Of a stretch of 64,000 bases of DNA, positions 1 through 64,000 are shown one piece after another; positions within the stretch are counted from its first letter, which is position 1, and every line of letters begins with the position of its first letter. The position numbers and the translations under genes are program-made. This DNA comes from Aristaeella lactis (GTDB taxonomy: Bacteria; Bacillota; Clostridia; Christensenellales; Aristaeellaceae). The DNA lies in NCBI RefSeq assembly GCF_018118585.1, contig NZ_CP069421.1, forward strand, positions 1,922,001 through 1,986,000, in the 5' to 3' direction. The notes under the pieces are model-generated. The model did not search any database and was not told the origin of the DNA. It saw nothing but the letters and a program-made list of their open reading frames with translations.

Positions 1-38
1 TACCCTGTTTCATTACCATTTCCAATTCTATCAAAAGG

Positions 39-70
39 AAAAACCATCGTCAAAGCAAACGATGGCTTTT
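39..70 (-). terminator. Intrinsic terminator of the rubrerythrin operon
   Basis: A seven-base-pair stem (CCATCGT with ACGATGG) is flanked by A-rich sequence on the left and TTTT on the right, so on the minus strand the hairpin is followed by a T-run. It lies about 100 bases downstream of the rubrerythrin stop codon. It could also work for a plus-strand transcript. Confidence 0.75.
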
Positions 71-168
71 CATAGTATTTCCCGTGTTTTGTTCTGTTAA
101 TTCCTGGTAATGATATAGTTTCCTCTGCAAGGCATCAATGCTTCCGAAAGGGATTCACAGCAGGAGCA

Positions 169-831
169 TCAATAATTCTCCGCGTTGATTTCAAAATAGC
201 TCTGGGGATGAGCGCAGACCGGACACACTTCCGGCGCTTTGGTACCAACGATGATATGGCCGCAGTTCCGGCATTCCCAGACTTTTACTTCACTCTTTTC
301 AAACACCTGCTGCATCTCCACGTTCTTCAGCAGTGCGCGGTAGCGTTCCTCATGGTGTTTTTCAATGGCCGCCACCATGCGGAATTTAGACGCCAGTTCC
401 GGGAATCCTTCTTTCTCCGCAGTCACTGCGAATCCTTCATACATGTCCGTCCATTCATAGTTTTCACCGTCCGCGGCAGCGCAGAGATTCTCCGCTGTAC
501 TGCCGATCCCGTTCAGCTCCTTGAACCACATTTTTGCGTGTTCCTTCTCATTATCCGCGGTTTTCAGGAACAGGGCAGCGATCTGCTCGAAGCCTTCCTT
601 TTTGGCCTTGGAGGCAAAATAGGTGTATTTATTCCTGGCCTGGGATTCTCCGGCAAAAGCTGCCTCCAGGTTCTTCTCCGTCTGTGTCCCCGCATAGGGA
701 TTCTTCTTCGGGGCATTCTCTTCAATCTTCACAAACTTCTCCGCGGGCTGCTTGCAGACCGGGCACCTGAAATCATCCGTCATAGGTCCTTCATGAACAT
801 ATCCGCATACTGAGCACTTCCATTTTTCCAT
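169..831 (-). CDS. Rubrerythrin with rubredoxin domains at both ends
   Basis: Non-haem diiron peroxidase that reduces H2O2 in anaerobes. This internal start is supported by AAAGGAGG eight bases before the ATG. The 220 residues hold an N-terminal rubredoxin (Cys6, 9, 23, 26), a ferritin-like four-helix domain with Glu62, the ExxH pairs Glu95/His98 and Glu157/His160, and a C-terminal rubredoxin (Cys187, 190, 203, 206). Classical rubrerythrin has one rubredoxin at the C-terminus and reverse rubrerythrin has one at the N-terminus, so this is the double form. It lies in frame with the upstream ferredoxin. The ligand set appears intact, so activity is expected. Confidence 0.9.
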
Positions 832-1332
832 GGTTTCTTCCTCCTTTTGATTGACTGATTCATTGAATTCAAGGGATGAGAGCAGCAGTTCCAGCGCTTC
901 CGAAGGGAAGCCCGGTTCCTGTGCATATCTGCGCATTTCCTCCAGCAGTATTCGTACGTTGCCGCTCTGCGGCAGCATGTATCCTGCTTCCCGCAGCAGG
1001 TCCTCCGCCATGATGCGGTTTGACCGTTCCAGCGCTTTGGCCAGTTTTCCGGGAAGTTCCACCGCGAGTTCCTCCTGTTCAGCTTTACTGCCTGCCAGCT
1101 GCCGGAGCGCGGCTGCCACTCCGTCCGTTTTTGTCTGCTGCGGAGGATATTCCCGGGGCACAAGGCTGATCGCTCCGGCCGGGCATGCTTCCGCGCACGC
1201 TCCGCAGCCGGTACATTTATCAGCGTCGATCACGCTGTTTTCCGTGTCTGACGCGCCCGTAGGACAAACATACAGGCACAGGCAGTCTTTTTCACAAAGG
1301 CGGACATTCCGGACCGCAATCTTTCCGCTCAT
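169..1332 (-). CDS. Ferredoxin-rubrerythrin read-through fusion (387 aa)
   Basis: The first 60 residues form a two-cluster ferredoxin. Cys40, 43, 46 and 50 have canonical CxxCxxCxxxCP spacing; Cys13, 17, 19 and 23 form an atypical first cluster. About 100 mostly helical residues follow, then, without any stop codon, a complete rubrerythrin from residue 168. I chose the ATG at 1332 because GGAGGG lies just before it and it sits directly behind the upstream dual-rubredoxin gene. Ferredoxins of this type normally end before the rubrerythrin. Here the linker reads in frame through the rubrerythrin ribosome binding site (residues KEEET), so either the stop codon was lost or one locus makes two products. 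The likely role is passing electrons to peroxide or oxygen detoxification in the cytoplasm. Confidence 0.7.
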
Positions 1333-1336
1333 ATGC

Positions 1337-1966
1337 TTACCCTCCGATCTTTTCAAACTTTCGGTTTGGCACTTTACACACCGGGCAGACTTCCGGCAGG
1401 TCATCACCGATATAGACAAACCCGCAGATGGTGCAGACATAGACGCCGGTATCCTCCGGCATTGCTTCCTCCCGTGCATATCTGTCCAGCAGGGATTTCA
1501 GGATCCGCGTAACTTTTTCGCTCCAGGTCAGGCTGCGAAGCGCACCCCGGTCACCGTCTGCTTTTGCGGCTCCGCCTGCGGCGGAAAAACCGCTTTCCAG
1601 GTCAGCGTTCACGCGCTCCAGCAGCGCCTCAAAGGTCGCTCCGGCCTTTCCCCCGCCCTGTGCCTTAAACCAGTCCGCCAGTTTCCTGAAGGCTTCTGCC
1701 TGTTCTGGTTTATATTGTTTTTCACAGCCCTTGGCCAGGCTGCTGCACAAAGCACTCGTTTCAGCAGCGTTCAGCGGCTTCATTTCTGTGTCTGCACAGA
1801 GAACCGGAGCGATTGTCTCAGCTGAAGGCTGTGACACTCCTTCAGGAACAAAATCCGCCTTGGAAGCACCGCACAGCGGACATTTCCAGTCCTCCGGAAG
1901 CTCTGCCCATGGCGTATTCCCGGCCTCATCGTACACATAGCCGCAGATCGAGCATATATACCGCAT
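1337..1966 (-). CDS. Dual rubredoxin-domain protein
   Basis: The protein has 209 residues. A canonical rubredoxin lies at residues 1-45 (Cys5, 8, 29, 32 with the usual aromatic and acidic residues between). A helical, Ala/Glu-rich middle follows, and a shorter rubrerythrin-type rubredoxin knuckle sits at about residues 174-209 (CTICGF, then CPVCK). Two ATG codons are close together; the one at 1966 is preferred because GGAGG sits six bases upstream, whereas the ATG at 1972 touches the GGAGG. It is the first gene of the operon and probably supplies electrons to the rubrerythrin encoded next. The stop lies four bases before the ferredoxin start. Confidence 0.85.
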
Positions 1967-2005
1967 CCGCATCCTCCTTTATCACATTTTCCTGTTCCTG
2001 ACTAT

Positions 2006-2036
2006 ATCATAATCCTTAGAGTTTACTTTAAGTCAA
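2006..2036 (-). promoter_or_regulatory. MerR-type promoter of the rubredoxin operon
   Basis: Read on the minus strand: a -35 TTGACT (2031-2036), exactly 19 bases, then a -10 TATGAT (2006-2011). The spacer contains the dyad AAAGTAAACTCT. The overlong 19-base spacer with a central dyad is the signature of promoters untwisted by MerR-family activators. No merR gene is in the window, so the regulator is inferred. Confidence 0.6.
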
Positions 2037-2075
2037 GTTAAGATTCAGAAACTAAAAAGAGAGCAGTCAAAAAAC

Positions 2076-2106
2076 TTGACTTTGAGTATGCTCTATGATT
2101 TAGCAT
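2076..2106 (+). promoter_or_regulatory. MerR-type promoter of azlCD
   Basis: TTGACT (2076-2081), a 19-base spacer holding the dyad GAGTATGCTC, then TAGCAT (2101-2106). The architecture matches the divergent promoter 40 bases away. The -10 is weak, as expected for an activator-dependent promoter. Confidence 0.5.
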
Positions 2107-2152
2107 ACTATCAGTTTAGTCTGATGATCCGAAACGAGGTGAACCGTATTCC

Positions 2153-2851
2153 ATGAGAGCGCTGACAGCCAGGAAAGCCTTCCTGAAATCACTTCCGGTT
2201 CTGGGAGGATATCTCATCCTGGGCATGGGTTTCGGAATCCTGGCCGGCCGTGCCGGATACGGAATCCTCTGGGTTCTCGCCATGAGCCTGCTGATGTTTG
2301 CCGGTTCCATGCAGTTTGTGGGGATTGGCCTGCTTCAGGGCGGAGCCTCCGTGCTGATAACAGCTCTCACCACCGTCATGGTCAACGCACGCCATCTTTT
2401 CTACAGTATCTCCATGATCGGGCGCTATAAAAACGCCGGCCGGTATAAACCTTATCTGATCTTTGCCCTTACAGACGAGACCTACTCCCTTCTGTGCGAC
2501 GGAAGCGCGCCGGAGGGGACAGATCCGGATCTGTTCTGTTTCCTGGTTTCCCTGTTCAATCATTCCTACTGGGTTCTGGGCAGCGTTGCGGGCAGCCTGC
2601 TGGGCGGCGTCCTGCCCTTTCCCTCCGTCGGCATTGAATTCTCCATGACCGCGCTGTTTATTGCTTCCTTCACAGAGCAGTGGCTTACTTCCAAAGACCA
2701 TCTTCCCGCGCTGACGGGCCTGCTGGGCACGCTTGCCTGCCTGCTGCTTTTCGGGCCGGAACGTTTCCTGATCCCGGCCATGCTGCTCATCACCCTCGTG
2801 CTGACCCTGTTCAGGAACCGGATTACAGCCGGAAAGAAGGTGGAGCCATGA
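2153..2851 (+). CDS. azlC: AzlC-family branched-chain amino acid exporter, large subunit
   Basis: A 232-residue membrane protein. The N-terminus has the AzlC hallmark of a GYLILGMGFG-type helix followed by an alternating small/hydrophobic helix (MSLLMFAGSMQF) and the VNARHLFYS segment. Several more transmembrane helices run to the C-terminus. With AzlD it forms a two-component exporter of branched-chain amino acids or analogues. A GAGGTGA site lies upstream of the ATG, and the stop overlaps the azlD start (ATGA). The gene is transcribed divergently from the rubredoxin operon and shares its style of promoter. Confidence 0.9.
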   Translation: MRALTARKAFLKSLPVLGGYLILGMGFGILAGRAGYGILWVLAMSLLMFAGSMQFVGIGLLQGGASVLITALTTVMVNARHLFYSISMIGRYKNAGRYKPYLIFALTDETYSLLCDGSAPEGTDPDLFCFLVSLFNHSYWVLGSVAGSLLGGVLPFPSVGIEFSMTALFIASFTEQWLTSKDHLPALTGLLGTLACLLLFGPERFLIPAMLLITLVLTLFRNRITAGKKVEP

Positions 2852-3174
2852 GTACAGCATCCCATTCCGCCATCCTGGTGGCAGTCATGTCCCTTGTCAC
2901 CATCCTGCTCCGTTTCCTGCCCTTCCTGGTTTTCCGGAAAAAGGTGCCGCCCTGTATCACATACCTGGGCAGGGTGCTTCCGCCGGCCATCATCGGAATG
3001 CTGGTCATCTACTGTCTGAAGGATACCGTGATCACCTCCGCGCCTTTCGGTTTACCGGAGCTGATTGCCGGTGTGATGGTCGTTCTGCTGCAGGCGTGGA
3101 AGCGAAACGCGCTCCTCAGTATCCTGTGCGGAACCGTCGTCTATATGCTGCTGATCCAGCTGGTCTTTGCCTGA
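2848..3174 (+). CDS. azlD: AzlD-family branched-chain amino acid exporter, small subunit
   Basis: A 108-residue protein with about four transmembrane helices, including the AzlD-like segment LRFLPFLVFRKK and a conserved P-x-x-YLGRVLPPA stretch. The start is fixed by the ATGA overlap with azlC and by GAAGGTGGAG upstream. It is the small partner subunit of the exporter, and its length is normal for the family. The operon ends at the terminator at 3249. Confidence 0.9.
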   Translation: MSTASHSAILVAVMSLVTILLRFLPFLVFRKKVPPCITYLGRVLPPAIIGMLVIYCLKDTVITSAPFGLPELIAGVMVVLLQAWKRNALLSILCGTVVYMLLIQLVFA

Positions 3175-3248
3175 CAAAAGATCCGTATGCCGGTCAAAAG
3201 CCTGCAGGCGGAATAACCGGGCAGGCAGAATAATTAGACTGAATAAAC

Positions 3249-3298
3249 AAACCGCCCCGTCCGGCAGACTGGATTGTCTGCAGGACGGGGCGGTTTTT
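3249..3298. terminator. Bidirectional terminator between convergent genes
   Basis: A long GC-rich stem (ACCGCCCCGTCC pairing with GGACGGGGCGGT) carries an inner arm (GCAGAC / GTCTGC) and is followed by TTTTT on the plus strand. It separates azlCD from the convergent broken gene at 3319. Confidence 0.85.
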
Positions 3299-3318
3299 CT
3301 CTTATTGTTTTTGTTCCG

Positions 3319-3776
3319 TCAGGCTTCCGGTCTGAACCATACCTGCGCTTCCACGTGCCTGAACGGAGGGATGCTCTCAAGCAGCTTCTCCAGGGAGTTG
3401 TCATAGACGCGCAGCTGTCCCCCAGGGTAAAGCTGATCTGGTCATCCGGAGTTTCATCCAGCGGTATCCGCAGGCTTTCCTCATTGTCATACCATTCATG
3501 CAGGTAACTGCATTCCAGCGGGACAAAATGGTATGGATGCGCCAGCCGGGGATGTCCGCCCAGCCGGTTGAATGCTTCACGGACTGTTTTGTCCGCACCT
3601 TTCCGCAGCGGATAGTATCTTTAAAAATCCATAAACCGGCCGACACTCGTCTTCCATTCATGCTCTTTCGCAAGCTCTTTGGCTTTCCGGAAAGCTTCCT
3701 TTTCCGGAAGGTGCATGATGTTCTGCCAGGGATCCGTTCCCCGGAGATAGTAGTGTGTGATATACCGTTCGTTCAT
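3319..3776 (-). pseudogene. Broken ~152-codon gene, one nonsense codon and one frameshift
   Basis: The minus-strand reading starts at an ATG that overlaps the stop of the ArsR gene (ATGA). It continues in one frame to a TAA after residue 51, resumes in the same frame (RYYPLRKGADKTVREAF...), and needs one extra G in the five-G run at 3419-3423 to reach ...RVYDNSLEKLLESIPPF and a final TGA. All parts have the codon style of the neighbours. The family was not recognised; the residues are polar and soluble-looking. The position suggests a partner of the ArsR-DUF2087 regulator. Recent decay and sequencing error are both possible, the second mainly for the homopolymer site. Confidence 0.7.
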
Positions 3777-4330
3777 TCCGGTTTCACCCGCCAGTATCCG
3801 CTGGTATCCCGGGCCAGCAGGCCCTCCCCGACCATGTTCCGGCGGATGGTGCAGAAATCATCATGGAAGTCCGCGATGATAATGTTTACTTCCCGCTCGG
3901 TATAGATCCGGTCATACTCAAAGGCCTCCGCGATCACTTCCAGCACAATGCGTTCCTTCTTCCGTTGGGCAGGGATCGATTTCAGCCTGCCGTACTCAAA
4001 GAAAGCGTTTATCACTTTCTGGCGGTATTCGGCATCCCGCTGTGCCTGGAGATCCGCTTCATCGGATTTCTCCCTGATAATATCCAGAATGCTTGTTTCA
4101 AAGATCTCCTTGTTCAGGGAGTACATCATATAATACTGGCTTTTATAGGAGGTTACCGCACCGGCGTCCGCCAGCTTCTTCAGGTGGAAGGACACCGTGG
4201 CCGCGGTGATCCCCAGCCGTTCCGCCAGCCGTTCCACATACATATCTTCGATCGCCAGTGATTTCAGGATCTGCAGCCTGGACTTATCCGACAGGCATTT
4301 GAATAAAAGGATGGCTTCAGTTTCTGTCAT
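3773..4330 (-). CDS. ArsR-family regulator with C-terminal DUF2087 domain
   Basis: Residues 1-90 form a winged helix typical of ArsR repressors (LSDKSRLQILKSL, then recognition helix TAATVSFHLKKLADAG). Residues 110-185 match DUF2087: YGRLKSIPAQRKKERIVLEV, then the segment around YTEREVNIIIADFHDD and the RRNMVGEGLL turn. The ArsR metal-binding CxC motif is absent, so it probably senses something other than arsenite. The start has GGGAGGG upstream and overlaps the preceding gene. A TTAGATA-TT-TATCTAA palindrome ahead of the operon is a plausible operator. Confidence 0.85.
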   Translation of the reverse strand: MTETEAILLFKCLSDKSRLQILKSLAIEDMYVERLAERLGITAATVSFHLKKLADAGAVTSYKSQYYMMYSLNKEIFETSILDIIREKSDEADLQAQRDAEYRQKVINAFFEYGRLKSIPAQRKKERIVLEVIAEAFEYDRIYTEREVNIIIADFHDDFCTIRRNMVGEGLLARDTSGYWRVKPE

Positions 4331-4695
4331 TCCGCTCCCTCCCAGATCTGATCAAATTCAGCCCGGACTTCCCGGACCACGTCCAGCTTGACCTGTTCCG
4401 TCTGCATTCTGGCCGCGTCGTTATGCTCCTTTGCCTTTTCATAGGCAGCCTCCCACGAGGCCGGAATCTGCTCCGCCCGGGCGATAAAGAAGTCTTTTAC
4501 CGCCTTCTCGTTTCCGTTGCCGATCCGGACCGCAACGGTCATCCAGGTGCGCATAGCGTCATAGATATTGGCCTTCACCTTTTCAAAGACCGCTTCATCC
4601 GTCCGGTCATCCGCCTGCAGTTCCGCGTTGCGGCGGCCGCAGGCGGCAATCTTTTCTTCAAACCAGTTGTTCATCTTCGTTATTTTCTGTTCCAT
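4327..4695 (-). CDS. Small uncharacterised protein of the ArsR operon
   Basis: A 122-residue, charged, helix-rich, probably cytoplasmic protein with no signal peptide or membrane segment. I do not recognise the family. It begins two bases after the aminopeptidase gene, whose last codons supply the GAGG ribosome binding site, and ends in an ATGA overlap with the ArsR gene. Translational coupling on both sides supports it as a real gene. Its function may relate to the peptidase or regulator beside it. Confidence 0.7.
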   Translation of the reverse strand: MEQKITKMNNWFEEKIAACGRRNAELQADDRTDEAVFEKVKANIYDAMRTWMTVAVRIGNGNEKAVKDFFIARAEQIPASWEAAYEKAKEHNDAARMQTEQVKLDVVREVRAEFDQIWEGAE

Positions 4696-4697
4696 TG

Positions 4698-5687
4698 TTA
4701 TTTTACCTCAACTTTTCCTTTTCCGACAAAATCGGTATGATCGGTCGCCTGGTTCGCGCCGCCGAACATCACATTCGCACCCACCGCGATATGGAAAGTC
4801 CCCGCCATTTTCTCATCCAGCACGGTATATCCGCACAGGCTTTTGACATTGGGATTCATTCCCAGGCCCAGTTCACAGACAATCCGGTTCTCCCGCGGCA
4901 TCCCCGCGAAAAGCTTCGCCACAGCCTCATCGCTGCTTCCTGTCACTTCCCCGTTTTCAACCCGCAGGGTGACATTGCTGTACTTTTCATCCTCCAGCCA
5001 GAACTCTTCAAAGAATACCGTACCGTTCGTCCTGTCCTCCACCGGAGCAATGTAAATTTCCCCGCAGGGAAGGTCTCCGTCGCCGGCGTCCGCCAGCCAC
5101 TTGCGTCCGGTCAGGTCAAGGTTCAGCTCACAATCCTCCCCGGTATGGACAACCGCCTTTTCCGCCCCGGCGTACTTCTCCGCTTCCTGCCGGCAGGCGG
5201 CGCCCAGTGCCTCATAGTCTACATCATAGGCTTCATTCATCCGGGTAATATAGTCTTCCGGATCCAGGCCGGACTCAGCCGCGTTGGCTTCCGTCGGGAT
5301 TCGGATCTGGGCAAACCGTTTGCATTCCATCAGCTTACCGAACAGCTGCGCCATGTACCTGCGGTACAGATCCATCTGTTCATCCTCAAGGGAATATCCA
5401 AGCACGATGGGCTGGCAGGCGAACACGTCCAGCACAGCATCGAATTTTGAGATCAGTTCAAAATACCGCTCATCAAAACAGCTTTCCTTCGCTGATGCAA
5501 AAATATCCCGGTTAATCGAACGGGCCTGCTGCAGAAGCACAGGAGTCGCCCCCAGTTCCGCAACAGCTGCCAGGAAGCTGTTCGCGATTTCCTTCTCTGA
5601 ATCCTCGCCCCAGAAATGAACAAGGATCAGTTCTCCCGCGGATACTCCGCTTGCCTTGACGATCTTCAGGATCGTTTCACGTTTCAT
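4698..5687 (-). CDS. M29-family aminopeptidase
   Basis: A metallo-aminopeptidase of the AmpS/AmpT (M29) family. The C-terminal metal-binding segments are visible: GEIYIAPVED (Glu), ELGLGMNPNV (Glu), GTFHIAVGANVMFGG (His) and TDHTDFV (His and Asp). The N-terminal half is more divergent, and at 329 residues it is shorter than typical members (about 360-410). The start is set by GGAGGTG five bases upstream. It is the first gene of a four-gene operon that ends in the broken gene at 3319. Peptide turnover in the cytoplasm is the likely role. Confidence 0.85.
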   Translation of the reverse strand: MKRETILKIVKASGVSAGELILVHFWGEDSEKEIANSFLAAVAELGATPVLLQQARSINRDIFASAKESCFDERYFELISKFDAVLDVFACQPIVLGYSLEDEQMDLYRRYMAQLFGKLMECKRFAQIRIPTEANAAESGLDPEDYITRMNEAYDVDYEALGAACRQEAEKYAGAEKAVVHTGEDCELNLDLTGRKWLADAGDGDLPCGEIYIAPVEDRTNGTVFFEEFWLEDEKYSNVTLRVENGEVTGSSDEAVAKLFAGMPRENRIVCELGLGMNPNVKSLCGYTVLDEKMAGTFHIAVGANVMFGGANQATDHTDFVGKGKVEVK

Positions 5688-5746
5688 GATACCACCTCCG
5701 GTTCGCCACTATTTATATCACGGTTTAATCAAAATTGCAATACCAT

Positions 5747-5762
5747 TTAGATATTTATCTAA
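5747..5762. promoter_or_regulatory. Candidate ArsR operator
   Basis: A palindrome TTAGATA-TT-TATCTAA lies about 60 bases upstream of the aminopeptidase start in an AT-rich promoter region. ArsR-family repressors often bind ATA-N-TAT type dyads. Autoregulation of the operon is inferred. Confidence 0.5.
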
Positions 5763-5924
5763 TTATTAATTTGTTTTATGATTTTACAAGCCCTGTTTTT
5801 CTTGAAAAACCAAAAAATCCCCTTACGTCAGGTATTGTTTGTAACGCTGCGTCATAAGCTATTCTTACCCTGCCGGAACCGGAAAACGCCGTTCCCGGAC
5901 AGAACAGCAAAGGAGCATTGAATA

Positions 5925-6128
5925 ATGGATAATCTGAATCAATACCTTCCCTTCCTGATCCCGCTCGCGGTCCTGCAGTTTGCCCTGCTGGGCTATACCC
6001 TGCACCACATCCTGACCCATCAATACTACAAGCGCGGAAACCGTACCCTGTGGCTCTTTGTCACCATCGGACTGATGTCCTTCGTCGGGCCGGTCCTTTA
6101 CCTGCTGCTCGGCCGGGAGGATGCCTGA
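5925..6128 (+). CDS. Small PLDc_N-like membrane protein
   Basis: 67 residues with two transmembrane helices separated by a short basic loop (HQYYKRGNRT). This is the arrangement of the phospholipase-D N-terminal-like (PLDc_N) family, as in B. subtilis YxlE, which also precedes an ABC ATPase and permease (yxlEFG). AAAGGAG precedes the ATG. The stop and the ATPase start overlap (TGATG). It probably assists or regulates the transporter encoded next. Confidence 0.75.
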   Translation: MDNLNQYLPFLIPLAVLQFALLGYTLHHILTHQYYKRGNRTLWLFVTIGLMSFVGPVLYLLLGREDA

Positions 6129-7027
6129 TGGAAATGCTGAAGATCACCGGCCTGCATAAACGCTTCGGTGATAAGGAAGTGCTGCGCGGACTGGATCTTT
6201 CCGTACCGGAACACAGCGTCTTTGGTTTCATCGGGCGGAACGGTGCCGGAAAAACCACCACCATGAAGATGATCCTCGGTCTTCTGAAGGCCGATGCCGG
6301 CGAGATCCGGGTAAACGGGGAAAAGGCTGTCTACGGCCAGACCGGAACTAACCGCCATATCGGCTACCTTCCGGATGTACCCGAGTTTTATCCTTTTATG
6401 ACCGCGCCTGAATATCTCCGTTTCTGCGGCGAGATCACGGGTATGACTAAAGCAGACATCGCCGGCCGGTGCGAAGAGCTGCTTGAACTGGTCGGTCTCA
6501 GGGAGGAAAGGCACCGCATCAAGGGCTTTTCCAGGGGCATGAAGCAGCGTCTGGGAATCGCCCAGGCACTGCTGAACCGGCCGAAGCTCCTGATCTGCGA
6601 CGAGCCCAGCTCCGCCCTGGATCCGGTTGGCCGGAAGGAGATCCTGGATCTGCTGCTGGCAGTCCGTGAACAGACGACCGTCCTGTTCTCCACCCATATT
6701 CTTTCTGACGTGGAACGTATCTGTACAGACGTAGCCCTGCTGGATCACGGCACAGCCGGAATTCAGGGAAAACTGGCCGATATCCGTTCCAGGTACCGGA
6801 GCGATGAATATACGGTAGAGACCGAAAACAAAGCCGGCATGCTTACCCTTCAGGAAGTCTTTCCCTTCATGCGGCACACCGGCCCGAACCAGCTTGTATT
6901 CCGTGAGGAGGACAGCCGTGTTTTTGATATTATGCGTTTTGCGGCAGACCGGCAGATCCCTCTCCTGAAAATTGAGCGGGAGGAAGCAACGCTGGAGTCT
7001 CTGTTCATGGAGGTGGTGGAAAAATGA
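6128..7027 (+). CDS. ABC transporter ATP-binding protein (ABC-2 type)
   Basis: A 299-residue ATPase with Walker A GRNGAGKTT, a signature loop written FSRGMKQRL, and Walker B LLICDEPSSALDP, followed by the switch-His region STHILSD. It resembles the BcrA/YxlF group of ABC-2 exporters. The start at 6128 overlaps the preceding stop, and the stop overlaps the permease start. The substrate cannot be told from the sequence; antibiotic or envelope-stress export is typical of this arrangement. Confidence 0.9.
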   Translation: MEMLKITGLHKRFGDKEVLRGLDLSVPEHSVFGFIGRNGAGKTTTMKMILGLLKADAGEIRVNGEKAVYGQTGTNRHIGYLPDVPEFYPFMTAPEYLRFCGEITGMTKADIAGRCEELLELVGLREERHRIKGFSRGMKQRLGIAQALLNRPKLLICDEPSSALDPVGRKEILDLLLAVREQTTVLFSTHILSDVERICTDVALLDHGTAGIQGKLADIRSRYRSDEYTVETENKAGMLTLQEVFPFMRHTGPNQLVFREEDSRVFDIMRFAADRQIPLLKIEREEATLESLFMEVVEK

Positions 7028-7794
7028 AATCCCTTCTTGCCTTTATCCGGAAGGAATGGACCGAACACCTCCGTTCCGGGCGGGTGCTGATCTTCGGGAT
7101 CCTGTTCCTTTTCTTCGGCATCATGAGCCCGGCGATTGCCAGGCTCACTCCCGCGCTCATTGAAATGATGGCGGATTCCTTAGCCGGATCCGGAATTGCA
7201 TTTACCGGTGTCACCGTCACCGCCATGGACTCCTGGGTGCAGTTTTTCAAAAACATGCCGATCGCGCTGATCGTTTTCATCCTGCTGGAAAGCAGCATCT
7301 TTACCCGGGAATACCGTTCCGGCACCCTGCTGCTTTCACTGACCAAAGGCCTGGAACGCTGGAAGATCGTTGCCGCGAAAACCGTTATCCCCGTGCTTCT
7401 CTGGACGGCCTGTTACTGGCTTTGCTTCGGGGTTACCTATGGGTATACCGGGTACTTCTGGGATAATGCCGTCGCGCAGAACCTGCTCTTTTCCGCCGGC
7501 TGCTGGTGGCTGTTCGGCCTGTGGGCTGTTATGCTGATGGTCTTTTTTTCCGCGGTTTCCGCGTCAAACACAGGTGTGCTTGCCGGAACAGGCGGCATCA
7601 TTCTGCTCTGCGTCCTGCTGGGGATCTTCCCCAATGTCAGCAAATACCTGCCCACCCTGCTGATGGATGGAAATTCCCTTATTTACGGCATGGAAAAGCC
7701 AGGAACATATACCCTGTCCCTGGCCATTACCGCCGTCACAGCGGCAGTCTGCTTTATTGTCAGCATTCCCGTTTTCAACCGAAAGCAGCTGTAA
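7024..7794 (+). CDS. ABC-2 type permease
   Basis: A 256-residue membrane protein with about six transmembrane helices and the ABC-2 feature SSIFTREYRSGTLLL before the second helix pair. ATGA overlap with the ATPase gene indicates coupled translation. It forms the membrane channel of the yxlEFG-like transporter, and a terminator follows within 25 bases. Confidence 0.88.
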   Translation: MKSLLAFIRKEWTEHLRSGRVLIFGILFLFFGIMSPAIARLTPALIEMMADSLAGSGIAFTGVTVTAMDSWVQFFKNMPIALIVFILLESSIFTREYRSGTLLLSLTKGLERWKIVAAKTVIPVLLWTACYWLCFGVTYGYTGYFWDNAVAQNLLFSAGCWWLFGLWAVMLMVFFSAVSASNTGVLAGTGGIILLCVLLGIFPNVSKYLPTLLMDGNSLIYGMEKPGTYTLSLAITAVTAAVCFIVSIPVFNRKQL

Positions 7795-7815
7795 TCTCCT
7801 GTTAAGATACATTTT

Positions 7816-7845
7816 ATCCCTGCCTGTCTTTCGGGCAGGGATTTT
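7816..7845 (+). terminator. Terminator after the ABC-2 operon
   Basis: ATCCCTGCC pairs with GGCAGGGAT around an eight- to nine-base loop and is followed by TTTT. It closes the plus-strand operon. Confidence 0.8.
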
Positions 7846-7860
7846 GGGCTGTTTGCAGTT

Positions 7861-8514
7861 TCAGGATTCTCCCTGCGTCTTTCGCCATTCCCGGACTTCC
7901 CGGCACATAGTGATGGGCTCTCCGGCCCCGATCCGTTCCTCCGCCAGCTTCCGCACCGCCGCGCATAACGCGTCCAGTCCGCGGATATCGCCGCCGTACG
8001 CCTGCAGGATGGCTTCGCCCTCCGCCAGCGCCGCGTCATACTGCTCTTTGGACAATTCCCCGGAAGCATAGGCCGCGTCCAGTTCGTCCCGGTCATCCAC
8101 CTTCACTTCGCCTTCCGGCGTTATGATCACATCCAGGTACTTGTCGATAAACACCGTGATGCCGTCCTCATCCTGCTCGATTCCCTCGATGATATCAATA
8201 TACCAGATGGACGGCTGGTATCTTTCATCCGCGGTCACCGGATAATGCTTCCGTTCCGGATCATGGGTTCCGTCCGGAAAATACATGGTGGTGATCACCC
8301 GGCGGGTGCCATCCGGAATCAGCTCCAGCCAGGTCATGCCTCCGCCGGTCACCTGGATCCTGCCGGCTTTCGGCGTTTCCCAGTAATTCTTTTCCCCGTC
8401 CGTAAGCCGGATCAGGCAGACTGTCCCGTGAAACAGTTCATGGTCAATCCGCATCTGGTAGTACGGGTAATACTGGAATCCCCATTGGTCCCGGTTCAGT
8501 CGCTTGTGATTCAT
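7861..8514 (-). CDS. DUF402 family protein
   Basis: The core region YQPSIWYIDIIEGIEQ, then the DKYLDVIITPEG strand pair and DDRDELDAAYASGELS, is characteristic of DUF402, a family that includes nucleoside di/triphosphatases and ribonuclease-associated beta-barrels. The conserved aspartates of the metal site are present (YIDI, FIDKYLDV, VDDRDELD). A C-terminal extension of about 45 residues is added. AAGGGG lies upstream of the ATG. It stands alone, about 55 bases from the hydrolase gene. Confidence 0.75.
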   Translation of the reverse strand: MNHKRLNRDQWGFQYYPYYQMRIDHELFHGTVCLIRLTDGEKNYWETPKAGRIQVTGGGMTWLELIPDGTRRVITTMYFPDGTHDPERKHYPVTADERYQPSIWYIDIIEGIEQDEDGITVFIDKYLDVIITPEGEVKVDDRDELDAAYASGELSKEQYDAALAEGEAILQAYGGDIRGLDALCAAVRKLAEERIGAGEPITMCREVREWRKTQGES

Positions 8515-8568
8515 CTCAAATCCCCTTTACTCTTTCGCCGGTGCACCTGGTCATCACACCGTTCTCCG

Positions 8569-9450
8569 TCAGGGCGCCTGAAAAACGCTGATCATTTTCC
8601 GGTTGATCTCCTCCGCCCGCTCATGGTTCAGCCCGTGGCCGGCTTTTTCATAGAACACGGCGTTCATGTGGTTCTGCTCCAGGACTTCCCTTCCGCCGAT
8701 CTTCTCAAACGGATCATCTGTGCCCACCAGGTAGGTCACCTTGTCCCGGATCCTGTCCACCTCTTCCGGTGTGAACGCATGGAGCCTGTGGTAACCCATT
8801 GCCATGTTGTTGAAGCCCTTCAGTAGGCTTTTGTAATGGGCCATGATCTCCCTGTTTTCCGTAAAGACCGCGTAGTTCTCTCCGCTCAGCTTCCGCAGCA
8901 GCTTCGTCACGTTTTTATCCGTCGGGAACAGCGCCTCCGGCAGGAAGATCTTCATCATCGCCGACATGGAGTTCTTCTTTCCGCCCACCGGCACCGTGCC
9001 GGAGATGCTGATGGTTTTCATCACCCGTTCCGGACGCATCAGCGTGTACATCTGTACCAGGTATCCGCCCATGGATACACCCGCGAAGAAGGCCTTTTCA
9101 ATCCCCAGCGCGTCCAGCACCCCGTCGATCCAGCGGACGTCGTCAAATTCCCTGTTGTAGTTTTCGTTGGGCATGCTTTTCCCCGGGCCGCCTATCGTGT
9201 CGATGGCATAAAGGCGGAAATGTTTTCCCAGCTCCGGCGCGTTGTAGATCCACATCAGCGCGGAGTCGTCCCCCACACCGTGGAAAAGCACCAGCGCCGG
9301 GGCATCCTCCGCCCCGCACTCGATCACGTGGGTTGTTCCGTATTCAGTCTCCACGTCCCTTTCCTTTGTCCCGCACTGCCAGGAGGCCAGGACCCGGTCA
9401 TAAGTCTCCAGGATAGCCCGTCCGCTCTTTTCGCTTCTGTATTTCTTCAT
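8569..9450 (-). CDS. Alpha/beta hydrolase
   Basis: A 293-residue alpha/beta hydrolase without a signal peptide. The oxyanion region LFHGVGDD, nucleophile elbow GVSMGG, an acid candidate in VGTDDPFEK and the catalytic His in AGHGLNHE occur in the expected order. The substrate is unknown. It overlaps the TetR gene by ATGA and is probably controlled by it. Confidence 0.85.
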   Translation of the reverse strand: MKKYRSEKSGRAILETYDRVLASWQCGTKERDVETEYGTTHVIECGAEDAPALVLFHGVGDDSALMWIYNAPELGKHFRLYAIDTIGGPGKSMPNENYNREFDDVRWIDGVLDALGIEKAFFAGVSMGGYLVQMYTLMRPERVMKTISISGTVPVGGKKNSMSAMMKIFLPEALFPTDKNVTKLLRKLSGENYAVFTENREIMAHYKSLLKGFNNMAMGYHRLHAFTPEEVDRIRDKVTYLVGTDDPFEKIGGREVLEQNHMNAVFYEKAGHGLNHERAEEINRKMISVFQAP

Positions 9451-10040
9451 TGCCTGTCCGCTCCTTTTTCTTTGAATACCCTGTTATAAAACGCCGTCAG
9501 TTCCCGGGCCATCCTGTCCGTGTCCCCGGTGAAGTATCCCAGCATAATGATCCCGTGATATTCCCCTGCAAGGCGGTCCGCGTCAGTTTCCCCGATTTCT
9601 CCCCGGGACGCCAGCAGCTCAAACACCTTTGCTTCATGCGCGATGGGATCGGTGAACATCATCTGCTGCCAGGCTTCCTCCGCGGCGGGTTCATGGAACC
9701 GCTCGCTCTCCAGCATCCGCAGCAGGGGATCGATCTGTTCATGCCGCAGGTAGGCTGTCACATACATGACCCCCGCGCGCACAAAGGGCTCGCATTCCAC
9801 CTTCTCCGTACCGCTCAGGATCCGGAAAAAGGAATCCCGGGCTTTCGCGGTCAGCTCGTTGGCCCGGGTGATCATATCCCGCACCAAGGCCTGTTTGCTT
9901 TCATAATAATGGTAAATCGTGCTGACACTGATACCGACGGATTCCGCCAGGTCCCGCATGGAAACAGCCGCGAATCCCTTTTCAGAAAACAGCTTCAGGG
10001 CTTCCCGGATAATCAGTTCCTTTTTGTTTTCTTTCGGCAT
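9447..10040 (-). CDS. TetR-family transcriptional repressor
   Basis: The N-terminal helix-turn-helix (LKLFSEKGFAAVSMRDLAE, then SVSTIYHYYESKQALV) is a typical TetR DNA-binding domain, with a C-terminal ligand domain of about 130 residues. The start at 10040 is preferred over upstream in-frame ATGs because GGAGG is five bases before it. A perfect palindrome directly upstream is its likely operator. It forms a two-gene operon with the hydrolase. Confidence 0.88.
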   Translation of the reverse strand: MPKENKKELIIREALKLFSEKGFAAVSMRDLAESVGISVSTIYHYYESKQALVRDMITRANELTAKARDSFFRILSGTEKVECEPFVRAGVMYVTAYLRHEQIDPLLRMLESERFHEPAAEEAWQQMMFTDPIAHEAKVFELLASRGEIGETDADRLAGEYHGIIMLGYFTGDTDRMARELTAFYNRVFKEKGADRQ

Positions 10041-10061
10041 AGCATCCTCCTGCATCAATTA

Positions 10062-10079
10062 ATCGAACGTTCGTTCGAT
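10062..10079. promoter_or_regulatory. Candidate TetR operator
   Basis: An 18-base perfect palindrome, ATCGAACG-TT-CGTTCGAT, is next to a TATAAT-like element and 22 bases upstream of the TetR start. Autorepression of the TetR/hydrolase operon is the simple reading. Confidence 0.7.
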
Positions 10080-10120
10080 ATAATATCCTCTTTCCCTGTT
10101 CCCGTCAATACATTCTTTTC

Positions 10121-10150
10121 AAAAAACCGGAATGCAACAGCATTCCGGTT
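10121..10150 (-). terminator. Terminator of the nitrilase/GNAT operon
   Basis: AACCGGAATGC and GCATTCCGGTT form an 11-pair stem with loop AACA. Six A residues on the left give a T-run on the minus strand. Confidence 0.85.
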
Positions 10151-10191
10151 CAGCATAACCCTATGGTAAAGATACATCATATTTCCGCCCG

Positions 10192-10722
10192 TCACAGATC
10201 CAGTTTCAGGGTCACCGCGTCAAAGAGTTTTCCGTTCACATTACGGAAATCCTTCTTCCGGTATACCTCTGTGAATCCCAGCTTTTCCGCCACCCGGAGC
10301 ATCCGGGTGTTTCCCGACCAGGTCTGGGTATATACGGAAGCGGAGCCATGTTCCTTCAGGTACCGGATAAACTGCCTCAGGGCTTCCGTACCGGCGCCCC
10401 TGTTATAGACGCTTTCCTCGGGAAGATCAATTCCGACAGCCCGGATCCCTTCCGGATTTTCCACATAGTCCAGGTCATCATACCAGCAGACCCATCCGAT
10501 ATGCTTTCCGTCCAGGTCTACATCATACTTCCACCGAACCGTATCCTCCGGCAGGTTCTTTACGGATTCATAGTATTCCGTCCAGCCTTTGCGCTCTTCT
10601 TCCTCCGTAGTTTCGGGTAATTCTTCCCACGGCGCGTCAAAAAGCATCCATCCGGTGTCCTTTGTAAACCAGCGGACATAATCCTCTATGTCACTTTCGC
10701 GCATGTCACGCAGTGTGATCAT
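10192..10722 (-). CDS. GNAT family N-acetyltransferase
   Basis: A 176-residue RimJ/RimL-like GNAT. The N-terminus reads ITLRDMRESDIEDYVRWF, the acetyl-CoA loop region is around VYNRGAGTEALRQFI, and ARG-poor end motifs NTRMLRVAEKLGFTEVYRK match motif B. The substrate is unknown. It is the last gene of a four-gene operon, 19 bases after the membrane protein gene. Confidence 0.85.
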   Translation of the reverse strand: MITLRDMRESDIEDYVRWFTKDTGWMLFDAPWEELPETTEEEERKGWTEYYESVKNLPEDTVRWKYDVDLDGKHIGWVCWYDDLDYVENPEGIRAVGIDLPEESVYNRGAGTEALRQFIRYLKEHGSASVYTQTWSGNTRMLRVAEKLGFTEVYRKKDFRNVNGKLFDAVTLKLDL

Positions 10723-10741
10723 TTTTCCCTCCGTTTTGTGC

Positions 10742-11149
10742 TTACACCAGGCATGCGATGATATTCAGCAGGATCAGCACATGCAGGAGAATATGATACA
10801 GGTCCGGCACCAGCCGCTTTTCGCTCATAGGGAAAAGCCGGATCGTATCTTTGAAACAGTCGTTGTATCCCTGCAGCTTCCGCTCGCTTGCGCCGAAGAT
10901 GGTGAAATACCAGTGGCACATAAACTGCACGGCAAACCAGAGCAGCAGGATCCCCAGCAGGATCCATCTCCCCGCCGGCTGGAAGCAGTGATACGCGATC
11001 AGTCCGAGGCTGTACAGGCACAGCATGCAGAACTCCGCGCTTTTCACGCCCATGCCTCCCACCAGCAGTCGTTTCCCGAGCCGGTAAGTGGTCACGCAGC
11101 CCAGGAACCAGATCCACAGAGCTGCCTGAATCAGAATGGTTATGGCCAT
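10742..11149 (-). CDS. Small four-helix membrane protein
   Basis: 135 residues with about four transmembrane helices; loops carry YRLGKR and ASERKLQGYNDC. I do not recognise the family. GGAGGAAACGG lies upstream of the ATG. It sits between the nitrilase-like gene and the GNAT gene in the same operon. Confidence 0.65.
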   Translation of the reverse strand: MAITILIQAALWIWFLGCVTTYRLGKRLLVGGMGVKSAEFCMLCLYSLGLIAYHCFQPAGRWILLGILLLWFAVQFMCHWYFTIFGASERKLQGYNDCFKDTIRLFPMSEKRLVPDLYHILLHVLILLNIIACLV

Positions 11150-11179
11150 TTTCCGTTTCCTCCCCCATGCTTTCTTTTC

Positions 11180-11890
11180 TTAAGCGTCAACGATCAGGAT
11201 CCGTTCCTCATCAAAGGGGATTTTGTCCGTTACCTTCCCGTCCCTGAACCGGAAAGCGCCGCCGTGGTTCACCGGATCATTGTCCAGGGGATTGATCAGC
11301 AGCGTATCTTTCGCGGCCAGCAGCGCCTGCTCCGCGTATTCGTCCAGGGCACTGTCCTCCCATTCCTCCGTCGTGTAGTCACAATACACCGGCCAGATCA
11401 GCAGGTGCTCCGTCCGGAACCTTTCCGGATAATCCCACATATCCCCGCAGAGGGCCGGCATGATCTTTTTCCCGTGGAATGTAAATTCCCCGGTTTCCGT
11501 TCCCTCGCGGTAATGGCTGTCCGTTTTACTGAACTCTTTCCATCCCCGGGAAATCCGCCGGTAATTATGCACGGTCTTCCCCTCCGCCAGTACGGCGCAG
11601 GAGGAATAAATCTTATCCCCTTCTTTTTCAATATAGCCGAAAAGCAGACCTGTCCCGTACCGGACCGTCAGGCCGCGCAGATAGTCCATTGTTTCTGAGT
11701 TTTGATCCACCGCCATCTGCCTGTCGGTTTCATAGTCCCAGCACAGGCTGTCGAAACCCTGCAGGAAAGCTTCGCCGAAACACAGCAGTTCCGCCTGTCC
11801 CTGTGTTTCCTTCAGTGCCCGCTCAATCTGCGTCAGATTGAACGGGATGTTTTTATTCTCGCTCCTGTAGGATACCAGTCCGATTTTCAT
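11180..11890 (-). CDS. Nitrilase-superfamily (carbon-nitrogen hydrolase) protein
   Basis: The 236-residue protein follows the CN-hydrolase fold. Glu40 lies in CFGEAFLQGF, and Cys148 in ALCGDMWDYPE, the nucleophile region. Where active members have a catalytic Lys in a YRKxH context, this protein reads YRRIS, with Arg at position 112. Either a nearby Lys substitutes (for example in GWKEF) or the enzyme is altered. The start has GGAGG six bases upstream and overlaps the HExxH gene (ATGA), so the two products probably act together. Confidence 0.8.
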   Translation of the reverse strand: MKIGLVSYRSENKNIPFNLTQIERALKETQGQAELLCFGEAFLQGFDSLCWDYETDRQMAVDQNSETMDYLRGLTVRYGTGLLFGYIEKEGDKIYSSCAVLAEGKTVHNYRRISRGWKEFSKTDSHYREGTETGEFTFHGKKIMPALCGDMWDYPERFRTEHLLIWPVYCDYTTEEWEDSALDEYAEQALLAAKDTLLINPLDNDPVNHGGAFRFRDGKVTDKIPFDEERILIVDA

Positions 11891-12744
11891 ATTGTTCCTC
11901 CCTGAACCATCTGCCTCAGGCGTTCCTTCAGCCGGTTTTCTCCGGCTTCTCCCAGCGCCTTGCGGGAAACCTCCAGGTTCTCCTCTCCGATCCAGTCACG
12001 GTAGGCCCCGGAAAGATCCGGGCAGAGTGCTTCGATCAGGTACTCATCAAAGCAGAGCACCTGGTATTCCGCGATATCATGGGATCCGTCTTCCATCCGG
12101 ATATCCCCGCTCATCATCGGATCTGTGACAGAATGGGTGCATTCATGCAGGAACTGCAGGAAGCAGCCCGTGAGATCCTCCTCCTTTTCCGGCCAGGTCA
12201 GGTAAACCACCAAGGCGTTCTGCAGGTTGACTGCCCGTCCGTTCTTCCTCAGGCTGTAGGAAAAAAGGACTTTGGTGTCCATGCCCAGTTCCGCGAAAAA
12301 GCTGCTGAACCTGTCCGCCAGTGCCCGGAAACGGCTGTAAACCTTTTCCGTCTGCTGCGCGGTTTCGGTATGATGTTCCTTCCACCACTGATAAAAGGTT
12401 CCGGAAACCCTGTCGCAGATCTCGATCAGGGGATCCGCGAAATCCTTCATATCCTTATCTGTCAGCATGCCGCATCCGGCAAGCATTTCCCTGAACTGTC
12501 CCGGGTTTTCCGCCGCCAGGGCTATGAAATTGATCACCGCCAGCCGGTCGAAGTGTTCCTGGTAGTAACTGATCAGCCGTTGCGGGATTCCGGGATAAAC
12601 CCCCAGGCATCCGGCCATTTCCGCCGTGTATCCCGGGTCGGATACATCCGCGGCGCAGTCTATGGGCATATGCGCCAGCAGGTAGTAGAAAAGATCCGCA
12701 AAGGGATTATACAAAAACTCCGCGGGTTGTTTGTTATTATCCAT
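11887..12744 (-). CDS. Uncharacterised HExxH-containing protein
   Basis: 285 residues, no signal peptide. A zinc-metallopeptidase-like motif HECTH lies at residues 200-204 inside a hydrophobic helix (CFLQFLHECTH), and Glu234 in FDEYLIEAL, about 30 residues later, could be the third ligand as in gluzincins. The N-terminal 190 residues match no family I know. It is the first gene of the operon with the nitrilase-like, membrane and GNAT genes. Peptidase activity is inferred from the motif only. Confidence 0.6.
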   Translation of the reverse strand: MDNNKQPAEFLYNPFADLFYYLLAHMPIDCAADVSDPGYTAEMAGCLGVYPGIPQRLISYYQEHFDRLAVINFIALAAENPGQFREMLAGCGMLTDKDMKDFADPLIEICDRVSGTFYQWWKEHHTETAQQTEKVYSRFRALADRFSSFFAELGMDTKVLFSYSLRKNGRAVNLQNALVVYLTWPEKEEDLTGCFLQFLHECTHSVTDPMMSGDIRMEDGSHDIAEYQVLCFDEYLIEALCPDLSGAYRDWIGEENLEVSRKALGEAGENRLKERLRQMVQGGTI

Positions 12745-12893
12745 ATCGCTCGTCTGATTATCCTTTCAGTTCTGTCAGGAGCACCGGTCCCGGGCCCCTT
12801 TCAGGTCCATCATACCGTTACATGATACCGTAATAAAGGGTTGAAGTGGCAAAATAGATTCCCTTTTCCGACTTTTTTGCCTGAAATCAGTCC

Positions 12894-12924
12894 TTGACTT
12901 AGAGTTTACTTCAGAGGATAACAT
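12894..12924 (+). promoter_or_regulatory. MerR-type promoter of the ECF-LarC operon
   Basis: TTGACT (12894-12899), a 19-base spacer with the TAGAGTTTACTT dyad, then TAACAT (12919-12924). It is the third promoter of this architecture in the window and nearly identical in its spacer start to the one at 2006-2036. Confidence 0.6.
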
Positions 12925-12979
12925 ACATATAATGTGAATACAGTCCCAGTAAATCGTTCATATGAGAGGAGACCTGCCC

Positions 12980-13537
12980 TTGAACTCCCTGCAGATCAGA
13001 AAGCTGACCTACGCCGCGTTACTGCTGGCGCTGGCGGTCATGATGCCCAGAATTGCCGGACTCATCCCGGACATCGGAAAAACCCTGAACCTGATGCATA
13101 TCCCGGTATTGCTGTGCGGTTTCCTGTGCGGCTGGTCCTGGGGGCTTGTGGTTGGTTTTACTGCACCGCTGCTCAGCTCGTTGCTGAACGGTATGCCCGG
13201 GATTTTTCCCGATGCGGTGGTGATGGCTTTTGAGCTGGCCGCGTACGGCGCCCTTTCCGGACTGCTGTACAGGCTGCTGCCGAAAAAGAAATGGAGCATT
13301 TATGCCGCGCTGATCGGCGCCATGCTCGCCGGCCGTATCGTGTACGGAATCGTATACCTTTTCCTCACCGGTCTGGGGCTGGTGAAGATTAACGATGCCC
13401 TCCTGGCCTTTGTCTGGGTCAGGGCGTTTGCCAAGCCTTTCGCCGGGATCATCCTGCAGATTGCTTTGGTTCCCCTGCTTGTTATGGTCCTGGAGCGGGC
13501 CCGGCTGATTCTGAATAACAGGAGAACAGTCCAATGA
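12980..13537 (+). CDS. ECF transporter S component
   Basis: A membrane protein of about 185 residues with six predicted helices. The segment LNLMHIPVLLCGFLCGWSWG and the following GFTAPLLSSLLNGMP helix are typical of substrate-binding S components of energy-coupling-factor vitamin/metal transporters. I prefer the TTG at 12980, because AGGAG lies nine bases before it; the ATG at 12962 has no ribosome binding site and encodes that AGGAG. The substrate is unknown. The link to larC hints at nickel or a cofactor precursor, but the helix pattern is vitamin-like rather than NikM-like. No ECF ATPase or T subunit is in the window. Confidence 0.8.
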   Translation: MNSLQIRKLTYAALLLALAVMMPRIAGLIPDIGKTLNLMHIPVLLCGFLCGWSWGLVVGFTAPLLSSLLNGMPGIFPDAVVMAFELAAYGALSGLLYRLLPKKKWSIYAALIGAMLAGRIVYGIVYLFLTGLGLVKINDALLAFVWVRAFAKPFAGIILQIALVPLLVMVLERARLILNNRRTVQ

Positions 13538-14856
13538 AAACACTGTACCTGGAATGCGCAATGGGCGCTGCCGGCGATATGCTGACTGCGGCTCTGCTGG
13601 AGCTCACCGGAGACAGGCAGGCGTTCATTGACAAAATGAATGCCCTGGGCCTGCCCGGTGTTTCCGTTGCTGCGGAACCTGCCGTGAAGTGCGGTATCAC
13701 CGGTACTCATGTCACGGTCACCGTAGACGGGGTGGAAGAGGAAGCCGGTGATGTGCATGAGCATGAACATCACCATGATCATGACCACCACCACGATCAC
13801 GAGCATGAGCATCATCACGAACACGGGCATGAACATGAACATGAGCATCATCATGATCACGATCATAGCCACGGGCACCACCACCATGCCTCCATGGCGG
13901 ATATTGAGGCGCTGATCAACGGCCTGGACATATCCGACCGGGTCAAAGCAGACGCCCTGGCTGTGTACGCCCTGATCGCGGATGCGGAAAGCCGGGTTCA
14001 CGGCCGGCCCGTCACTGAGATCCATTTCCATGAGGTGGGTACCCTGGACGCGGTGGCGGACGTGGTAGGCGTATGCCTCCTGATGGAGCAGCTCTCCCCG
14101 GATCGGGTCATGGCCTCCCCCGTCCATACGGGCAGCGGCCATGTCCACTGTGCCCACGGCATCCTTCCGGTTCCCGCCCCCGCCACGGCACTGCTCCTGC
14201 AGGGAATCCCTTCCTGTGAAGGTTCTGTAAGCAGCGAGCTTTGCACCCCCACAGGTGCCGCCCTGCTGAAACACTTCGTTTCCCGTTTCGGGGATCGTCC
14301 GGTCATGACGGTGGAAGCAATCGGCTACGGCATGGGCAAAAAGGATTTTGAGCAGGCTAACTGCGTCCGTGCCTTCCTGGGGGAAAGCGAGGGGGAACGG
14401 GAAACCATCACCCGGCTCGAATGCAACCTGGATGACATGACCGCGGAGGACCTCGGTTTCGCCATGGACCAGCTGTTTGCCGCCGGTGCCCGGGATGTCT
14501 ACACCCAACCTGTCGGCATGAAAAAGAATCGTCCCGGTATCCTGCTGTCGGTCATCTGTGCTTCGCAGGACGCCGATCACCTGGCGGAAGTGATGATGAA
14601 GCATACCACCACCCTGGGCATCCGCCGCCAGGATATGAGCCGGTATTTCCTCCGGCGGAAGATCGAAACCGTCAGCACGGAATACGGCCCCGTCCGGGTC
14701 AAATATGCCTCCGGCATGGGCGTCAGCCGAGCCAAGCCAGAATACGAGGATATCGCTGCCCTGGCCAAAGAACACAATGTGCCGCTGAGCACCGTCCGGG
14801 AAGCCGCGATAAAAGCATACTCGGGAAAGGATATCAGCTCCGGAAAGCCGGAGTAA
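13534..14856 (+). CDS. larC: LarC, nickel pincer cofactor biosynthesis protein
   Basis: LarC inserts nickel into the pyridinium dithiocarboxylate mononucleotide to finish the pincer cofactor of lactate racemase (LarA) and relatives. This 440-residue copy has the N-terminal half beginning YLECAMGAAGDM, the conserved EIHFHEVGTLDAVADVVG and SPVHTGSGHV segments, and a complete C-terminal half (ECNLDDMTAEDLGFAMD, GMKKNRPG). Residues 75-118 are an extreme His/Asp/Glu tract with about 28 histidines, likely a nickel store. It is one uninterrupted reading frame, unlike Lactobacillus larC1/larC2. larB, larE and larA are not nearby. ATGA overlaps the S component gene. Confidence 0.93.
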   Translation: MKTLYLECAMGAAGDMLTAALLELTGDRQAFIDKMNALGLPGVSVAAEPAVKCGITGTHVTVTVDGVEEEAGDVHEHEHHHDHDHHHDHEHEHHHEHGHEHEHEHHHDHDHSHGHHHHASMADIEALINGLDISDRVKADALAVYALIADAESRVHGRPVTEIHFHEVGTLDAVADVVGVCLLMEQLSPDRVMASPVHTGSGHVHCAHGILPVPAPATALLLQGIPSCEGSVSSELCTPTGAALLKHFVSRFGDRPVMTVEAIGYGMGKKDFEQANCVRAFLGESEGERETITRLECNLDDMTAEDLGFAMDQLFAAGARDVYTQPVGMKKNRPGILLSVICASQDADHLAEVMMKHTTTLGIRRQDMSRYFLRRKIETVSTEYGPVRVKYASGMGVSRAKPEYEDIAALAKEHNVPLSTVREAAIKAYSGKDISSGKPE

Positions 14857-14881
14857 TAACATATAAAGGGAGGATACCTAT

Positions 14882-15412
14882 ATGGAATTCAGAAAACTGA
14901 TCGATGCCCGCCGGAGCGTCCGGGGTTATCAGTCCGGCGCAAGTCATGAGGACCTGGCCGCCATCTGCAAGGCTGCGCAGCAGGCTCCCTCCTGGATGAA
15001 CCAGCAGACAGCCCGCTGCTATGTGGTGGAAACGCCGGAGATCCTGGAATCCCTGCGCGACGCCGCGCTCCCTTCCTTTAACCGGAACAGCTCGGCAAAC
15101 GCAGTCCTCATCGTCACCACCTTTGTCAAAGGCATCGTTGGGTTCGGTCCGGACGGCAAGCCCGTGGATGATATCGGCAACGGCTGGGGCATTTACGACC
15201 TGGGTCTGCATGACGCCTACCTGATCCTTGCGGCCAAGGATCTCGGCTATGATACCCTGATCATGGGCATGCGGGATGTGGACCTGCTCCGGGATAAACT
15301 CGGCATTCCGGAAAACGAGGAGCTCATCTCCGTCATCGCGGTCGGCAGGAGTGATATCGTGCCTGCCACCCCACCCCGGAAGCCCCTGGAGGAAACTGTC
15401 CGTTTCTTCTGA
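14882..15412 (+). CDS. Nitroreductase family protein
   Basis: An FMN-dependent nitroreductase-fold protein of 176 residues: N-terminal FRKLIDARRSVRGYQ, the AAQQAPSWMNQQ flavin segment, and the C-terminal ISVIAVGRSD turn. AGGGAGG lies upstream of the ATG, 25 bases after larC. It is the last gene of the ECF-LarC operon. The physiological substrate is unknown. Confidence 0.88.
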   Translation: MEFRKLIDARRSVRGYQSGASHEDLAAICKAAQQAPSWMNQQTARCYVVETPEILESLRDAALPSFNRNSSANAVLIVTTFVKGIVGFGPDGKPVDDIGNGWGIYDLGLHDAYLILAAKDLGYDTLIMGMRDVDLLRDKLGIPENEELISVIAVGRSDIVPATPPRKPLEETVRFF

Positions 15413-15424
15413 TCTCATCAATAA

Positions 15425-15456
15425 AAAGAGGGTATCGCACAGGCGATACCCTCTTT
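15425..15456. terminator. Bidirectional terminator
   Basis: AAAGAGGGTATCGC pairs perfectly with GCGATACCCTCTTT around loop ACAG, with A and T runs on both sides. It serves the convergent nitroreductase and signal peptidase genes. Confidence 0.9.
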
Positions 15457-15468
15457 CTTTATCTGTCT

Positions 15469-16092
15469 TTATTCGATTCCGCGGATGCCGCTGAACGGAT
15501 ACAGCACCGTACGTGCGTGTCCGATGATCATATTCCGCGGCAGGGAACCCTGGGACCGGCTGTCGTTGGAGTTGTTCCGGTGGTCACCCATGACAAAGAA
15601 TTCTCCCTCCGGAACCTCATAGGGTCCGAAGTTGTTCAGGCTGCCACCCCGGTATTCATCCAGGATATACGGTTCCTCATATCTTTCCCCGTTCACATAC
15701 AGGTAGCCCTGCCGCAATTCCACGGTATCCCCCGGCAGGCCGACAACGCGCTTCACGAAATTCGTGTCACCCCGTCCCGGATAACGGCAGACTACCACGT
15801 CAAAGCGCTTCGGATCCCCGCCTGTGGTAATGCGGGACGCTGCTTCCTTGCCTTTGTCATCCCACCAGGGAAGGGAAAGCCAGGTACTCGCGTAATCAAA
15901 CTTGGTCACAAACATGATCTCTCCGCTGGAGAGCGTGCCATTCATGGATGATCCGTCCACCCGGACCATCTCAAACGCGAAAGCCCGCAGCGGCAGGGCG
16001 ATCACCACAGCTGCGACAATGGTCAGGATCCATTCCAGGATTTCCCGTCCGATCGTTTTCTTTTTCACATTCTTTTTCTTCATTTCTTCCAT
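15469..16092 (-). CDS. lepB: Signal peptidase I
   Basis: A type I signal peptidase that cleaves AxA-type signal peptides at the outer face of the membrane. A basic N-terminus precedes one transmembrane helix (about residues 18-42). Box B carries the nucleophile Ser in DGSSMNGTL, box D the general-base Lys in NFVKRVVGLPGD, and box E is GDHRNNSNDSR. Its 207 residues fit the Gram-positive short form. It sits 16 bases downstream of the small protein gene and may be transcribed with the sigma factor. Confidence 0.95.
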   Translation of the reverse strand: MEEMKKKNVKKKTIGREILEWILTIVAAVVIALPLRAFAFEMVRVDGSSMNGTLSSGEIMFVTKFDYASTWLSLPWWDDKGKEAASRITTGGDPKRFDVVVCRYPGRGDTNFVKRVVGLPGDTVELRQGYLYVNGERYEEPYILDEYRGGSLNNFGPYEVPEGEFFVMGDHRNNSNDSRSQGSLPRNMIIGHARTVLYPFSGIRGIE

Positions 16093-16108
16093 ACATTCTG
16101 CCAGCCTT

Positions 16109-16300
16109 TCAGATTATATGTGAGAAGGCATGCGCGGCGGTACAGACGGAAGGAAGAAAGGTGAGCAGCATACCGAAGGCGGCAGCTACCGCCCAGCGGA
16201 TTGCGGATGTGTTCTTCGGAAAGAGCAGGGCTGCCTGTTCCAGGACAGTAATTTCATTCCCGCGCAGGATGATCTTGTTCAGGTATTCATCACGCATCAT
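16109..16300 (-). CDS. Small single-helix membrane protein downstream of an ECF sigma gene
   Basis: 63 residues: a charged N-terminus (MRDEYLNKIILRGNEITVLEQ is the start) and a hydrophobic helix at about residues 36-60. It overlaps the end of the sigma factor gene by 11 bases, with AAAGGA inside the sigma coding end serving as ribosome binding site. Its position and topology suggest a membrane anti-sigma or regulatory peptide, but no known anti-sigma motif is visible. Confidence 0.55.
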   Translation of the reverse strand: MMRDEYLNKIILRGNEITVLEQAALLFPKNTSAIRWAVAAAFGMLLTFLPSVCTAAHAFSHII

Positions 16301-16829
16301 CTTTCATTCCTTTCTTCATTTTCTTCCGGATCCGGTGCAGCCGGACCCGTACCTGGCCGTCCGTAAGGTTCATTTCCCCGGCAATCTGTTTCGTGGATTT
16401 TCCTTCCAGCGAAAAAGCCGTCAGCAGTTTCCGGTCCGTTTCATCCAGCTCCGCCAGCAGATGGATCCGGTTCAGCCGGTCCCACCGGTTGATGTATTCA
16501 GCCTCGGCGGATGGAACAGGCGGATCCGGAAGATCTCCCGGCAGGCTTGGATATCGCTTCTTCCTTCGCAGTTCATCTATACAGATCCGTTTAACGATCG
16601 TGTACAGATAGGCTGAAAAGGAACGATGCTCGTCAAGATCCTCCCGTACGGCATAGATCCGCGAGAAAGCTTCCTGTACGGCGTCTTCGGCGGCCTGGGG
16701 ATCATGCAGCAGGCTGCAGGCATACGCCTCAGCCCCGGAACGCCAGCGCCTGATCAGCTGTTCAAGCGCCTCCGTGTCACCGGTCTTCAGCGACACGATC
16801 AGTTCCAGATCCCCCGGCATCCGTTTCAC
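16290..16829 (-). CDS. RNA polymerase ECF-type sigma factor
   Basis: A 179-residue group 4 sigma factor. Region 2 lies around DAVQEAFSRIYAVRED and the -10-recognition helix SFSAYLYTIVKRICIDELRR. Region 4 has the helix-turn-helix STKQIAGEMNLTDGQVRVRLHR. Two starts are possible: GTG at 16829 and ATG at 16820; AGGTGA nine bases before the ATG slightly favours 16820. It is followed by an overlapping small membrane-protein gene that may restrain it. Confidence 0.9.
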   Translation of the reverse strand: MKRMPGDLELIVSLKTGDTEALEQLIRRWRSGAEAYACSLLHDPQAAEDAVQEAFSRIYAVREDLDEHRSFSAYLYTIVKRICIDELRRKKRYPSLPGDLPDPPVPSAEAEYINRWDRLNRIHLLAELDETDRKLLTAFSLEGKSTKQIAGEMNLTDGQVRVRLHRIRKKMKKGMKDDA

Positions 16830-16868
16830 CTGCCTTCTGTAATAATTAACGAACGAAAAAGAAAAATG

Positions 16869-17321
16869 TTACAGCTTATACTGCATAAAATTTCCGTTTT
16901 TTTCGAAACCAAAGGCTGTATACAGCAGGACGCCCATATCAGACGCTGTGATCTGCACCGTTCCGCAGCCGTATGCCCGGGCCTCCTCTGTCACCCGCCG
17001 GAGCAGTTCCTTCGCGATTCCCCTGCGGCGGTATGCCGGGGCAGTATACATACTGGACAAAAGGCCGATCCTTCCGGAGGGGCAGCTGAAATACGGCGGT
17101 TTCTCCACAAAGGACATGCCGCTGGTACCGACGATCCGCCCTTCGTCCAGCGCCAGCCAGGAAACAAAAGTCCCGTCCGCCAGGTGCCGGTGATAGTACT
17201 CCGTCAGCGGCTCTGCCAGGTCAACGTCTTCCTTTGCACCTTCCTCCCGAAGCTGCGCGATCCGCATGCGGATAAAAACGTCAAGATCCTCTTCCGTCAG
17301 TTTCCGGTAGGTGATACTCAT
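16869..17321 (-). CDS. GNAT family N-acetyltransferase
   Basis: 150 residues. The acetyl-CoA signature is clear: SSMYTAPAYRRRGIAKELL, with the RxxGxA-type loop, followed by GCGTVQITASDMGVLLYTAFGF. GGAGGG precedes the start. It is the last gene of the 20.6-16.9 kb acetyltransferase run. The substrate is unknown. Confidence 0.87.
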   Translation of the reverse strand: MSITYRKLTEEDLDVFIRMRIAQLREEGAKEDVDLAEPLTEYYHRHLADGTFVSWLALDEGRIVGTSGMSFVEKPPYFSCPSGRIGLLSSMYTAPAYRRRGIAKELLRRVTEEARAYGCGTVQITASDMGVLLYTAFGFEKNGNFMQYKL

Positions 17322-17350
17322 ATCATTCCCTCCGTAATCGTCCGCCGTGT

Positions 17351-17800
17351 TTATTTCAGCACCGGTTTCCAGTCATCCGCCGGATCAAAAAACAGTTCCG
17401 TATATTCCCCGTCCGCCATGATCCGCAGCAGGCAGTCCATCTGCCAGATCCAGTTGGATTTCAGGACCTCATCCCGCTCCAGCCAGAAAACGCGGCCTTC
17501 CTCCGATGAAGTCAGTTCCCCGGAAAACTTGTCGGTTTTGAACAGGAAAACAATATAGCGCGTTCCGTCCTCGTTCACCCATTCCTTGATCCCGCACAGC
17601 TTCGGGTTCTCTATGGTCAGACCGGTTTCTTCCTTCATCTCGCGGATGACGGAATCCACAACCGCCTCATGTTCCTCCACATGGCCGCCCGGGAAAATGA
17701 TCCCGTCAGCTCCCTTGCCCACCTTGTCCTGTACCAGTACCTTTGTGCCGTCCTGGATCATACACAGGTTGGTCAGGATCACCTTTTCAGCACGTTCCAT
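17351..17800 (-). CDS. NUDIX hydrolase
   Basis: A 149-residue NUDIX protein with the box G-x5-E-x7-REMKEETGL fully present (GHVEEHEAVVDSVIREMKEE) and the typical leading strand IIFPGGHVEE. It probably hydrolyses a nucleoside diphosphate derivative; the closest general type is MutT/8-oxo-dGTPase-like. GGAGGG lies upstream of the ATG at 17800. The start lies 14 bases inside the preceding acetyltransferase gene. Confidence 0.9.
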   Translation of the reverse strand: MERAEKVILTNLCMIQDGTKVLVQDKVGKGADGIIFPGGHVEEHEAVVDSVIREMKEETGLTIENPKLCGIKEWVNEDGTRYIVFLFKTDKFSGELTSSEEGRVFWLERDEVLKSNWIWQMDCLLRIMADGEYTELFFDPADDWKPVLK

Positions 17801-18272
17801 TGTCTTTTCCCTCCGTATCCAGGTTAAACCGGTATACCAGCACCTGGCGGAATCCCCTTTCATACATATCATGATCTTCCGGGATGTCCGCGGTTTCCAG
17901 GTACTGCCCGCCTGCCAGCTCGCAGGTCCGCGCCGAGGCGGTATTGCCCGGATCACAGGTAATGATCACATAGTCCATTCCGTGTTTCCGTGCCTGCCGG
18001 AAAAGCAGTCTGCAGGCTTTCGCCGCGTAATGGTGACCCCGGTAGGCTTCATCGATCCCGTAGCCGATGTTCCCGCCGATGTACAGCCTGTCATTGTGGC
18101 CGATCCGCAGGTCGCACTGCCCGATCCGCGTTCCGCCCGCCAGGCAGATGCCGAAGTAATAGGCCGGCACCCAGTTTTTCTCCGGATTCCCTTCGGCGGT
18201 TCTTTCCAGTTGCAGCATGATCTCCCCGTCGCGGAGATCCTCCGTATCGTAAAACATATTATTCTTCAGCAT
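17787..18272 (-). CDS. GNAT family N-acetyltransferase
   Basis: 161 residues. RimJ/RimL-like features are GGNIGYGIDEAYRGHHYAAKA (the acetyl-CoA loop) and the end motif NTASARTCELAGG. Its start overlaps the preceding stop (TAATG), with AAGGAGG upstream. The substrate is unknown. Confidence 0.85.
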   Translation of the reverse strand: MLKNNMFYDTEDLRDGEIMLQLERTAEGNPEKNWVPAYYFGICLAGGTRIGQCDLRIGHNDRLYIGGNIGYGIDEAYRGHHYAAKACRLLFRQARKHGMDYVIITCDPGNTASARTCELAGGQYLETADIPEDHDMYERGFRQVLVYRFNLDTEGKDNGTC

Positions 18273-18652
18273 TATATCATCTTTCCTCCTTCAACACGCA
18301 CCGCAATCTGCCAGTCATCCTCATAAATGATCGTTCCGACCGCGTTGGTGTAAACAATGTCATACGGACGGGCGTATTTGTCCAGCATACGGACTGCCGG
18401 TTCAATCATCTTCAGCATCTCCCCGGTTGTTCCGGTCTTGAAGAAGGTGATCACCTTCTCCTGCTTTTTGCACTGTTCCGGTTCCGGAAGGTTTTCCCTG
18501 AACCATTTATCTATTGCCCTGAAAGTTTTCTCATCCTCCGGTTCCATCATGCCGTCCATGATCAGCCGCCAGCACATGCCAAAGATCCCCTTGGGATATT
18601 TCGTGATCCAGGAGTCTTCCCTGCCCTGGATCCTCATATACCTGCATTCCAT
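18272..18652 (-). CDS. Uncharacterised protein of the acetyltransferase operon
   Basis: 126 residues, soluble, starting MECRYMRIQGREDSW. I do not recognise the family. GGAGG lies upstream of the start, the gene overlaps the next acetyltransferase (TAATG), and its own start touches the stop of the previous one, so it is a genuine operon member. Confidence 0.7.
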   Translation of the reverse strand: MECRYMRIQGREDSWITKYPKGIFGMCWRLIMDGMMEPEDEKTFRAIDKWFRENLPEPEQCKKQEKVITFFKTGTTGEMLKMIEPAVRMLDKYARPYDIVYTNAVGTIIYEDDWQIAVRVEGGKMI

Positions 18653-19476
18653 CAGCCTTCCTCCGTTCCTGTCTGATTATTTGCCGCAGCCAGCGTGCAC
18701 AGCCTTCCGCGCAGTATATAACCGATCTTTTCATAGCAGGCATTCGACGCCGCGTAATTGGCATCGGTATACAGCATCGGCGTATATCCCTTATCCTTCA
18801 GCCGTTTTGTCACCAGGTAAACCAGCTGCTGGGCATAGTGCCTTCTCCTGTATTCCGGAAGAGTAAACACAGGTCCAAGGCAGGCAAAGCACTGATTGAC
18901 TTTGTAGGAACAGCAGGCAGTGGTTTTCCCGTTTTCGTCCTTCCAGAAAAAAAGTTCACTTTCCGTAATGCTGGCCCTGGCTTTTTCCAGGCTGCGTTCA
19001 CTTCCCAGAGGTTCTTCCCCGATATCCTCAGTAAACTGGGAATAGAGTCCGGCAGCTTCTTCCGCGTCTTCCGGCGTGCATTTATACATTTCTCCGTCAG
19101 CAGGCTGTCCGGGGGCGATGGGCTCAGGACAGTCATAGGCATACATCTGCATATAGTACCCGGTGTCCACACCTTTCTCCCGCGCCTTTTTCATGAAATA
19201 CTCCGCCAGTTCATATTTCATGTTGATCCGGTATCCTTCCTCCAGCGGCCTGCAGGATTCGGCCAGTTTCCAGGCTTCTTCCTTCTCCTCTTCCATCATG
19301 CCGTCCGGCGTCCAGATCCATACGGGATATTGTTTTTCCGAATGGCACAGGATCAGCTTCCGATGGTCAGCCCTGACCAGTTCACATTTCCCCCTCAGGA
19401 TCCTGTCCAGCACCGCAAAGGTGTACGGATCCTGCGCCAGCAGTTCAAAATCCTTCTCATTCACAAACGAATCCAT
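18652..19476 (-). CDS. GNAT family N-acetyltransferase with N-terminal extension
   Basis: 274 residues from the ATG at 19476 (GGAGG seven bases upstream). The N-terminal 150 residues form an extension with a WIWTPDGMMEEEKEEAWKL segment. The C-terminal half is a GNAT domain: GPVFTLPEYRRRHYAQQL, then YTDANYAASNACYEKIGY. The two-part build resembles tandem-GNAT proteins whose first domain has lost its signature. The substrate is unknown. Confidence 0.82.
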   Translation of the reverse strand: MDSFVNEKDFELLAQDPYTFAVLDRILRGKCELVRADHRKLILCHSEKQYPVWIWTPDGMMEEEKEEAWKLAESCRPLEEGYRINMKYELAEYFMKKAREKGVDTGYYMQMYAYDCPEPIAPGQPADGEMYKCTPEDAEEAAGLYSQFTEDIGEEPLGSERSLEKARASITESELFFWKDENGKTTACCSYKVNQCFACLGPVFTLPEYRRRHYAQQLVYLVTKRLKDKGYTPMLYTDANYAASNACYEKIGYILRGRLCTLAAANNQTGTEEG

Positions 19477-19489
19477 TTTGCCATCCTCC

Positions 19490-20023
19490 TCACCTGTCCA
19501 GGTTAATCCAGTACCGTTCCAGCCAGATTCTTTCATCTGGTTCATACACGGTTGATTCATACACACCGCCATTATTCAGGATCGTCCTTTTGCTTCCTTC
19601 GTTGCCCTTGATGCAGGTAATCAGCACCCGCTTCAGGCCCAGTTCCCTGCACAGTGGCAGCGCCGCCTTCAGCATGCCCGTGGCATAGCCCTTCCGGCGC
19701 TCGCCCGGCACAACGGAATAGCCGATGTTCCCGCCGTACTTTTCCAGGTATTCATTGAACTGCGGCCGGAGGCTGAACATACCGACAATCTTTTCATCCT
19801 CTTCCCGAATATACAGATACTGCCGGCTCAGCGTTCTGCCCGGGGTAAGCAGTTCCGGAGTTCTGCGGATCTCCAGGTGATCCAGCCAGTCCTGCGTCTT
19901 TTCATATTGCCGCAGGGAATTGGTTCCGTCCATGGATCCGCCGTATTCCAGGAACTCCTTCCGGTACGCCTGGATCTGCGCGTCATATTCCATGGAAGGC
20001 TCTGCCAGTTTCATACCGTTCAT
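19490..20023 (-). CDS. GNAT family N-acetyltransferase
   Basis: 177 residues. The acetyl-CoA loop is in IGYSVVPGERRKGYATGML and motif B in ITCIKGNEGSKRTILNNGG. It is linked by ATGA to the nitroreductase upstream and followed 13 bases later by the next acetyltransferase. The substrate is unknown. Confidence 0.86.
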   Translation of the reverse strand: MNGMKLAEPSMEYDAQIQAYRKEFLEYGGSMDGTNSLRQYEKTQDWLDHLEIRRTPELLTPGRTLSRQYLYIREEDEKIVGMFSLRPQFNEYLEKYGGNIGYSVVPGERRKGYATGMLKAALPLCRELGLKRVLITCIKGNEGSKRTILNNGGVYESTVYEPDERIWLERYWINLDR

Positions 20024-20580
20024 TCCTTCCCATCCTCTGTTTCTTTTCCGAATCCGTTGAACCAGGCCCGCTCCGCGAAGGGCTTCTTCTTCGGCGCATT
20101 CGGCGCGGATTCCATCTTTCCCACCGGCAGGATGCAGACCAGTTCATATCCTTCCGGCACGTTCAGGATCTCCGCGATCCGGTCGCAGATCCTGTCCTCA
20201 TCGGTAATATGTCCTTCAAACCAGCAGCTTCCGTATCCCAGGGAGGAAATCGCCAGCAGCATATTCTCAATAGCCGCGGAATAGTCCTGGGTGGCAAAGC
20301 ACCGGTCCCGGAAGGCGTTGATTCGCTGGCTCAGTACGCAGATCATGGCCGGCGCCGTCTCGCATACAGGCGGGTCAATCACCGCGTTGATCTGCTTCAG
20401 GATCTCCGGATCATCCACCGCGATCAGGCTGACAGTCTGCTTGTTGCAGCCGGAAGGTGCAGCCAGTCCCGTTTCCAGGATCGTCTTCAGGTCCTCCCGC
20501 GGTACCCTGTCCGGTTTGTATTGGCCGCGGTAGCTCCGACGGTTCATGATCAGGGCTATCATTGGATTGGTTCTGTTCAT
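20020..20580 (-). CDS. Nitroreductase family protein
   Basis: 186 residues. FMN-binding features are IMNRRSYRGQYKPD at the start, AAPSGCNKQTVSL, and the later GSCWFEGHI and ELVCILPVG segments. It is the first gene of the acetyltransferase/NUDIX operon, with GGAGG upstream. It differs from the nitroreductase at 14882. The probable role is flavin-dependent reduction of quinones or nitro compounds. Confidence 0.87.
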   Translation of the reverse strand: MNRTNPMIALIMNRRSYRGQYKPDRVPREDLKTILETGLAAPSGCNKQTVSLIAVDDPEILKQINAVIDPPVCETAPAMICVLSQRINAFRDRCFATQDYSAAIENMLLAISSLGYGSCWFEGHITDEDRICDRIAEILNVPEGYELVCILPVGKMESAPNAPKKKPFAERAWFNGFGKETEDGKE

Positions 20581-20619
20581 CTGAATCCTCCGTCATTTTT
20601 GTGTAGTTGTTCACGTATG

Positions 20620-20653
20620 AAAAAAGCCGCTTATCCGTCAGGGATAAGCGGCT
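20620..20653 (-). terminator. Terminator downstream of two small open reading frames
   Basis: AGCCGCTTATCC pairs with GGATAAGCGGCT around a GTCAG-type loop, and TTTTTT follows on the minus strand. It lies upstream of the nitroreductase gene, so it must end a separate minus-strand transcript that covers 20677-20876. Confidence 0.8.
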
Positions 20654-20676
20654 GGTTTATCTATGTATATGCCAGG

Positions 20677-20784
20677 CTATTCTTCCCTGATCGGTACAGA
20701 ATGATATGCGGAATGAGAGCGGACATGCTTTTCTGCGTTCGCGGCAATAATGGATCCTGCGGATACGGTTTTGTTCAGTCGCAT
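20677..20784 (-). CDS. Candidate 35-residue peptide
   Basis: A short frame starting MRLNKTVSAGSII with a strong AGGAAGGAG ribosome binding site nine bases before the ATG. The stop lies 24 bases before the terminator. The peptide is basic and His/Ser-rich in its second half, with no signal peptide. No family is recognised; it could be a small protein or a regulatory leader. Confidence 0.45.
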   Translation of the reverse strand: MRLNKTVSAGSIIAANAEKHVRSHSAYHSVPIREE

Positions 20785-20819
20785 GATACGGCGCTCCTTC
20801 CTGTGAAATATTGGGATGA

Positions 20820-20876
20820 CTATACAACGGCGGCATAATGCCTGTCAAGGCTGATTTTCACATTCCCGTTTTTCAT
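20820..20876 (-). CDS. Candidate 18-residue peptide upstream of the 35-residue one
   Basis: Starts MKNGNVKISLDRHYAAVV behind a weaker AGAGAG purine tract and ends 35 bases before the next small frame. It may be a leader peptide. Support is limited to position and purine spacing. Confidence 0.3.
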   Translation of the reverse strand: MKNGNVKISLDRHYAAVV

Positions 20877-21050
20877 CCGTCTCTCTTTTCTGTCCAAAGT
20901 GATTGTTATGTTTTTGTTAAATTTTTCGTTTCTTGTTAACTCGTCTGTTAGCCTTTGTGAGCTGAAGTGCAGGTTTTTGTAAAGGCAATATTCTGTTAAG
21001 TTTATAAAGTTCATTTCTCTCAAACACTTATATATCAACGTTTTGGCGTA

Positions 21051-21108
21051 TTGACAAGCTTGCAATAATTGATTAATATATGATCAAATAAGGTTTACAT
21101 GTTAACCT
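21051..21108 (+). promoter_or_regulatory. Sigma-A promoter and LacI-type operator of the sugar ABC transporter
   Basis: TTGACA (21051-21056), 17 bases, TAATAT (21074-21079): a near-consensus promoter. Just downstream, over the expected start point, is an 18-base near-palindrome at 21091-21108 (AGGTTTACA then TGTTAACCT, one mismatch). The half-site GGTTAACA recurs at the epimerase promoter. The LacI protein at 25869 is the obvious candidate repressor. The flanking region 20881-21050 is AT-rich and otherwise unassigned. Confidence 0.7.
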
Positions 21109-21136
21109 AACGAAATTCATTCAGGAGGAAATCTCA

Positions 21137-21200
21137 CCGGTTCTGAAACCGGGAGAAAAGAACAGGCTCCGCGGTACGGAGCGGCGGCAGCTGAAGCTGC
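21137..21200 (+). other. Leader with three consecutive short hairpins
   Basis: The 5' leader of the binding-protein gene holds three perfect small stems in a row: CCGGTT/AACCGG, GCTCCG/CGGAGC and GCAGCT/AGCTGC. No T-run follows, so they are not terminators. They may stabilise the mRNA or take part in an unknown leader control. No riboswitch class was recognised. Confidence 0.5.
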
Positions 21201-21264
21201 GAAACACGTTTATATGGGCCGAAGCGCTCATAAAATATCCATCATTTTAAAGGAGGAAACCCTA

Positions 21265-22599
21265 ATGAAGAAGATCCTGTCTCTGGTTCTGGCCCTGTGC
21301 CTGCTGCTCGGCCTGGCCTCTTTCGCTTCCGCGGAAGAAACCCTGCCCACCTTTGATCAGATCGTCCTGGGCGAGAACGCCGATCTGACCGCGAAAATCC
21401 ACTTTGCCTATCACCGGACCGACATTCCGGACAAACTGAACGGTTATGTGGAAGAGTTCCGCAAGATCTACCCCAACGTGGAGATCGAGTACGAACTGAT
21501 CACCGACTATGCCGAGAACGCCCTGCTGCGCGTTGACAACACCGACTGGACCATCATGGGCATCCCCACTGTCCAGAAGGACGAACTCTCCAAGTACTTC
21601 GTGCCGCTGGGCTCCCTGGAAGTGCTGGACGGCCTGTATAACTTCATGAGCACCCAGTCCTTCGAAGGCATCTGCTACGGCGTTCCTTCCACCGGCAATG
21701 CCAACGGCGTCCTGTACAACAAGCGGATCTTCGCGGAAGCCGGCGTGACCGAGCTGCCCAAGACCCCCGATGAGTTCATCGCCGCCCTGAAGGCCGTCAA
21801 GGAAAAGACCGACGCCATCCCGCTGTACACCAACTACGCTGCCGGCTGGACCATGGGTGCCTGGGACGCCTACATCGGCGTGGCCGCCACCGGCAATCCT
21901 GACTACATGAACCGCGTTCTGGCCCATACCAAGGATCCCTTCGCGGACCAGGGCAACGGCACCGGCCCCTACGCCGTCTACAAGATTCTGTACGACGCCA
22001 CGGCGGAAGGCCTGATCGAAGACGACTACACCACCACCGACTGGGAAGGCTGCAAGCCGATGCTGAACAACGGCCAGATTGCCACCATGGTCCTGGGCTC
22101 CTGGGCCTTCACCCAGATGCGTGACGCCGAAGGCGGCGAGCATCCGGAAGATGTTGGCTACATGGCGTTCCCCGTTTCCATCGACGGAAAGCAGTATGCT
22201 CCTGCCGGCGGCGACTACAACTTCGGCATCAACGCCAAGGCTTCCTATGAAGAGAAGCTGGCTTCCCTGTACTACCTGAAGTGGCTGACCCATGAAAGCG
22301 GCTTCGCCTACAGCGAAGGCGGCGTCCCGATCGACAAGAACGGTGAATATCCGGACCTGTACGCTGCTTTCGATGGCATCGACATGCTGTCCGACACCGA
22401 CGCTGTGGCCGGCGAGGAAACCCTGCTGAGCGAAATGAACGCCGAGTCCGAACTGAACTTCAACAACGGCGGCAACACCAAGGTGCAGGAAATCATCGAG
22501 CATGCCTTCAACCACGACAAATCCTTCGACGACATCATGGCTGACTGGAACGCCGCCTGGAGCGACGCGCAGGCTGCCCTGAACGTGGAAGTCAAATAA
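21265..22599 (+). CDS. Extracellular sugar-binding protein of a CUT1 ABC transporter
   Basis: 444 residues, family 1 solute-binding protein. A signal peptide (MKKILSLVLALCLLLG) ends at an AxA site (FASA before EE). There is no lipobox cysteine, which is unusual for a Gram-positive binding protein. Characteristic segments include GVPSTGNANGVLYNKRIFAEAG (in two parts) and the late NDG-free FNNGGNTKVQEII region. AAAGGAGG precedes the start. It is first in the operon with two permeases, and its context points to manno-oligosaccharides as ligand. Codon usage is highly biased, suggesting strong expression. Confidence 0.9.
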   Translation: MKKILSLVLALCLLLGLASFASAEETLPTFDQIVLGENADLTAKIHFAYHRTDIPDKLNGYVEEFRKIYPNVEIEYELITDYAENALLRVDNTDWTIMGIPTVQKDELSKYFVPLGSLEVLDGLYNFMSTQSFEGICYGVPSTGNANGVLYNKRIFAEAGVTELPKTPDEFIAALKAVKEKTDAIPLYTNYAAGWTMGAWDAYIGVAATGNPDYMNRVLAHTKDPFADQGNGTGPYAVYKILYDATAEGLIEDDYTTTDWEGCKPMLNNGQIATMVLGSWAFTQMRDAEGGEHPEDVGYMAFPVSIDGKQYAPAGGDYNFGINAKASYEEKLASLYYLKWLTHESGFAYSEGGVPIDKNGEYPDLYAAFDGIDMLSDTDAVAGEETLLSEMNAESELNFNNGGNTKVQEIIEHAFNHDKSFDDIMADWNAAWSDAQAALNVEVK

Positions 22600-22654
22600 T
22601 CTTTCACTTCCATAACGAGTATCATCCGATCCGCATCGGATGTCTCCTCCACCG

Positions 22655-22688
22655 GGCGGGCCCGGGAAAGCACTCCCCCGGGCCCGCC
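22655..22688 (+). terminator. Strong intercistronic hairpin after the binding-protein gene
   Basis: A 12-pair perfect stem GGCGGGCCCGGG / CCCGGGCCCGCC with a ten-base loop, then TTCTTCTTTC. A second small stem (CATCCGAT/ATCGGATG) lies at 22623-22642. Partial termination or 3' protection would keep the binding protein in excess over the permeases. Confidence 0.7.
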
Positions 22689-22729
22689 TTCTTCTTTCAA
22701 CCGTGCAACACCAGGGAGGTGTGTTCCCA

Positions 22730-23692
22730 GTGAGTATCATCGGTACAGTTCAGCCGAATCTGCGCAGAAGGAAAATCAACACCCAGAAGATGCTGGTGAT
22801 CTTCCTGTTTGCCGTGGTTCCGCTGTTTCTGCTGATCCTGTTCACTTATGTTCCCTTCGTGAAGATGATCCAGTTCAGCTTCCACAACATGAGCTATACA
22901 AAAGACAAGGGCTTTGTCGGCTTTGACAATTACCTGCGTATTTTTACCAAGCCCGAGTATGTGGATGCCATGCTGCTGAGCCTGTATTACATGGCCGGTG
23001 CGGTGGTACAGCTGGCCCTGGCCCTTTTCTTTGCGTCCGTCCTCAGCCTGGAACGTCTCCGGGGATCAGGGATCTATAAGGCGATCCTGTTCTTCCCCTT
23101 CCTGGTCAACGGTATCGCCATCGGCTACATCTTCAAGTATTTCTACACTCATGGTTTTGTCCTGGACACCGTCCTGCAGACGCTCGGTTTCCCGCTGGAA
23201 CGCCTTCCCTACTGGCTGCGGGATCAGAGCGTCAACAACTGGTCCCTGGTCTTCACCTCCGTCTGGAAATACTGCGGCCAGAACATGGTGCTGTTCATCG
23301 GCGCCATCGCATCCATTGACCCCACCCTTTATGAAGCGGCAACCATCGACGGCGCAAACCGCTGGCAGCAGTTCAAGGCCATCATCCTGCCGGGAATCAA
23401 AACCGTCTTCATGCTGAATCTGATCCTTTCCATTACCGGCTCTCTCTCCGCCTTTGAACCGGCTTACGTGGTCGGCAGCATGGGAGCCAACGGCACCGCC
23501 ACCTTCTTCATCAAGATCCACCAGATGGCGCATGTTTCCCAGAAGGTCGGTCAGGCCTGTGCCATGGCCATGGTGCTCATGGCGCTGATTCTGCTGTTTA
23601 CCGTGCTGCAGCGCCTGTTCTTCCGCTATGTGATGAAGGATTCCGAAAGCACCTTCAACGCCAGGGCCAACAAGGCCAAGGCGTTGTGGTAA
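22730..23692 (+). CDS. Sugar ABC transporter permease (MalF-like)
   Basis: 320 residues with six transmembrane helices. The EAA loop reads YEAATIDGANRWQQFKAIILP, the site of contact with the ATPase. The start is a GTG at 22730, chosen because GGGAGGTG lies eight bases before it; no ATG fits. It pairs with the permease at 23711. No ATP-binding subunit is encoded here, so a shared MsmK-type ATPase elsewhere is expected. Confidence 0.9.
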   Translation: MSIIGTVQPNLRRRKINTQKMLVIFLFAVVPLFLLILFTYVPFVKMIQFSFHNMSYTKDKGFVGFDNYLRIFTKPEYVDAMLLSLYYMAGAVVQLALALFFASVLSLERLRGSGIYKAILFFPFLVNGIAIGYIFKYFYTHGFVLDTVLQTLGFPLERLPYWLRDQSVNNWSLVFTSVWKYCGQNMVLFIGAIASIDPTLYEAATIDGANRWQQFKAIILPGIKTVFMLNLILSITGSLSAFEPAYVVGSMGANGTATFFIKIHQMAHVSQKVGQACAMAMVLMALILLFTVLQRLFFRYVMKDSESTFNARANKAKALW

Positions 23693-23710
23693 AGAAGGGA
23701 GGCTGCGCAA

Positions 23711-24586
23711 ATGTCTGTTGTGACTCATGCGGTGCGGGACACCAACCGGAGTTCACGGATCAAACGTTCCGTCATCCGCGGACTGGAATATTTTGCTCTG
23801 CTCCTGGCCTGCTTTATCGCGCTGCTGCCCATCTGGTCTTCCTTCACCACCTCCTTCAAAGGCGCGGAGGAATATGCCACCACCAATGCCATGGCGCTTC
23901 CGCGGAACTGGTTCAACTTCGGCAACTATGCCCAGGTCTGGACGCAGGGTGATATGCTCCGGGCATTCCTGACCTCCGCCTCCGTGGTCATCGTCGTGGT
24001 CACCGTTTCCGTCATGATGGGTTCCATGCTGGCCTATGTGCTGAACCGCTTCCGGTTCCCGGGCAACAGCCTCATCCGCAATCTGTTCATGATCGCCACC
24101 CTGATCCCCGGCATCGCCATGCAGGTCACCACCTATCAGATCATGAAGGACCTGGGGTTCCTGAACTCCATCGTGGGCTATATGATCCTCATGAGCGGAA
24201 CGGATGTCATCTCCATTTATATCTTCCTCCAGTATTTTGAAAACCTGGACGGTGCGCTGGATGAATCCGCCGTGCTGGAGGGCTGCACCTACTTCGGGGT
24301 GTTTTTCAAAATCCTGCTTCCCCTGACCAAACCGGCCATCATCACCGTAGCCGTGCTGAAGGGTGTGGGCGTCTACAATGAGTATTACAGCGCCAATCTT
24401 TATCTCCAGTCCAATTCCTGGCGCACCATTTCCACCGCGCTCTATTCCTTCTCCGGTCCTTTCAAGAGCTCCTACAACATCATCTGCGCCGGCGTCCTGC
24501 TGACGCTGATTCCCAGTCTGATCATCTTCCTGGTCTTCCAGAAGCAGGTCTATGCCGGGCTTGCAAGCGGTTCCGTAAAAGGCTGA
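23711..24586 (+). CDS. Sugar ABC transporter permease (MalG-like)
   Basis: 291 residues, six transmembrane helices. The EAA loop reads DESAVLEGCTYFGVFFKILLP, a variant of the usual EAAxxDGA. GGGAGG lies upstream of the ATG. It is the second membrane half of the CUT1 transporter, and the operon ends just before the next promoter at 24601. Confidence 0.9.
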   Translation: MSVVTHAVRDTNRSSRIKRSVIRGLEYFALLLACFIALLPIWSSFTTSFKGAEEYATTNAMALPRNWFNFGNYAQVWTQGDMLRAFLTSASVVIVVVTVSVMMGSMLAYVLNRFRFPGNSLIRNLFMIATLIPGIAMQVTTYQIMKDLGFLNSIVGYMILMSGTDVISIYIFLQYFENLDGALDESAVLEGCTYFGVFFKILLPLTKPAIITVAVLKGVGVYNEYYSANLYLQSNSWRTISTALYSFSGPFKSSYNIICAGVLLTLIPSLIIFLVFQKQVYAGLASGSVKG

Positions 24587-24600
24587 TACCCTTCCGGCGA

Positions 24601-24658
24601 TTGACAGAAACCGTCATTTCCCTATAATGAAATTGTGAGGTTAACAACATGGTTAACA
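24601..24658 (+). promoter_or_regulatory. Promoter and candidate LacI operator of the epimerase gene
   Basis: TTGACA (24601-24606), 16 bases, TATAAT (24623-24628). Two direct copies of GGTTAACA follow at 24639-24646 and 24651-24658, the second overlapping the start codon. The same half-site makes up the near-palindrome at 21091-21108. Confidence 0.65.
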
Positions 24659-25839
24659 GTGAACCCGCAGTGCTGATATCCGGTATCCGTTCACATCTGG
24701 AAACAAAGATCCTTCCCTTCTGGGAAAACCTGAAGGACGATGCGTTCGGCGGATATTACGGATACATGGATGAAGCTTTACATCTGAACCGGAAAGCAGA
24801 TAAAGGCTGCATCCTCAACAGCCGGATCCTGTGGTTCTTTTCCACGGCTGCCACCGTGCTGAAACGGCCGGATCTGCGGGTGTACGCGGACCATGCCTAT
24901 CGTTTCCTGGACCGCTTCGGTGATCCGGAAAACGGCGGCTTGTTCTGGTCTGTTACTTATGACGGAACGCCGGCGGACACCACCAAGCACACCTATTGTC
25001 AGGCCTTCGCTGTATACGGACTTGCGGCCTATTACCGGCTGACCGGCAATCCCGGCGCGCTGGACAGGGCCCGTTCTCTGTTCCGCGTCATCGAGCGCAA
25101 ATGCCGGGACAAGGGCGGCTACCTGGAGGCTCAAAAGGCGGATTTCACACCCGAAGGCAATGAAAAGCTGAGCGAAAACGGTGTCATGGCTTCCCGGACC
25201 ATGAACACGCTCCTGCACGTCATCGAAGCGTACGCGGAACTGTATCGGGCTTATCCGGATGAAGCCGTCCGGTCCGCCGGAGCCGCAGCGCTTCGCCAGT
25301 GCCTGAACCAGGTCTGGAATCCGGAAAAGCACCGCTTGGAAGTGTTCTTTGACGCGTCATTCCGTCCCCTGCTGGACATGCAGAGCTACGGTCACGACAT
25401 CGAGGCCGGCTGGCTGCTCCGGGATGCCGCGAAAGCCCTGCTTCCCGAAGCGGAACAGGCTTCCCTGGACGTCATGTGTCTGGACCTGCTCCAAAGTGCC
25501 GCGGACCGCGCCTTTACCGATCACGGGTTTCACTATGAGTCCGTAAACGGCCGGGTGAACACAGTCCGTGCCTGGTGGCCCCAGGCGGAGGCTATGTTGG
25601 GATTTGCCTGCGGCTGGGAGATGACACAGGATCCGGTATGGCTCAGCAGGATGAAAACCCAGTGGGAATATATCCGCCGGATGACCGTGGATCCCCGGGA
25701 AGGCAGCGAATGGTTCAATGAACTGCGGGAGGATGGCAGCTCCCTCGGAAAACCAATGGTGGAAGAATGGAAATGCCCCTATCACAACGGCAGGATGTGT
25801 CTGCGCCTGATAGGAGGTGGATTGCCGGGTATCCTGTAA
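24649..25839 (+). CDS. AGE-family epimerase, probable cellobiose/mannobiose 2-epimerase
   Basis: Converts beta-1,4-linked disaccharides at the reducing-end C2, here probably mannobiose to 4-O-beta-mannosyl-glucose. 396 residues, as usual for the family (alpha6/alpha6 barrel). Expected histidines are present: His190 in NTLLHVIEAY, His249 in YGHDIEAGW and His379 in CPYHNGRMC, along with WWPQAEAMLGF. GTGAGG precedes the start. It lies between the transporter and the LacI gene, with two GH130 enzymes further on, exactly the enzyme set of the mannan phosphorolysis pathway. Confidence 0.92.
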   Translation: MVNSEPAVLISGIRSHLETKILPFWENLKDDAFGGYYGYMDEALHLNRKADKGCILNSRILWFFSTAATVLKRPDLRVYADHAYRFLDRFGDPENGGLFWSVTYDGTPADTTKHTYCQAFAVYGLAAYYRLTGNPGALDRARSLFRVIERKCRDKGGYLEAQKADFTPEGNEKLSENGVMASRTMNTLLHVIEAYAELYRAYPDEAVRSAGAAALRQCLNQVWNPEKHRLEVFFDASFRPLLDMQSYGHDIEAGWLLRDAAKALLPEAEQASLDVMCLDLLQSAADRAFTDHGFHYESVNGRVNTVRAWWPQAEAMLGFACGWEMTQDPVWLSRMKTQWEYIRRMTVDPREGSEWFNELREDGSSLGKPMVEEWKCPYHNGRMCLRLIGGGLPGIL

Positions 25840-25868
25840 GATCCGGCGGAAAAGGACTGGAGAAGCAT

Positions 25869-26873
25869 ATGAAAAGAGCAACCATGCGGGATATTGCCCG
25901 CGCTGTAGGCACCAGTGCAGTAACCGTATCCAAAGCCTTGGCCGGAAAGCCGGGCATGAGCGACAAGCTTCGCTCCAAGATAATGAAGAAAGCCGGGGAG
26001 ATGGGATACGAGTATCCCCGGAACAGCCGTGTCATCCTCCCGGAGCACATGGAGATCGGCATCCTCATTCCGGACAAGTACTTTGAACCGGATTCCTATT
26101 ACGCGATCCTCTGCAAGCGGCTGATTAAAAAGCTGGAGGATATGGGACATTTCGGCCTGCTGGAGATTCTGACCACAGAAGTGGAAAAGCAGTTTGCCCT
26201 GCCGAACCTGCTGACTGCCGGCCACGCGGACGGGCTGATCCTGCTGGGTGAGCCTGCCAAGCCCTATTACCGGAAGATCGCCCAGGCGGGCGTACCCATC
26301 GTGTTCCTGGACTTCTATGACGAGCAGGCCAATGCCGATGCTGTAGCCGGGGATAACAGCTACGGCACATACCGGCTTACCAGCCACCTGATCCGCCGGG
26401 GACACACGAAGATCGGTTTCGTAGGGAATATCAAAGCCACCAGCAGCATCATGGACCGTTTTCTGGGATACTACCGCGCCATGCTGGTCAATGACCTTCA
26501 GGTACGGGAGGACTGGATCATCCCCGACCGCGAGCTGACCGGCGGGCTGGTGAAGCCTGTTCTGCCCGAAGAACTCCCGACAGCTTTTGTCTGCAACTGC
26601 GACATCACCGCCCGGATGATGATCAGCCTGCTGCAGGAAAAAGGCTATCGGGTACCGGAGGATATCTCAATCACGGGCTTTGATGATTTCCCCCAGGGCA
26701 GCGCAAATGATGTACCGCTGAGCACCTTCCGGATCGATACGGATGGAATGATCGAGCTGGCGGTCAAGGCGCTGATGGAACGCTGTGCCGGTGAACGGAA
26801 ACCCTTCGGCCGCCTGGTGGTCGGCGGTCAGCCGGTATACAGGGGATCAGAAATTCCCTTCGGGAATTTTTGA
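25869..26873 (+). CDS. LacI-family transcriptional regulator
   Basis: 334 residues. The N-terminal LacI helix-turn-helix reads MRDIARAVGTSAVTVSKALAG, followed by a periplasmic-binding-protein-like sensor (IGILIP, ADGLILLG, ITGFDDFPQGS). It probably represses the transporter and epimerase promoters, which share GGTTAACA half-sites, and responds to a mannoside. The start has AGGACTGGAG upstream. Its last codons lie within a terminator hairpin. Confidence 0.9.
   Translation: MKRATMRDIARAVGTSAVTVSKALAGKPGMSDKLRSKIMKKAGEMGYEYPRNSRVILPEHMEIGILIPDKYFEPDSYYAILCKRLIKKLEDMGHFGLLEILTTEVEKQFALPNLLTAGHADGLILLGEPAKPYYRKIAQAGVPIVFLDFYDEQANADAVAGDNSYGTYRLTSHLIRRGHTKIGFVGNIKATSSIMDRFLGYYRAMLVNDLQVREDWIIPDRELTGGLVKPVLPEELPTAFVCNCDITARMMISLLQEKGYRVPEDISITGFDDFPQGSANDVPLSTFRIDTDGMIELAVKALMERCAGERKPFGRLVVGGQPVYRGSEIPFGNF
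26851..26871 (+). terminator. Terminator inside the 3' end of the LacI gene
   Basis: AAATTCCC-TTC-GGGAATTTTT forms an eight-pair stem followed by T residues. It is also the coding sequence for the last residues before the TGA. AT-rich GAATTCATAATTCATAATG follows directly. Confidence 0.75.
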
Positions 26874-27105
26874 ATTCATAATTCATAATGAATAGTGTTT
26901 ATCTCCGCATTCATCGTTTATCAGCAGCATAATGGTAATTATACAATCCTCAGATCAGACCAATTGGTTCAGCAATTCATAATTGTTGAGGAGTTGTCCA
27001 AATCTATGATTTGGGTAACAGTTCCCATGCTACAGCCGTCAAAGGCGTGAAGCGGCTTTGGTAACGGCGATCGCAGAATTATGAATTAATAATCAAACAC
27101 AAGGA
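26874..27105. repeat. AATTCATA-type intergenic repeat block with small hairpins
   Basis: Begins with GAATTCATAATTCATAATG and ends with AGAATTATGAATTAATAATC. In between are small stems: CAATT-cat-AATTG (about 26972-26985) and CCAAATC-tat-GATTTGG (26998-27014). No gene is evident. Related sequence appears at 28134-28330, 37680-37985 and 40589-40789. Confidence 0.6.
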
Positions 27106-27115
27106 GTACAAACAC

Positions 27116-28147
27116 ATGGCAGATATCAAAATGCTGAATGTCTCTTCTCTCCCCAACATTCCCTGGCAGGAGCGTCCTGCGGGGCTGAAAACAGAATCTC
27201 CTGTCTGGCGTTATTCCGAAAACCCCGTCATGGGCCGGAATCCCACCCCTGAGATCGCCCGCATCTTCAACAGTGCGGTCGTTCCGTGGGAAGACGGTTT
27301 TATCGCGGTGCTCCGCGGCGAACAGATCAACGGTATCCCCTATGTATATCTCGGTCATTCCAAAGACGGTATCCACTGGGATGTGGAACGGGAAAAAGTA
27401 CCCTTTACCGATGAAGCCGGCAATCCGAAAATGCCTCACTACGCCTATGACCCCCGGCTGGTGAAAGTGGATGACACTTATTACATCATCTGGTGCGGGG
27501 ATTTCTACGGTGCTTCCATCGGCATGGCAAAGACAACGGATTTCAAAACCTTCACCCGGATCGAGAATCCTTTCATTCCCTTCAACCGGAACGCGGTTCT
27601 GTTTCCCCGCAAGATCAACGGAACCTACCGTCTGCTCTCCCGTCCGTCCGACAGCGGCCATACTCCCTTCGGCGATATCTTCATCAGCGAGAGCCCGGAT
27701 ATGACCTTCTGGGGCAAACACCGCCATGTCATGGGCAGCGGCGGAGAATGGTGGGAAAGCGTGAAGATCGGTGCCGGCGCGGCTCCCATTGAGACCAGCG
27801 AAGGCTGGCTGATGTTCTACCACGGGGTTGCGACCACCTGCAACGGCTTCGTCTATTCCATGGGCGGCGCGATCCTGGATATCAACGAGCCCAGCAAGGT
27901 GCTTTACCGCTGCGCCAATCACCTGCTGACCCCGGAAGAAAACTACGAGGTCACCGGCTTTGTTCCCAATGTCATCTTCCCCTGCGCCACGCTGCAGGAC
28001 GGGGATACCGGCCGCATCGCGATCTATTACGGTGCCGCGGACACCCATGTAGGCCTTGCTTTCACCACCGTGGACGAAGTCGTGAATTACATCAAGTCCC
28101 ACAGCGTCCTCCATTCCGGCGACGATGAAGCGGTTCACAATTACTGA
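27116..28147 (+). CDS. GH130 beta-1,4-mannooligosaccharide phosphorylase
   Basis: 343 residues, five-bladed propeller family GH130, of the length and style of subfamily 2. The catalytic Asp112 lies in HYAYDPRLVKVDD. Other conserved parts are NRNAVLFPRKI, GWLMFYHGV and IAIYYGAADTHVG. It removes mannose from the non-reducing end of beta-1,4-mannooligosaccharides with phosphate, giving mannose-1-phosphate. There is no signal peptide. AGGAG precedes the start. The stop codon lies within a 16-pair hairpin. Confidence 0.92.
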   Translation: MADIKMLNVSSLPNIPWQERPAGLKTESPVWRYSENPVMGRNPTPEIARIFNSAVVPWEDGFIAVLRGEQINGIPYVYLGHSKDGIHWDVEREKVPFTDEAGNPKMPHYAYDPRLVKVDDTYYIIWCGDFYGASIGMAKTTDFKTFTRIENPFIPFNRNAVLFPRKINGTYRLLSRPSDSGHTPFGDIFISESPDMTFWGKHRHVMGSGGEWWESVKIGAGAAPIETSEGWLMFYHGVATTCNGFVYSMGGAILDINEPSKVLYRCANHLLTPEENYEVTGFVPNVIFPCATLQDGDTGRIAIYYGAADTHVGLAFTTVDEVVNYIKSHSVLHSGDDEAVHNY

Positions 28148-28328
28148 TTCACGAATCAGTAATTGTGAAAATGAACAATGAACAATGAATAATGAACAAT
28201 TGAATTGTTCCAGCTGAACCGAGCGCATACTGCTAAATGTCATTCCGAGCGTAGTCGAGGAATCCCTTACTACGTCCGAAGGACGCATAATTCTGAATTC
28301 TGAATTCTTAATTCTGAATTAACAAGGA
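28134..28328. repeat. Stop-codon hairpin followed by dispersed repeat
   Basis: TTCACAATTACTGATT (28134-28149) is perfectly complementary to AATCAGTAATTGTGAA (28154-28169), with the GH130 stop codon inside the first arm. Tandem AATGAAC units follow, then a GTCATTCCGAGCGTAGTCGA segment, the small stem CGTCCgaaGGACG and AT-rich ATAATTCTGAATTCTGAATT. The last two parts recur at 37803-37845. Confidence 0.75.
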
Positions 28329-28334
28329 TATCGT

Positions 28335-29516
28335 ATGAAAAATCGCAGCTTTGAAAGCCTCATGGAGTCCTACGAGCGTCTCCTGGCTCGCCCCAATCCG
28401 GCAAACGAGCACTTCTACAACGGCCTGTATACCCGTTACAGCAATCCGGTTCTGACCCGGGAACATATTCCTCCCTTCTGGATGTATGACGCTGATTCCG
28501 AAACCAACCCCTTTATGATGCAGCGCCTGGGTGTCAACGCGGTAATGAACAGCGGCGCCATTAAGCTGAACGGGAAATACTGCCTGGTGGCCCGGGTGGA
28601 AGGTGCTGACCGGAAAAGCTTTTTCGCTGTGGCGGAAAGTGACCGGCCAACCGAAGGCTTCCGTTTCCGGGATTTTCCAGTGATTCTTCCGGACACCGAA
28701 AAGCAGGAAACCAATGTCTATGACATGCGCCTGACCGCCCATGAAGATGGCTGGATCTACGGGGTGTTCTGCTCTGAGAGCAAGGATACCGGCAGTGCTG
28801 ATCTTTCCGCGGCAGTGGCTGCCGCCGGGATCGTCCGGACAAAGGACCTGGAAAACTGGGAGCGGCTTCCCAACCTGGTCACCCTGAACTCTCCCCAGCA
28901 GCGGAATGTGGTGCTGCATCCGGAATTTGTCAACGGCCAATATGCCTTCTATACCCGCCCGATGGACGATTTCATCGAAACCGGATCCGGCGGCGGTATC
29001 GGCTTTGGCCTTTGCCCGGATATCACCCATCCGGTCATCGGCGAGGAAAAGATCATCTCCCGCCGGAAATACCATACTCTGACCGAGGCCAAGAACGGTG
29101 CCGGTGCGGTGCCCATCAAAACGGACCGCGGCTGGATCCATATCGCCCACGGGGTTCGGAACACCGCTGCCGGGCTGCGATATGTGCTGTATGCCTTCGC
29201 CACAGACCTGGAGGATCCTTCAAAGCTCATCGCGGAGCCTTCCGGCCTGCTGCTGGGGCCGCTGGGCCGGGAACGTACCGGAGACGTCAGCAATGTGGTC
29301 TTCACCAACGGTGCCATCGCGGATGACGATGGCAGGGTTTACATCTACTATGCCTCTTCCGACACACGCATGCATGTGGCGGAAACGGATATCGAGCGGC
29401 TGAAGGATTACGTTTTCAACACTCCCGAAGATCCCCTGCGCAGCGCGGACTGCGTCCGCCAACGGGCCGGTCTGATCCGCCGGAACCTGGAATACCTGAA
29501 GAATGAAAGGAGATAA
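28335..29516 (+). CDS. GH130 4-O-beta-D-mannosyl-D-glucose phosphorylase
   Basis: 393 residues, matching subfamily 1 in length and motifs. Catalytic Asp130 lies in [36 protein letters not shown] and [18 protein letters not shown] are also typical. It phosphorolyses mannosyl-glucose, the epimerase product, to mannose-1-phosphate and glucose in the cytoplasm. AAGGATATCGT precedes the start; the next gene starts six bases after its stop. Confidence 0.93.
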
Positions 29517-29522
29517 TGCTCC

Positions 29523-31028
29523 ATGCTGAAACCGGCTTCTCTGTTCACCGACGGTGCTGTATTGTGCCGGCGGAAAGAGATCCGGATCTTCGGGGAAGTC
29601 TCCGAAGGGTTGGCTGTCATCGCCCGGCTTTTCAACCGGGACGGCATCCTGCTGGGCGAAGGCTCCGCCCAGGCGGAAGGAACCCGTTTCCTGGTCACCC
29701 TTCCCCCGCAGGAAGCACAGTCCGGCTGCCGGCTGGTCATCCTTGCGGGCGAAGAGCAGTCCGAAGCGGACGATATAGCAATCGGCGAGGTCTTCCTGGC
29801 CGGCGGCCAAAGCAACATGGAACTGGAGCTGCGCAACGCGGACGAAGGCCCGGAGATCATCCGACAGTATAATGATCCGCTGCTTCGGTTCTTCAATGTC
29901 CCAAAGATCGCAGTTCCCGGTCCGGATCACCGGAAGGCAAACGATGAAAACCGCTGGCATGCCATCTCTCCCGGAACCGGCGGAGTCAACAGCGCTGTGG
30001 CATATTTCTTCGCCGCGAAGCTCCGTGAGCGGATGCCGGATATTCCCGTGGGGATCATCGGCTGCTACTGGGGCGGTACCTCCGTCACCTGCTGGATGGA
30101 TGAGAAAACCCTCCGGACTGATCCGGAAGGCACCCGCTATCTGGATCATTATGCTGAGCTGGCCGGCGGCAAAAGCATGGAGACCTGGCTGGCGGAGGAA
30201 AAACAGTTCCAGGACACCTTCGGTGCCTGGAACCAGACCGCGGAAAAGTATAAGCACGAGCATCCGGGCGCGCCCTGGGACGATGTTATTGCTGCCTGCG
30301 GATTTGTCCCCTGGGCTCCTCCCGCAGGTCCCGGTTCCCCGTATCGCCCGGGCGGACTGGCAGAAACCATGGTTCGTGAAATCATTCCCGTTACCCTCAC
30401 CGCCGTTCTCTTTTACCAGGGCGAAGAGGACACGACCAAAACGGATCATTATGATGCGCTCTTCACCCTGCTCATCCGCACCTGGAGGACCTGGTTCCGG
30501 GAAGAAGATCTGCCCTTTCTCTTCGTCCAGCTTCCCATGTGGATCGATTCCGGCGCAGCGGATACCTTCCTCTGGCCTAAGCTCCGCAAGGCGCAGGCCG
30601 CAGTCCGGGATGCCGTGCCCCGTACCGGAATGATCTGCCTCCTGGATCAGGGCGAATACGGCAACATTCACCCCACCGCGAAGCGCCCCGTGGGTGAACG
30701 CCTGACAGAGCTCGCCGGCGTCATGCTGTACGGCAGCGGTGAACTATCCCCCCGTGCGGAAGGTCTCCATCCCGAGGGCAGCACGCTTGCCGTGCACCTG
30801 TCTGCTCCTGTGGAGATCCGGAGTGATGCCGCGCCCGGCCTGCTGGAAATTGCCGGTGCGGATGGTCTCTACGTTCCCGCGCAGGCGGAAATCAGCGGCA
30901 GCCGGCTGCTGTTGCGGGCGGATGGTGTGGAGCATCCCCTTCACGCCCGTTATGCCTGGACCGATTATGCTGCGCCTGTCAGCCTGTTCGGGCTGAACGG
31001 CCTGCCGCTTGAACCCTTTGATTTCTGA
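29523..31028 (+). CDS. SGNH-type acetylesterase (sialate O-acetylesterase-like fold)
   Basis: 501 residues, no signal peptide. Block I is GGQSNMELEL with nucleophile Ser97, then GVNSAVAYFFAAKL, GCYWGGTSV, YQGEED, and the Asp/His dyad region DQGEYGNIHPTAKRPVG. In this cluster it most likely removes acetyl groups from imported acetylated mannooligosaccharides. The start is set by AGGAG ten bases upstream, overlapping the end of the GH130 gene. Confidence 0.87.
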   Translation: MLKPASLFTDGAVLCRRKEIRIFGEVSEGLAVIARLFNRDGILLGEGSAQAEGTRFLVTLPPQEAQSGCRLVILAGEEQSEADDIAIGEVFLAGGQSNMELELRNADEGPEIIRQYNDPLLRFFNVPKIAVPGPDHRKANDENRWHAISPGTGGVNSAVAYFFAAKLRERMPDIPVGIIGCYWGGTSVTCWMDEKTLRTDPEGTRYLDHYAELAGGKSMETWLAEEKQFQDTFGAWNQTAEKYKHEHPGAPWDDVIAACGFVPWAPPAGPGSPYRPGGLAETMVREIIPVTLTAVLFYQGEEDTTKTDHYDALFTLLIRTWRTWFREEDLPFLFVQLPMWIDSGAADTFLWPKLRKAQAAVRDAVPRTGMICLLDQGEYGNIHPTAKRPVGERLTELAGVMLYGSGELSPRAEGLHPEGSTLAVHLSAPVEIRSDAAPGLLEIAGADGLYVPAQAEISGSRLLLRADGVEHPLHARYAWTDYAAPVSLFGLNGLPLEPFDF

Positions 31029-31035
31029 ATACCCG

Positions 31036-31116
31036 GCGGGTTTACGAACCCGCATATAACAACTGAACAGCAAAACCCGCTGTCAGGCGGATACCGCCTG
31101 CCTGAGCTTTGCTGTT
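31036..31116 (+). terminator. Intergenic hairpins before manA
   Basis: GCGGGTT-tacg-AACCCGC (31036-31053) is followed by a nested structure in which AACAGCAAA pairs with TTTGCTGTT around an inner CAGGCGG-ata-CCGCCTG stem. No long T-run follows, so an mRNA processing or partial-termination role is more likely than a full stop. Confidence 0.5.
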
Positions 31117-31137
31117 GCCAAAATGAGGAATAATGCC

Positions 31138-32094
31138 ATGAACATGAATGTCTTTCCGCTTGTTATGACCCCGGCCTTCCGCCACGGTTCGCAGACTCCC
31201 TGGGGCGGTCATGCCCTGAAGGAACTTTTCGGAAAAGATACTCCGGAGGATATCACCGGTGAAAGCCTGGAAGTTTCCGCCCTGCCCGGACTGGAAAGCT
31301 GTGTTTCCGGCGGGGAGTATGCCGGCAAAACGCTGCGGGAGATGCATTCCCTCTGGGGAAAATCCCTGACCGGCCTGGAAGGAAAGGACTTCCCGCTGCT
31401 GCTGAAGTTTCTGGACACCCGTCAGCCTCTCTCTGTCCAGGTCCATCCCGATGACAGCTATGCCCTCTCCCATGAAGGCAAGCTCGGCAAGAGTGAGGCA
31501 TGGTATATCCTGGACGCTGCGCCCGGGGCTGAGCTGGTGTACGGAATCAACACCCGCGGAGAGTCCCTGCGGTCCGTCCTGGATGCAGGAAAGCTGGAAA
31601 GCTGCCTGTGCCGCACAGAGGTTCACGCGGGAGATGTGTTCTATATCCCCGCCGGAACAGTGCATGCCCTGGGAGCCGGCATCCGGTGCTACGAAATCCA
31701 GCAGACCAGTGACCTCACCTACCGTCTCTGGGACTGGGGCCGGGTCGGAAAGGACGGCAGGCCCCGTCAGCTGCACATTGAGCAGGCAATTGCCGTTTCC
31801 AACATCAATTCCCTCCCCGTCCGTGGGGAAACCGTGGAAAAGCTTCCCGGCGGCCTTCGCACGCTGCTGGTCAGCGATCCGCATTTCCGGCTGTATGCCT
31901 GTGACCTGGGCGGCAGGCTGTCCCTGGCCACCGGCAAAATGCAGTTCCTGAGTGCCACCGCCAAAGGCTGTACCCTGTGCTGGGAAGATCACCGGATCTC
32001 CCTCCTTCCCTGGCAGACCGCCGTTCTCCCTGCCGCCCTGCCGGAAATCGCTGTGGAAGGCCGCGGTCGGATCCTTGTTTCCAGTCCTGCGTAA
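31138..32094 (+). CDS. manA: Mannose-6-phosphate isomerase, class I
   Basis: Interconverts mannose-6-phosphate and fructose-6-phosphate, linking mannan-derived mannose to glycolysis. 318 residues, the short Firmicute form. Zinc and active-site segments are PLSVQVHPDD, GKSEAWYILDAA and IPAGTVHALG, plus the cupin-like end. The start at 31138 is chosen for GAGG nine bases upstream; an in-frame ATG at 31123 has no ribosome binding site. It is downstream of the GH130 and esterase genes. Confidence 0.93.
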   Translation: MNMNVFPLVMTPAFRHGSQTPWGGHALKELFGKDTPEDITGESLEVSALPGLESCVSGGEYAGKTLREMHSLWGKSLTGLEGKDFPLLLKFLDTRQPLSVQVHPDDSYALSHEGKLGKSEAWYILDAAPGAELVYGINTRGESLRSVLDAGKLESCLCRTEVHAGDVFYIPAGTVHALGAGIRCYEIQQTSDLTYRLWDWGRVGKDGRPRQLHIEQAIAVSNINSLPVRGETVEKLPGGLRTLLVSDPHFRLYACDLGGRLSLATGKMQFLSATAKGCTLCWEDHRISLLPWQTAVLPAALPEIAVEGRGRILVSSPA

Positions 32095-32174
32095 ACCTCA
32101 ATTGTTTTTTGTGTGTCTCTGAACGTTTTATGCCGGTTTTGCGATTTTTGTCCGTTGATTGGCAGATCTGCGTA

Positions 32175-32202
32175 TTGTATCGGAGAAGTCTTACGGTATA
32201 GA
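32175..32202 (+). promoter_or_regulatory. Candidate promoter of the esterase gene
   Basis: TTGTAT (32175-32180), 16 bases, TATAGA (32197-32202), about 70 bases upstream of the ATG. A moderate match to the vegetative consensus; no operator like those of the transporter was seen here. Confidence 0.4.
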
Positions 32203-32274
32203 ATACAAAGTGAGTGAACGATCATCTGAATCGTGAAAAGCATAAAACCGCACAAAACGCAGGAGGACACACCG

Positions 32275-33867
32275 ATGGCAATGATGGAAAGGCCGCAGGT
32301 CCGGGAAATCACCGGAGGCAAATGCTGGGAACACACCTTTGATCAGTTCTTTCTGAAAGTATATGTTCCGGATAACAAGATTGACGGACAGGTTAACAAC
32401 TATGGTTTCCGTGCTCCGCTGCTCCTGGTTTTTGAAGAAGAAAAGCAGGACATGGACAGCGCTGTGGCCTTTGCCCGGAATACCGGCCTGGAAGCCATCG
32501 CCGCCAATGTTGATTCCAGCGTCCTCTTCATCTACCCCACCGCGGAAGGCGGCTGGGCCGGTGCCGGTCAGGACCTCTACGCTTCCGTGATCTCTGAGAT
32601 CAAAATGATCCAGGTCTATAAAGACGGTATCGTTGAAAACTTTGATTTCTTCACCCAGACCTTCAAGGGTTATTTCGTCCGCGGCGCCATCTTCCGCACG
32701 GATATCTACAGCTTCGGCGTCTCCGCGGATTATGTGGCAAAGAATCTCCTGCAGACCCTGCAGGGTGAATACCTCTGGGGACCCGGCGAGATCACTCCCG
32801 CCATGTGCTCAATGGAACGCCTGAGCGTTGTGCCGGACGTGCAGCGGAAGGACATCCCTGTCCTCAGCGTCGGAAACAGCGCGGAGATCAACAAGGCCTT
32901 TGACGGCTGCGAACACCTGCTGGTCAAGAACAAAGCTGAATATGAAGCGGACTTCGACGCCTTTGTAAAGCATTTCAAGATGTGGTGCGGAAAGATCGAG
33001 CTGGAGCCCGATTTCAAAGCCCTGAACATGACGGAAGACGCCGGCTGCGTAACCGTTAACACTTCTCCTGACAACTGGACCATCAAGGACGTGAAAACCC
33101 ACAAGGTGGGCTATTTCGCCTACTATAACAACGACCTGTTCGCCAACGGTCCCGTGCCGCTGGTCCTCGGTTTCCACGGCGGCGGCGATTCCTCCATGTA
33201 CCTGACCTTTGTGGCCGGCTGGTGGGAAATCTGCCACCGCTACAACTTCCTCTTTGTTTCCGTGGAAAACCACCAGAACGTCACCGCCACCGAAGCAGTG
33301 GAAGTGATCGAGGATCTGAAAAAGCGGTACCCGATTGACGAGCACCGCATTTATGCCACCGGCTTCTCCATGGGAAGCGGTAAAACCTGGGACTGCTACC
33401 AGGAGTATCCGGACGTGTTCGCCGGCATCATGCCCGCCAGCGCCCTCTTCCCGGTCTACAAGACCTTCTGGGGCGGCCCCGCCACAGATCGCCTGAACAA
33501 AACCGTTCCTGTTCCGGTCTTCTATTCCGGCGGCGAGGAATCCCACCTGCCGGAGCTTCCCTTCCACTCTGATACCGCCCTGGAGCGGGTGCAGTATGTG
33601 GCGGAAGTCAATAAAGTGAAAAAAGACTTCAGCGGCGTTTCCTTCGAAAAGAAAGATTCCTGGGAACAGCCCATCTGGGGTATTCCCGGAGACCGCGTGG
33701 AAAAGATCTACGATCCTTCCCGGGGCAGCACCCTGACCGTCCACTACTATGAAAGCGAAGATGGTGTGATCCGCACCGCTTTCGCCAGCGTCAGCGGACA
33801 GATCCATGAGTGCCGTCACCACAGCTGCGAGAACGCCTGGAAGTTCATCTCCCAGTTCACGCGGTAA
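32275..33867 (+). CDS. Two-domain esterase (PHB depolymerase/feruloyl esterase-like hydrolase)
   Basis: 530 residues, no signal peptide. The C-terminal half is an alpha/beta hydrolase: VLGFHGGGDSSMYL for the oxyanion region, GFSMGSGKTWD with the nucleophile Ser, and a late His in the HECRHHSCENAW end. The N-terminal 230 residues form a separate domain that I do not recognise. AGGAGG lies nine bases before the ATG at 32275. It probably removes acyl or aromatic ester decorations from imported hemicellulose fragments; the exact substrate is open. Confidence 0.75.
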   Translation: MAMMERPQVREITGGKCWEHTFDQFFLKVYVPDNKIDGQVNNYGFRAPLLLVFEEEKQDMDSAVAFARNTGLEAIAANVDSSVLFIYPTAEGGWAGAGQDLYASVISEIKMIQVYKDGIVENFDFFTQTFKGYFVRGAIFRTDIYSFGVSADYVAKNLLQTLQGEYLWGPGEITPAMCSMERLSVVPDVQRKDIPVLSVGNSAEINKAFDGCEHLLVKNKAEYEADFDAFVKHFKMWCGKIELEPDFKALNMTEDAGCVTVNTSPDNWTIKDVKTHKVGYFAYYNNDLFANGPVPLVLGFHGGGDSSMYLTFVAGWWEICHRYNFLFVSVENHQNVTATEAVEVIEDLKKRYPIDEHRIYATGFSMGSGKTWDCYQEYPDVFAGIMPASALFPVYKTFWGGPATDRLNKTVPVPVFYSGGEESHLPELPFHSDTALERVQYVAEVNKVKKDFSGVSFEKKDSWEQPIWGIPGDRVEKIYDPSRGSTLTVHYYESEDGVIRTAFASVSGQIHECRHHSCENAWKFISQFTR

Positions 33868-33959
33868 TATCCCTTCCGTTGGTCCCTGCACAGGTCCGCT
33901 GTGCAGCCTCCTTTTCCCGGTCTGTTCGCGCAGGCCGGGTTTTTATTTCCGGAAGGCTT

Positions 33960-35252
33960 TTATTTCTCCGGCCCGTACCAGGCCATGTCGGTGCAGTCAT
34001 CCAGCGGGAAAACCAGCAGGGGCTGGTTGTCGATCATATACCAGCCGAAATGCTTTCCCCAGGAAGTGTCTGTGCTGTGGGGCGCGTCCTGGTTTGTTTC
34101 CATGATCACGGATACCGTCACACCGCCGTCCGGAGGCAGGGTGTTCTTATATCCCATTTCTTCGATATATTTCTGGTAGCGCTCATAATAGAACGGACTG
34201 CCGCCGCAGTGGATCACCAGCGGGGCATCCAGCAGGTTTACCGCCTCTCCCGCGTCTCTTTCCGTCCAGCCGAACTGCCGGAGCGTTCCCAGGTACATCA
34301 TAATATGGAAGGTCCCGTGCTTCACGGCGATCAGGTCACCTGGCTTCAGGAAAGCGGGCCAGCGCATGGGATCATTATTCTTCAGCAGGCTGCTGCCGAT
34401 GCCGTAGAACAGCAGGTCCGAAATGGACGGATGCCGTTCCAGGCCGCATTTTTCATATACCAGGTGGGTCATTCCCACGCAGTCCAGTCCGCACAGGTAC
34501 ATATGATCTTCCCGGTAATAGCGGGTAGTGGTGCTCGGGAAAAACCGTCTGAGGAATTTGTCCTCGCTGCCGCCGGCATAGTAGTACGGAACGCCGTTCG
34601 GCAGGCTGACGTCCATCAGGCTGCACGCGGTTTCATCATAGTGATCCACAAAGGTGTTTCCGGCCTCCAGCATGGACAGGCTGGCTTCATACAGCATGTT
34701 ATAGCTCACCTTGTCCCACGGGGAATCCGACAGCTTTGCCGATGTGGTAAAGGTCAGCTGCAGGGACACGGAATCCTGCTGGATCCGCATCCCCCAGGGA
34801 TGCTGTTTGTACACCGGCGTCAGCTTCATTTCCGTCTTCCGGTCCTTCAGCCACGTGGATACCACCGAGGTGACGTCCCACAGGTTCCGTCCCGTCCGCA
34901 CCGCCTGGGGAACCGCGATCGTTTTGCCGCAGATCAGGGTATAGTACAGTTCCTCTCCTGAAAAACTACTCACGGAAAACCGGAGTGCCGCGCCGACTAC
35001 TTCAAAATCCGGCAATTTTGTCAGTTCGTCCAGCGTCCAGGTTTCTCCATCATCGGTCTCAATGCTCACCGCGGGTTCCAGAGTGACTGTCTTCTGGTTT
35101 CCTTTTTTGTCTGTTCCCACAAAGCCGTCTCCGCCGCACTTCAGCACGATCGTATGCGGGCCGTCTGCCAGCGCCGCGCCGGCCAGCAGAAGCAGGATAA
35201 CCAGCAGCACCGGAAAGCAGAAGCGGCGGAAAGCGGCATGAAGACGTTCCAT
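33960..35252 (-). CDS. Secreted NlpC/P60-like protein
   Basis: 430 residues from the ATG at 35252 (AAAGGAG upstream). A signal peptide with a long hydrophobic core (PVLLVILLLLAGAALA) ends at an AxA site. The N-terminal 230 residues are beta-rich and unassigned. The C-terminal half has a papain-like layout: YLCGLDCVGMTHLVYEKCG with the candidate nucleophile Cys, then GDLIAVKHGTFHIMMYLG with the His. It may cleave cell-wall peptides or act as an amidase. It is transcribed alone, opposite to the flanking genes. Confidence 0.7.
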   Translation of the reverse strand: MERLHAAFRRFCFPVLLVILLLLAGAALADGPHTIVLKCGGDGFVGTDKKGNQKTVTLEPAVSIETDDGETWTLDELTKLPDFEVVGAALRFSVSSFSGEELYYTLICGKTIAVPQAVRTGRNLWDVTSVVSTWLKDRKTEMKLTPVYKQHPWGMRIQQDSVSLQLTFTTSAKLSDSPWDKVSYNMLYEASLSMLEAGNTFVDHYDETACSLMDVSLPNGVPYYYAGGSEDKFLRRFFPSTTTRYYREDHMYLCGLDCVGMTHLVYEKCGLERHPSISDLLFYGIGSSLLKNNDPMRWPAFLKPGDLIAVKHGTFHIMMYLGTLRQFGWTERDAGEAVNLLDAPLVIHCGGSPFYYERYQKYIEEMGYKNTLPPDGGVTVSVIMETNQDAPHSTDTSWGKHFGWYMIDNQPLLVFPLDDCTDMAWYGPEK

Positions 35253-35390
35253 GATACGGGCTCCTTTCGAAAAAGAAAAAACAGTTTCATTTATCATACC
35301 ATACAGCGCCCTGAACGCAAACTGTTTCCTGCTTCTGGACACCGTGCGGAACAAGCGGTAAAATCGGATGACAATTTTTTTATATTTTTT

Positions 35391-35416
35391 TGTAACGAAA
35401 TCCGGATTTGTCCGTC
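35391..35416 (+). promoter_or_regulatory. ECF sigma autoregulatory promoter
   Basis: TGTAAC (35391-35396) and CGTC (35413-35416) are separated by 16 bases, the classic layout of SigW/SigV-type extracytoplasmic promoters. It lies 37 bases upstream of the ECF sigma gene, which implies self-activation. Confidence 0.7.
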
Positions 35417-35453
35417 AAACCTATGTATAAACCCGGGAAGGAGGTGATGATGT

Positions 35454-35942
35454 GTGAACAGTGAAACCTGTGAGCGGCTTTATAACACATACTACATGCG
35501 GGTATTCTCCTATATTATGACGATGGCCGGCGACCGGCATACCGCCGAGGAGATCACCCAGGAAGCGTTCTTCAAAGCCTTCTCCAAGTCTTCCTCCTTC
35601 CGGAATGAATCGGACGAAGTCACCTGGCTGTGCGCCATCGCGAAGAACTGCTTCGTGGATGAGACGCGCCGCAGGAGCAAAACCACTTCGATCCCGGAAG
35701 AGCTTCCCGCCGCGGGAAAGAGCATTGAGCAACAGATCACGGATAAGGATTCCTCCTTTCGGATTCATACCGCGCTCCACGCCCTGGACGAACCCTACCG
35801 GGAAGTCTTCGAGCTTCGGGTCTTCGGTGAACTGTCCTTCAGCCAGATTGGTACCATCTTCGGCAAGACAGAAAACTGGGCCCGGGTCACATATCATCGC
35901 GCCAAACTGAAACTAATGGAAAGGATGGATGAACATGAATAA
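35454..35942 (+). CDS. RNA polymerase ECF-type sigma factor (SigW/SigV-like)
   Basis: 162 residues. Region 2: DRHTAEEITQEAFFKAFSKS and the WLCAIAKNCFVDETRRR helix. Region 4: ELSFSQIGTIFGKTENWARV. The start is a GTG at 35454 behind an almost full-length Shine-Dalgarno (AAGGAGGTGATGAT). It overlaps the anti-sigma gene by 14 bases. A matching ECF promoter precedes it, so the operon is probably autoregulated in response to envelope stress. Confidence 0.92.
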   Translation: MNSETCERLYNTYYMRVFSYIMTMAGDRHTAEEITQEAFFKAFSKSSSFRNESDEVTWLCAIAKNCFVDETRRRSKTTSIPEELPAAGKSIEQQITDKDSSFRIHTALHALDEPYREVFELRVFGELSFSQIGTIFGKTENWARVTYHRAKLKLMERMDEHE

Positions 35943-36672
35943 AGAGTGCGAAGTGATCCGCGATCTGCTTCCGCTGTACGCTGATGACGTCTGCAGCGAA
36001 AGAAGCCGTGAGCTCATCGAGGAGCATCTTCACAATTGTCCGGAGTGCTCTGCCGTCCTGGAAAAACTCCGGAAAAATGAAATAGAAAACAATCTGAGAG
36101 AGGAGAAAGATCAAGTGATTGAATATCAGGCAAAACGTTTCAAGCGCCGCAGCGCCACCGTCGGTTCCGTGGTCTCCGGCCTGTTTATGGTTCCGATCCT
36201 TATCTGCTTCATCGTCAACATGGCCACCGGCAGCTCATTGAGCTGGTTCTACCTGGTGCTCGGCGGCCTGGCCATTGTTGCTTCCTGGACCCTGGTCCCC
36301 ATCATGGTACCGAGAAACAAGCTCTTCTGGTCCTTCTGTGCTTTCGTTCTCAGTATCCTGTTCACCCTGGCAGTCGCCTGCTTCTATTCCCATGGCAACT
36401 GGTTCTACCTGGCAGCCTCCGCGTTCCTGTTTGCTTCCGCGTTGATCGGTCTGCCCTTTGCGCTCCGAGCCGAACCTGTGCGCGCCTTTATCGGCGGCTT
36501 TAACCGCTGGATCATCGTCGGTGCCGTGGATCTGATCCTGTTTGCCAATATGATGAATATGATCACCCTGTATTCCAAGAGCATCTTTACAACCATTTCC
36601 ATGGGCGCGCTGTGCATCGGCGGTGCCTGGCTGCTGTATTCCGCGATTAAATCCGATAAAAGCGAGGAGTAA
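35929..36672 (+). CDS. Zinc-finger anti-sigma factor, membrane-bound
   Basis: 247 residues. The cytoplasmic N-terminus has a zf-HC2 (ZAS) motif: Cys near residue 6, then EEHLHNCPEC (H-x3-C-x2-C). About six transmembrane helices follow from residue 75, more than the usual single helix, suggesting a multi-pass sensor. It would hold the adjacent sigma factor inactive. The start at 35929 lies inside the sigma gene; 35935 is an alternative. Confidence 0.87.
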   Translation: MNMNKECEVIRDLLPLYADDVCSERSRELIEEHLHNCPECSAVLEKLRKNEIENNLREEKDQVIEYQAKRFKRRSATVGSVVSGLFMVPILICFIVNMATGSSLSWFYLVLGGLAIVASWTLVPIMVPRNKLFWSFCAFVLSILFTLAVACFYSHGNWFYLAASAFLFASALIGLPFALRAEPVRAFIGGFNRWIIVGAVDLILFANMMNMITLYSKSIFTTISMGALCIGGAWLLYSAIKSDKSEE

Positions 36673-36677
36673 TATCC

Positions 36678-37670
36678 ATGAATAAGTCTAAACTCACAAC
36701 CGGTGCCCTGCTCGTTGTCCTGCTTCTGCTTGCCGGCGGCTGTTTCCTGATCTTCGGGGACAGCCTCGGCCTGGCAGCCTACGCCAATGCGGATAAATAT
36801 ACTGTCGGCGATGCCGACATTTCCTCCGCCGTGGAAAACCTGGAGATCGACTGGATCTCCGGCAAAGTCAATATTCAATACCATGCCGGTTCCGGCATCA
36901 GCCTGTCCGAAACCGCCAACAGGAACGTCTCCGAGGATGAGAAATTCCGCTGGTGGCTGGATGGTAAAACCCTGCGAATCCAATTTGCCGCACCAAAGCT
37001 GTTCTCTTTCAACAACCTGCAGAAAACCCTGACCGTATCCCTGCCCGAGGGTATTGTCTTCAAAAGCGTCAATATCGAAACAACTTCCGGCGATATAAGC
37101 GTCCCGGCCATGACCGCGGATGAGCTTCGGTTTGATACCACTTCCGGTGATGTGAATGCTGTCATTACCGCGAAGAACCTGAACGCCTCCTCCACCTCCG
37201 GTGATATGGAGATCCTGCAGGACAGTGATATCCGCAGTGCGATTCTCGGTTCCACCTCCGGCAACATCACCCTCAGCGCCGTCTCCGCAGAAAACATTGA
37301 CATGAAATCCACTTCCGGCAACCTTAGCCTCACCCTTTCCGGGGATGTGAAAAAACTACACCTGGATTCCACCTCCGGCGCTATTCTTGCGGACCTGGCG
37401 TCCGCAGACAAGGCGGAGTTCGATTCCACAAGCGGCAATATGAACGTGACCCTGCAGTCCTTCAGTGACCTGGATCTGGACGCCACCTCCGGAGACATCA
37501 CCCTGAAGCTGCCCAAGGCCCCGGGCTTCACCCTGGATCTTGATTCCAGGCCCAGCCATCTCAACAGCGCCCTGGCCCTGGAAAAGAATGGCAGCAAATA
37601 CACCTATGGCGACGGCAGCGCCTGTCTCCGGATCGAAACCACCTCCGGTAACATCCGGATTGAGGAATAA
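36678..37670 (+). CDS. DUF4097-type beta-repeat surface protein
   Basis: 330 residues: an N-terminal membrane anchor (GALLVVLLLLAGGCFLIFG, which includes a possible lipobox-like Cys) and then a beta-solenoid with nine TSG turns (TTSGD, STSGN and variants) about every 20 residues. This is DUF4097, common next to ECF sigma/anti-sigma pairs. It probably sits on the outer face and takes part in the envelope-stress output or sensing. It starts five bases after the anti-sigma stop. Confidence 0.87.
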   Translation: MNKSKLTTGALLVVLLLLAGGCFLIFGDSLGLAAYANADKYTVGDADISSAVENLEIDWISGKVNIQYHAGSGISLSETANRNVSEDEKFRWWLDGKTLRIQFAAPKLFSFNNLQKTLTVSLPEGIVFKSVNIETTSGDISVPAMTADELRFDTTSGDVNAVITAKNLNASSTSGDMEILQDSDIRSAILGSTSGNITLSAVSAENIDMKSTSGNLSLTLSGDVKKLHLDSTSGAILADLASADKAEFDSTSGNMNVTLQSFSDLDLDATSGDITLKLPKAPGFTLDLDSRPSHLNSALALEKNGSKYTYGDGSACLRIETTSGNIRIEE

Positions 37671-37679
37671 TCCATAATT

Positions 37680-37860
37680 GTTTTATCTGTCACGTTCCGA
37701 GCAAAAACCATCCAGTCTGGCGGAATGTGACAACAGGGACAGACCAACTGTCACGTTCCTTTGGAATGATGACAGTTTGGTCTGTCCCTTTGTCACGTTC
37801 CTACATCCGAAGGACGAATAATTCTGCATTCTGAATTCTGCATTATCTTCGCTTTAGCGA
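37680..37860. repeat. REP-like inverted repeat block
   Basis: A long imperfect hairpin (37736-37788) pairs GGGACAGACCAACTGTCA with TGACAGTTTGGTCTGTCCC, one base bulged. The motif TGTCACRTTCC occurs four times in the block, and its complement GGAATGTGACA once. CATCCGAAGGACGAATAATTC then repeats the element seen at 28278. It resembles REP sequences mobilised by RAYT transposases, but no transposase is nearby. The whole gap 37671-38048 has no gene. Confidence 0.7.
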
Positions 37861-37918
37861 TGACCTGTCACATTCCTGCTCTCCTCAGCCTCCACTGTCC
37901 AGCCCATTTCATTCAGAA

Positions 37919-37946
37919 GAAACCCTTTCCATCCGGAAAGGGTTTT
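37919..37946. terminator. Terminator before the PPOX gene
   Basis: AAACCCTTTCC pairs with GGAAAGGGTTTT around ATCC, with A-rich sequence before and T-run after. It probably ends the ECF sigma operon transcript. Confidence 0.75.
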
Positions 37947-38048
37947 CTCCGCCATTATGAATTATGAATTGTTAATTCAATTATTCATTGCCTTTCCCCT
38001 CTGCCCCACGCTATAATACAAATACACCAAAAAAGGAGGTTCTGTTCC

Positions 38049-38441
38049 ATGAATGAAGTATACGAATTCCTGAAAAAGTGCGGCACCTATTACCTGGCGA
38101 CCGTCGAAGGCGATCAGCCCCGCGTCCGCCCCTTCGGCACCGTGGCTGTCTTCGAGGGAAAGCTTTATATCCAGACCGGCAAAATCAAGCCCGTTTCCAA
38201 ACAGCTGCAGGCCAATCCGAAAGCTGAAATCTGCGCCTTTGCGGACGGCACCTGGCTGCGCGTCGCCGGCAAGCTGATCCGGGATGACCGGATCGAAGCG
38301 AAGAAGTACATGCTGGACCAGTATCCTTCCCTGCAGGCCATGTATTCCGCAGAGGATGACAACACGGAAGTCCTGTATTTCGAGGACGCCGCTGCCACCT
38401 TCTCCTCCTTCACCGCAGCTCCCCGCACCGTAACCTTCTGA
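38049..38441 (+). CDS. Pyridoxamine 5'-phosphate oxidase-family protein
   Basis: 130 residues, split-barrel flavin-binding fold: YYLATVEGDQPRVRPFGTVAV and the later KAEICAFADGTWLRVAGKL. Such small proteins bind FMN or F420 and are often general stress proteins. AAAGGAGG precedes the ATG. It appears to be a single-gene unit. Confidence 0.85.
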   Translation: MNEVYEFLKKCGTYYLATVEGDQPRVRPFGTVAVFEGKLYIQTGKIKPVSKQLQANPKAEICAFADGTWLRVAGKLIRDDRIEAKKYMLDQYPSLQAMYSAEDDNTEVLYFEDAAATFSSFTAAPRTVTF

Positions 38442-38586
38442 TTCCGTTTTTTCCAGGTTTTTCATGGTCGTGTAGCCCTCAAGCCCTTATCCTACAACAT
38501 GTGGCGGTTGACAGAAGTCACCGCCGCATTTTAAAATAGAGGATGAGCCTGTACATCATGAATATATCGAATTGGAGACGGTGAAC

Positions 38587-39276
38587 ATGAAATCGCTTCT
38601 GTTCCGTACGTGTCTTATCCTGGCTGTCCTGCTGATCGCCGCGGCTGTCCTGCCTGCCTCCGCCGATTCGATGGACTATACCCTTCCCGATCCCGCAAGC
38701 TGCAGCTATCCCTGGTGGGAGATCAACCCGCCGGTGGTTACGAAAACGCGTGTCGTTGTCCGCCAGGCTGAAACCCTGGTGGAATCTACCCCCGCGGAAG
38801 GCTGGTGCTACACCGCCATCAAGAAGGTCAATGTCCGTTCCCAGCCCAGCATCTACGCTACCCGGGTAACTTCCATCCGCTCTGCGGGAACAGAGTTCTT
38901 TGTAACCGCCCGGGTCAAAAACAGCTCCGGAGAGATCTGGTACGCTGTCCAGCTGGCTAACGGCACCCTGGGCTATATCCGTTCCGACCTGCTCAATACG
39001 GATCACGTCATTCTCCTGGGCGATCCCTATGCCTATGAAGCGGATGTCAGCACCCGCACCGCTGCCGCTTCCGAATCGGCATCTGAAGCGATCAATATCG
39101 CTTCACCGGCAGCTGTTCCCGCTCCGACTCCGCAGGTCATCTACATCGTAACCGAGCCCTCGGACCAGCCGACTCCTACCCCGATCGTGGTTTATATGAC
39201 GCCCGAACCGCCAGCTGCGTATCCCGAAAACACACCCCAGGTAATCTACGTTAACCCCGGCAGGGATGACGGCTGA
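38587..39276 (+). CDS. Secreted SH3-domain protein with proline-rich tail
   Basis: 229 residues from the ATG at 38587 (GGAG upstream). A signal peptide (LILAVLLIAAAVLPASA) is followed by a linker and a bacterial SH3 domain at about residues 75-140 (KKVNVRSQPSIYATRV, then WYAVQLANGTLGYIRSDLL). The last 70 residues are Pro/Thr-rich repeats of the type TPQVIYIV. It probably binds the cell wall. No catalytic domain is present. Confidence 0.8.
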   Translation: MKSLLFRTCLILAVLLIAAAVLPASADSMDYTLPDPASCSYPWWEINPPVVTKTRVVVRQAETLVESTPAEGWCYTAIKKVNVRSQPSIYATRVTSIRSAGTEFFVTARVKNSSGEIWYAVQLANGTLGYIRSDLLNTDHVILLGDPYAYEADVSTRTAAASESASEAINIASPAAVPAPTPQVIYIVTEPSDQPTPTPIVVYMTPEPPAAYPENTPQVIYVNPGRDDG

Positions 39277-39290
39277 ACCAAACGAAACAA

Positions 39291-39324
39291 AAAGGCGCGA
39301 AACCAAATTGGTTTCGCGTCTTTT
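39291..39324. terminator. Terminator between convergent genes
   Basis: CGCGAAACCAA and TTGGTTTCGCG form an 11-pair stem with a one-base centre, flanked by AAAAAGG and TCTTTT, able to act in both directions. Confidence 0.85.
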
Positions 39325-39334
39325 GATGTAGTCC

Positions 39335-40420
39335 TTATTTGAAGATCCTGGGCAGGAAGGAACGGATGCAGCGGCGCCACACCGTCCAGTCATGTCCGCC
39401 GGGGAAGGTTTCCCGGGTGATATTCAGCTGCTTGCCTTCCAGGTAGGCGTCATCCTTGTCAAAGGCTTCCCAGTAGGTATCCTCCGTACCCATAGCACGG
39501 TAAAATACCTTAAAGCTCTCGTTGAACTTATCCGCCTCATGCAGCAGCTTCATATGGGGCATTTCCTCATCCGGATTCCAGGGAGCCCGGAGGAAGCCGC
39601 TGAACAGTCCGGCATAGCCGAACAGGTCCGGATTTGTCAGCGTCGTCACGCTGGTATGGAAGCTGCCCATGCTCAGGCCGGCCATAGCCCGGTGCCATTT
39701 GTCCGTCAGCACCTTATAGTTCTTTTCGATGTAGGGGATCAGATCCTTCACCACGATATTCGGGAACAGGGCAAAATCCCGGGGCTGGCTTTCGTCTTTG
39801 GGCTTGGCCATGCCGTTACCCATGACGATGATCATTTCTTCCATCTTTCCTTCCGCCAGCAGCCTGTCGGCGATGCGGCCCGCGTGACCCTGGTAGATCC
39901 AGCCGGTCTCATTCTCGCCGTAGCCGTGCTGCAGGTACAGCACCGGATAGGCCTTCGCCGGATCATAGGCCGGCGGCGTCCACACCAGGCAGATCTCCGT
40001 CTTTCCGGTCACAGTGGAGTAGAAATACCGGCGGGTCACCGCGCCGTGCTCCACACCCTCCAGGTCGTCCCAGCCTTCCATGTCGGCCACGGGCACGTCC
40101 ACAAAGTTCATCGGACGGCAGCAGCCGTATCCGATCGGCATATAGGGGCACAGAACGTCCGCGCCATCCACTTTCAGGAAGAAATACAGGAAACCGGTTC
40201 CCATATCAAAAGTGCCTTCCCAGGCACCGTCTTCCACCGGGGAAAGCGGGAAAATGGTTCCGAACCGGTCAATCACGACCTCTTTCGCGTCCTTCGCGAT
40301 TACCCTGAAGTGCACCTTTCCGTCCGGCAGGACCTCCGCCCCCTGAATGCCGTCCCGGCCGGGTTCACCGAAATACGGATCGAATGAAACCGTTACGTCC
40401 AGCGGCCATTTCTGCTGCAT
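39335..40420 (-). CDS. CE1-like esterase with N-terminal immunoglobulin-like domain
   Basis: 361 residues from the ATG at 40420 (GGAGGG upstream). The first 110 residues are an E-set domain (KVHFRVIAKDAKEVVID). The rest is an esterase D/feruloyl esterase fold: PVLYLQHGYGENETGW, GLSMGSFHTSV with nucleophile Ser, and GGHDWTVWR with the His. There is no signal peptide, so it acts on imported esterified oligosaccharides. It resembles XynZ/Est-type acetyl or feruloyl esterases. It fits the mannan/hemicellulose theme but lies on the other strand as its own unit. Confidence 0.85.
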   Translation of the reverse strand: MQQKWPLDVTVSFDPYFGEPGRDGIQGAEVLPDGKVHFRVIAKDAKEVVIDRFGTIFPLSPVEDGAWEGTFDMGTGFLYFFLKVDGADVLCPYMPIGYGCCRPMNFVDVPVADMEGWDDLEGVEHGAVTRRYFYSTVTGKTEICLVWTPPAYDPAKAYPVLYLQHGYGENETGWIYQGHAGRIADRLLAEGKMEEMIIVMGNGMAKPKDESQPRDFALFPNIVVKDLIPYIEKNYKVLTDKWHRAMAGLSMGSFHTSVTTLTNPDLFGYAGLFSGFLRAPWNPDEEMPHMKLLHEADKFNESFKVFYRAMGTEDTYWEAFDKDDAYLEGKQLNITRETFPGGHDWTVWRRCIRSFLPRIFK

Positions 40421-40588
40421 AAAATATCCCTCCTGGTTCTTTTCTGTTGACTCTCCTGCTGTCCGAAAAAGCACGTACAGCAATGCGTTGAGTCTACTGT
40501 AGCCGAACCGTCTCATTTTGTCAAATTTGCAATATTTGTCCCTTTGTACAGCAAATTATAGTCCTTCACGCATCTGTTTCAGCCACCG

Positions 40589-40789
40589 TCACATTCGCCT
40601 TTGGCCATAATACATTCACCAGGCGTATTATCAGCAAATATCACATTCGCCTTTGGCGAATAATTCATATCACCGCAGGCGATCATTCATATTGAGCCGT
40701 TTGCGGCTCAATAATTCATATGGCTGAAGGCATTCCGCCTTCAGCCATAATTCATTTTTCATTCAGAACACATCTGTTCTGAATGAAAA
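40589..40789. repeat. Tandem array of distinct hairpins joined by ATAATTCATAT
   Basis: At least four perfect stems with unrelated arms follow one another: ATTCGCC/GGCGAAT (40645-40661), TATTGAGCCG/CGGCTCAATA (about 40690-40713), TATGGCTGAAGGC/GCCTTCAGCCATA (40719-40749) and TTTTCATTCAGAACA/TGTTCTGAATGAAAA (40756-40789). The joining sequence is each time a version of ATAATTCATAT. A weaker stem lies at 40669-40683, and TCACATTCGCCTTTGG is directly repeated at about 40590 and 40641. The last stem overlaps the end and stop codon of the AraC gene. The remaining 40421-40588 carries the esterase promoter region and no gene. Confidence 0.8.
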
Positions 40790-41760
40790 CTATTCCTTTT
40801 CCACTCTCCCGGGTTCATTCCGGTCACTTTCCGGAATACCGATGCAAACTTGCTTGCGTTGGTATAGCCGCAGAGTCCCGCCGCTTCGGTCACGGTCAGG
40901 TCATCCCGGAGGAGAAGGTTCCGGGCTTCCTGCATGCGTACCTGGGTCCGGTACTCATAAATGGTCATTCCGTACACCTGCCGGAATACCTGTTGCAGAG
41001 TGGTGCGGTTCAGCTTTACCCTTGCCGACAGGGTTTCGACAGAATAGTCAGCGCTCAGATTTTCTCCCAGCAGCTTACGGGCTTCATGCACCTTGCGGGC
41101 GGTGTCGCCGCTGAAATACCTTTGTCCGGTCATCCGGCCGTCCCTGGCATCCAGCAGGGCGACAATCGCCTGCAGCGTCATCAGTTTCCGGTGATACTCC
41201 CCATATTTTTCCGGTACCTGCATCAGCCCTGTAAAGATGTTTGCCAGCAGATCGTTTGCGGGAAAACTGACGCATGATTCAGAATGCTCTATTTCAGCAA
41301 ACAGTGTTTCCCTGTCAAAATCCCGGGTGTTGAAAAAGCGGTTCAGGGTGTCTGCCAGGTCATCCAGGAAAACCACGATGCTGATGCAGCACATGCCTCC
41401 CTTTCCGATGCGGCATGACCGGGCGCCGACGCGGCTGTTGAACAGCATCACATCGCCCTTGTCGGCACTGGCAAAGCGCCTGTTTTCCATCTCAAAATCG
41501 GCATGTCCTTCCACCATGTACATCAGTTCCAGACTCCGGACAAGCTTTTTCATTTCCTGGAACACCGGCGTATAAGCTTCGATTTCTGAATAAATCAGTT
41601 CCACACCCCTGGCTACATGATGGCAGCGCATAATACCTTCACCCATGTCGCTCTTCAGGCGGCAGGTTCTCTCGGTATCTTTCCGGCTGATCAGAGCCAT
41701 GTACCGGGTAAACAGCTCATCGGAACCGCTTCCGTTCACGTCCCGTTTATCCATATTCAT
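40759..41760 (-). CDS. AraC-family transcriptional regulator
   Basis: 333 residues. A cupin-like N-terminal sensor (LELMYMVEGHADFEM) precedes the double helix-turn-helix at about residues 230-325: VETLSARVKLNRTTLQQVFR, then VTEAAGLCGYTNASKFASVFR. The start overlaps the stop of the MATE gene (TGATG). Its final codons lie in a 15-pair hairpin. It may regulate the exporter or a sugar pathway. Confidence 0.88.
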   Translation of the reverse strand: MNMDKRDVNGSGSDELFTRYMALISRKDTERTCRLKSDMGEGIMRCHHVARGVELIYSEIEAYTPVFQEMKKLVRSLELMYMVEGHADFEMENRRFASADKGDVMLFNSRVGARSCRIGKGGMCCISIVVFLDDLADTLNRFFNTRDFDRETLFAEIEHSESCVSFPANDLLANIFTGLMQVPEKYGEYHRKLMTLQAIVALLDARDGRMTGQRYFSGDTARKVHEARKLLGENLSADYSVETLSARVKLNRTTLQQVFRQVYGMTIYEYRTQVRMQEARNLLLRDDLTVTEAAGLCGYTNASKFASVFRKVTGMNPGEWKRNSFHSEQMCSE

Positions 41761-43130
41761 CAGGCTAACGATCTTTCTTCCTTTCGGATATTCCTGAACG
41801 CTTTGATCAGCAGAACAATGCCGATCAGCAGCACTGTAAGGTCAGTAAACATCTGCGCGTAGAACACGCCCTGCACCGGAACCGCAAACACGGTAGGCAG
41901 CAGCACCACCAGGGGCAGGAACAGCAGCACCTGACGCAGCAGCGCCATGGCGGAAGCCGCGCCGGCCTTGCCGATTGCCTGGAAGAAGGTGATGGCCAGG
42001 ATCAGCACACCGTAGCAGATATAGGTGGAGAAAAGCACCCGCAGCATCGGCGCGCCCTGGGCACAGATCGCTTCATCCGTAATGAACATGCCCAGCATGC
42101 CCTTAGGCGCCAGCATGATCGGCAGGTAGAACACCAGTGCCAGTACCGTCGCCGCAACCATAAACACCTTCGTGAAGGACCGCACCCGGTCAAACTGCTT
42201 CGCGCCGTAGTTGGTGCCGATGGCCGGCTGGAAACCCTGGCTGATGCCCCACAGCGGGATGAACGCAAAGGACTGCAGGCTCAGGCACGCGCCTAACACG
42301 GTCTGCCAGCTTCCGCCGCCCCACCGTTCCACCGTGTTGTACATGATGGTCTGCTGTACCATGGTCATCACCTGCATCAGCATGGCGGAAACGCCCACAC
42401 CGAGCACCGGTCCAACCAGGTTGCCGTGAATCTTAATCTTGTGGATTTTAACGTTTTCACTTTTTTTCCGGAAGTACCACAGGGTGAAACAGGCCTGCAG
42501 CACCTGGGAAATCACGGTTGCCCATGCGGCGCCCAGCACGCCGTTTTCCTTTCCCATCAGGGAGATGAGCAGCGGATCCAGCGCGATGTTCAGCAGGGCG
42601 CCCGCCGCCATAATGCCCATGGCAGTCTTCAGCTTGCCTTCGCCGCGCATCACCATGTTGGCGGATTGAGCAAAGTTCACAAACAGGGAACCGATGAACA
42701 CAACCTTCAGATATCTTTCGGCCTGGGTCAGGATCTCACCCTTCGCTCCGGAAAGGGAGAGCAGCCCGGTGGTGAAGATCTCGCCCACCGCCGTAATAAT
42801 CAGGGACAGCAGTACGACCAGGGCGATCAGGTTGCCCATGATCTGGTTGATGGTTCCCTGGTCCTTCCGGCCGACAGCCCGGGACAGCACGGAGGCGGAT
42901 CCTGTACCGATCAGGGTGGCGATACCGCTGTTCATCAGCGTAAAGGGATAGGAGACTTTCACAGCCGTCATGGCTTCCGGTCCCACCATCCGTCCAACAA
43001 ACACCGCGTCCATGAAGTTGTACAGGCCAATGACCACCATACCGAGAATCGCCGGAACGCTCAGCGACAGCATGGTTTTAAAGACATTGCCGTTCAGTAG
43101 TTGTGACCTGGAATCCTGTTTGTCCGCCAT
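41760..43130 (-). CDS. MATE-family efflux transporter
   Basis: 456 residues with 12 predicted transmembrane helices in two halves. The NorM/DinF-type N-terminus reads LSVPAILGMVVIGLYNFMDAVFVG, and the second half repeats the pattern (GVSAMLMQVMTMVQQTIMYN). It exports cationic drugs or metabolites in exchange for H+ or Na+. AAAGGAAG precedes the ATG. A GTTAGC-TTTG-GCTAAC palindrome lies 22 bases upstream. Confidence 0.92.
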   Translation of the reverse strand: MADKQDSRSQLLNGNVFKTMLSLSVPAILGMVVIGLYNFMDAVFVGRMVGPEAMTAVKVSYPFTLMNSGIATLIGTGSASVLSRAVGRKDQGTINQIMGNLIALVVLLSLIITAVGEIFTTGLLSLSGAKGEILTQAERYLKVVFIGSLFVNFAQSANMVMRGEGKLKTAMGIMAAGALLNIALDPLLISLMGKENGVLGAAWATVISQVLQACFTLWYFRKKSENVKIHKIKIHGNLVGPVLGVGVSAMLMQVMTMVQQTIMYNTVERWGGGSWQTVLGACLSLQSFAFIPLWGISQGFQPAIGTNYGAKQFDRVRSFTKVFMVAATVLALVFYLPIMLAPKGMLGMFITDEAICAQGAPMLRVLFSTYICYGVLILAITFFQAIGKAGAASAMALLRQVLLFLPLVVLLPTVFAVPVQGVFYAQMFTDLTVLLIGIVLLIKAFRNIRKEERSLA

Positions 43131-43152
43131 AAGTTTTCTACTTCCTTTCTCT

Positions 43153-43168
43153 GTTAGCTTTGGCTAAC
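43153..43168. promoter_or_regulatory. GTTAG-N6-CTAAC operator, MATE promoter
   Basis: GTTAGC-TTTG-GCTAAC, a perfect palindrome between the MATE start and its upstream region. First of four sites with TTAG and CTAA separated by exactly six bases. Confidence 0.7.
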
Positions 43169-43244
43169 TGTAGGAAGTATAATGAACCCGGGTTCGTCCG
43201 TCCACTCCGTTTTGCAGCGAATGCTCCGTTCTGCAATTCAGTCT

Positions 43245-43994
43245 TTACTGCTGTTTCTTTCCCTGGTTGGCTACCGCTTCCATCCTGGCCTTCAGGGCTT
43301 CCTGGTCACCCAGGTAATAGGATCGCAGCACCTTGAAATCATCGTCAAATTCGTACACCAGCGGCGTGCCTGTGGGAATGTTGACTCCGACAATCTCCTC
43401 GTCGGAAATATGATCGAAGTATTTCACCAGTGCCCGCAGGCTGTTGCCGTGAGCAGCGATGATCACCCTTTTCCCCGCCTGCATATCGGGTTTAATCACT
43501 TCATTGAAATACGGCACCACACGTTCAATTGTGGTCTCCAGGCTTTCGTTTGCGGGAAGCAGTGCCTTGTCCACATTGCGGTACATCGGCTGTTTCAGCG
43601 CGGACCGCTCGTCGTCTGCCTCCAGGGCCGGGGGCTTGATGCTGAAGGAGCGCCGCCAGATCTTTACCTGCTCCTCGCCGTACTTCTCTGCTGTTTCAGA
43701 TTTGTTCAGTCCCTGCAGTGCGCCGTAGTGGCGCTCGTTCAGCTTCCAGCTTTTGTTCACCGGCAGCCATGCCCGGTCCATCTCGTCCAGGATATGATAC
43801 AGGGTATGAATCGCCCGTTTAAGGTAGGACGTATAGCACACGTCAAAATCGTATCCCTCCTCTTTCAGCAGACGCCCCGCGCTTTTTGCTTCCTCATGGC
43901 CCTTTTCACTCAGGTCCACATCTGTCCAGCCTGTAAAAAGATTCAGTTTGTTCCATTCGCTCTCTCCGTGCCGGACCAGCACCAGTTTCATCAT
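43245..43994 (-). CDS. gpmA: 2,3-bisphosphoglycerate-dependent phosphoglycerate mutase
   Basis: Interconverts 3- and 2-phosphoglycerate in glycolysis. About 249 residues. The phospho-acceptor motif [22 protein letters not shown], the [14 protein letters not shown] segment and [13 protein letters not shown] are all present. AAAGGGG precedes two adjacent ATGs (43994/43991). Two GTTAG-N6-CTAAC palindromes lie upstream, which is odd for a housekeeping enzyme placed among exporter genes. Confidence 0.95.
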
Positions 43995-44014
43995 ATGAAT
44001 ATCCCCTTTCATTT

Positions 44015-44030
44015 ATTAGGTTTAACTAAC
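44015..44030. promoter_or_regulatory. GTTAG-N6-CTAAC type operator, gpmA proximal
   Basis: ATTAG-GTTTAA-CTAAC, one outer mismatch, 21 bases upstream of the gpmA start. Confidence 0.6.
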
Positions 44031-44139
44031 TATACGCTGAAGAAAACGGGATGCCCAATCCCGTAGGCACCCCGTCTCTTTGGAGGTAAATCGTGGTATA
44101 TCATTCAGGATGGCTTAGCCTGACTGATATCGTCCCAAA

Positions 44140-44159
44140 TGGTTAGCTTTATCTAACCA
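44140..44159. promoter_or_regulatory. GTTAG-N6-CTAAC operator, gpmA distal
   Basis: TGGTTAG-CTTTAT-CTAACCA, a perfect seven-base-arm palindrome about 150 bases upstream of gpmA and 75 bases downstream of the ABC exporter genes. Confidence 0.7.
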
Positions 44160-44233
44160 CCGACATAATACCAGATCCCGGATCGTTCGTCAACAGGAAA
44201 ATTCATTCTTTCTGTTTTTTTCGTTTCGGCGGA

Positions 44234-45958
44234 TTACGAGGCCTGCAGCGTGACCATACGGGCATACACTCCCTGCCTGCTTATCAGGTTTTCATGATCA
44301 CCCTTTTCAACAATCTTTCCGTCCGATATCACCAGGATCTGATCTGCGTCCCGGATCGTCTTCAGCCGGTGGGCGATCACCAGCAGCGTCTTGTTCCGGC
44401 AGAGTTCGGAAATTGCTTCCTGGATCGCCCGCTCATTATCCGCGTCCACGCTGGCCGTTGCCTCATCCAGGATGACGATGGGGGCATCCTTCAGGATGCA
44501 CCGGGCAATGGAGATCCGCTGTTTTTCACCGCCGGAAAGAGACGCGCCGCCTTCTCCGATCACGGTATCAAACCCGTCCGGCAGCTGCATGATAAAGTCA
44601 TAGCATCTCGCCTTCCGCGCTGCCTCTTCCACTTCCTCCCGGGTCGCGTCCGGACGGCCGATGGCAATATTGTTGTAAACCGTATCCTGGAACAGGTATA
44701 CCCGCTGGAACACCATGCTGATCTGGTCCATCAGTCTCCCCAGGGGTACCTTCCGGATGTCTTTGCCATTCACGCGGATCTGTCCGCTTCCCACATCCCA
44801 GAACCGTGCCAGCAGCGAGGCGATCGTGGATTTTCCGCTGCCGGACGGACCGACCAGTGCCGTCATTTCTCCCGGCTTTACGGTAAACGATACGCCCTTC
44901 AGCACATCCTTGCCGGTATAGCCGAAACTGACGCCGTCATATTCAATGGCAGCCGTTTTTCCGTCTGCCTCTGCGAACATTTCCCTGCCTTCATCCTTCA
45001 TTTCTTCCGCATCAAACACTTCTTCAATCCGGTCCAGGCTGGCGGATGTCACGGTCAGCCTGGCCATCTGGCTGTAATAACTCTTCACGGCCGCAAACAG
45101 GTCATAAAGGAACAGCGCCATACCCACCATATAGGTATCCGGGATCATTCCCCTGGCAAAAAGGAAGCCGGACAGCGCCAGCATCAGGGCTGTTCCGATG
45201 CCGAAGGTCAGATACAGCGCCCTGGCCCAGGGGCCGTAGGCAACTTCAAACGCAATGCTTTCCCTGCAGCTTTTCCCGAATTCATCCGACAGCTTTTTCG
45301 ACTTTTCCCCCAGCAGGTTATAGGATTTGATGATGCCGATTCCTTCCGCAAAATCAAGCACTTCTTCCGTCAGGGACTCACTTCCCTCCTGCTTGATCAC
45401 GGAGTGTTTCAGCGAAGTTTTCATCATCAGGTTACCCACGATCATGAACGCGGCCACAACCGCCAGCGACAGCAGGCCGAGCCAGGTATTCATTGCAAAC
45501 ATGGAAACCGTCATCAGTCCCTGGGCAATGATAAAAGACGCGAGTTCGGACAGCACGCCCATACAGTTTTCCTCAATAAAAACCATATCCGTGCCCAGCA
45601 CCGAGCTGATCTTGCCGATATTGCCCTCCGTGAAATAGCCCATAGGCAGCTTCCGCAGGTGATCGCCCAGTTTCATCCGCAGATCGGCAAAGACCATATA
45701 TCCCGTCGCTGACTGCAGCACATTGCTGACATGTTCAAAAGCCGCTGCCAGGATCACACTGGCCACGATTGCGATGCCAAAGTACAGGCATTTCTGCGCG
45801 TCCATCTGCCCCTGCATGAAAAGACTGATGACAAAAAAGCTCAGGAACAGAGGAGCCTTCAGCATAATGCCCTTCAGGAAAGCCGGTATATAAGACAGCC
45901 GTATCCTGGTTTTATACTTTCCGGTAATTCTGACTATTCTGCGCAGTATTTTCAGCAT
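44234..45958 (-). CDS. ABC exporter, fused membrane-ATPase subunit
   Basis: 574 residues from the ATG at 45958 (AAGGAGG upstream). Six transmembrane helices, then the nucleotide-binding domain: Walker A GPSGSGKST, signature LSGGEKQRISIAR, Walker B VILDEATASVD. The IrtB/YbtQ-like group is the nearest type. It forms a heterodimer with the product of the preceding gene, whose stop lies four bases upstream. The substrate is unknown. Confidence 0.9.
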   Translation of the reverse strand: MLKILRRIVRITGKYKTRIRLSYIPAFLKGIMLKAPLFLSFFVISLFMQGQMDAQKCLYFGIAIVASVILAAAFEHVSNVLQSATGYMVFADLRMKLGDHLRKLPMGYFTEGNIGKISSVLGTDMVFIEENCMGVLSELASFIIAQGLMTVSMFAMNTWLGLLSLAVVAAFMIVGNLMMKTSLKHSVIKQEGSESLTEEVLDFAEGIGIIKSYNLLGEKSKKLSDEFGKSCRESIAFEVAYGPWARALYLTFGIGTALMLALSGFLFARGMIPDTYMVGMALFLYDLFAAVKSYYSQMARLTVTSASLDRIEEVFDAEEMKDEGREMFAEADGKTAAIEYDGVSFGYTGKDVLKGVSFTVKPGEMTALVGPSGSGKSTIASLLARFWDVGSGQIRVNGKDIRKVPLGRLMDQISMVFQRVYLFQDTVYNNIAIGRPDATREEVEEAARKARCYDFIMQLPDGFDTVIGEGGASLSGGEKQRISIARCILKDAPIVILDEATASVDADNERAIQEAISELCRNKTLLVIAHRLKTIRDADQILVISDGKIVEKGDHENLISRQGVYARMVTLQAS

Positions 45959-45962
45959 GGTC

Positions 45963-47696
45963 TCAGGCCTCCTTGATCTTCCAGGCGCTCGCGCTGACGG
46001 AGGCATCCCAGAACTTTTTATATTCAGCACAGCCGGACAAGAGCTTTTCATGCGTATCTGCCGCAATGCAGTTTCCGTCCTTCATCACGCAGATCCGGTC
46101 CGCGTTCTGAACCGTTGACAGCCTGTGCGCGATCACCAGCACCGTCTTGTTCCGGACAATTTCGTCAATCGCCTGATTCAGCTTCTCTTCGTTCTCCGGA
46201 TCCATAAAGGCCGTAGCCTCATCCAGCACAATGATCGGCGCGTCCTTCAGGATCGCGCGGGCCAGGGAGATCCGCTGCCGTTCGCCGCCGGAAAGCTGCT
46301 TTCCGCCGTCCCCTGCCTGCGTTTCGATACCCTGGGGCAGCCGCTGCAGGAATTCGTCACACTGTGCCTTGTGCGCTGCCTCCAGCACCTGTTCCCGGGT
46401 CGCGTCCGGTTTGCCTATCAGGATGTTTTCATACAGGGTGGTGTTGAACAGGAACTGTTCCTGTGATACGTAGGCGATCTGGTTGTTCAGCGCGTCCAGG
46501 GACATCTCCGTGATATCCTGTCCGCCGATCCGGATTTTTCCGCTGTCCAGGTCGTAATAGTGCACCAGCAGCTTCGCCAGGGTCGATTTGCCGCTGCCGG
46601 ATTCCCCGACAAGCGCCGTCGTTGTGCCCTGCTTCAGAGACAGGCTGACACCGTGCAGCACCTCCGCGTCCTCATAGCTGAACCGCACGTTCTCAAAGGA
46701 GATATCCCGGTTTTTTCCTGTGAATCCGGCTGTACCTTCCTTCACCGGAGGATGATCCATCAGCTTCTCCAGTTCCGATATCTTGTATTCCAGCTGCGGG
46801 ATTTTCCCTCCGAAGCTCATTGCCTTCAGGAGAGACGGACCCACGGCGAAGGACATGCAGAGCACCAGCACCAGCTTGTCCAGCGCGATGGTTCCCGACA
46901 GCACCATCAACGCGCCCACAGGAAGGATCAGCAGGGCCAGGCAGGGCAGGACGCTGGAATAGGCAGCCATCCACGGCCAGCAAACCTTGTACCACGCAAT
47001 CGTGAAGTCCCGGTAGTTGCGGACCACATCACCGAATTTGCGGTAGGATTCCCCGTCCTTGTTGAATACCTTCACAACCTCCATGCCGTTTACATACTCA
47101 ACAATCGTGTTGTTCATCCTGGCTGCGGATTCGTAGTAGGCGTTCATTTTGGACATGCCGGCCTTCATCATCATGCTCATGGCGATCACGCCCACAATCA
47201 GCGGAACCAGGGACAAAAGTCCCAGCTGCCAGCTGACAACGAACATCAGCACGATGATCACCGCCGGAATGCAGAGATTGGCAATTCCTTCCGGAATCGC
47301 GTGCGCCAGCAGCAGCTCAATCTGGTCGATATCGTCCGTAAAAATCTTTTTGATCCTTCCGGTGCCAAGTCCCTGGATGTTGCCCAGCGGCTGTTTTTCC
47401 AGTTTCCCCTGCAGGGAAACGCGCAGGTTTTTCAGTGTGTTATAGGCGCTCATATGGGAAAATGTCAGACCCTGTACATAAAGATAGGAGAACAGGATTT
47501 CACACACCGCCACCCCGGCCACCCGGATCAGGATATAGGCCAGGTCAATCTGTTCTCCCCTGGTGAGCGGCGCAATAATCTGATAAAGGAAATAGTACGG
47601 AATCACATGGGCCACAATCCCCAGCGACATCAGCACGGCCGCCCAGACTGTATATTTCCTGTATTCGCCGATATACGCAGAAACCTTTTTAAACAT
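45963..47696 (-). CDS. ABC exporter, fused membrane-ATPase subunit
   Basis: 577 residues. Six helices and an ATPase domain with GESGSGKST, LSGGERQRISLAR and IVLDEATAFMDPENE. The Walker-B-following sequence MDPENE is of the IrtA/YbtP type. GGAGG lies upstream of the ATG at 47696. It is the first gene of the exporter operon, with an ATTAG-TCATAT-CTAAC palindrome about 100 bases upstream. Confidence 0.9.
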   Translation of the reverse strand: MFKKVSAYIGEYRKYTVWAAVLMSLGIVAHVIPYYFLYQIIAPLTRGEQIDLAYILIRVAGVAVCEILFSYLYVQGLTFSHMSAYNTLKNLRVSLQGKLEKQPLGNIQGLGTGRIKKIFTDDIDQIELLLAHAIPEGIANLCIPAVIIVLMFVVSWQLGLLSLVPLIVGVIAMSMMMKAGMSKMNAYYESAARMNNTIVEYVNGMEVVKVFNKDGESYRKFGDVVRNYRDFTIAWYKVCWPWMAAYSSVLPCLALLILPVGALMVLSGTIALDKLVLVLCMSFAVGPSLLKAMSFGGKIPQLEYKISELEKLMDHPPVKEGTAGFTGKNRDISFENVRFSYEDAEVLHGVSLSLKQGTTTALVGESGSGKSTLAKLLVHYYDLDSGKIRIGGQDITEMSLDALNNQIAYVSQEQFLFNTTLYENILIGKPDATREQVLEAAHKAQCDEFLQRLPQGIETQAGDGGKQLSGGERQRISLARAILKDAPIIVLDEATAFMDPENEEKLNQAIDEIVRNKTVLVIAHRLSTVQNADRICVMKDGNCIAADTHEKLLSGCAEYKKFWDASVSASAWKIKEA

Positions 47697-47793
47697 TTAC
47701 TCCTCCTGTTCGCCCGCGGTGCTGCTGCACCTGGGACGTTTTCCGTCGTTGGATTCCCCGTTTCGCTTTTGCCTGCCTTTTTCGCCTCCATGC

Positions 47794-47809
47794 ATTAGTC
47801 ATATCTAAC
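47794..47809. promoter_or_regulatory. GTTAG-N6-CTAAC type operator, ABC exporter promoter
   Basis: ATTAG-TCATAT-CTAAC, one outer mismatch, about 100 bases upstream of the first ABC exporter gene and just after the TetR stop. Confidence 0.6.
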
Positions 47810-47842
47810 TCCGCATCTTGATTTAAGCCGTCTTCCGACGGC

Positions 47843-48460
47843 TTATTTTTTCAGCAGGATAGCCCCCGCCCAGTCAAAGCACCGGCACAGCACCCGGCAG
47901 TGCTCTTGTATCTCCTGCCAGGTCATCCCGTGAATAAAGGGTTCATACACCGCCATCCAGAAGGAGGAGCAAAGCATATGCATTTCGGTTTCGGAGATTT
48001 CCGCTTCCGCCAGTCCCCTTTTCTTCGTTTCCCGGTAATACTGCATATAGGCTTCTGTCATCCGGAGGGCAAAGTCATGCCCATAGTTTTCATAGACTGT
48101 CCCTGCGGCTTTTTCCAGCAGCAGGACAAACCCTTCCCGGATGTCCCACAGCATCCTGAACATCTCCAGGATAGACTCCTCGTTCATGATCCAGGTCGTG
48201 CGCACCTCTTCATCCGTCATCCGGGCGAAATCGATTCCCCGACGCAGGGCAATAAAGCCGTCCAGCATATCCGCCGTTTCCTGTACCACCGCGCGGAAGA
48301 GTTCTTCCTTGCCCCTGTAGCGCTTATATACAGCGCCTGTGGTCACGCCTGCGTTCTCGCAGATGGTTTTTAATTCAGCCTTTAAAAAACCGTGCTCCAT
48401 GAACTCTCTCCGGGCGCTCTCCAGCAGCCTGGGATCAATGCTTGTATCCCGTACCGACAT
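47843..48460 (-). CDS. TetR-family transcriptional regulator
   Basis: 205 residues. The DNA-binding domain is RREFMEHGFLKAELKTICE, then VTTGAVYKRYRGKEELF; the ligand domain has a TetR_C-like helical pattern. GGGGGATG precedes the start. It lies directly upstream of the ABC exporter genes in the same orientation and may control them. Its own promoter region carries a different dyad (48487). Confidence 0.87.
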   Translation of the reverse strand: MSVRDTSIDPRLLESARREFMEHGFLKAELKTICENAGVTTGAVYKRYRGKEELFRAVVQETADMLDGFIALRRGIDFARMTDEEVRTTWIMNEESILEMFRMLWDIREGFVLLLEKAAGTVYENYGHDFALRMTEAYMQYYRETKKRGLAEAEISETEMHMLCSSFWMAVYEPFIHGMTWQEIQEHCRVLCRCFDWAGAILLKK

Positions 48461-48486
48461 TCACATCCCCCACTGATAATTCGTTT

Positions 48487-48507
48487 ACTGATAATCCGGT
48501 TATCGGT
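48487..48507. promoter_or_regulatory. Candidate operator of the TetR gene
   Basis: ACTGATAA-TCCGG-TTATCGGT, 7 of 8 pairs, with a second direct ACTGATAAT copy at 48472. Located 27 bases upstream of the TetR start, it fits autoregulation and may also affect the divergent methyltransferase. Confidence 0.55.
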
Positions 48508-48694
48508 GATATTTTTATCACGTTTCCGTTCTGTTGTCAACCCGTATTATTATATATGTCTAATATTGATCATAATCAGTATAATAACTGTATTTTCATA
48601 TATTTTCTTACATATTGATATTGGAAAACGCGAAATATATACTATAATTGTTAGCTGATATTAACCTCAGATGTAAGAAGGAAGGATGCGTTTC

Positions 48695-49318
48695 ATGGGA
48701 TTGTTTAAAAGCTTTGTAAGCCAGACAAGAAAACCGGAAGGGTTTCTGGGAAAAATGATGCTGAAAAGCATGAACTCAGGACACGCCGTCATGGCGGACT
48801 GGGGGCTTTCGCACCTGCCGTCCGTTTCCCCTTCCCTCGTCGCGGATCTGGGATGCGGCGCCGGCCGGAATGCCGGCGAGCTGCTGCGCCGTTATCCGCA
48901 GGCTGCCGTAACGGCTGTTGATTACTCTGAATTGTCCGTCGCCAAAGCGAAAGAATATAACCGGGCGATGATCATCTCCGGCCGCTGCACCGTAAGGCAG
49001 GGGGACGTTTCCGCCCTGGATCTGCCCGCGGACAGCTTCGATCTGGTCACCGCCTTTGAAACAGTCTATTTCTGGCCGGGGCTGGAAAAGTGTTTTGCGC
49101 AGGTTCACAACATCCTGAAAAACGGCGGGCGTTTCCTGATTTGCAACGAGTCGGACGGCACGGACGCCGCGGGCACAAAATTCGCGAAAATCATTGACGG
49201 GATGCGGACATATACACCTGAAGAGCTTGTCAGCGCCCTGCATGCCGCCGGTTTCTCCAGGGCGGAGAGCTTTCACCATCCCGGGAAGCCCTGGATCGCT
49301 GTGATCGCAGAAAAATAA
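48695..49318 (+). CDS. Class I SAM-dependent methyltransferase
   Basis: 207 residues. Motif I is VADLGCGAGRNAGELL, motif II AVTAVDYSE, and the post-I region DLPADSFDLVTAFETVYFW resembles the UbiE/Methyltransf_11 type. The start at 48695 is chosen because AAGGAAGG lies eight bases before it. It is transcribed away from the TetR gene. The substrate is unknown. Confidence 0.85.
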   Translation: MGLFKSFVSQTRKPEGFLGKMMLKSMNSGHAVMADWGLSHLPSVSPSLVADLGCGAGRNAGELLRRYPQAAVTAVDYSELSVAKAKEYNRAMIISGRCTVRQGDVSALDLPADSFDLVTAFETVYFWPGLEKCFAQVHNILKNGGRFLICNESDGTDAAGTKFAKIIDGMRTYTPEELVSALHAAGFSRAESFHHPGKPWIAVIAEK

Positions 49319-49322
49319 AAAC

Positions 49323-49343
49323 GGGGCAGGCACTGCCCGCCCC
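49323..49343 (-). terminator. Terminator-like hairpin at the end of the methyltransferase gene
   Basis: GGGGC-A-GGC pairs with GCC-C-GCCCC across ACT. A T-rich tract follows on the minus strand (GTTTTTATTTTT), not on the plus, so it best fits a minus-strand transcript from the region 49345-49570. Confidence 0.6.
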
Positions 49344-49344
49344 T

Positions 49345-49570
49345 TCATCGTCCCGGATTCTGCCGGAAGCTGTATGTTTTTCCTGATGGAGATCATATTC
49401 AGGAACCAGGGATTTCTTACCGCCGCCGTCCGCGCGGCGTTTTTTATTTCCTGGTATTCTTCATCCTGCGCTTCCGTCTTCCTTTCACGCGTCAGAACAG
49501 CGTCCGGAGTCCGGACATCCGGCATTGAAAGCATGGATTCTGTACCGCCTCCGGTACACATCCGGTTCAT
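49345..49570 (-). other. Possible small minus-strand gene, perhaps frameshifted
   Basis: An ATG at 49570 has AAAAGGAG eight bases upstream, and the frame reads MNRMCTGGGTESMLSMPDV onwards with no stop before it runs antisense into the methyltransferase gene. Removing one A from the five-A run near 49377 would give about 74 codons ending just before the terminator at 49323. No family is recognised. Confidence 0.3.
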
Positions 49571-49880
49571 CGAGTCATCTCCTTTTCTGTGTTTGTCAGT
49601 ATGTTCTTTTTGTCCGGCAATACTGCTCCCGCATGTTTTTGGCTAATTTCAGGCAAACAGCAACCCTCGGATCAAAGAAAATCAACACTCTCACATCTCT
49701 CAGGCATCCGGTGTTTTTCCGCGTTACATATTCTATAAGTAGTTTTGTCTTTTCCGTTTGTTTTTTGGAGCTGCAAGATATTGACCGGTTCGCTATCACC
49801 TATTGATTTGATAGGCAATTCAGTGTAGCATCTGTCCCGTGCACAGTAAAAAATCCCTGAAATGACGAAAGGATGATACG
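49571..49880. other. Intergenic region upstream of the suf operon
   Basis: AT-rich sequence with a small stem CCTAT-tgatttg-ATAGG near 49799-49815 and no convincing gene. A 67-residue minus-strand frame (49596-49799) has no good ribosome binding site. The suf promoter must lie here, but no clear -35/-10 pair or IscR-type site was identified. Confidence 0.4.
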
Positions 49881-50636
49881 ATGCAGGATAATTGTTTACT
49901 CGAAATAAAAGGCCTCAGTGCGACTGTCGGCGAGGAGGAAACACAAATATTGGACAACGTGGATCTTACAGTCCGCCAGGGTGAAATACACGTCATCATG
50001 GGGCCGAATGGAGCCGGAAAGTCCACGCTCGGTTTTGCCGTCATGGGAAACCCGGCCTACACAGTCTCCTCAGGACGTATCTTTTTTGACGGTGTGGATA
50101 TTACCGATATGGCCGCGGACAAGCGCGCCAGACAAAGAATTTTCCTCACCTTCCAGAACCCGATTGAAATCCCGGGAATCTCCATGCGGAACTTCCTGCG
50201 GAATTCAATCCAGGAAATCACCGGGGAACATGTAAGCTTCACCGCCTTTAACAAGGAACTTGAAGCAGCCATGGAACTGATTCATATGAATCCCGCCTAC
50301 GCCGACCGTGATATCAACGTCGGTTTCTCAGGCGGAGAAAAGAAAAAAGCGGAAATCCTTCAGCTGCTGATGCTGAAGCCCCGGCTCGCGATCCTGGATG
50401 AAACGGATTCAGGCCTGGACGTGGATGCTGTCAGGACCGTATCCTCCGGCATTCGCGCCTATATGGAATCCTGCGGCGGCACGCTGATCATCATTACCCA
50501 TAACGCGGCGATCACTGAGTCCCTGGATGTAAACAGGACGCACGTCCTGGTGCATGGCAGGATCGTCTTCACCGGCGACGGCGATCTCACAGATGAAATC
50601 AATAAAAACGGATTTGAGGGATACACATATGGCTGA
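49881..50636 (+). CDS. sufC: SufC, Fe-S cluster assembly ATPase
   Basis: 251 residues. Walker A GPNGAGKST, the SufC-typical FQNPIEIPG, signature GFSGGEKKKAEILQ, and Walker B AILDETDSGLDVDAV. It powers the SufBCD scaffold in the cytoplasm. AAAGGATG precedes the ATG. It is the first gene of sufCBDSU and overlaps sufB by eight bases. Confidence 0.96.
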   Translation: MQDNCLLEIKGLSATVGEEETQILDNVDLTVRQGEIHVIMGPNGAGKSTLGFAVMGNPAYTVSSGRIFFDGVDITDMAADKRARQRIFLTFQNPIEIPGISMRNFLRNSIQEITGEHVSFTAFNKELEAAMELIHMNPAYADRDINVGFSGGEKKKAEILQLLMLKPRLAILDETDSGLDVDAVRTVSSGIRAYMESCGGTLIIITHNAAITESLDVNRTHVLVHGRIVFTGDGDLTDEINKNGFEGYTYG

Positions 50637-52044
50637 CGGAAAAATCATAATTCCGGAGATAGATCACTCCCGGTACGATTTCAGGTATGATGAATCCTCT
50701 CCGGATTATTACCGGGAAAAGGACGGTTTTACAGAAGATATCGTCCGCAGGATTTCCGATGAAAAAGGCGATCCTGACTGGATGAGGCTCTTCAGGCTGA
50801 AATGTCTTGATCTGTACAACAAAATGGACATGCCCTGCTGGGGGCCGCCCATCAATGAACTTGATATGGACCGGATCGCCTCCTATGTCAGGCATAAATC
50901 AGAAATGAAGAGCAGCTGGAATGATGTCCCGGCTGATATCAAGGAAACCTTTGAGCGGCTTGGCATCCCGCAGGCCGAGCGCCTGTCCCTGGCCGGCGTT
51001 GGCGCCCAGTATGATTCCGAAATTGTCTACCACCACCTCAGGGAAGAGGTTGCGAAATCCGGCGTAATCTACACCGACATCGAAACCGCGATCCGTACGG
51101 GCTATGAGGACGTCGTCCGGGAACACTTTATGAAGCTTGTTCCCCCCACGGACCATAAATACGCGGCGCTTCACGGTGCGGTTTGGTCAGGCGGCTCGTT
51201 TGTTTATGTCCCCCCGGGAGTAAAAGTGGATATTCCGCTCCAGTCCTATTTCCGGCTGAACGCCGCAGGCGCCGGCCAGTTTGAACATACCATCATCATT
51301 GTGGATGAAGGAGCTGATCTCCACTTTATCGAAGGCTGCTCCGCCCCCAAGTATTATGTTGCCAACCTTCACGCAGGGTGTGTTGAACTTTACGTCCGCA
51401 AAAATGCCAGGCTTCGTTATTCCACTATTGAGAACTGGTCCCGGAACATGTTCAACCTGAACACAAAAAGGGCGCTTGTGGAGGACGGCGGAACGATCGA
51501 GTGGGTATCGGGTTCCTTCGGCTCCCGCGTATCATATCTGTATCCGATGACAATCCTCCAGGGGGATAATTCCCGGATGACCTATAACGGAATCACTTTC
51601 TCCGGTGAAGGCCAGAATCTGGATACCGGCTGCAAGGTCGTCCATGTCGGGAAGCACACCTCCTCCGTCATCACCTCGAAGTCGATCTCCAAGAGCGGCG
51701 GTATCGGAACCTTCCGGAGTGCCGTCACGATCGAAAAACAGGCGAAAAGCGCGAAATGCTCTGTGTCCTGTGACTCCCTGATGCTCGATTCCGTATCGCG
51801 GGCCGACACCATCCCCGCTATGGATATCAGGGCTTATGACGCTGACGTCGGACATGAAGCGAAGATCGGGCGGATCAGCGATGAATCCGTTTTTTATCTG
51901 ATGAGCAGGGGCTTGTCTGAGGAGGATGCGAAAACCCTGATCGTAAGCGGCTTCGCTGATTCCGTGTCCCGGGATCTGCCGCTGGAATACGCCGTTGAAA
52001 TGAACAACCTCATCAAAATAGAGATGAGCGGACATAAGGCCTGA
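50629..52044 (+). CDS. sufB: SufB, Fe-S cluster scaffold
   Basis: 471 residues, normal for SufB. The segments LSLAGVGAQYDSEIVYHH, PPGVKVDIPLQSYFRLN and SISKSGGIGTFRS, and the Cys of SAKCSVSCDSLML, are the SufB core. It carries the nascent cluster on the SufBC2D complex. The start at 50629 lies within sufC. Confidence 0.95.
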   Translation: MADGKIIIPEIDHSRYDFRYDESSPDYYREKDGFTEDIVRRISDEKGDPDWMRLFRLKCLDLYNKMDMPCWGPPINELDMDRIASYVRHKSEMKSSWNDVPADIKETFERLGIPQAERLSLAGVGAQYDSEIVYHHLREEVAKSGVIYTDIETAIRTGYEDVVREHFMKLVPPTDHKYAALHGAVWSGGSFVYVPPGVKVDIPLQSYFRLNAAGAGQFEHTIIIVDEGADLHFIEGCSAPKYYVANLHAGCVELYVRKNARLRYSTIENWSRNMFNLNTKRALVEDGGTIEWVSGSFGSRVSYLYPMTILQGDNSRMTYNGITFSGEGQNLDTGCKVVHVGKHTSSVITSKSISKSGGIGTFRSAVTIEKQAKSAKCSVSCDSLMLDSVSRADTIPAMDIRAYDADVGHEAKIGRISDESVFYLMSRGLSEEDAKTLIVSGFADSVSRDLPLEYAVEMNNLIKIEMSGHKA

Positions 52045-52059
52045 GGAGGCATTCCGAAT

Positions 52060-53082
52060 ATGAATGAAATGATCACAATCAATCCCTCGCCGGCGCTGAC
52101 TTTTGCGAAACTGAAAATGAACGGAGACCGGATCTTTCTGAATACAGGCATTCTGAAAAAACAGAACGTGATCGTCACAGTTACCGGCAGGCATTCCCGC
52201 AGCGATACACTTTATGATGAACCGATCCCGGCCGGTGCCGGCGGCGAAGACCTGGATCGTATTCTTTCCTTCGACCGGCGGGTCCTGACCGCGGAAGGCG
52301 ATATTCATGTGAATAACGTCTTTATCGGTCCGGGATCCTGCGGCATGATCGTCAGGATTGCCCGGGGAACAAGCGCAAGAATTGTCGAGATCACGAGGGG
52401 CGGCGGAGATTATTCCGCGATCAGAAGCACCCTGTACCTGCTGGAGGAAGGTGCTTCCCTCACCCTGGTCCAGATCCAGCAGTTGGACAAGCGCACCCTT
52501 TATATCGACGACCTGCGCGCCAGGCTGGCTGAAAACGCGCAGCTGAAGATCACACGGCTTGATCTGGGCAGCGCCGTTTCCTATCAGTCCTCCAAAGTCC
52601 TGCTGGAGGGGAAAAGCGCGGACTATGCTGCCCACGGCAATTTCCTCCTCAATGGGGATCAGCGCCTGGATATCAATATGATTGCCGAACATATCGCACC
52701 GAATACGGTCAGCGATATGCGTTCCGACGGCGTACTGCTGGACCGTGCTTCAAAGATTTTCCGGGGATCGCTGGATTTTAAGAGCGGCTGTAAAGGTGCG
52801 AAAGGATCGGAAAACGAAGATGTCATGCTGCTCTCCGACGGGGCGGATAACCAGTCCATGCCGATCATCCTTTGCGGTGAGGAAGACGTGGAAGGAAACC
52901 ACGGTGCCACCGTGGGCAGGGTATCGGACGACGCCCTGTATTATCTGGCGAGCAGGGGTTTTGACGAGGAAAAAGCCTATAAAATGATCGTCCGCTCCAG
53001 GATGAACGCTACCATAGCCTGTGTCCCCGATGCAGATCTGCGTGATGAGCTGGAGAAAACCGTTGATGAGGTGCTTGCATGA
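52060..53082 (+). CDS. sufD: SufD, Fe-S cluster assembly protein
   Basis: 340 residues, right-handed beta-helix paralogue of SufB. Recognisable parts are GAKGSENEDVMLLSDGA, CGEEDVEGNHGATVGR and LYYLASRGFDEEKA. GGAGG precedes the ATG; the stop overlaps sufS (ATGA). It completes the scaffold and is thought to help iron acquisition. Confidence 0.93.
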   Translation: MNEMITINPSPALTFAKLKMNGDRIFLNTGILKKQNVIVTVTGRHSRSDTLYDEPIPAGAGGEDLDRILSFDRRVLTAEGDIHVNNVFIGPGSCGMIVRIARGTSARIVEITRGGGDYSAIRSTLYLLEEGASLTLVQIQQLDKRTLYIDDLRARLAENAQLKITRLDLGSAVSYQSSKVLLEGKSADYAAHGNFLLNGDQRLDINMIAEHIAPNTVSDMRSDGVLLDRASKIFRGSLDFKSGCKGAKGSENEDVMLLSDGADNQSMPIILCGEEDVEGNHGATVGRVSDDALYYLASRGFDEEKAYKMIVRSRMNATIACVPDADLRDELEKTVDEVLA

Positions 53083-54308
53083 CTGTACATGATATCCGGC
53101 ATAACATCTCGTTTTTTCGCCAGGAAAGGCCGCCGGTCTACTTCGACAATTCGGCGACAACCCAGCAGCCGGATGAGGTCATAAGGGCTGTCATCAATTT
53201 CAGCCGGTATACCAACGCCAATCCCTTTCGCGGCCTGTATGACCTCTCCGGCGAAGCAACGGCTGTCTATGAAGCCGCCAGGAAAAAGGTGGCGGCTTTC
53301 CTGAATATTTCCGATCCCCGCCAGATCGTATTCACGCGCAACACCACGGAGTCAATCAACCTTGTGGCGGAGTGTATTTTAAGGACAAACCATTCCCGGT
53401 TCCGGATTGACCCCGGCGACCGGATTGTCGTCACGGTCTCCGAACATCACAGCAATCTCCTTCCCTGGCAGCGCCTGGCCCGGATCACCGGTGCGCGTCT
53501 TGTTTTCATGGAGCCGGACAGCACCGGCCTGATCACGGATGCGGAAATCGAATCCAGGATCACAGATCGTACAAAGCTGGTCGCCGCAGCCCACGTCAGC
53601 AATGTATGGGGACGTGTCAACCCCATCGATAAAATCATCCTCAGAGCAAGATCCGTCGGAGCCCTGACGGTCATAGACGGCGCGCAGGCTGTCGCGCACA
53701 TGAAAGTGGACGTCCGGAACACAGGCTGTGATTTCTATGCCTTTTCAGGGCATAAAATGCTGGGGCCCATGGGCATAGGCGTCCTTTTCGGCCGGGCCGA
53801 CCTGCTGGAACAGCTGGATCCCTTCCTTTCCGGCGGAGAAATGATTGAATATGTAACACGGGAAAGCGCCACCTATGCTCCGATTCCGCACAAATTCGAG
53901 GCAGGCACCGTCAATGCGGCCGGAGCCGCAGGCCTGGCCGCCGCCTGTGACTATATCGATAAAATCGGTTTTGACTATATCAAAAGCCAGGTGAATACCC
54001 TCACTGCGGAAGTCATGAACGGCATGCGTGAAATGGAAGGCATCACGGTTTACGGCTCGCGGAATCCGTCCGAGCACAACGGAATTGTCTCTTTCAGCAT
54101 CGCAGGCTGTCATCCGCATGACGTAGCCTCCATCCTTAACGAAGATCATATATGTGTAAGGGCTGGGCATCACTGTGCCCAGCCCCTCATGCAGTTTCTG
54201 GGAATCGGCTCCTGTGTGCGCTGTTCCCTGTATGCCTATAATACGCATCGGGAAGTCAGCCGGTTCATTGACTGCCTGTCGCGCGTCCGGAAAGTAATGG
54301 GGTATTGA
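53079..54308 (+). CDS. sufS: SufS, cysteine desulfurase
   Basis: 409 residues, PLP-dependent. PLP lysine in FYAFSGHKMLGPMG, the VSEHHSNLLPWQ segment, and the active-site Cys in RAGHHCAQPLM. It releases sulfur from cysteine and passes it to SufU. It begins inside the sufD stop. Confidence 0.95.
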   Translation: MTVHDIRHNISFFRQERPPVYFDNSATTQQPDEVIRAVINFSRYTNANPFRGLYDLSGEATAVYEAARKKVAAFLNISDPRQIVFTRNTTESINLVAECILRTNHSRFRIDPGDRIVVTVSEHHSNLLPWQRLARITGARLVFMEPDSTGLITDAEIESRITDRTKLVAAAHVSNVWGRVNPIDKIILRARSVGALTVIDGAQAVAHMKVDVRNTGCDFYAFSGHKMLGPMGIGVLFGRADLLEQLDPFLSGGEMIEYVTRESATYAPIPHKFEAGTVNAAGAAGLAAACDYIDKIGFDYIKSQVNTLTAEVMNGMREMEGITVYGSRNPSEHNGIVSFSIAGCHPHDVASILNEDHICVRAGHHCAQPLMQFLGIGSCVRCSLYAYNTHREVSRFIDCLSRVRKVMGY

Positions 54309-54310
54309 AA

Positions 54311-54733
54311 ATGGATCTGAAAAACCTGTATCGGGAGATTGTGAACGATCACAATCTTCATCCTGCCCACAAGTATGAAATGGAAAATCCCGATATTGTC
54401 CTGCGCGGCGTCAATCCGACCTGCGGCGACGATATCACCCTGATGCTGAAGATCATGGACGATACGGTCACGGAAGGATCTTTCACCGGAAGCAGCTGCG
54501 CCATTTCGACAGCTTCTGCGGATATGATGCTGGATAATGTGATCGGACTGAAAACGGATCAGGCGCGGAACCTGATCCGGAAATTCTTTGGGATGATCGA
54601 CGGAGACATTACTGATGACCGGGAGCTGGAGGCGCTTAATGACGCAGCCTGCCTGAAGGATATTGCCCGCATGCCTGCCCGGGTAAAGTGCGCCTTGCTT
54701 GGCTGGAGCACCCTGAAGGATATTCTGGGCTGA
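54311..54733 (+). CDS. sufU: SufU, zinc-dependent sulfurtransferase
   Basis: About 140 residues. The SufU zinc site is complete: Cys in NPTCGDD (with its Asp), Cys in GSSCAIST, and Cys in ARVKCALLGW. The IscU-like fold has the SufU insertion region between the second and third Cys. It accepts sulfur from SufS. The ATG follows the sufS stop by two bases. Confidence 0.95.
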   Translation: MDLKNLYREIVNDHNLHPAHKYEMENPDIVLRGVNPTCGDDITLMLKIMDDTVTEGSFTGSSCAISTASADMMLDNVIGLKTDQARNLIRKFFGMIDGDITDDRELEALNDAACLKDIARMPARVKCALLGWSTLKDILG

Positions 54734-54812
54734 CCGGGCAGGTCCGGGTAAGGTACAGAGCCACGCCAGTACAGCCGGCGTTGTGCGCATGGCGGACTTC
54801 CCTGCCCGGTTT
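54734..54812 (+). terminator. Large imperfect hairpin at the end of the suf operon
   Basis: ACCGGGCAGGTCCG near 54735 is complementary, with a small bulge, to CGGACTTCCCTGCCCGGT near 54793-54811, enclosing about 45 bases with further GC-rich pairing. It overlaps the end of the convergent membrane-protein gene. No strong T-run, so confidence as a terminator is limited. Confidence 0.5.
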
Positions 54813-55432
54813 CAGATCAGGAACAGCAGGCTGATGAACATGATTGCCCCGGCCCAGTTTCCGGCTCCGCCAATCCTTGTCGGAAACAGCACAAGCATAA
54901 TCGGCAGGATGTTGATCACGCATGCCCAGCGGGGCAGCGGCGTCCATCCGCTGACAACCGGCACAAACAGAGACACGCCGAAGATCAGGAATCCGAGATA
55001 GCAGACGATCATGGTGACAGATGTCTTTTTGAAAAACTCCGTGATCAGCTGCCTGGCTTCCTCTGTCCTGCCCATCTTTACATACAGCCACTCCGGCACA
55101 CCGCAGAACACATGGTGCGCCATACCAAAGGTCAGCACCATGACCGTGCTGATCAGCATCAGCGTCGCGCAGGTTTCCGAGCAGGCGCGCATCCAGTCTG
55201 CCAGCGCCAGATAGCCGAAGGCAAAAAGAAACATTGCCAGGCAGCCAAGCAGCATGGACAGCAACGGGTTTCGAAGCGGCATGTTCCGGAACGCGGCGGA
55301 CAGCCTGTCATTATCCTTCATGTCCTCAATGCGGAACCGTCCGCCGGGCATGTAAGTCAGCAGGCAGTCGCACGCGCCGCACAGCAGATGTCCGGCGGCA
55401 GCGATCAGAAACATGATTTTCATCGTGTTCAT
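54812..55432 (-). CDS. Polytopic membrane protein, DUF6796-like
   Basis: 206 residues with about six transmembrane helices. It shares with the gene at 59122 an N-terminal helix with an internal G-x-x-D (GHLLCGACDCLL), a His-x2-Cys site in helix 4 (HHVFCGVPEW) and a GWTPLPRW loop. Function unknown. It is the last gene of the ten-gene operon, with an ATGA link to the small frame upstream. Confidence 0.7.
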   Translation of the reverse strand: MNTMKIMFLIAAAGHLLCGACDCLLTYMPGGRFRIEDMKDNDRLSAAFRNMPLRNPLLSMLLGCLAMFLFAFGYLALADWMRACSETCATLMLISTVMVLTFGMAHHVFCGVPEWLYVKMGRTEEARQLITEFFKKTSVTMIVCYLGFLIFGVSLFVPVVSGWTPLPRWACVINILPIMLVLFPTRIGGAGNWAGAIMFISLLFLI

Positions 55433-55572
55433 TTTCCCATCCTCCTCATAACAGAATATCCGTCCCCCAGCCGTGATTCATAAGCAGCGTCTTTTGCTTC
55501 GATATCCCGGCAATGCCGGGAAGACAATGCTTTACGGTATACTCTGCCGGTTTTCCGGATGTTTTTTTCCAT
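55429..55572 (-). CDS. Candidate 47-residue basic protein
   Basis: Starts MEKNIRKTGRVYRKALSS and ends in an ATGA overlap with the next gene. GGGAGG, formed by the last codons of the preceding gene, lies 11 bases before the ATG. Rich in Arg/Lys and soluble. No family is known; it could be a small coupling frame rather than a functional protein. Confidence 0.45.
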   Translation of the reverse strand: MEKNIRKTGRVYRKALSSRHCRDIEAKDAAYESRLGDGYSVMRRMGK

Positions 55573-55580
55573 CAGCGCTT

Positions 55581-56078
55581 TTACCTCCCGATGATCAGCG
55601 TAATCCACGCCGTCAGCGCGCACACAAACGGGAACGCAATCAAACGGATTATCTGGTTTTTTGTGTTGAAGCTGCGGTCATCCCAGCTTTTGCAGTCCTT
55701 GGTCTCCGGGTAGAATTTCACATAATACTTCTTCGTAATCACGATGTACTGGTCCTGCACCAGAATATCGAACAGCTTGTAGCCGTACATAAACAGCATG
55801 TACCGCCCAAACTGCAGCCAGAACCCGTATCCGCGCCGGATACCGTCCGCGCCGAGAAAAAAGACAACCCCTGCGAATCCCGCCACTGCCAGGGCTGTAA
55901 GCAGGTAACCGATCATCAGTCTGCCGAAAGACGGATCAGGATGCCCCTTTGCCGCCTCCCGGATGTCCTGCGGCAGGAAACCCATGAGAATCTTTGTGGC
56001 TGCGAAATGCGGGATGATAAGAATCAACGCCAGCGAAAGAAGGCAAACAGCCGCCAGGGCGGCCAGCGTTGTGATCAT
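55581..56078 (-). CDS. Membrane protein, paralogue of the gene at 56745
   Basis: 165 residues from the ATG at 56078, preferred because GGAGGAGG lies seven bases before it (an upstream in-frame ATG begins that same tract). Four transmembrane helices. The second half, RRGYGFWLQFGRYML, then YKLFDILVQDQYI and FYPETKDC, aligns well with the paralogue at 56745. I do not know the family. It may be a scaffold or enzyme for a hydrophobic substrate. Confidence 0.75.
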   Translation of the reverse strand: MITTLAALAAVCLLSLALILIIPHFAATKILMGFLPQDIREAAKGHPDPSFGRLMIGYLLTALAVAGFAGVVFFLGADGIRRGYGFWLQFGRYMLFMYGYKLFDILVQDQYIVITKKYYVKFYPETKDCKSWDDRSFNTKNQIIRLIAFPFVCALTAWITLIIGR

Positions 56079-56138
56079 GCGGCAGACCTCCTCCATTCCC
56101 GAATCTGCTTACATCAATTTTCCGATCAGCCGGTACAA

Positions 56139-56729
56139 TCATTCCTCCGGTTTCTGAAATTTGAAGCAGAAATCGAGTCCTGCGTAGTTGCACCTTCTGA
56201 CCGTTGTAAAGCCGCTCCTGCCTGCCTGCTGTTCAAACTCCTTCATCGTGAACAGCGGCTCCTCCGCGTGATTCCATTGCAGGAAGAAGTCCGTCAGATG
56301 AACCCCTTTCCTCGTCAGATCGTTGATGTACATCTCGCCGCCGGGCCGCAGGACCCGGAAGGCTTCATCCAGGAAGCGCCGCCACCCCTCCACATGGTGC
56401 AGGATCATAAAGTCCACGATCATGTCGAAGCTTTCATCCTCAAACCGGCTCAGATCGGCTGCGTCTCCCAGGACGAACCGCGCGTCCGGCAGGGCAAGCG
56501 CCTCCGCCTTTTCCAGCTGTTCCGGCATGATATCCATACCGGTATAGCTTTTCGGATGGTCCTTGACGATCAGGGACGCGGAATAGCCGGATCCGCATCC
56601 GACCTCCAGAACATCTTTCCCGGTAAAATCCATGCCCCAGGCCTTAAAACCGCCGATTTCCATATGCTCGTTGATCCATTTGCGCCAGCCGGTCTGCATG
56701 GCGTCGTATTCTTTCAGGCTCAGTTTCAT
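56139..56729 (-). CDS. Class I SAM-dependent methyltransferase
   Basis: 196 residues. Motif I VLEVGCGSGYSASLIV, acidic motif II TGMDIMPEQLEKAE, DAADLSRFEDESFDMIVDF, and the aromatic LHHVEGWRRFLDEA region of the UbiE/ubiquinone-type family. GAGGAGG precedes the ATG. It lies between the two paralogous membrane-protein genes, suggesting that their shared substrate is methylated. Confidence 0.87.
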   Translation of the reverse strand: MKLSLKEYDAMQTGWRKWINEHMEIGGFKAWGMDFTGKDVLEVGCGSGYSASLIVKDHPKSYTGMDIMPEQLEKAEALALPDARFVLGDAADLSRFEDESFDMIVDFMILHHVEGWRRFLDEAFRVLRPGGEMYINDLTRKGVHLTDFFLQWNHAEEPLFTMKEFEQQAGRSGFTTVRRCNYAGLDFCFKFQKPEE

Positions 56730-56744
56730 GCTAGGCGCCTCCTC

Positions 56745-57245
56745 TTATCCCAATAAGCTGCAGATCCAGGCCGCGATGGCCGAAGCCGCCGGGAATATGA
56801 CCAGCAGCTTCAGCAGCTGGCTTTTCAGATTATAGCCGTACTTTTTCGGGGGATACACGCTTTCCGTCTCCGGATAGTAGTGCTGGAAGAAACGGAACTT
56901 CATCAGCAGGAAGTAATCAAAGCAGACCATGTCGTAAACTTTGTAGATGGTAAAAATCAGCACAAACCTTGTAAAAAACTGCCAAAAGCCGAATCCGCTC
57001 CTGAAGCCGTCCCAGATGGAAACAACCCCTGTGCCCAGGATCATGAGAATGCTGAAGATTATGAGCGTCCAGCCGATTTTTCTGGCGCCGTAAAACAGTT
57101 CTTTTTCGCGGGGAAGCACCGCCTCCCTCGCTTCCCTGGGTGCAGACGAAAAAAACTCCTTCTTCTGGACAAACGCCACGGCGGACAGCAGCATCAGCGT
57201 AATCGCCGTGCAGAACACAATTGCCAGGAATATTGTCAGCAGCAT
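56745..57245 (-). CDS. Membrane protein, paralogue of the gene at 55581
   Basis: 166 residues, four transmembrane helices. The FRSGFGFWQFFTRFVL, YKVYDMVCFDYFL and HYYPETESV segments mirror the other copy. Of two adjacent ATGs (57248 and 57245) the second has better spacing from GGAGGG. Function unknown. Tandem duplication around the methyltransferase gene is likely. Confidence 0.75.
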   Translation of the reverse strand: MLLTIFLAIVFCTAITLMLLSAVAFVQKKEFFSSAPREAREAVLPREKELFYGARKIGWTLIIFSILMILGTGVVSIWDGFRSGFGFWQFFTRFVLIFTIYKVYDMVCFDYFLLMKFRFFQHYYPETESVYPPKKYGYNLKSQLLKLLVIFPAASAIAAWICSLLG

Positions 57246-57261
57246 CATTATCCCTCCGGTT

Positions 57262-57702
57262 TTATTTTTTCACACCGGCCAGCAGCCGGATCCATTTCCT
57301 CTGCCGGTGACGGTAAAAAGCATTTGCCCAAAGCCAGATAAAAAACGTTTTCCATCCTGCCCGGATTTCCACCCGGTCCGTATATTCCGTATGCTGTTCA
57401 TCCAGCTTTTTCAGCACAATATCATGATTCCAGACCGGCACATGCGCATTGCTTTCCCGGCTGCTGATCCCCTGCGGATCAACCCGGATCACCCGGATTG
57501 TATGGATTCCGAAGGGAATCAGGCAAAAGAGCCTGAATCTGTATGACGAGACACCGCCGGCATTCCATACCGGTGTCACCGCGCCCACAGGCTCAAAAGC
57601 CGCGTAAGGGGCTGCAATATACTGCAGTGTCTTCAGTTCCTGCAGTTTGCTGTACACCAGCTCCTGTCCCGCGGGAAAAACGGATGTTTTCCGTACAATC
57701 AT
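57262..57702 (-). CDS. SRPBCC-like (START/polyketide-cyclase fold) protein
   Basis: 146 residues. The pattern of a leading helix (LQELKTLQYIAAPYAAF), strands ending in WNHDIVL and YTDRVEIRAGW, and a long basic C-terminal helix (AFYRHRQRKWIRLL) fits the SRPBCC helix-grip fold that binds hydrophobic ligands. Identification is by pattern only. AAGGAAG precedes the ATG. Confidence 0.6.
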   Translation of the reverse strand: MIVRKTSVFPAGQELVYSKLQELKTLQYIAAPYAAFEPVGAVTPVWNAGGVSSYRFRLFCLIPFGIHTIRVIRVDPQGISSRESNAHVPVWNHDIVLKKLDEQHTEYTDRVEIRAGWKTFFIWLWANAFYRHRQRKWIRLLAGVKK

Positions 57703-57732
57703 TCTGCCGTTTCTTCCTTTCCCTGCCCGGCC

Positions 57733-58716
57733 TTACTTTCTTTCATACTGCTCCCGGATTTTCTCCCAGGATGGTGCGGCTTTTTTCAGTTCTTTCCAGT
57801 TGGTCATCGGTTCATCCGGCGCCTTTGCGATAATCCCCTCAAAGGCTTTATCCAGCAGTTCCATCTCTTCCCAGGCGTTCCGGCAGTGGGCGCAGGCAAT
57901 CAGGTCGCCCATTTCGGTTTTGGACATCAGGAAATAGACAAACTGCATCAGTCTGCCCTTCACGCCCTGCCCGTAGTATTTTTCGTCCCCGGACGGGAGA
58001 ATCGGGATTCCCTGTGCCTTCAGCATCCCGAATGCTTCCCGGGATGCAAGGCGCATCTGCCTGCGCTGTTTCCCTGTGGCCGTGCGAAGATTTCCTCCGC
58101 AGGCGTAGGTCGCGTAGCCGATCGGCAGGATCGCCGCCAGATGGCAGGTCAGGTAAGCCTCCATGTCCGGCTGCCACCGGAGGGTATAGCCGCTTCCGGC
58201 GAATACGGCTTCCAGCTGTTTCCGGGTCTTTTCATCCGGCGTTGCGTGCAGTCCGCCGATGTCCATATTGCCGGTGCCGAGGCGTTCACAGACCAGCAGC
58301 CCGTTTTCCCGGTCCCGTTTCCCGGCCGTTGCCTGGAACGCAAACAGGATTTGCTTCGGACAGGTTGTTTTTGCCAGGATGGTCTCCTGCATTCCGGCTG
58401 CGTTCATGTTGTTGCCAACCATCACAACCAGCGGCGCGTTCACCGCTGCCAGCGGCTCCAGAATGGCGCCGATCCGGTGGTAAGGCATCACTGCGAAAAC
58501 AACGTCGTATGCCTGTTCGGGAGTGATCTCCCCGATCACTTCAGGATGATCCAGCGTTTCCCTGTGCTGCAGGTGATGCCGGATCCGAAGTCCGTTCCGC
58601 TGCAGCTGTTCCTTCCATTCTCCCCGGGCCAGCATGGTCACGTCATTTCCGGCGGAACACAGCACATGAGCCAGATAACTTCCGATCACGCCGGAACCGT
58701 ATACAAGCACTTTCAT
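57733..58716 (-). CDS. Ketopantoate reductase (PanE/ApbA)-like NADP oxidoreductase
   Basis: 327 residues. N-terminal Rossmann motif YGSGVIGSYLAHVL, then DVVFAVMPYHRIGAIL and LVVMVGNNMNAAG, as in ApbA/PanE. The C-terminal part is longer and more divergent than true PanE and includes two extra Cys-rich turns (ACAHCRNAWEE). It is probably a reductase of another 2-oxo or hydrophobic acid. It begins one base after the preceding stop. Confidence 0.75.
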   Translation of the reverse strand: MKVLVYGSGVIGSYLAHVLCSAGNDVTMLARGEWKEQLQRNGLRIRHHLQHRETLDHPEVIGEITPEQAYDVVFAVMPYHRIGAILEPLAAVNAPLVVMVGNNMNAAGMQETILAKTTCPKQILFAFQATAGKRDRENGLLVCERLGTGNMDIGGLHATPDEKTRKQLEAVFAGSGYTLRWQPDMEAYLTCHLAAILPIGYATYACGGNLRTATGKQRRQMRLASREAFGMLKAQGIPILPSGDEKYYGQGVKGRLMQFVYFLMSKTEMGDLIACAHCRNAWEEMELLDKAFEGIIAKAPDEPMTNWKELKKAAPSWEKIREQYERK

Positions 58717-58717
58717 C

Positions 58718-59125
58718 TCATGCTTCCTTCTTTCGAAATCCTTGATAGATCAGTCCGGCAAAAAGCCCGCAAAGCGCCGCTCCTCCCAGCATCCACAGGG
58801 GAAGGTTTCCGTTTGCCTTCAGGCAGATTCCGGTTACCGAAACGGGAACGCCGATGATTCCGGCGGCGGTTAACGCTCCGAAGCCGCGGAGCAGCCGTTT
58901 CCGCGGAAGAATCCTGTCCAGCTTTGCGATCCGTTCGCTGATAATTTCAGCCACCCCAAGCACCATCAGGACAGCCGGCAGCAGGGCCAGGGCGGAAAAC
59001 AGGCTGATCCCCTGCGCCAGGCATTTCCAGGTACAGATCAGCCAGATAATCCATCCGGTATTGCCTGGAATATCGTAAGTCCACCAGCGGGCTTCAGAAA
59101 TCCCGGTCTCATACAGATCATTCAT
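58718..59125 (-). CDS. Small membrane protein
   Basis: 135 residues from the ATG at 59125, which overlaps the preceding stop (ATGA). Three to four transmembrane helices; the segment between helices 2 and 3 is basic (RILPRKRLLRG). No family recognised. Second gene of the ten-gene operon. Confidence 0.68.
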   Translation of the reverse strand: MNDLYETGISEARWWTYDIPGNTGWIIWLICTWKCLAQGISLFSALALLPAVLMVLGVAEIISERIAKLDRILPRKRLLRGFGALTAAGIIGVPVSVTGICLKANGNLPLWMLGGAALCGLFAGLIYQGFRKKEA

Positions 59126-59844
59126 TTCCCCTGCTCCTTCCTGGCATACTTCATCGTCAGCAGCAGTCCGCCCATCATCCAGATATTCCCGACGCTGATC
59201 CATCCGGCGGTCAGCGCGTTGCGAAGTGCGGAATCCGGGGCAAACTTCAGCAGCATCGTCAGCGCCTGTCCGACCGGCAGACAGAAAACCCAGCACCAGC
59301 GGGGATAGGGCGTCAGTCCTTTGGCAAAGGCCGCAATATGCGCCCAGGAATGAATCAGCCAGAAGAGGAGGAACAGGATCGTGGCCGGCAGCAGGAAATA
59401 CAGGCCGAAGCGGATGCTCAGCTCCAGAGCGTTTTCCAGGCTGGTCTCATGAAGGTGCCGGTAAACAAACACAGCAGCCAGGCACGGCACATGCACGCCG
59501 CACCCGCCGAAGATCAGGTAGCCGAATATGCCGGTCCGGTAAAGGTGCGCGTAATGCATGGACCGGGAGGCGATCAGCCGGTAGATGGCAAAATAGCACA
59601 GTCCCTCCAGCGGAATACCGATCAGGCCCAGGAACGCGGACCAGAACATCCGGCTGTCGGAAAGCGTCAGGTAGGAGGACAGGAATCCCTCCAGCCCTGC
59701 TTTTTCCGGATCGTGCACGCCCCATCCCAGCAGCATGTCACCGGCCAGCACTATAAACCCTGCCAGCAGGCCGATGATCATCAGTTTCCTGATCCGTATC
59801 CAGTCCGGTTTATGATCAATGCCAATATCATTGTAGGATGCCAT
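59122..59844 (-). CDS. Polytopic membrane protein, DUF6796-like
   Basis: 240 residues, about seven transmembrane helices: RKLMIIGLLAGFIVLAGDML, GLIGIPLEGLCYFAIYRL, FGGCGVHVPC and GLTPYPRW. The ATG at 59844 (AAGGAG ten bases upstream) is preferred; an ATG at 59937 overlaps the palindrome at 59926. It is the first gene of the operon and related to the last one (54812). No function is known. Confidence 0.72.
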   Translation of the reverse strand: MASYNDIGIDHKPDWIRIRKLMIIGLLAGFIVLAGDMLLGWGVHDPEKAGLEGFLSSYLTLSDSRMFWSAFLGLIGIPLEGLCYFAIYRLIASRSMHYAHLYRTGIFGYLIFGGCGVHVPCLAAVFVYRHLHETSLENALELSIRFGLYFLLPATILFLLFWLIHSWAHIAAFAKGLTPYPRWCWVFCLPVGQALTMLLKFAPDSALRNALTAGWISVGNIWMMGGLLLTMKYARKEQGK

Positions 59845-59925
59845 AGCAGCGTTTCTCCTTGTCTGTTTCCTGGAATCGGAATGTCCGCCGGGATGCCGGA
59901 TTGTCCTTTTCCCTTTTCGTTTCGA

Positions 59926-59943
59926 TAAGTTAGTCATAACTTA
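59926..59943. promoter_or_regulatory. Candidate operator of the ten-gene membrane operon
   Basis: TAAGTTA-GTCA-TAACTTA is a perfect palindrome 82 bases upstream of the first gene. It also contains GTTAG-N6-CTTAC, one mismatch from the operator set at 43-48 kb. Confidence 0.6.
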
Positions 59944-60009
59944 CCTGATTCATTATATGCAAGCCTCCGCGGAATGCAAAGCTTCCGCCGATATAGTCAA
60001 TAGCACGCA

Positions 60010-60039
60010 AAAAGGCTGCCGCGCAAATGCGGCAGCCTT
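60010..60039 (-). terminator. Terminator of the GLUG-protein gene
   Basis: AAGGCTGCCGC pairs with GCGGCAGCCTT around GCAAAT, and a T-run follows on the minus strand. Confidence 0.85.
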
Positions 60040-60064
60040 CGCTGTTCATTCTGCTGTCTTCCGG

Positions 60065-61204
60065 TTATGCAACGTCAGCATTCTCCCCGGAAACAGTCAT
60101 TTCATCCCTGCATTCCACGGAAACCGCGCAGGCAGGATCGCCGACAACCGTGTCCGTGTTTTCGCCGCCGCCGGCAATGGTGCCGGAAACGGAACAATCC
60201 TTGATTTCAAAGGAAGACATCATGTCGCTTCCCTCCATCATTTCCTTGCCGCCGCCGATCAGTCCGCCGACCGCTTTCGTTGTGCCGGAAACGGTAATCG
60301 ATACATTTTCCACAGTGCATCCGGTAATCTGCGCGGGCGCGGACGGATCATAGGTGCCGCCGAAGCCCAGCAGGCCGCCCACCAGGCGGTTCCCTTCGCC
60401 GGTAACGGTAATGGCTGTGCCGCTTACCTTGCAGTTTTTGATTTCAGGAGCGCCCCAGGGTGCGCCGCAGATGGAGCCGATGCCCCAGATCGCGTTTCCT
60501 TCCGCCGTGATGCTGCCGCCCGCTGCCTGGCAGCCGGCAATCGGGCTCATGGTCGTACCGCCGGCGATGAGTCCGGCGCAGGCGCCGTCATCACCCGTAA
60601 CGGTAATATCGGCGGTGGCTGTGCAGTCAGAGATCAGGTCGAAACCTGTTCCCACAATGCCGCCGATGCCCTGGGCGCCGCTCAGTTTGTTTTCGCCCTT
60701 CAGTGTAATGCCGGAAACCTTACAGTTCATGAACTGCAGGCCAACCGCGCCGCCCACAAGGTAGAAGCCGGAAACGTCAATATTCTCCAGCGTGAAATTG
60801 CCGATAAAGGCGCTTCCGTTTTCCGTTCCGGACACGCAGCCGAACAGTCCCGCGCCCATAGGCGCGGCAGCCGTCACCTTCAGGTTGGAAATGGTATGTC
60901 CGGCACCGTCAAACGTCCCGGTAAAGGCATAGTCAGGATGCGGAACCTCCGCGTCTTCCGGCGCGTCGGAGAGGGACCGGAAAGCGCCGATCGGTTCCCA
61001 GTTTTCATATCCGGCCAGGTCAATATCCGCCGTCAGGATATAGTGGCCGCCCAGGTTCTCCCGGATCAGGTTCAGCTGCTCCGCGTCGGCAATCTGCCAG
61101 GGATCTTCCGCCGTTCCGCTTCCGCCGGCAAAGCCGTTATCCGCGAACGCAGTCATTGTCAGCGCCATCAGCAGCGCCAGGGTCAAACAAAGGATCTTTT
61201 TCAC
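60065..61204 (-). CDS. Secreted GLUG-type repeat protein
   Basis: 379 residues from a GTG at 61204, chosen for AAGGAGG nine bases upstream; the next upstream ATG (61225) overlaps that site. Signal peptide KKILCLTLALLMALTMTAFA. The mature part opens with GGSGTAEDPWQIADAEQL and contains repeats with GGIVG, AGLIAGG, GGLLGFGG and GGLIGGG, the GLUG pattern of beta-helical surface proteins such as IgA protease-type and adhesin-like proteins. There is no sortase signal or anchor. Confidence 0.85.
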   Translation of the reverse strand: MKKILCLTLALLMALTMTAFADNGFAGGSGTAEDPWQIADAEQLNLIRENLGGHYILTADIDLAGYENWEPIGAFRSLSDAPEDAEVPHPDYAFTGTFDGAGHTISNLKVTAAAPMGAGLFGCVSGTENGSAFIGNFTLENIDVSGFYLVGGAVGLQFMNCKVSGITLKGENKLSGAQGIGGIVGTGFDLISDCTATADITVTGDDGACAGLIAGGTTMSPIAGCQAAGGSITAEGNAIWGIGSICGAPWGAPEIKNCKVSGTAITVTGEGNRLVGGLLGFGGTYDPSAPAQITGCTVENVSITVSGTTKAVGGLIGGGKEMMEGSDMMSSFEIKDCSVSGTIAGGGENTDTVVGDPACAVSVECRDEMTVSGENADVA

Positions 61205-61304
61205 CAAAGGAACCCTCCTTGTCATTTTGTGCCATAAGTGTATCCCCGGTGTTAGCCTTATCAAACCCCAAATTCCGCCTCTTTCTGCCCAAAAACAGGC
61301 AGTT

Positions 61305-62231
61305 TCAGCTCGTCCTGTATTCCCTGGGAAGAATGCCGAAGCGCTTCCGGAAATCGGCGGAAAACTGGCTCGGTTTCGCGTATCCGACCCTTTCGGCAAT
61401 CTCGCAGACCGGAACGCCGGCCTCGTGCAGCAGTTCTATCCCCTTCTGCATCCGTGCTTCGATCACATAGGCGTGCAGCGAAGTCCCGCAGACCTGTTTG
61501 AACGCCCTTGTCAGTTTGGACGCGCTCATACAGTACTCCCGCGCAAGCGACGCTATGTCCGGTACCGCGGCAGGATCCCCGTCTATTCTCTCCCTGATTG
61601 CGTCAATGATTGTCAGGTCGTCGTGATGCAGCCCGCGGGATGCAGCCGGTTCCCCCAGGGCTGATTCAAGGCAGTATGACAGGCTTTCCAGCAAATGCGC
61701 TTCCAGGCGCATCATTTCAAACCCGTTATGAACCGATTCCAGCGATCCGATCTCATGCAGGCTTCGCCGGATAGCCGCATTGATGGGAAAAGACCTGCCC
61801 TGCAGGATCTGCGTCATCTTCTGCGGTTCCCGGAAATGGCAGCCGATCATCCCGGTAAATTGTTCCGCCGGAACAGCCACCGACAGGAAGGAGAACGGCA
61901 AATTGCCCTGGTAACACATTCTTTCTGTGGAACCGTCTGCGGCGCAGAAACACGCTTCATTATGATCCAGGCGCATCGTTCCCCGGTCCGAAGTCCATTC
62001 CACCCCGTTTCCCGTACAGAACAGGAGCCGCATCTCATCTCCGCCGCGTCCCTGAACAAATGTGTCCCGGTGGAATTCCATATTCCAGGCTGAAAGGGAA
62101 TACCTGCGCGTGTCCAGCCGCGTGATGCGTCCCTTCCCCGTTTCCGCGGGGAAATCGACGGCCAGGGCCGGCGTTTCCCGGATCTGCCGGTATAGCCGGA
62201 GCAGTTCGTCATCCATCTGTGCTTTACTCAT
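61305..62231 (-). CDS. AraC-family transcriptional regulator
   Basis: 308 residues. A sensor domain of about 200 residues is followed by the double helix-turn-helix IASLAREYCMSASKLTRAFK and VCEIAERVGYAKPSQFSADFRKRFG. It resembles the PchR type. GAGGAAAG precedes the ATG. It lies between the GLUG-protein and ATC-hydrolase-like genes and may be co-transcribed with the latter. Confidence 0.88.
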   Translation of the reverse strand: MSKAQMDDELLRLYRQIRETPALAVDFPAETGKGRITRLDTRRYSLSAWNMEFHRDTFVQGRGGDEMRLLFCTGNGVEWTSDRGTMRLDHNEACFCAADGSTERMCYQGNLPFSFLSVAVPAEQFTGMIGCHFREPQKMTQILQGRSFPINAAIRRSLHEIGSLESVHNGFEMMRLEAHLLESLSYCLESALGEPAASRGLHHDDLTIIDAIRERIDGDPAAVPDIASLAREYCMSASKLTRAFKQVCGTSLHAYVIEARMQKGIELLHEAGVPVCEIAERVGYAKPSQFSADFRKRFGILPREYRTS

Positions 62232-62256
62232 CTGGCTTTTCTTTCCTCATGCATTA

Positions 62257-62871
62257 TCAGAATCCGCCGGATTTCTTTCCTGTCCTTCTCATCCGGTAGT
62301 CGCAGCAGTCATCCCCTTCTGCCAGGGATTTTGTTCTCCTGTAATCCATGCCGCGGATACCGGTCATATATTCTTTGTCCATGCAGCAGATCATCTGTGC
62401 CGCCTCAGGCACTCCCAGTACTTTTGCCTTGTCGCAGATCGGGCAGCTGATCACGTCAAGGCGGCACTCTTCCGTGGTAACAACCATATTCTTTGTCCCG
62501 TACCCGTCGCTCATCTTCCCGGCAAGCTTATCCATATGCTTCCACATGAGCGCCGGCACTCCCGGCAAGGCCGTGATTCTTCTGAAGATCTTCCTGACCC
62601 GCTGCCCGAATTGTTTTCCGTAAGCGCGGGTAACCCCGAGCGCGTCTCCCGGCGCGTACTGCTCAACAGCCTGGTATATGGCCGCCGCCGGAAAAGTAAA
62701 CATTCTGCTTGTCTTATCCGCCTCCGGTTCCGCCGTTTCAAATGTCCGGAGTTTCCCTCCGGCCTCCTCCCATATGGCGGAGGCCTTTTCTTTCCCGTAC
62801 CTGCGAACCAGTTCTTTCTTTAGCTTCTTATACACAAAGGACTGATCAAGCTGATTTTTTCTTCGCCGCAT
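62257..62871 (-). CDS. L-2-amino-thiazoline-4-carboxylate hydrolase-like protein
   Basis: 204 residues. The C-terminal block CPICDKAKVLGVPEAAQMIC, DKEYMTGIRGMDYRRTKSLA and DDCCDYRMR is typical of the ATC hydrolase family (PF14196), which converts 2-amino-thiazoline carboxylate towards cysteine in pseudomonads but has wider roles in Clostridia. GGGGGTGA precedes the ATG. 25 bases separate it from the AraC gene. Confidence 0.82.
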   Translation of the reverse strand: MRRRKNQLDQSFVYKKLKKELVRRYGKEKASAIWEEAGGKLRTFETAEPEADKTSRMFTFPAAAIYQAVEQYAPGDALGVTRAYGKQFGQRVRKIFRRITALPGVPALMWKHMDKLAGKMSDGYGTKNMVVTTEECRLDVISCPICDKAKVLGVPEAAQMICCMDKEYMTGIRGMDYRRTKSLAEGDDCCDYRMRRTGKKSGGF

Positions 62872-62935
62872 GATTTCACCCCCGTTCCTGAACCGTTTTC
62901 ATCCGCGGCGGTCGTTCACTCATCTGAAAGTGAAA

Positions 62936-62961
62936 AGTCCGCCGGTGTCTGCCGGCGGACT
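62936..62961 (-). terminator. Terminator of the enolase gene
   Basis: AGTCCGCCGG and CCGGCGGACT form a ten-pair perfect stem around TGTCTG, followed by TTTTC on the minus strand, 25 bases after the enolase stop. Confidence 0.88.
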
Positions 62962-62985
62962 GTCCGATAACCGGTTTCAGAATGA

Positions 62986-64000
62986 TTACTTCTTCACCCC
63001 AAAGGCGTCGAATCCGGGATAAACAGCGTTTTCACCCAGGCTTTCCTCAATGCGCAGCAGCTGGTTGTACTTCGCCACGCGCTCGGAGCGGCTCGGTGCG
63101 CCCGTCTTGATCTGCCGGGTGTTCAGGGCCACGGCCAGGTCCGCGATGGTGGTGTCCTCCGTCTCGCCGCTGCGGTGGGAAGTCACGGCGGTGTATCCGG
63201 CCTTGTGGGCCATCTTGATGGCTTCCAGCGTCTCGGAAACGGAACCGATCTGATTCAGCTTGATCAGGATGGAGTTGGCGCAGCCCAGTTTGATGCCCTT
63301 GGCCAGGCGCTCCGTGTTGGTCACAAACAGGTCGTCGCCCACCAGCTGCACCCGGTCGCCCAGCTTCGCGGTCATCTTCTGCCAGCCTTCCCAGTCTTCC
63401 TCATCCAGGCCGTCCTCGATGGAGATAATCGGGTACTTGTCGATCAGGGATTCCCAATGGGCGATCAGCTCATCGGAAGTGAAGTCCTTGCCGGACTTGG
63501 GCTGATGGTAGTATCCCTTGCCCTTCTCGCTCTTCCACTCGGAGGAAGCGGCGTCCATGGCCAGCACGAAATCCTTTCCGGGTTCGTATCCGGCGTCCTT
63601 CACAGCCTGCAGGATATGTTCAATCGTATCCTCGTCGCTCTTCAGGTTGGGGGCAAAGCCGCCTTCATCGCCGACGGCGGTGGTTTCGCCTTCCGCCTTC
63701 AGCAACTTCTGCAGGGCATGGAAAACCTCCGTGCACATCCGCAGACCTTCACGGAAAGAAGAAGCGCCCGCGGGCATAATCATGAATTCCTGCGTATCCA
63801 CAGAGTTGGAGGCATGCGCACCGCCGTTGAGGATGTTCATCATGGGAACCGGCAGGTTGTTGCCCTGCACGCCGCCCAGGAACTGGTGCAGCGTTACGCC
63901 CAGGCCTTCCGCCGCCGCCTTCGCGGCAGCGATGGAAACCGCCAGGATCGCGTTAGCGCCCAGTTTGGACTTATCCTTCGTTCCGTCCGCCTTCAGCATG
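62986..64000 (-). CDS. eno: Enolase, 5' end outside the window
   Basis: Converts 2-phosphoglycerate to phosphoenolpyruvate. The C-terminal 338 residues of about 430 are present: [23 protein letters not shown], the metal-binding Asp/Glu segments ([29 protein letters not shown]), the catalytic Lys in [11 protein letters not shown], and the [17 protein letters not shown] signature. The Met at the window edge ([16 protein letters not shown]) is internal; the true start lies beyond position 64000. Confidence 0.97.

Follow-up and report, generated by a model that had tools for sequence, protein, structure and literature searches.

Arrays of hairpins with differing stems on a fixed heptamer linker, similar to Gut-1 in architecture, are dispersed behind genes in some rumen bacteria

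Why should a row of hairpins whose stems differ from each other, but whose linkers hardly do, stand directly behind the stop codon of a gene? The question is raised by a locus within a 64,000-nt stretch of Aristaeella lactis DNA (NZ_CP069421.1, positions 1,922,001 to 1,986,000 of the forward strand), referred to here as the window. Four tandem hairpins with differing stems and a fixed heptamer between them lie at 40645–40755 on the plus strand. The adjoining gene presumably encodes an AraC-family protein, a name taken from the sequence-only reading that first pointed to the locus (Table 1). The row of hairpins with different stems and near-identical linkers described in that reading was confirmed, with stems from 40645 to 40789 and the linkers AATTCAT (three times) and CATTCAT (once). 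At least four perfect stems of 7 to 15 pairs had been counted; there are four array hairpins and a fifth at the junction to the gene, but hairpin 2 carries an A.C mismatch. The proposed extent of 40589–40789 is correct from 40645 onwards, whereas 40579–40644 is a decayed partial copy and not clean array, with a 27-nt repeat at 40579–40605 and 40631–40657 (85% identical). The left end reads CAGCAAATATCACAT at 40632–40646, where other arrays have CAGTAACTNTCAYAT, a likeness judged by eye. As had been read, the AraC stop codon (40759–40761, minus strand) lies inside the last stem. A CRISPR array was rejected before and is rejected here, since a constant repeat is absent; only the 7-nt linker is constant and the variable parts are self-complementary.

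Table 1. Features of the hairpin array and its gene junction in the window
Position	Strand	Feature	Remark
40579..40644	+	Decayed partial copy of array start, and left end	27-nt direct repeat
40645..40661	+	Hairpin 1	ATTCGCC-TTT-GGCGAAT, 7 bp
40662..40668	+	Linker	AATTCAT
40669..40683	+	Hairpin 2	Imperfect, 6 positions, one A.C mismatch on +
40684..40690	+	Variant linker	CATTCAT
40691..40712	+	Hairpin 3	
40713..40719	+	Linker	AATTCAT
40720..40748	+	Hairpin 4	
40749..40755	+	Linker, array end	AATTCAT
40756..40789	+	Junction hairpin	15 bp, both arms inside or overlapping the AraC reading frame
40759..41760	-	Gene presumed to be of the AraC family	3' end abuts the array

Folding of both strands, proposed earlier as a check, placed the locus 9 to 12 standard deviations below shuffled sequences: z was -10.5 and -9.0 for the two strands folded as RNA (301 nt) and -10.8 and -12.0 when folded as DNA (171 nt). 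On either side of each linker in the window AT..AT is part of the stems. The 11-nt linker ATAATTCATAT is matched six times in the window with at most one mismatch, compared to 0.48 matches expected. Two further sites in the window hold heptamers: on the minus strand at 37920–37991 an AATTCAT-like heptamer array is followed by AATGGCGGAG and an 11-bp hairpin (37920–37945), an element of the kind that sister species carry at gene ends in place of hairpin arrays, and at 26850–26895 ATTCATA heptamers adjoin a hairpin.

The window array is one of dozens of dispersed copies found in some rumen bacteria. Searching the 3.45-Mb genome for hairpin-linker units gave 34 matches to the exact linker-hairpin-linker pattern versus none when reversed, and 64 versus none for the exact linker. 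With the linkers relaxed to TTCAY, 8 of the 45 genomes of the genus matched, with 104 matches in A. lactis (G000), two in G003 and one in G055; the control pattern had no match in any of the 45. In 292 kb examined, 104 of 151 pairs of neighbouring linkers enclosed a perfect hairpin, compared to 0 of 18 for four control heptamers and 0 of 18 in six congeners free of arrays. A pattern at chance level or restricted to this locus, which would have counted against the sequence-only reading, was thus not found. Array-strand linkers vary (AATTCAT, ATTTCAC, ATATCAT and others). Stems stay paired while their sequence varies: the 290 distinct perfect units in five genomes use 163 distinct arms, 7-bp stems being commonest (130 of 290), and arms taken from different units pair perfectly in only 16 of 2550 combinations. 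The stems had been called unrelated, which does not hold entirely: most units genome-wide begin and end with AT..AT and most triloops are closed by a C-G pair.

A class-wide search with the pattern matched 96 of 393 genomes, the listed matches being mostly AT-rich and without stems as judged by eye, unscored; in the order-wide search the control pattern also matched in some genomes. Among viral contigs 106 stretches matched, and a stem of at least 7 bp was present in one of 109 linker pairs (80 loci), which we take as chance. Genome contigs yielded 29 stretches, 16 of them from RUG111, and 12 of the other 13, on inspection, were simple direct repeats. One of these (L087) has an AT-rich inverted repeat within the repeat.

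We tabulated 35 arrays of A. lactis with respect to their neighbouring genes. In 34 a called gene lies on the right, in 26 of these on the minus strand, and 23 of the 26 minus-strand genes have their stop codon within 74 bp of the array; 8 of the 34 arrays face no gene stop. Near position 930 of L048 in another genome (G007) an array-end hairpin encloses the apparent ribosome-binding site of a gene we take to be dnaK, so arrays can also abut gene starts. The names groES, groEL and ABC permease used below are likewise presumed. A groES-groEL query matched 40 of the 45 genomes, and among the 30 loci listed 25 spacers hold no array and are 24–89 bp long. Directly behind the presumed groES stop codon an array is found in four genomes, and in G001 a junction hairpin followed by heptamers.

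Comparison of orthologous intergenic regions, another check proposed at the outset, revealed that occupancy and unit number vary between related species. One syntenic region has 12 gene ends at which two or more linkers are present in one or more genomes. Judged by linker counts across five array-bearing genomes, nine of the 12 ends are of mixed occupancy and two are fully occupied, while the remaining one offered just two orthologues for comparison. A single array is present six times in G007, and two of these copies lack one hairpin-plus-linker unit; since some of the six also have their left flank in common, the copied segment may have extended beyond the array. An orthologue of the AraC gene was detected in 4 of the 45 genomes (E≤1e-30). 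At this site G007 has an identical hairpin 4, the same stem 3 with another loop, the rest truncated, and a different junction hairpin together with different last codons. G022 and G041 have heptamers there. Where one genome has a hairpin array, another often has a plain heptamer array at the same gene end.

The hairpin at the junction differs from the internal ones in its relation to the gene. We scored inverted repeats in the interval that runs from the final 45 bases of coding sequence up to the first linker. Of 90 gene ends with an array, 56 have one of score 8 or higher, and in 42 an arm lies within the coding sequence. At ends without an array the corresponding numbers are 85 and 67 of 846 in the same genomes; genomes free of arrays have 7 and 5 of 234. 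The second arm stops no more than 3 nt from the first linker in 40 of the 56 cases, and stop codon and linker overlap at 13 of the 90 ends. Coding arms are frequent in A. lactis (18 of 37) and G007 (16 of 21) and less so in G041 (5 of 21), G022 (1 of 6) and G001 (2 of 5); 34 of the 90 ends have no junction repeat. The copy tends to follow the codons of each species: the end of the presumed ABC permease gene has a 20-bp perfect copy in A. lactis, while the G001 copy departs from its coding arm at the third position of two codons. Where groES orthologues are free of an array, the coding arm is present and the copy is missing, which indicates that the coding arm is ancestral there. In these comparisons the junction hairpin often repeats the 3' end of its own host gene in inverted orientation. 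The sequence-only reading had offered a process creating inverted duplications or selection for RNA or DNA structure; the former appears apt for the junction hairpin and the latter for the internal hairpins, which look structurally constrained.

Replication alone could be held responsible, with template switching making or perfecting inverted repeats at gene ends and heptamer slippage supplying the linkers, so that no element would be needed. The copying of gene ends by junction hairpins and the replacement of hairpin arrays by heptamer arrays at the same gene ends both fit, and template switching is described as able to create and maintain hairpins in the part of PMC8794818 on which we draw. 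We nevertheless regard this explanation as improbable. The same linkers recur genome-wide, Gut-1-like arrays are present in many families of the order, array-free congeners have none at the same loci, and the loops are non-random and strand-asymmetric, as detailed below.

The resemblance to Gut-1 (RF01706) came from comparison with Rfam. Scanning the window gave no family at the gathering threshold; sub-threshold matches to rteR, mir-465, SNORA12 and others lie far below gathering and were dismissed as chance. The Gut-1 model scores 13.3 bits at 40633–40692 on the minus strand, compared to a gathering threshold of 50, so the window copy is a variant and not a formal member. Elsewhere in the same genome Gut-1 is matched with 53.3 and 53.0 bits (L052), with more matches in L051 and L053. 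Linkers of the UGAAAU type between hairpins, a feature of Gut-1, are present as ATGAATT and GTGAAAT. The matches to Gut-1 lie on the complement of the array strand. Within the genus 8 of 45 genomes match the model, seven of them above the cut-off, with 53 places in A. lactis (at E≤0.001, some below the cut-off), 52 in G041, 54 in G022, 46 in G001, 14 in G004, 9 in G007 and one each in G003 and G060. Seven of these eight genomes carry TTCAY matches and G060 has none; G055, with its single TTCAY match, has no hit to Gut-1. Across the order, where scoring was limited to 11 candidates per genome, 99 of 396 genomes match the model and 61 of them exceed the cut-off. An E. coli control also matches the model below the cut-off. 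Gut-1 is the closest known family, a likeness missed by the sequence-only reading.

Gut-1 is listed as certainly RNA, probably not cis-regulatory and restricted to the human gut in the section of Weinberg et al. 2010 (PMC2864571) used here. The same source weighs the STAXI motif as RNA versus single-stranded DNA by loop chemistry, and our strand argument is of that type. We counted mismatches in 45 near-perfect stems as they appear on the array strand and found 27 G.T, 7 A.C and 15 others (G.T versus A.C, p 0.0008); after clustering of similar units 21 G.T remained versus 7 A.C (p 0.013). This count pools loci from other families; G165 alone has two G.T and two A.C. Wobble and loop counts cover stems of at least 6 bp with linkers A[AT][AT]TCA[CT] only, and hairpin 2 of the window is therefore outside them, its 3' linker being CATTCAT. 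Array-strand loops run from G to A in 94 of 173 triloops and 29 of 97 tetraloops, and from T to C in 6 and 3, respectively, giving 123 versus 9 when all loops are pooled. Other perfect hairpins from the same DNA have 14 versus 10 of 105 and 13 versus 23 of 136. Both main linker classes are biased towards G..A (24 versus 2 and 42 versus 1), as are units from other families (12 versus 0 of 17 and 12 versus 0 of 21). GNA and GNNA loops with G-C pairs are reported as extraordinarily stable DNA mini-hairpins in the portion of PMC4686876 consulted.

Structural constraint was not seen on the Rfam strand; the wobble and loop asymmetry lies on its complement and places the folded strand opposite to that of Rfam. 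The second C-G pair required for UNCG tetraloops of an opposite-strand RNA is present in 24 of 83 cases. With 11 GNRA and 18 GNYA loops, the array strand has no excess of the former, which argues against a GNRA-type RNA there. We infer that the array strand folds as DNA, and in this sense the strand signals favour DNA over RNA. Against this, an array-strand RNA would give the same wobble asymmetry, and the DNA energy of the window copy does not favour the array strand (-47.3 kcal/mol versus -49.3 kcal/mol for the complement).

If the arrays acted as RNA, they could be 3' UTR hairpin clusters that end transcription or protect the mRNA end, or they could encode a small RNA. Their position behind stop codons, the listing of Gut-1 as RNA (PMC2864571), the proposal of hairpin clusters without poly-U as terminators, found in the passages of PMC8355165 cited here, and three terminator-like sites at 40400–41000 of the window versus 0.5 expected would all agree with such a function. 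We consider it unlikely, as the asymmetries lie on the opposite strand and, of the three terminator-like sites, two lie on the plus strand and not on that of the AraC transcript. Of 56 junction hairpins 2 are followed by a T-run, so the U-run of intrinsic terminators is generally missing. Arrays between the presumed groES and groEL also speak against it.

Mobilisation as a REP family by a RAYT/Y1 transposase would account for dispersed hairpins as well. REPs are hairpins with a short guide at the 5' foot that are processed as single-stranded DNA, according to the part of PMC6006769 considered, and A. lactis has four Y1_Tnp matches. However, 19 of 20 Y1 loci lack a linker-flanked hairpin (L289 has three), including all four of A. 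lactis. Y1_Tnp is present in 28 of 45 congeners, many of them array-free, and absent from array-bearing G004 (70% complete). The tag is TTCAY and not GT[AG]G, although the neighbours were collected with a linker pattern ending in TCA[CT] and all listed are of that kind. We hold this origin to be very improbable. The Y1/RAYT genes of the genus (L277–L296) have GGGACRG/CYGTCCC motifs at 20 of 20 loci, 2 to 10 per locus, and downstream of the Y1 gene in L281 tandem units of about 65 nt contain GTGACAGTTGGTCTGTCCCTTTGTCACATT. An origin from a reverse transcriptase was also rejected, PF00078 being absent from the array-rich genomes G000, G041, G001, G007 and G022; it is present in array-bearing G004, G003 and G055.

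The explanation we propose, and to which we give an even chance, is a dispersed single-strand-DNA hairpin repeat of Gut-1 architecture with inverted copying at the junction. An array would consist of hairpins with free stems joined by a fixed heptamer, its copies mostly behind gene 3' ends in one orientation. The form that matters would be the DNA strand antisense to the adjacent gene when it is single-stranded and folds into stable C-GNA-G mini-hairpins. A process acting on single-stranded DNA may insert units at TTCAY beside an existing hairpin, and template switching of the polymerase at the junction may copy the gene end in inverted form and help the stems to stay paired. Against this explanation stands that neither an insertion event nor a responsible enzyme was found, and that the mismatch in hairpin 2 of the window, read on the array strand, is A.C instead of G.T. 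A more far-reaching and rather doubtful version is that Gut-1 is the complement of a new class of single-strand-DNA hairpin repeats (fixed heptamer, any stem, C-GNA-G loops) behind stop codons, whose junction is built on arrival from the inverted last codons and may sometimes rewrite the C-terminus, as at AraC.

The arrays link an orphan Rfam family, printed as confined to the human gut, to a dispersed repeat frequent in one bacterial order. They also supply, from sequence alone, an argument for a different strand and a different molecule as what may fold, and their junctions take up host coding sequence as inverted copies. They further provide many natural replicates for the origin and upkeep of perfect stems, be it by selection, compensatory change or template switching.

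Several known systems share parts of this organisation. A literature search, supplements and most subscription journals excepted, found no description of Gut-1 as a dispersed DNA repeat. The arrays resemble Gut-1 in their successive hairpins on UGAAAU-type linkers, several of them above the gathering score. They differ from the noncoding RNA of the human gut in having tens of dispersed copies per genome behind genes in a rumen lineage and in carrying their structural signals on the other strand; the linker class of the window copy is ATGAATT. Unlike hairpin-cluster terminators they also occur between groES and groEL, form a lineage-specific repeat and have the strand signal on the other strand, while clusters close behind stop codons are common to both (PMC8355165, in part). 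With REP/BIME elements they share dispersed intergenic hairpins, a fixed tag at the 5' foot and a location mostly downstream of genes (PMC3733652 and PMC6006769, as far as these were used), but their stems are diverse, the tag is TTCAY, and the RAYT genes of the genus carry another repeat. The TAACTGA repeats of Beggiatoaceae are likewise 7-nt intergenic units; as described in the relevant part of PMC4679880, they have no hairpins between them and lie mostly just upstream of start codons, whereas hairpins separate the units here. Hairpinless heptamer arrays hold the same gene ends in sister species. Template-switch hairpins, in the excerpt of PMC8794818 cited above, account for inverted copies and multi-base compensatory change, but alone they do not account for the fixed linkers or the multi-copy spread of the arrays.
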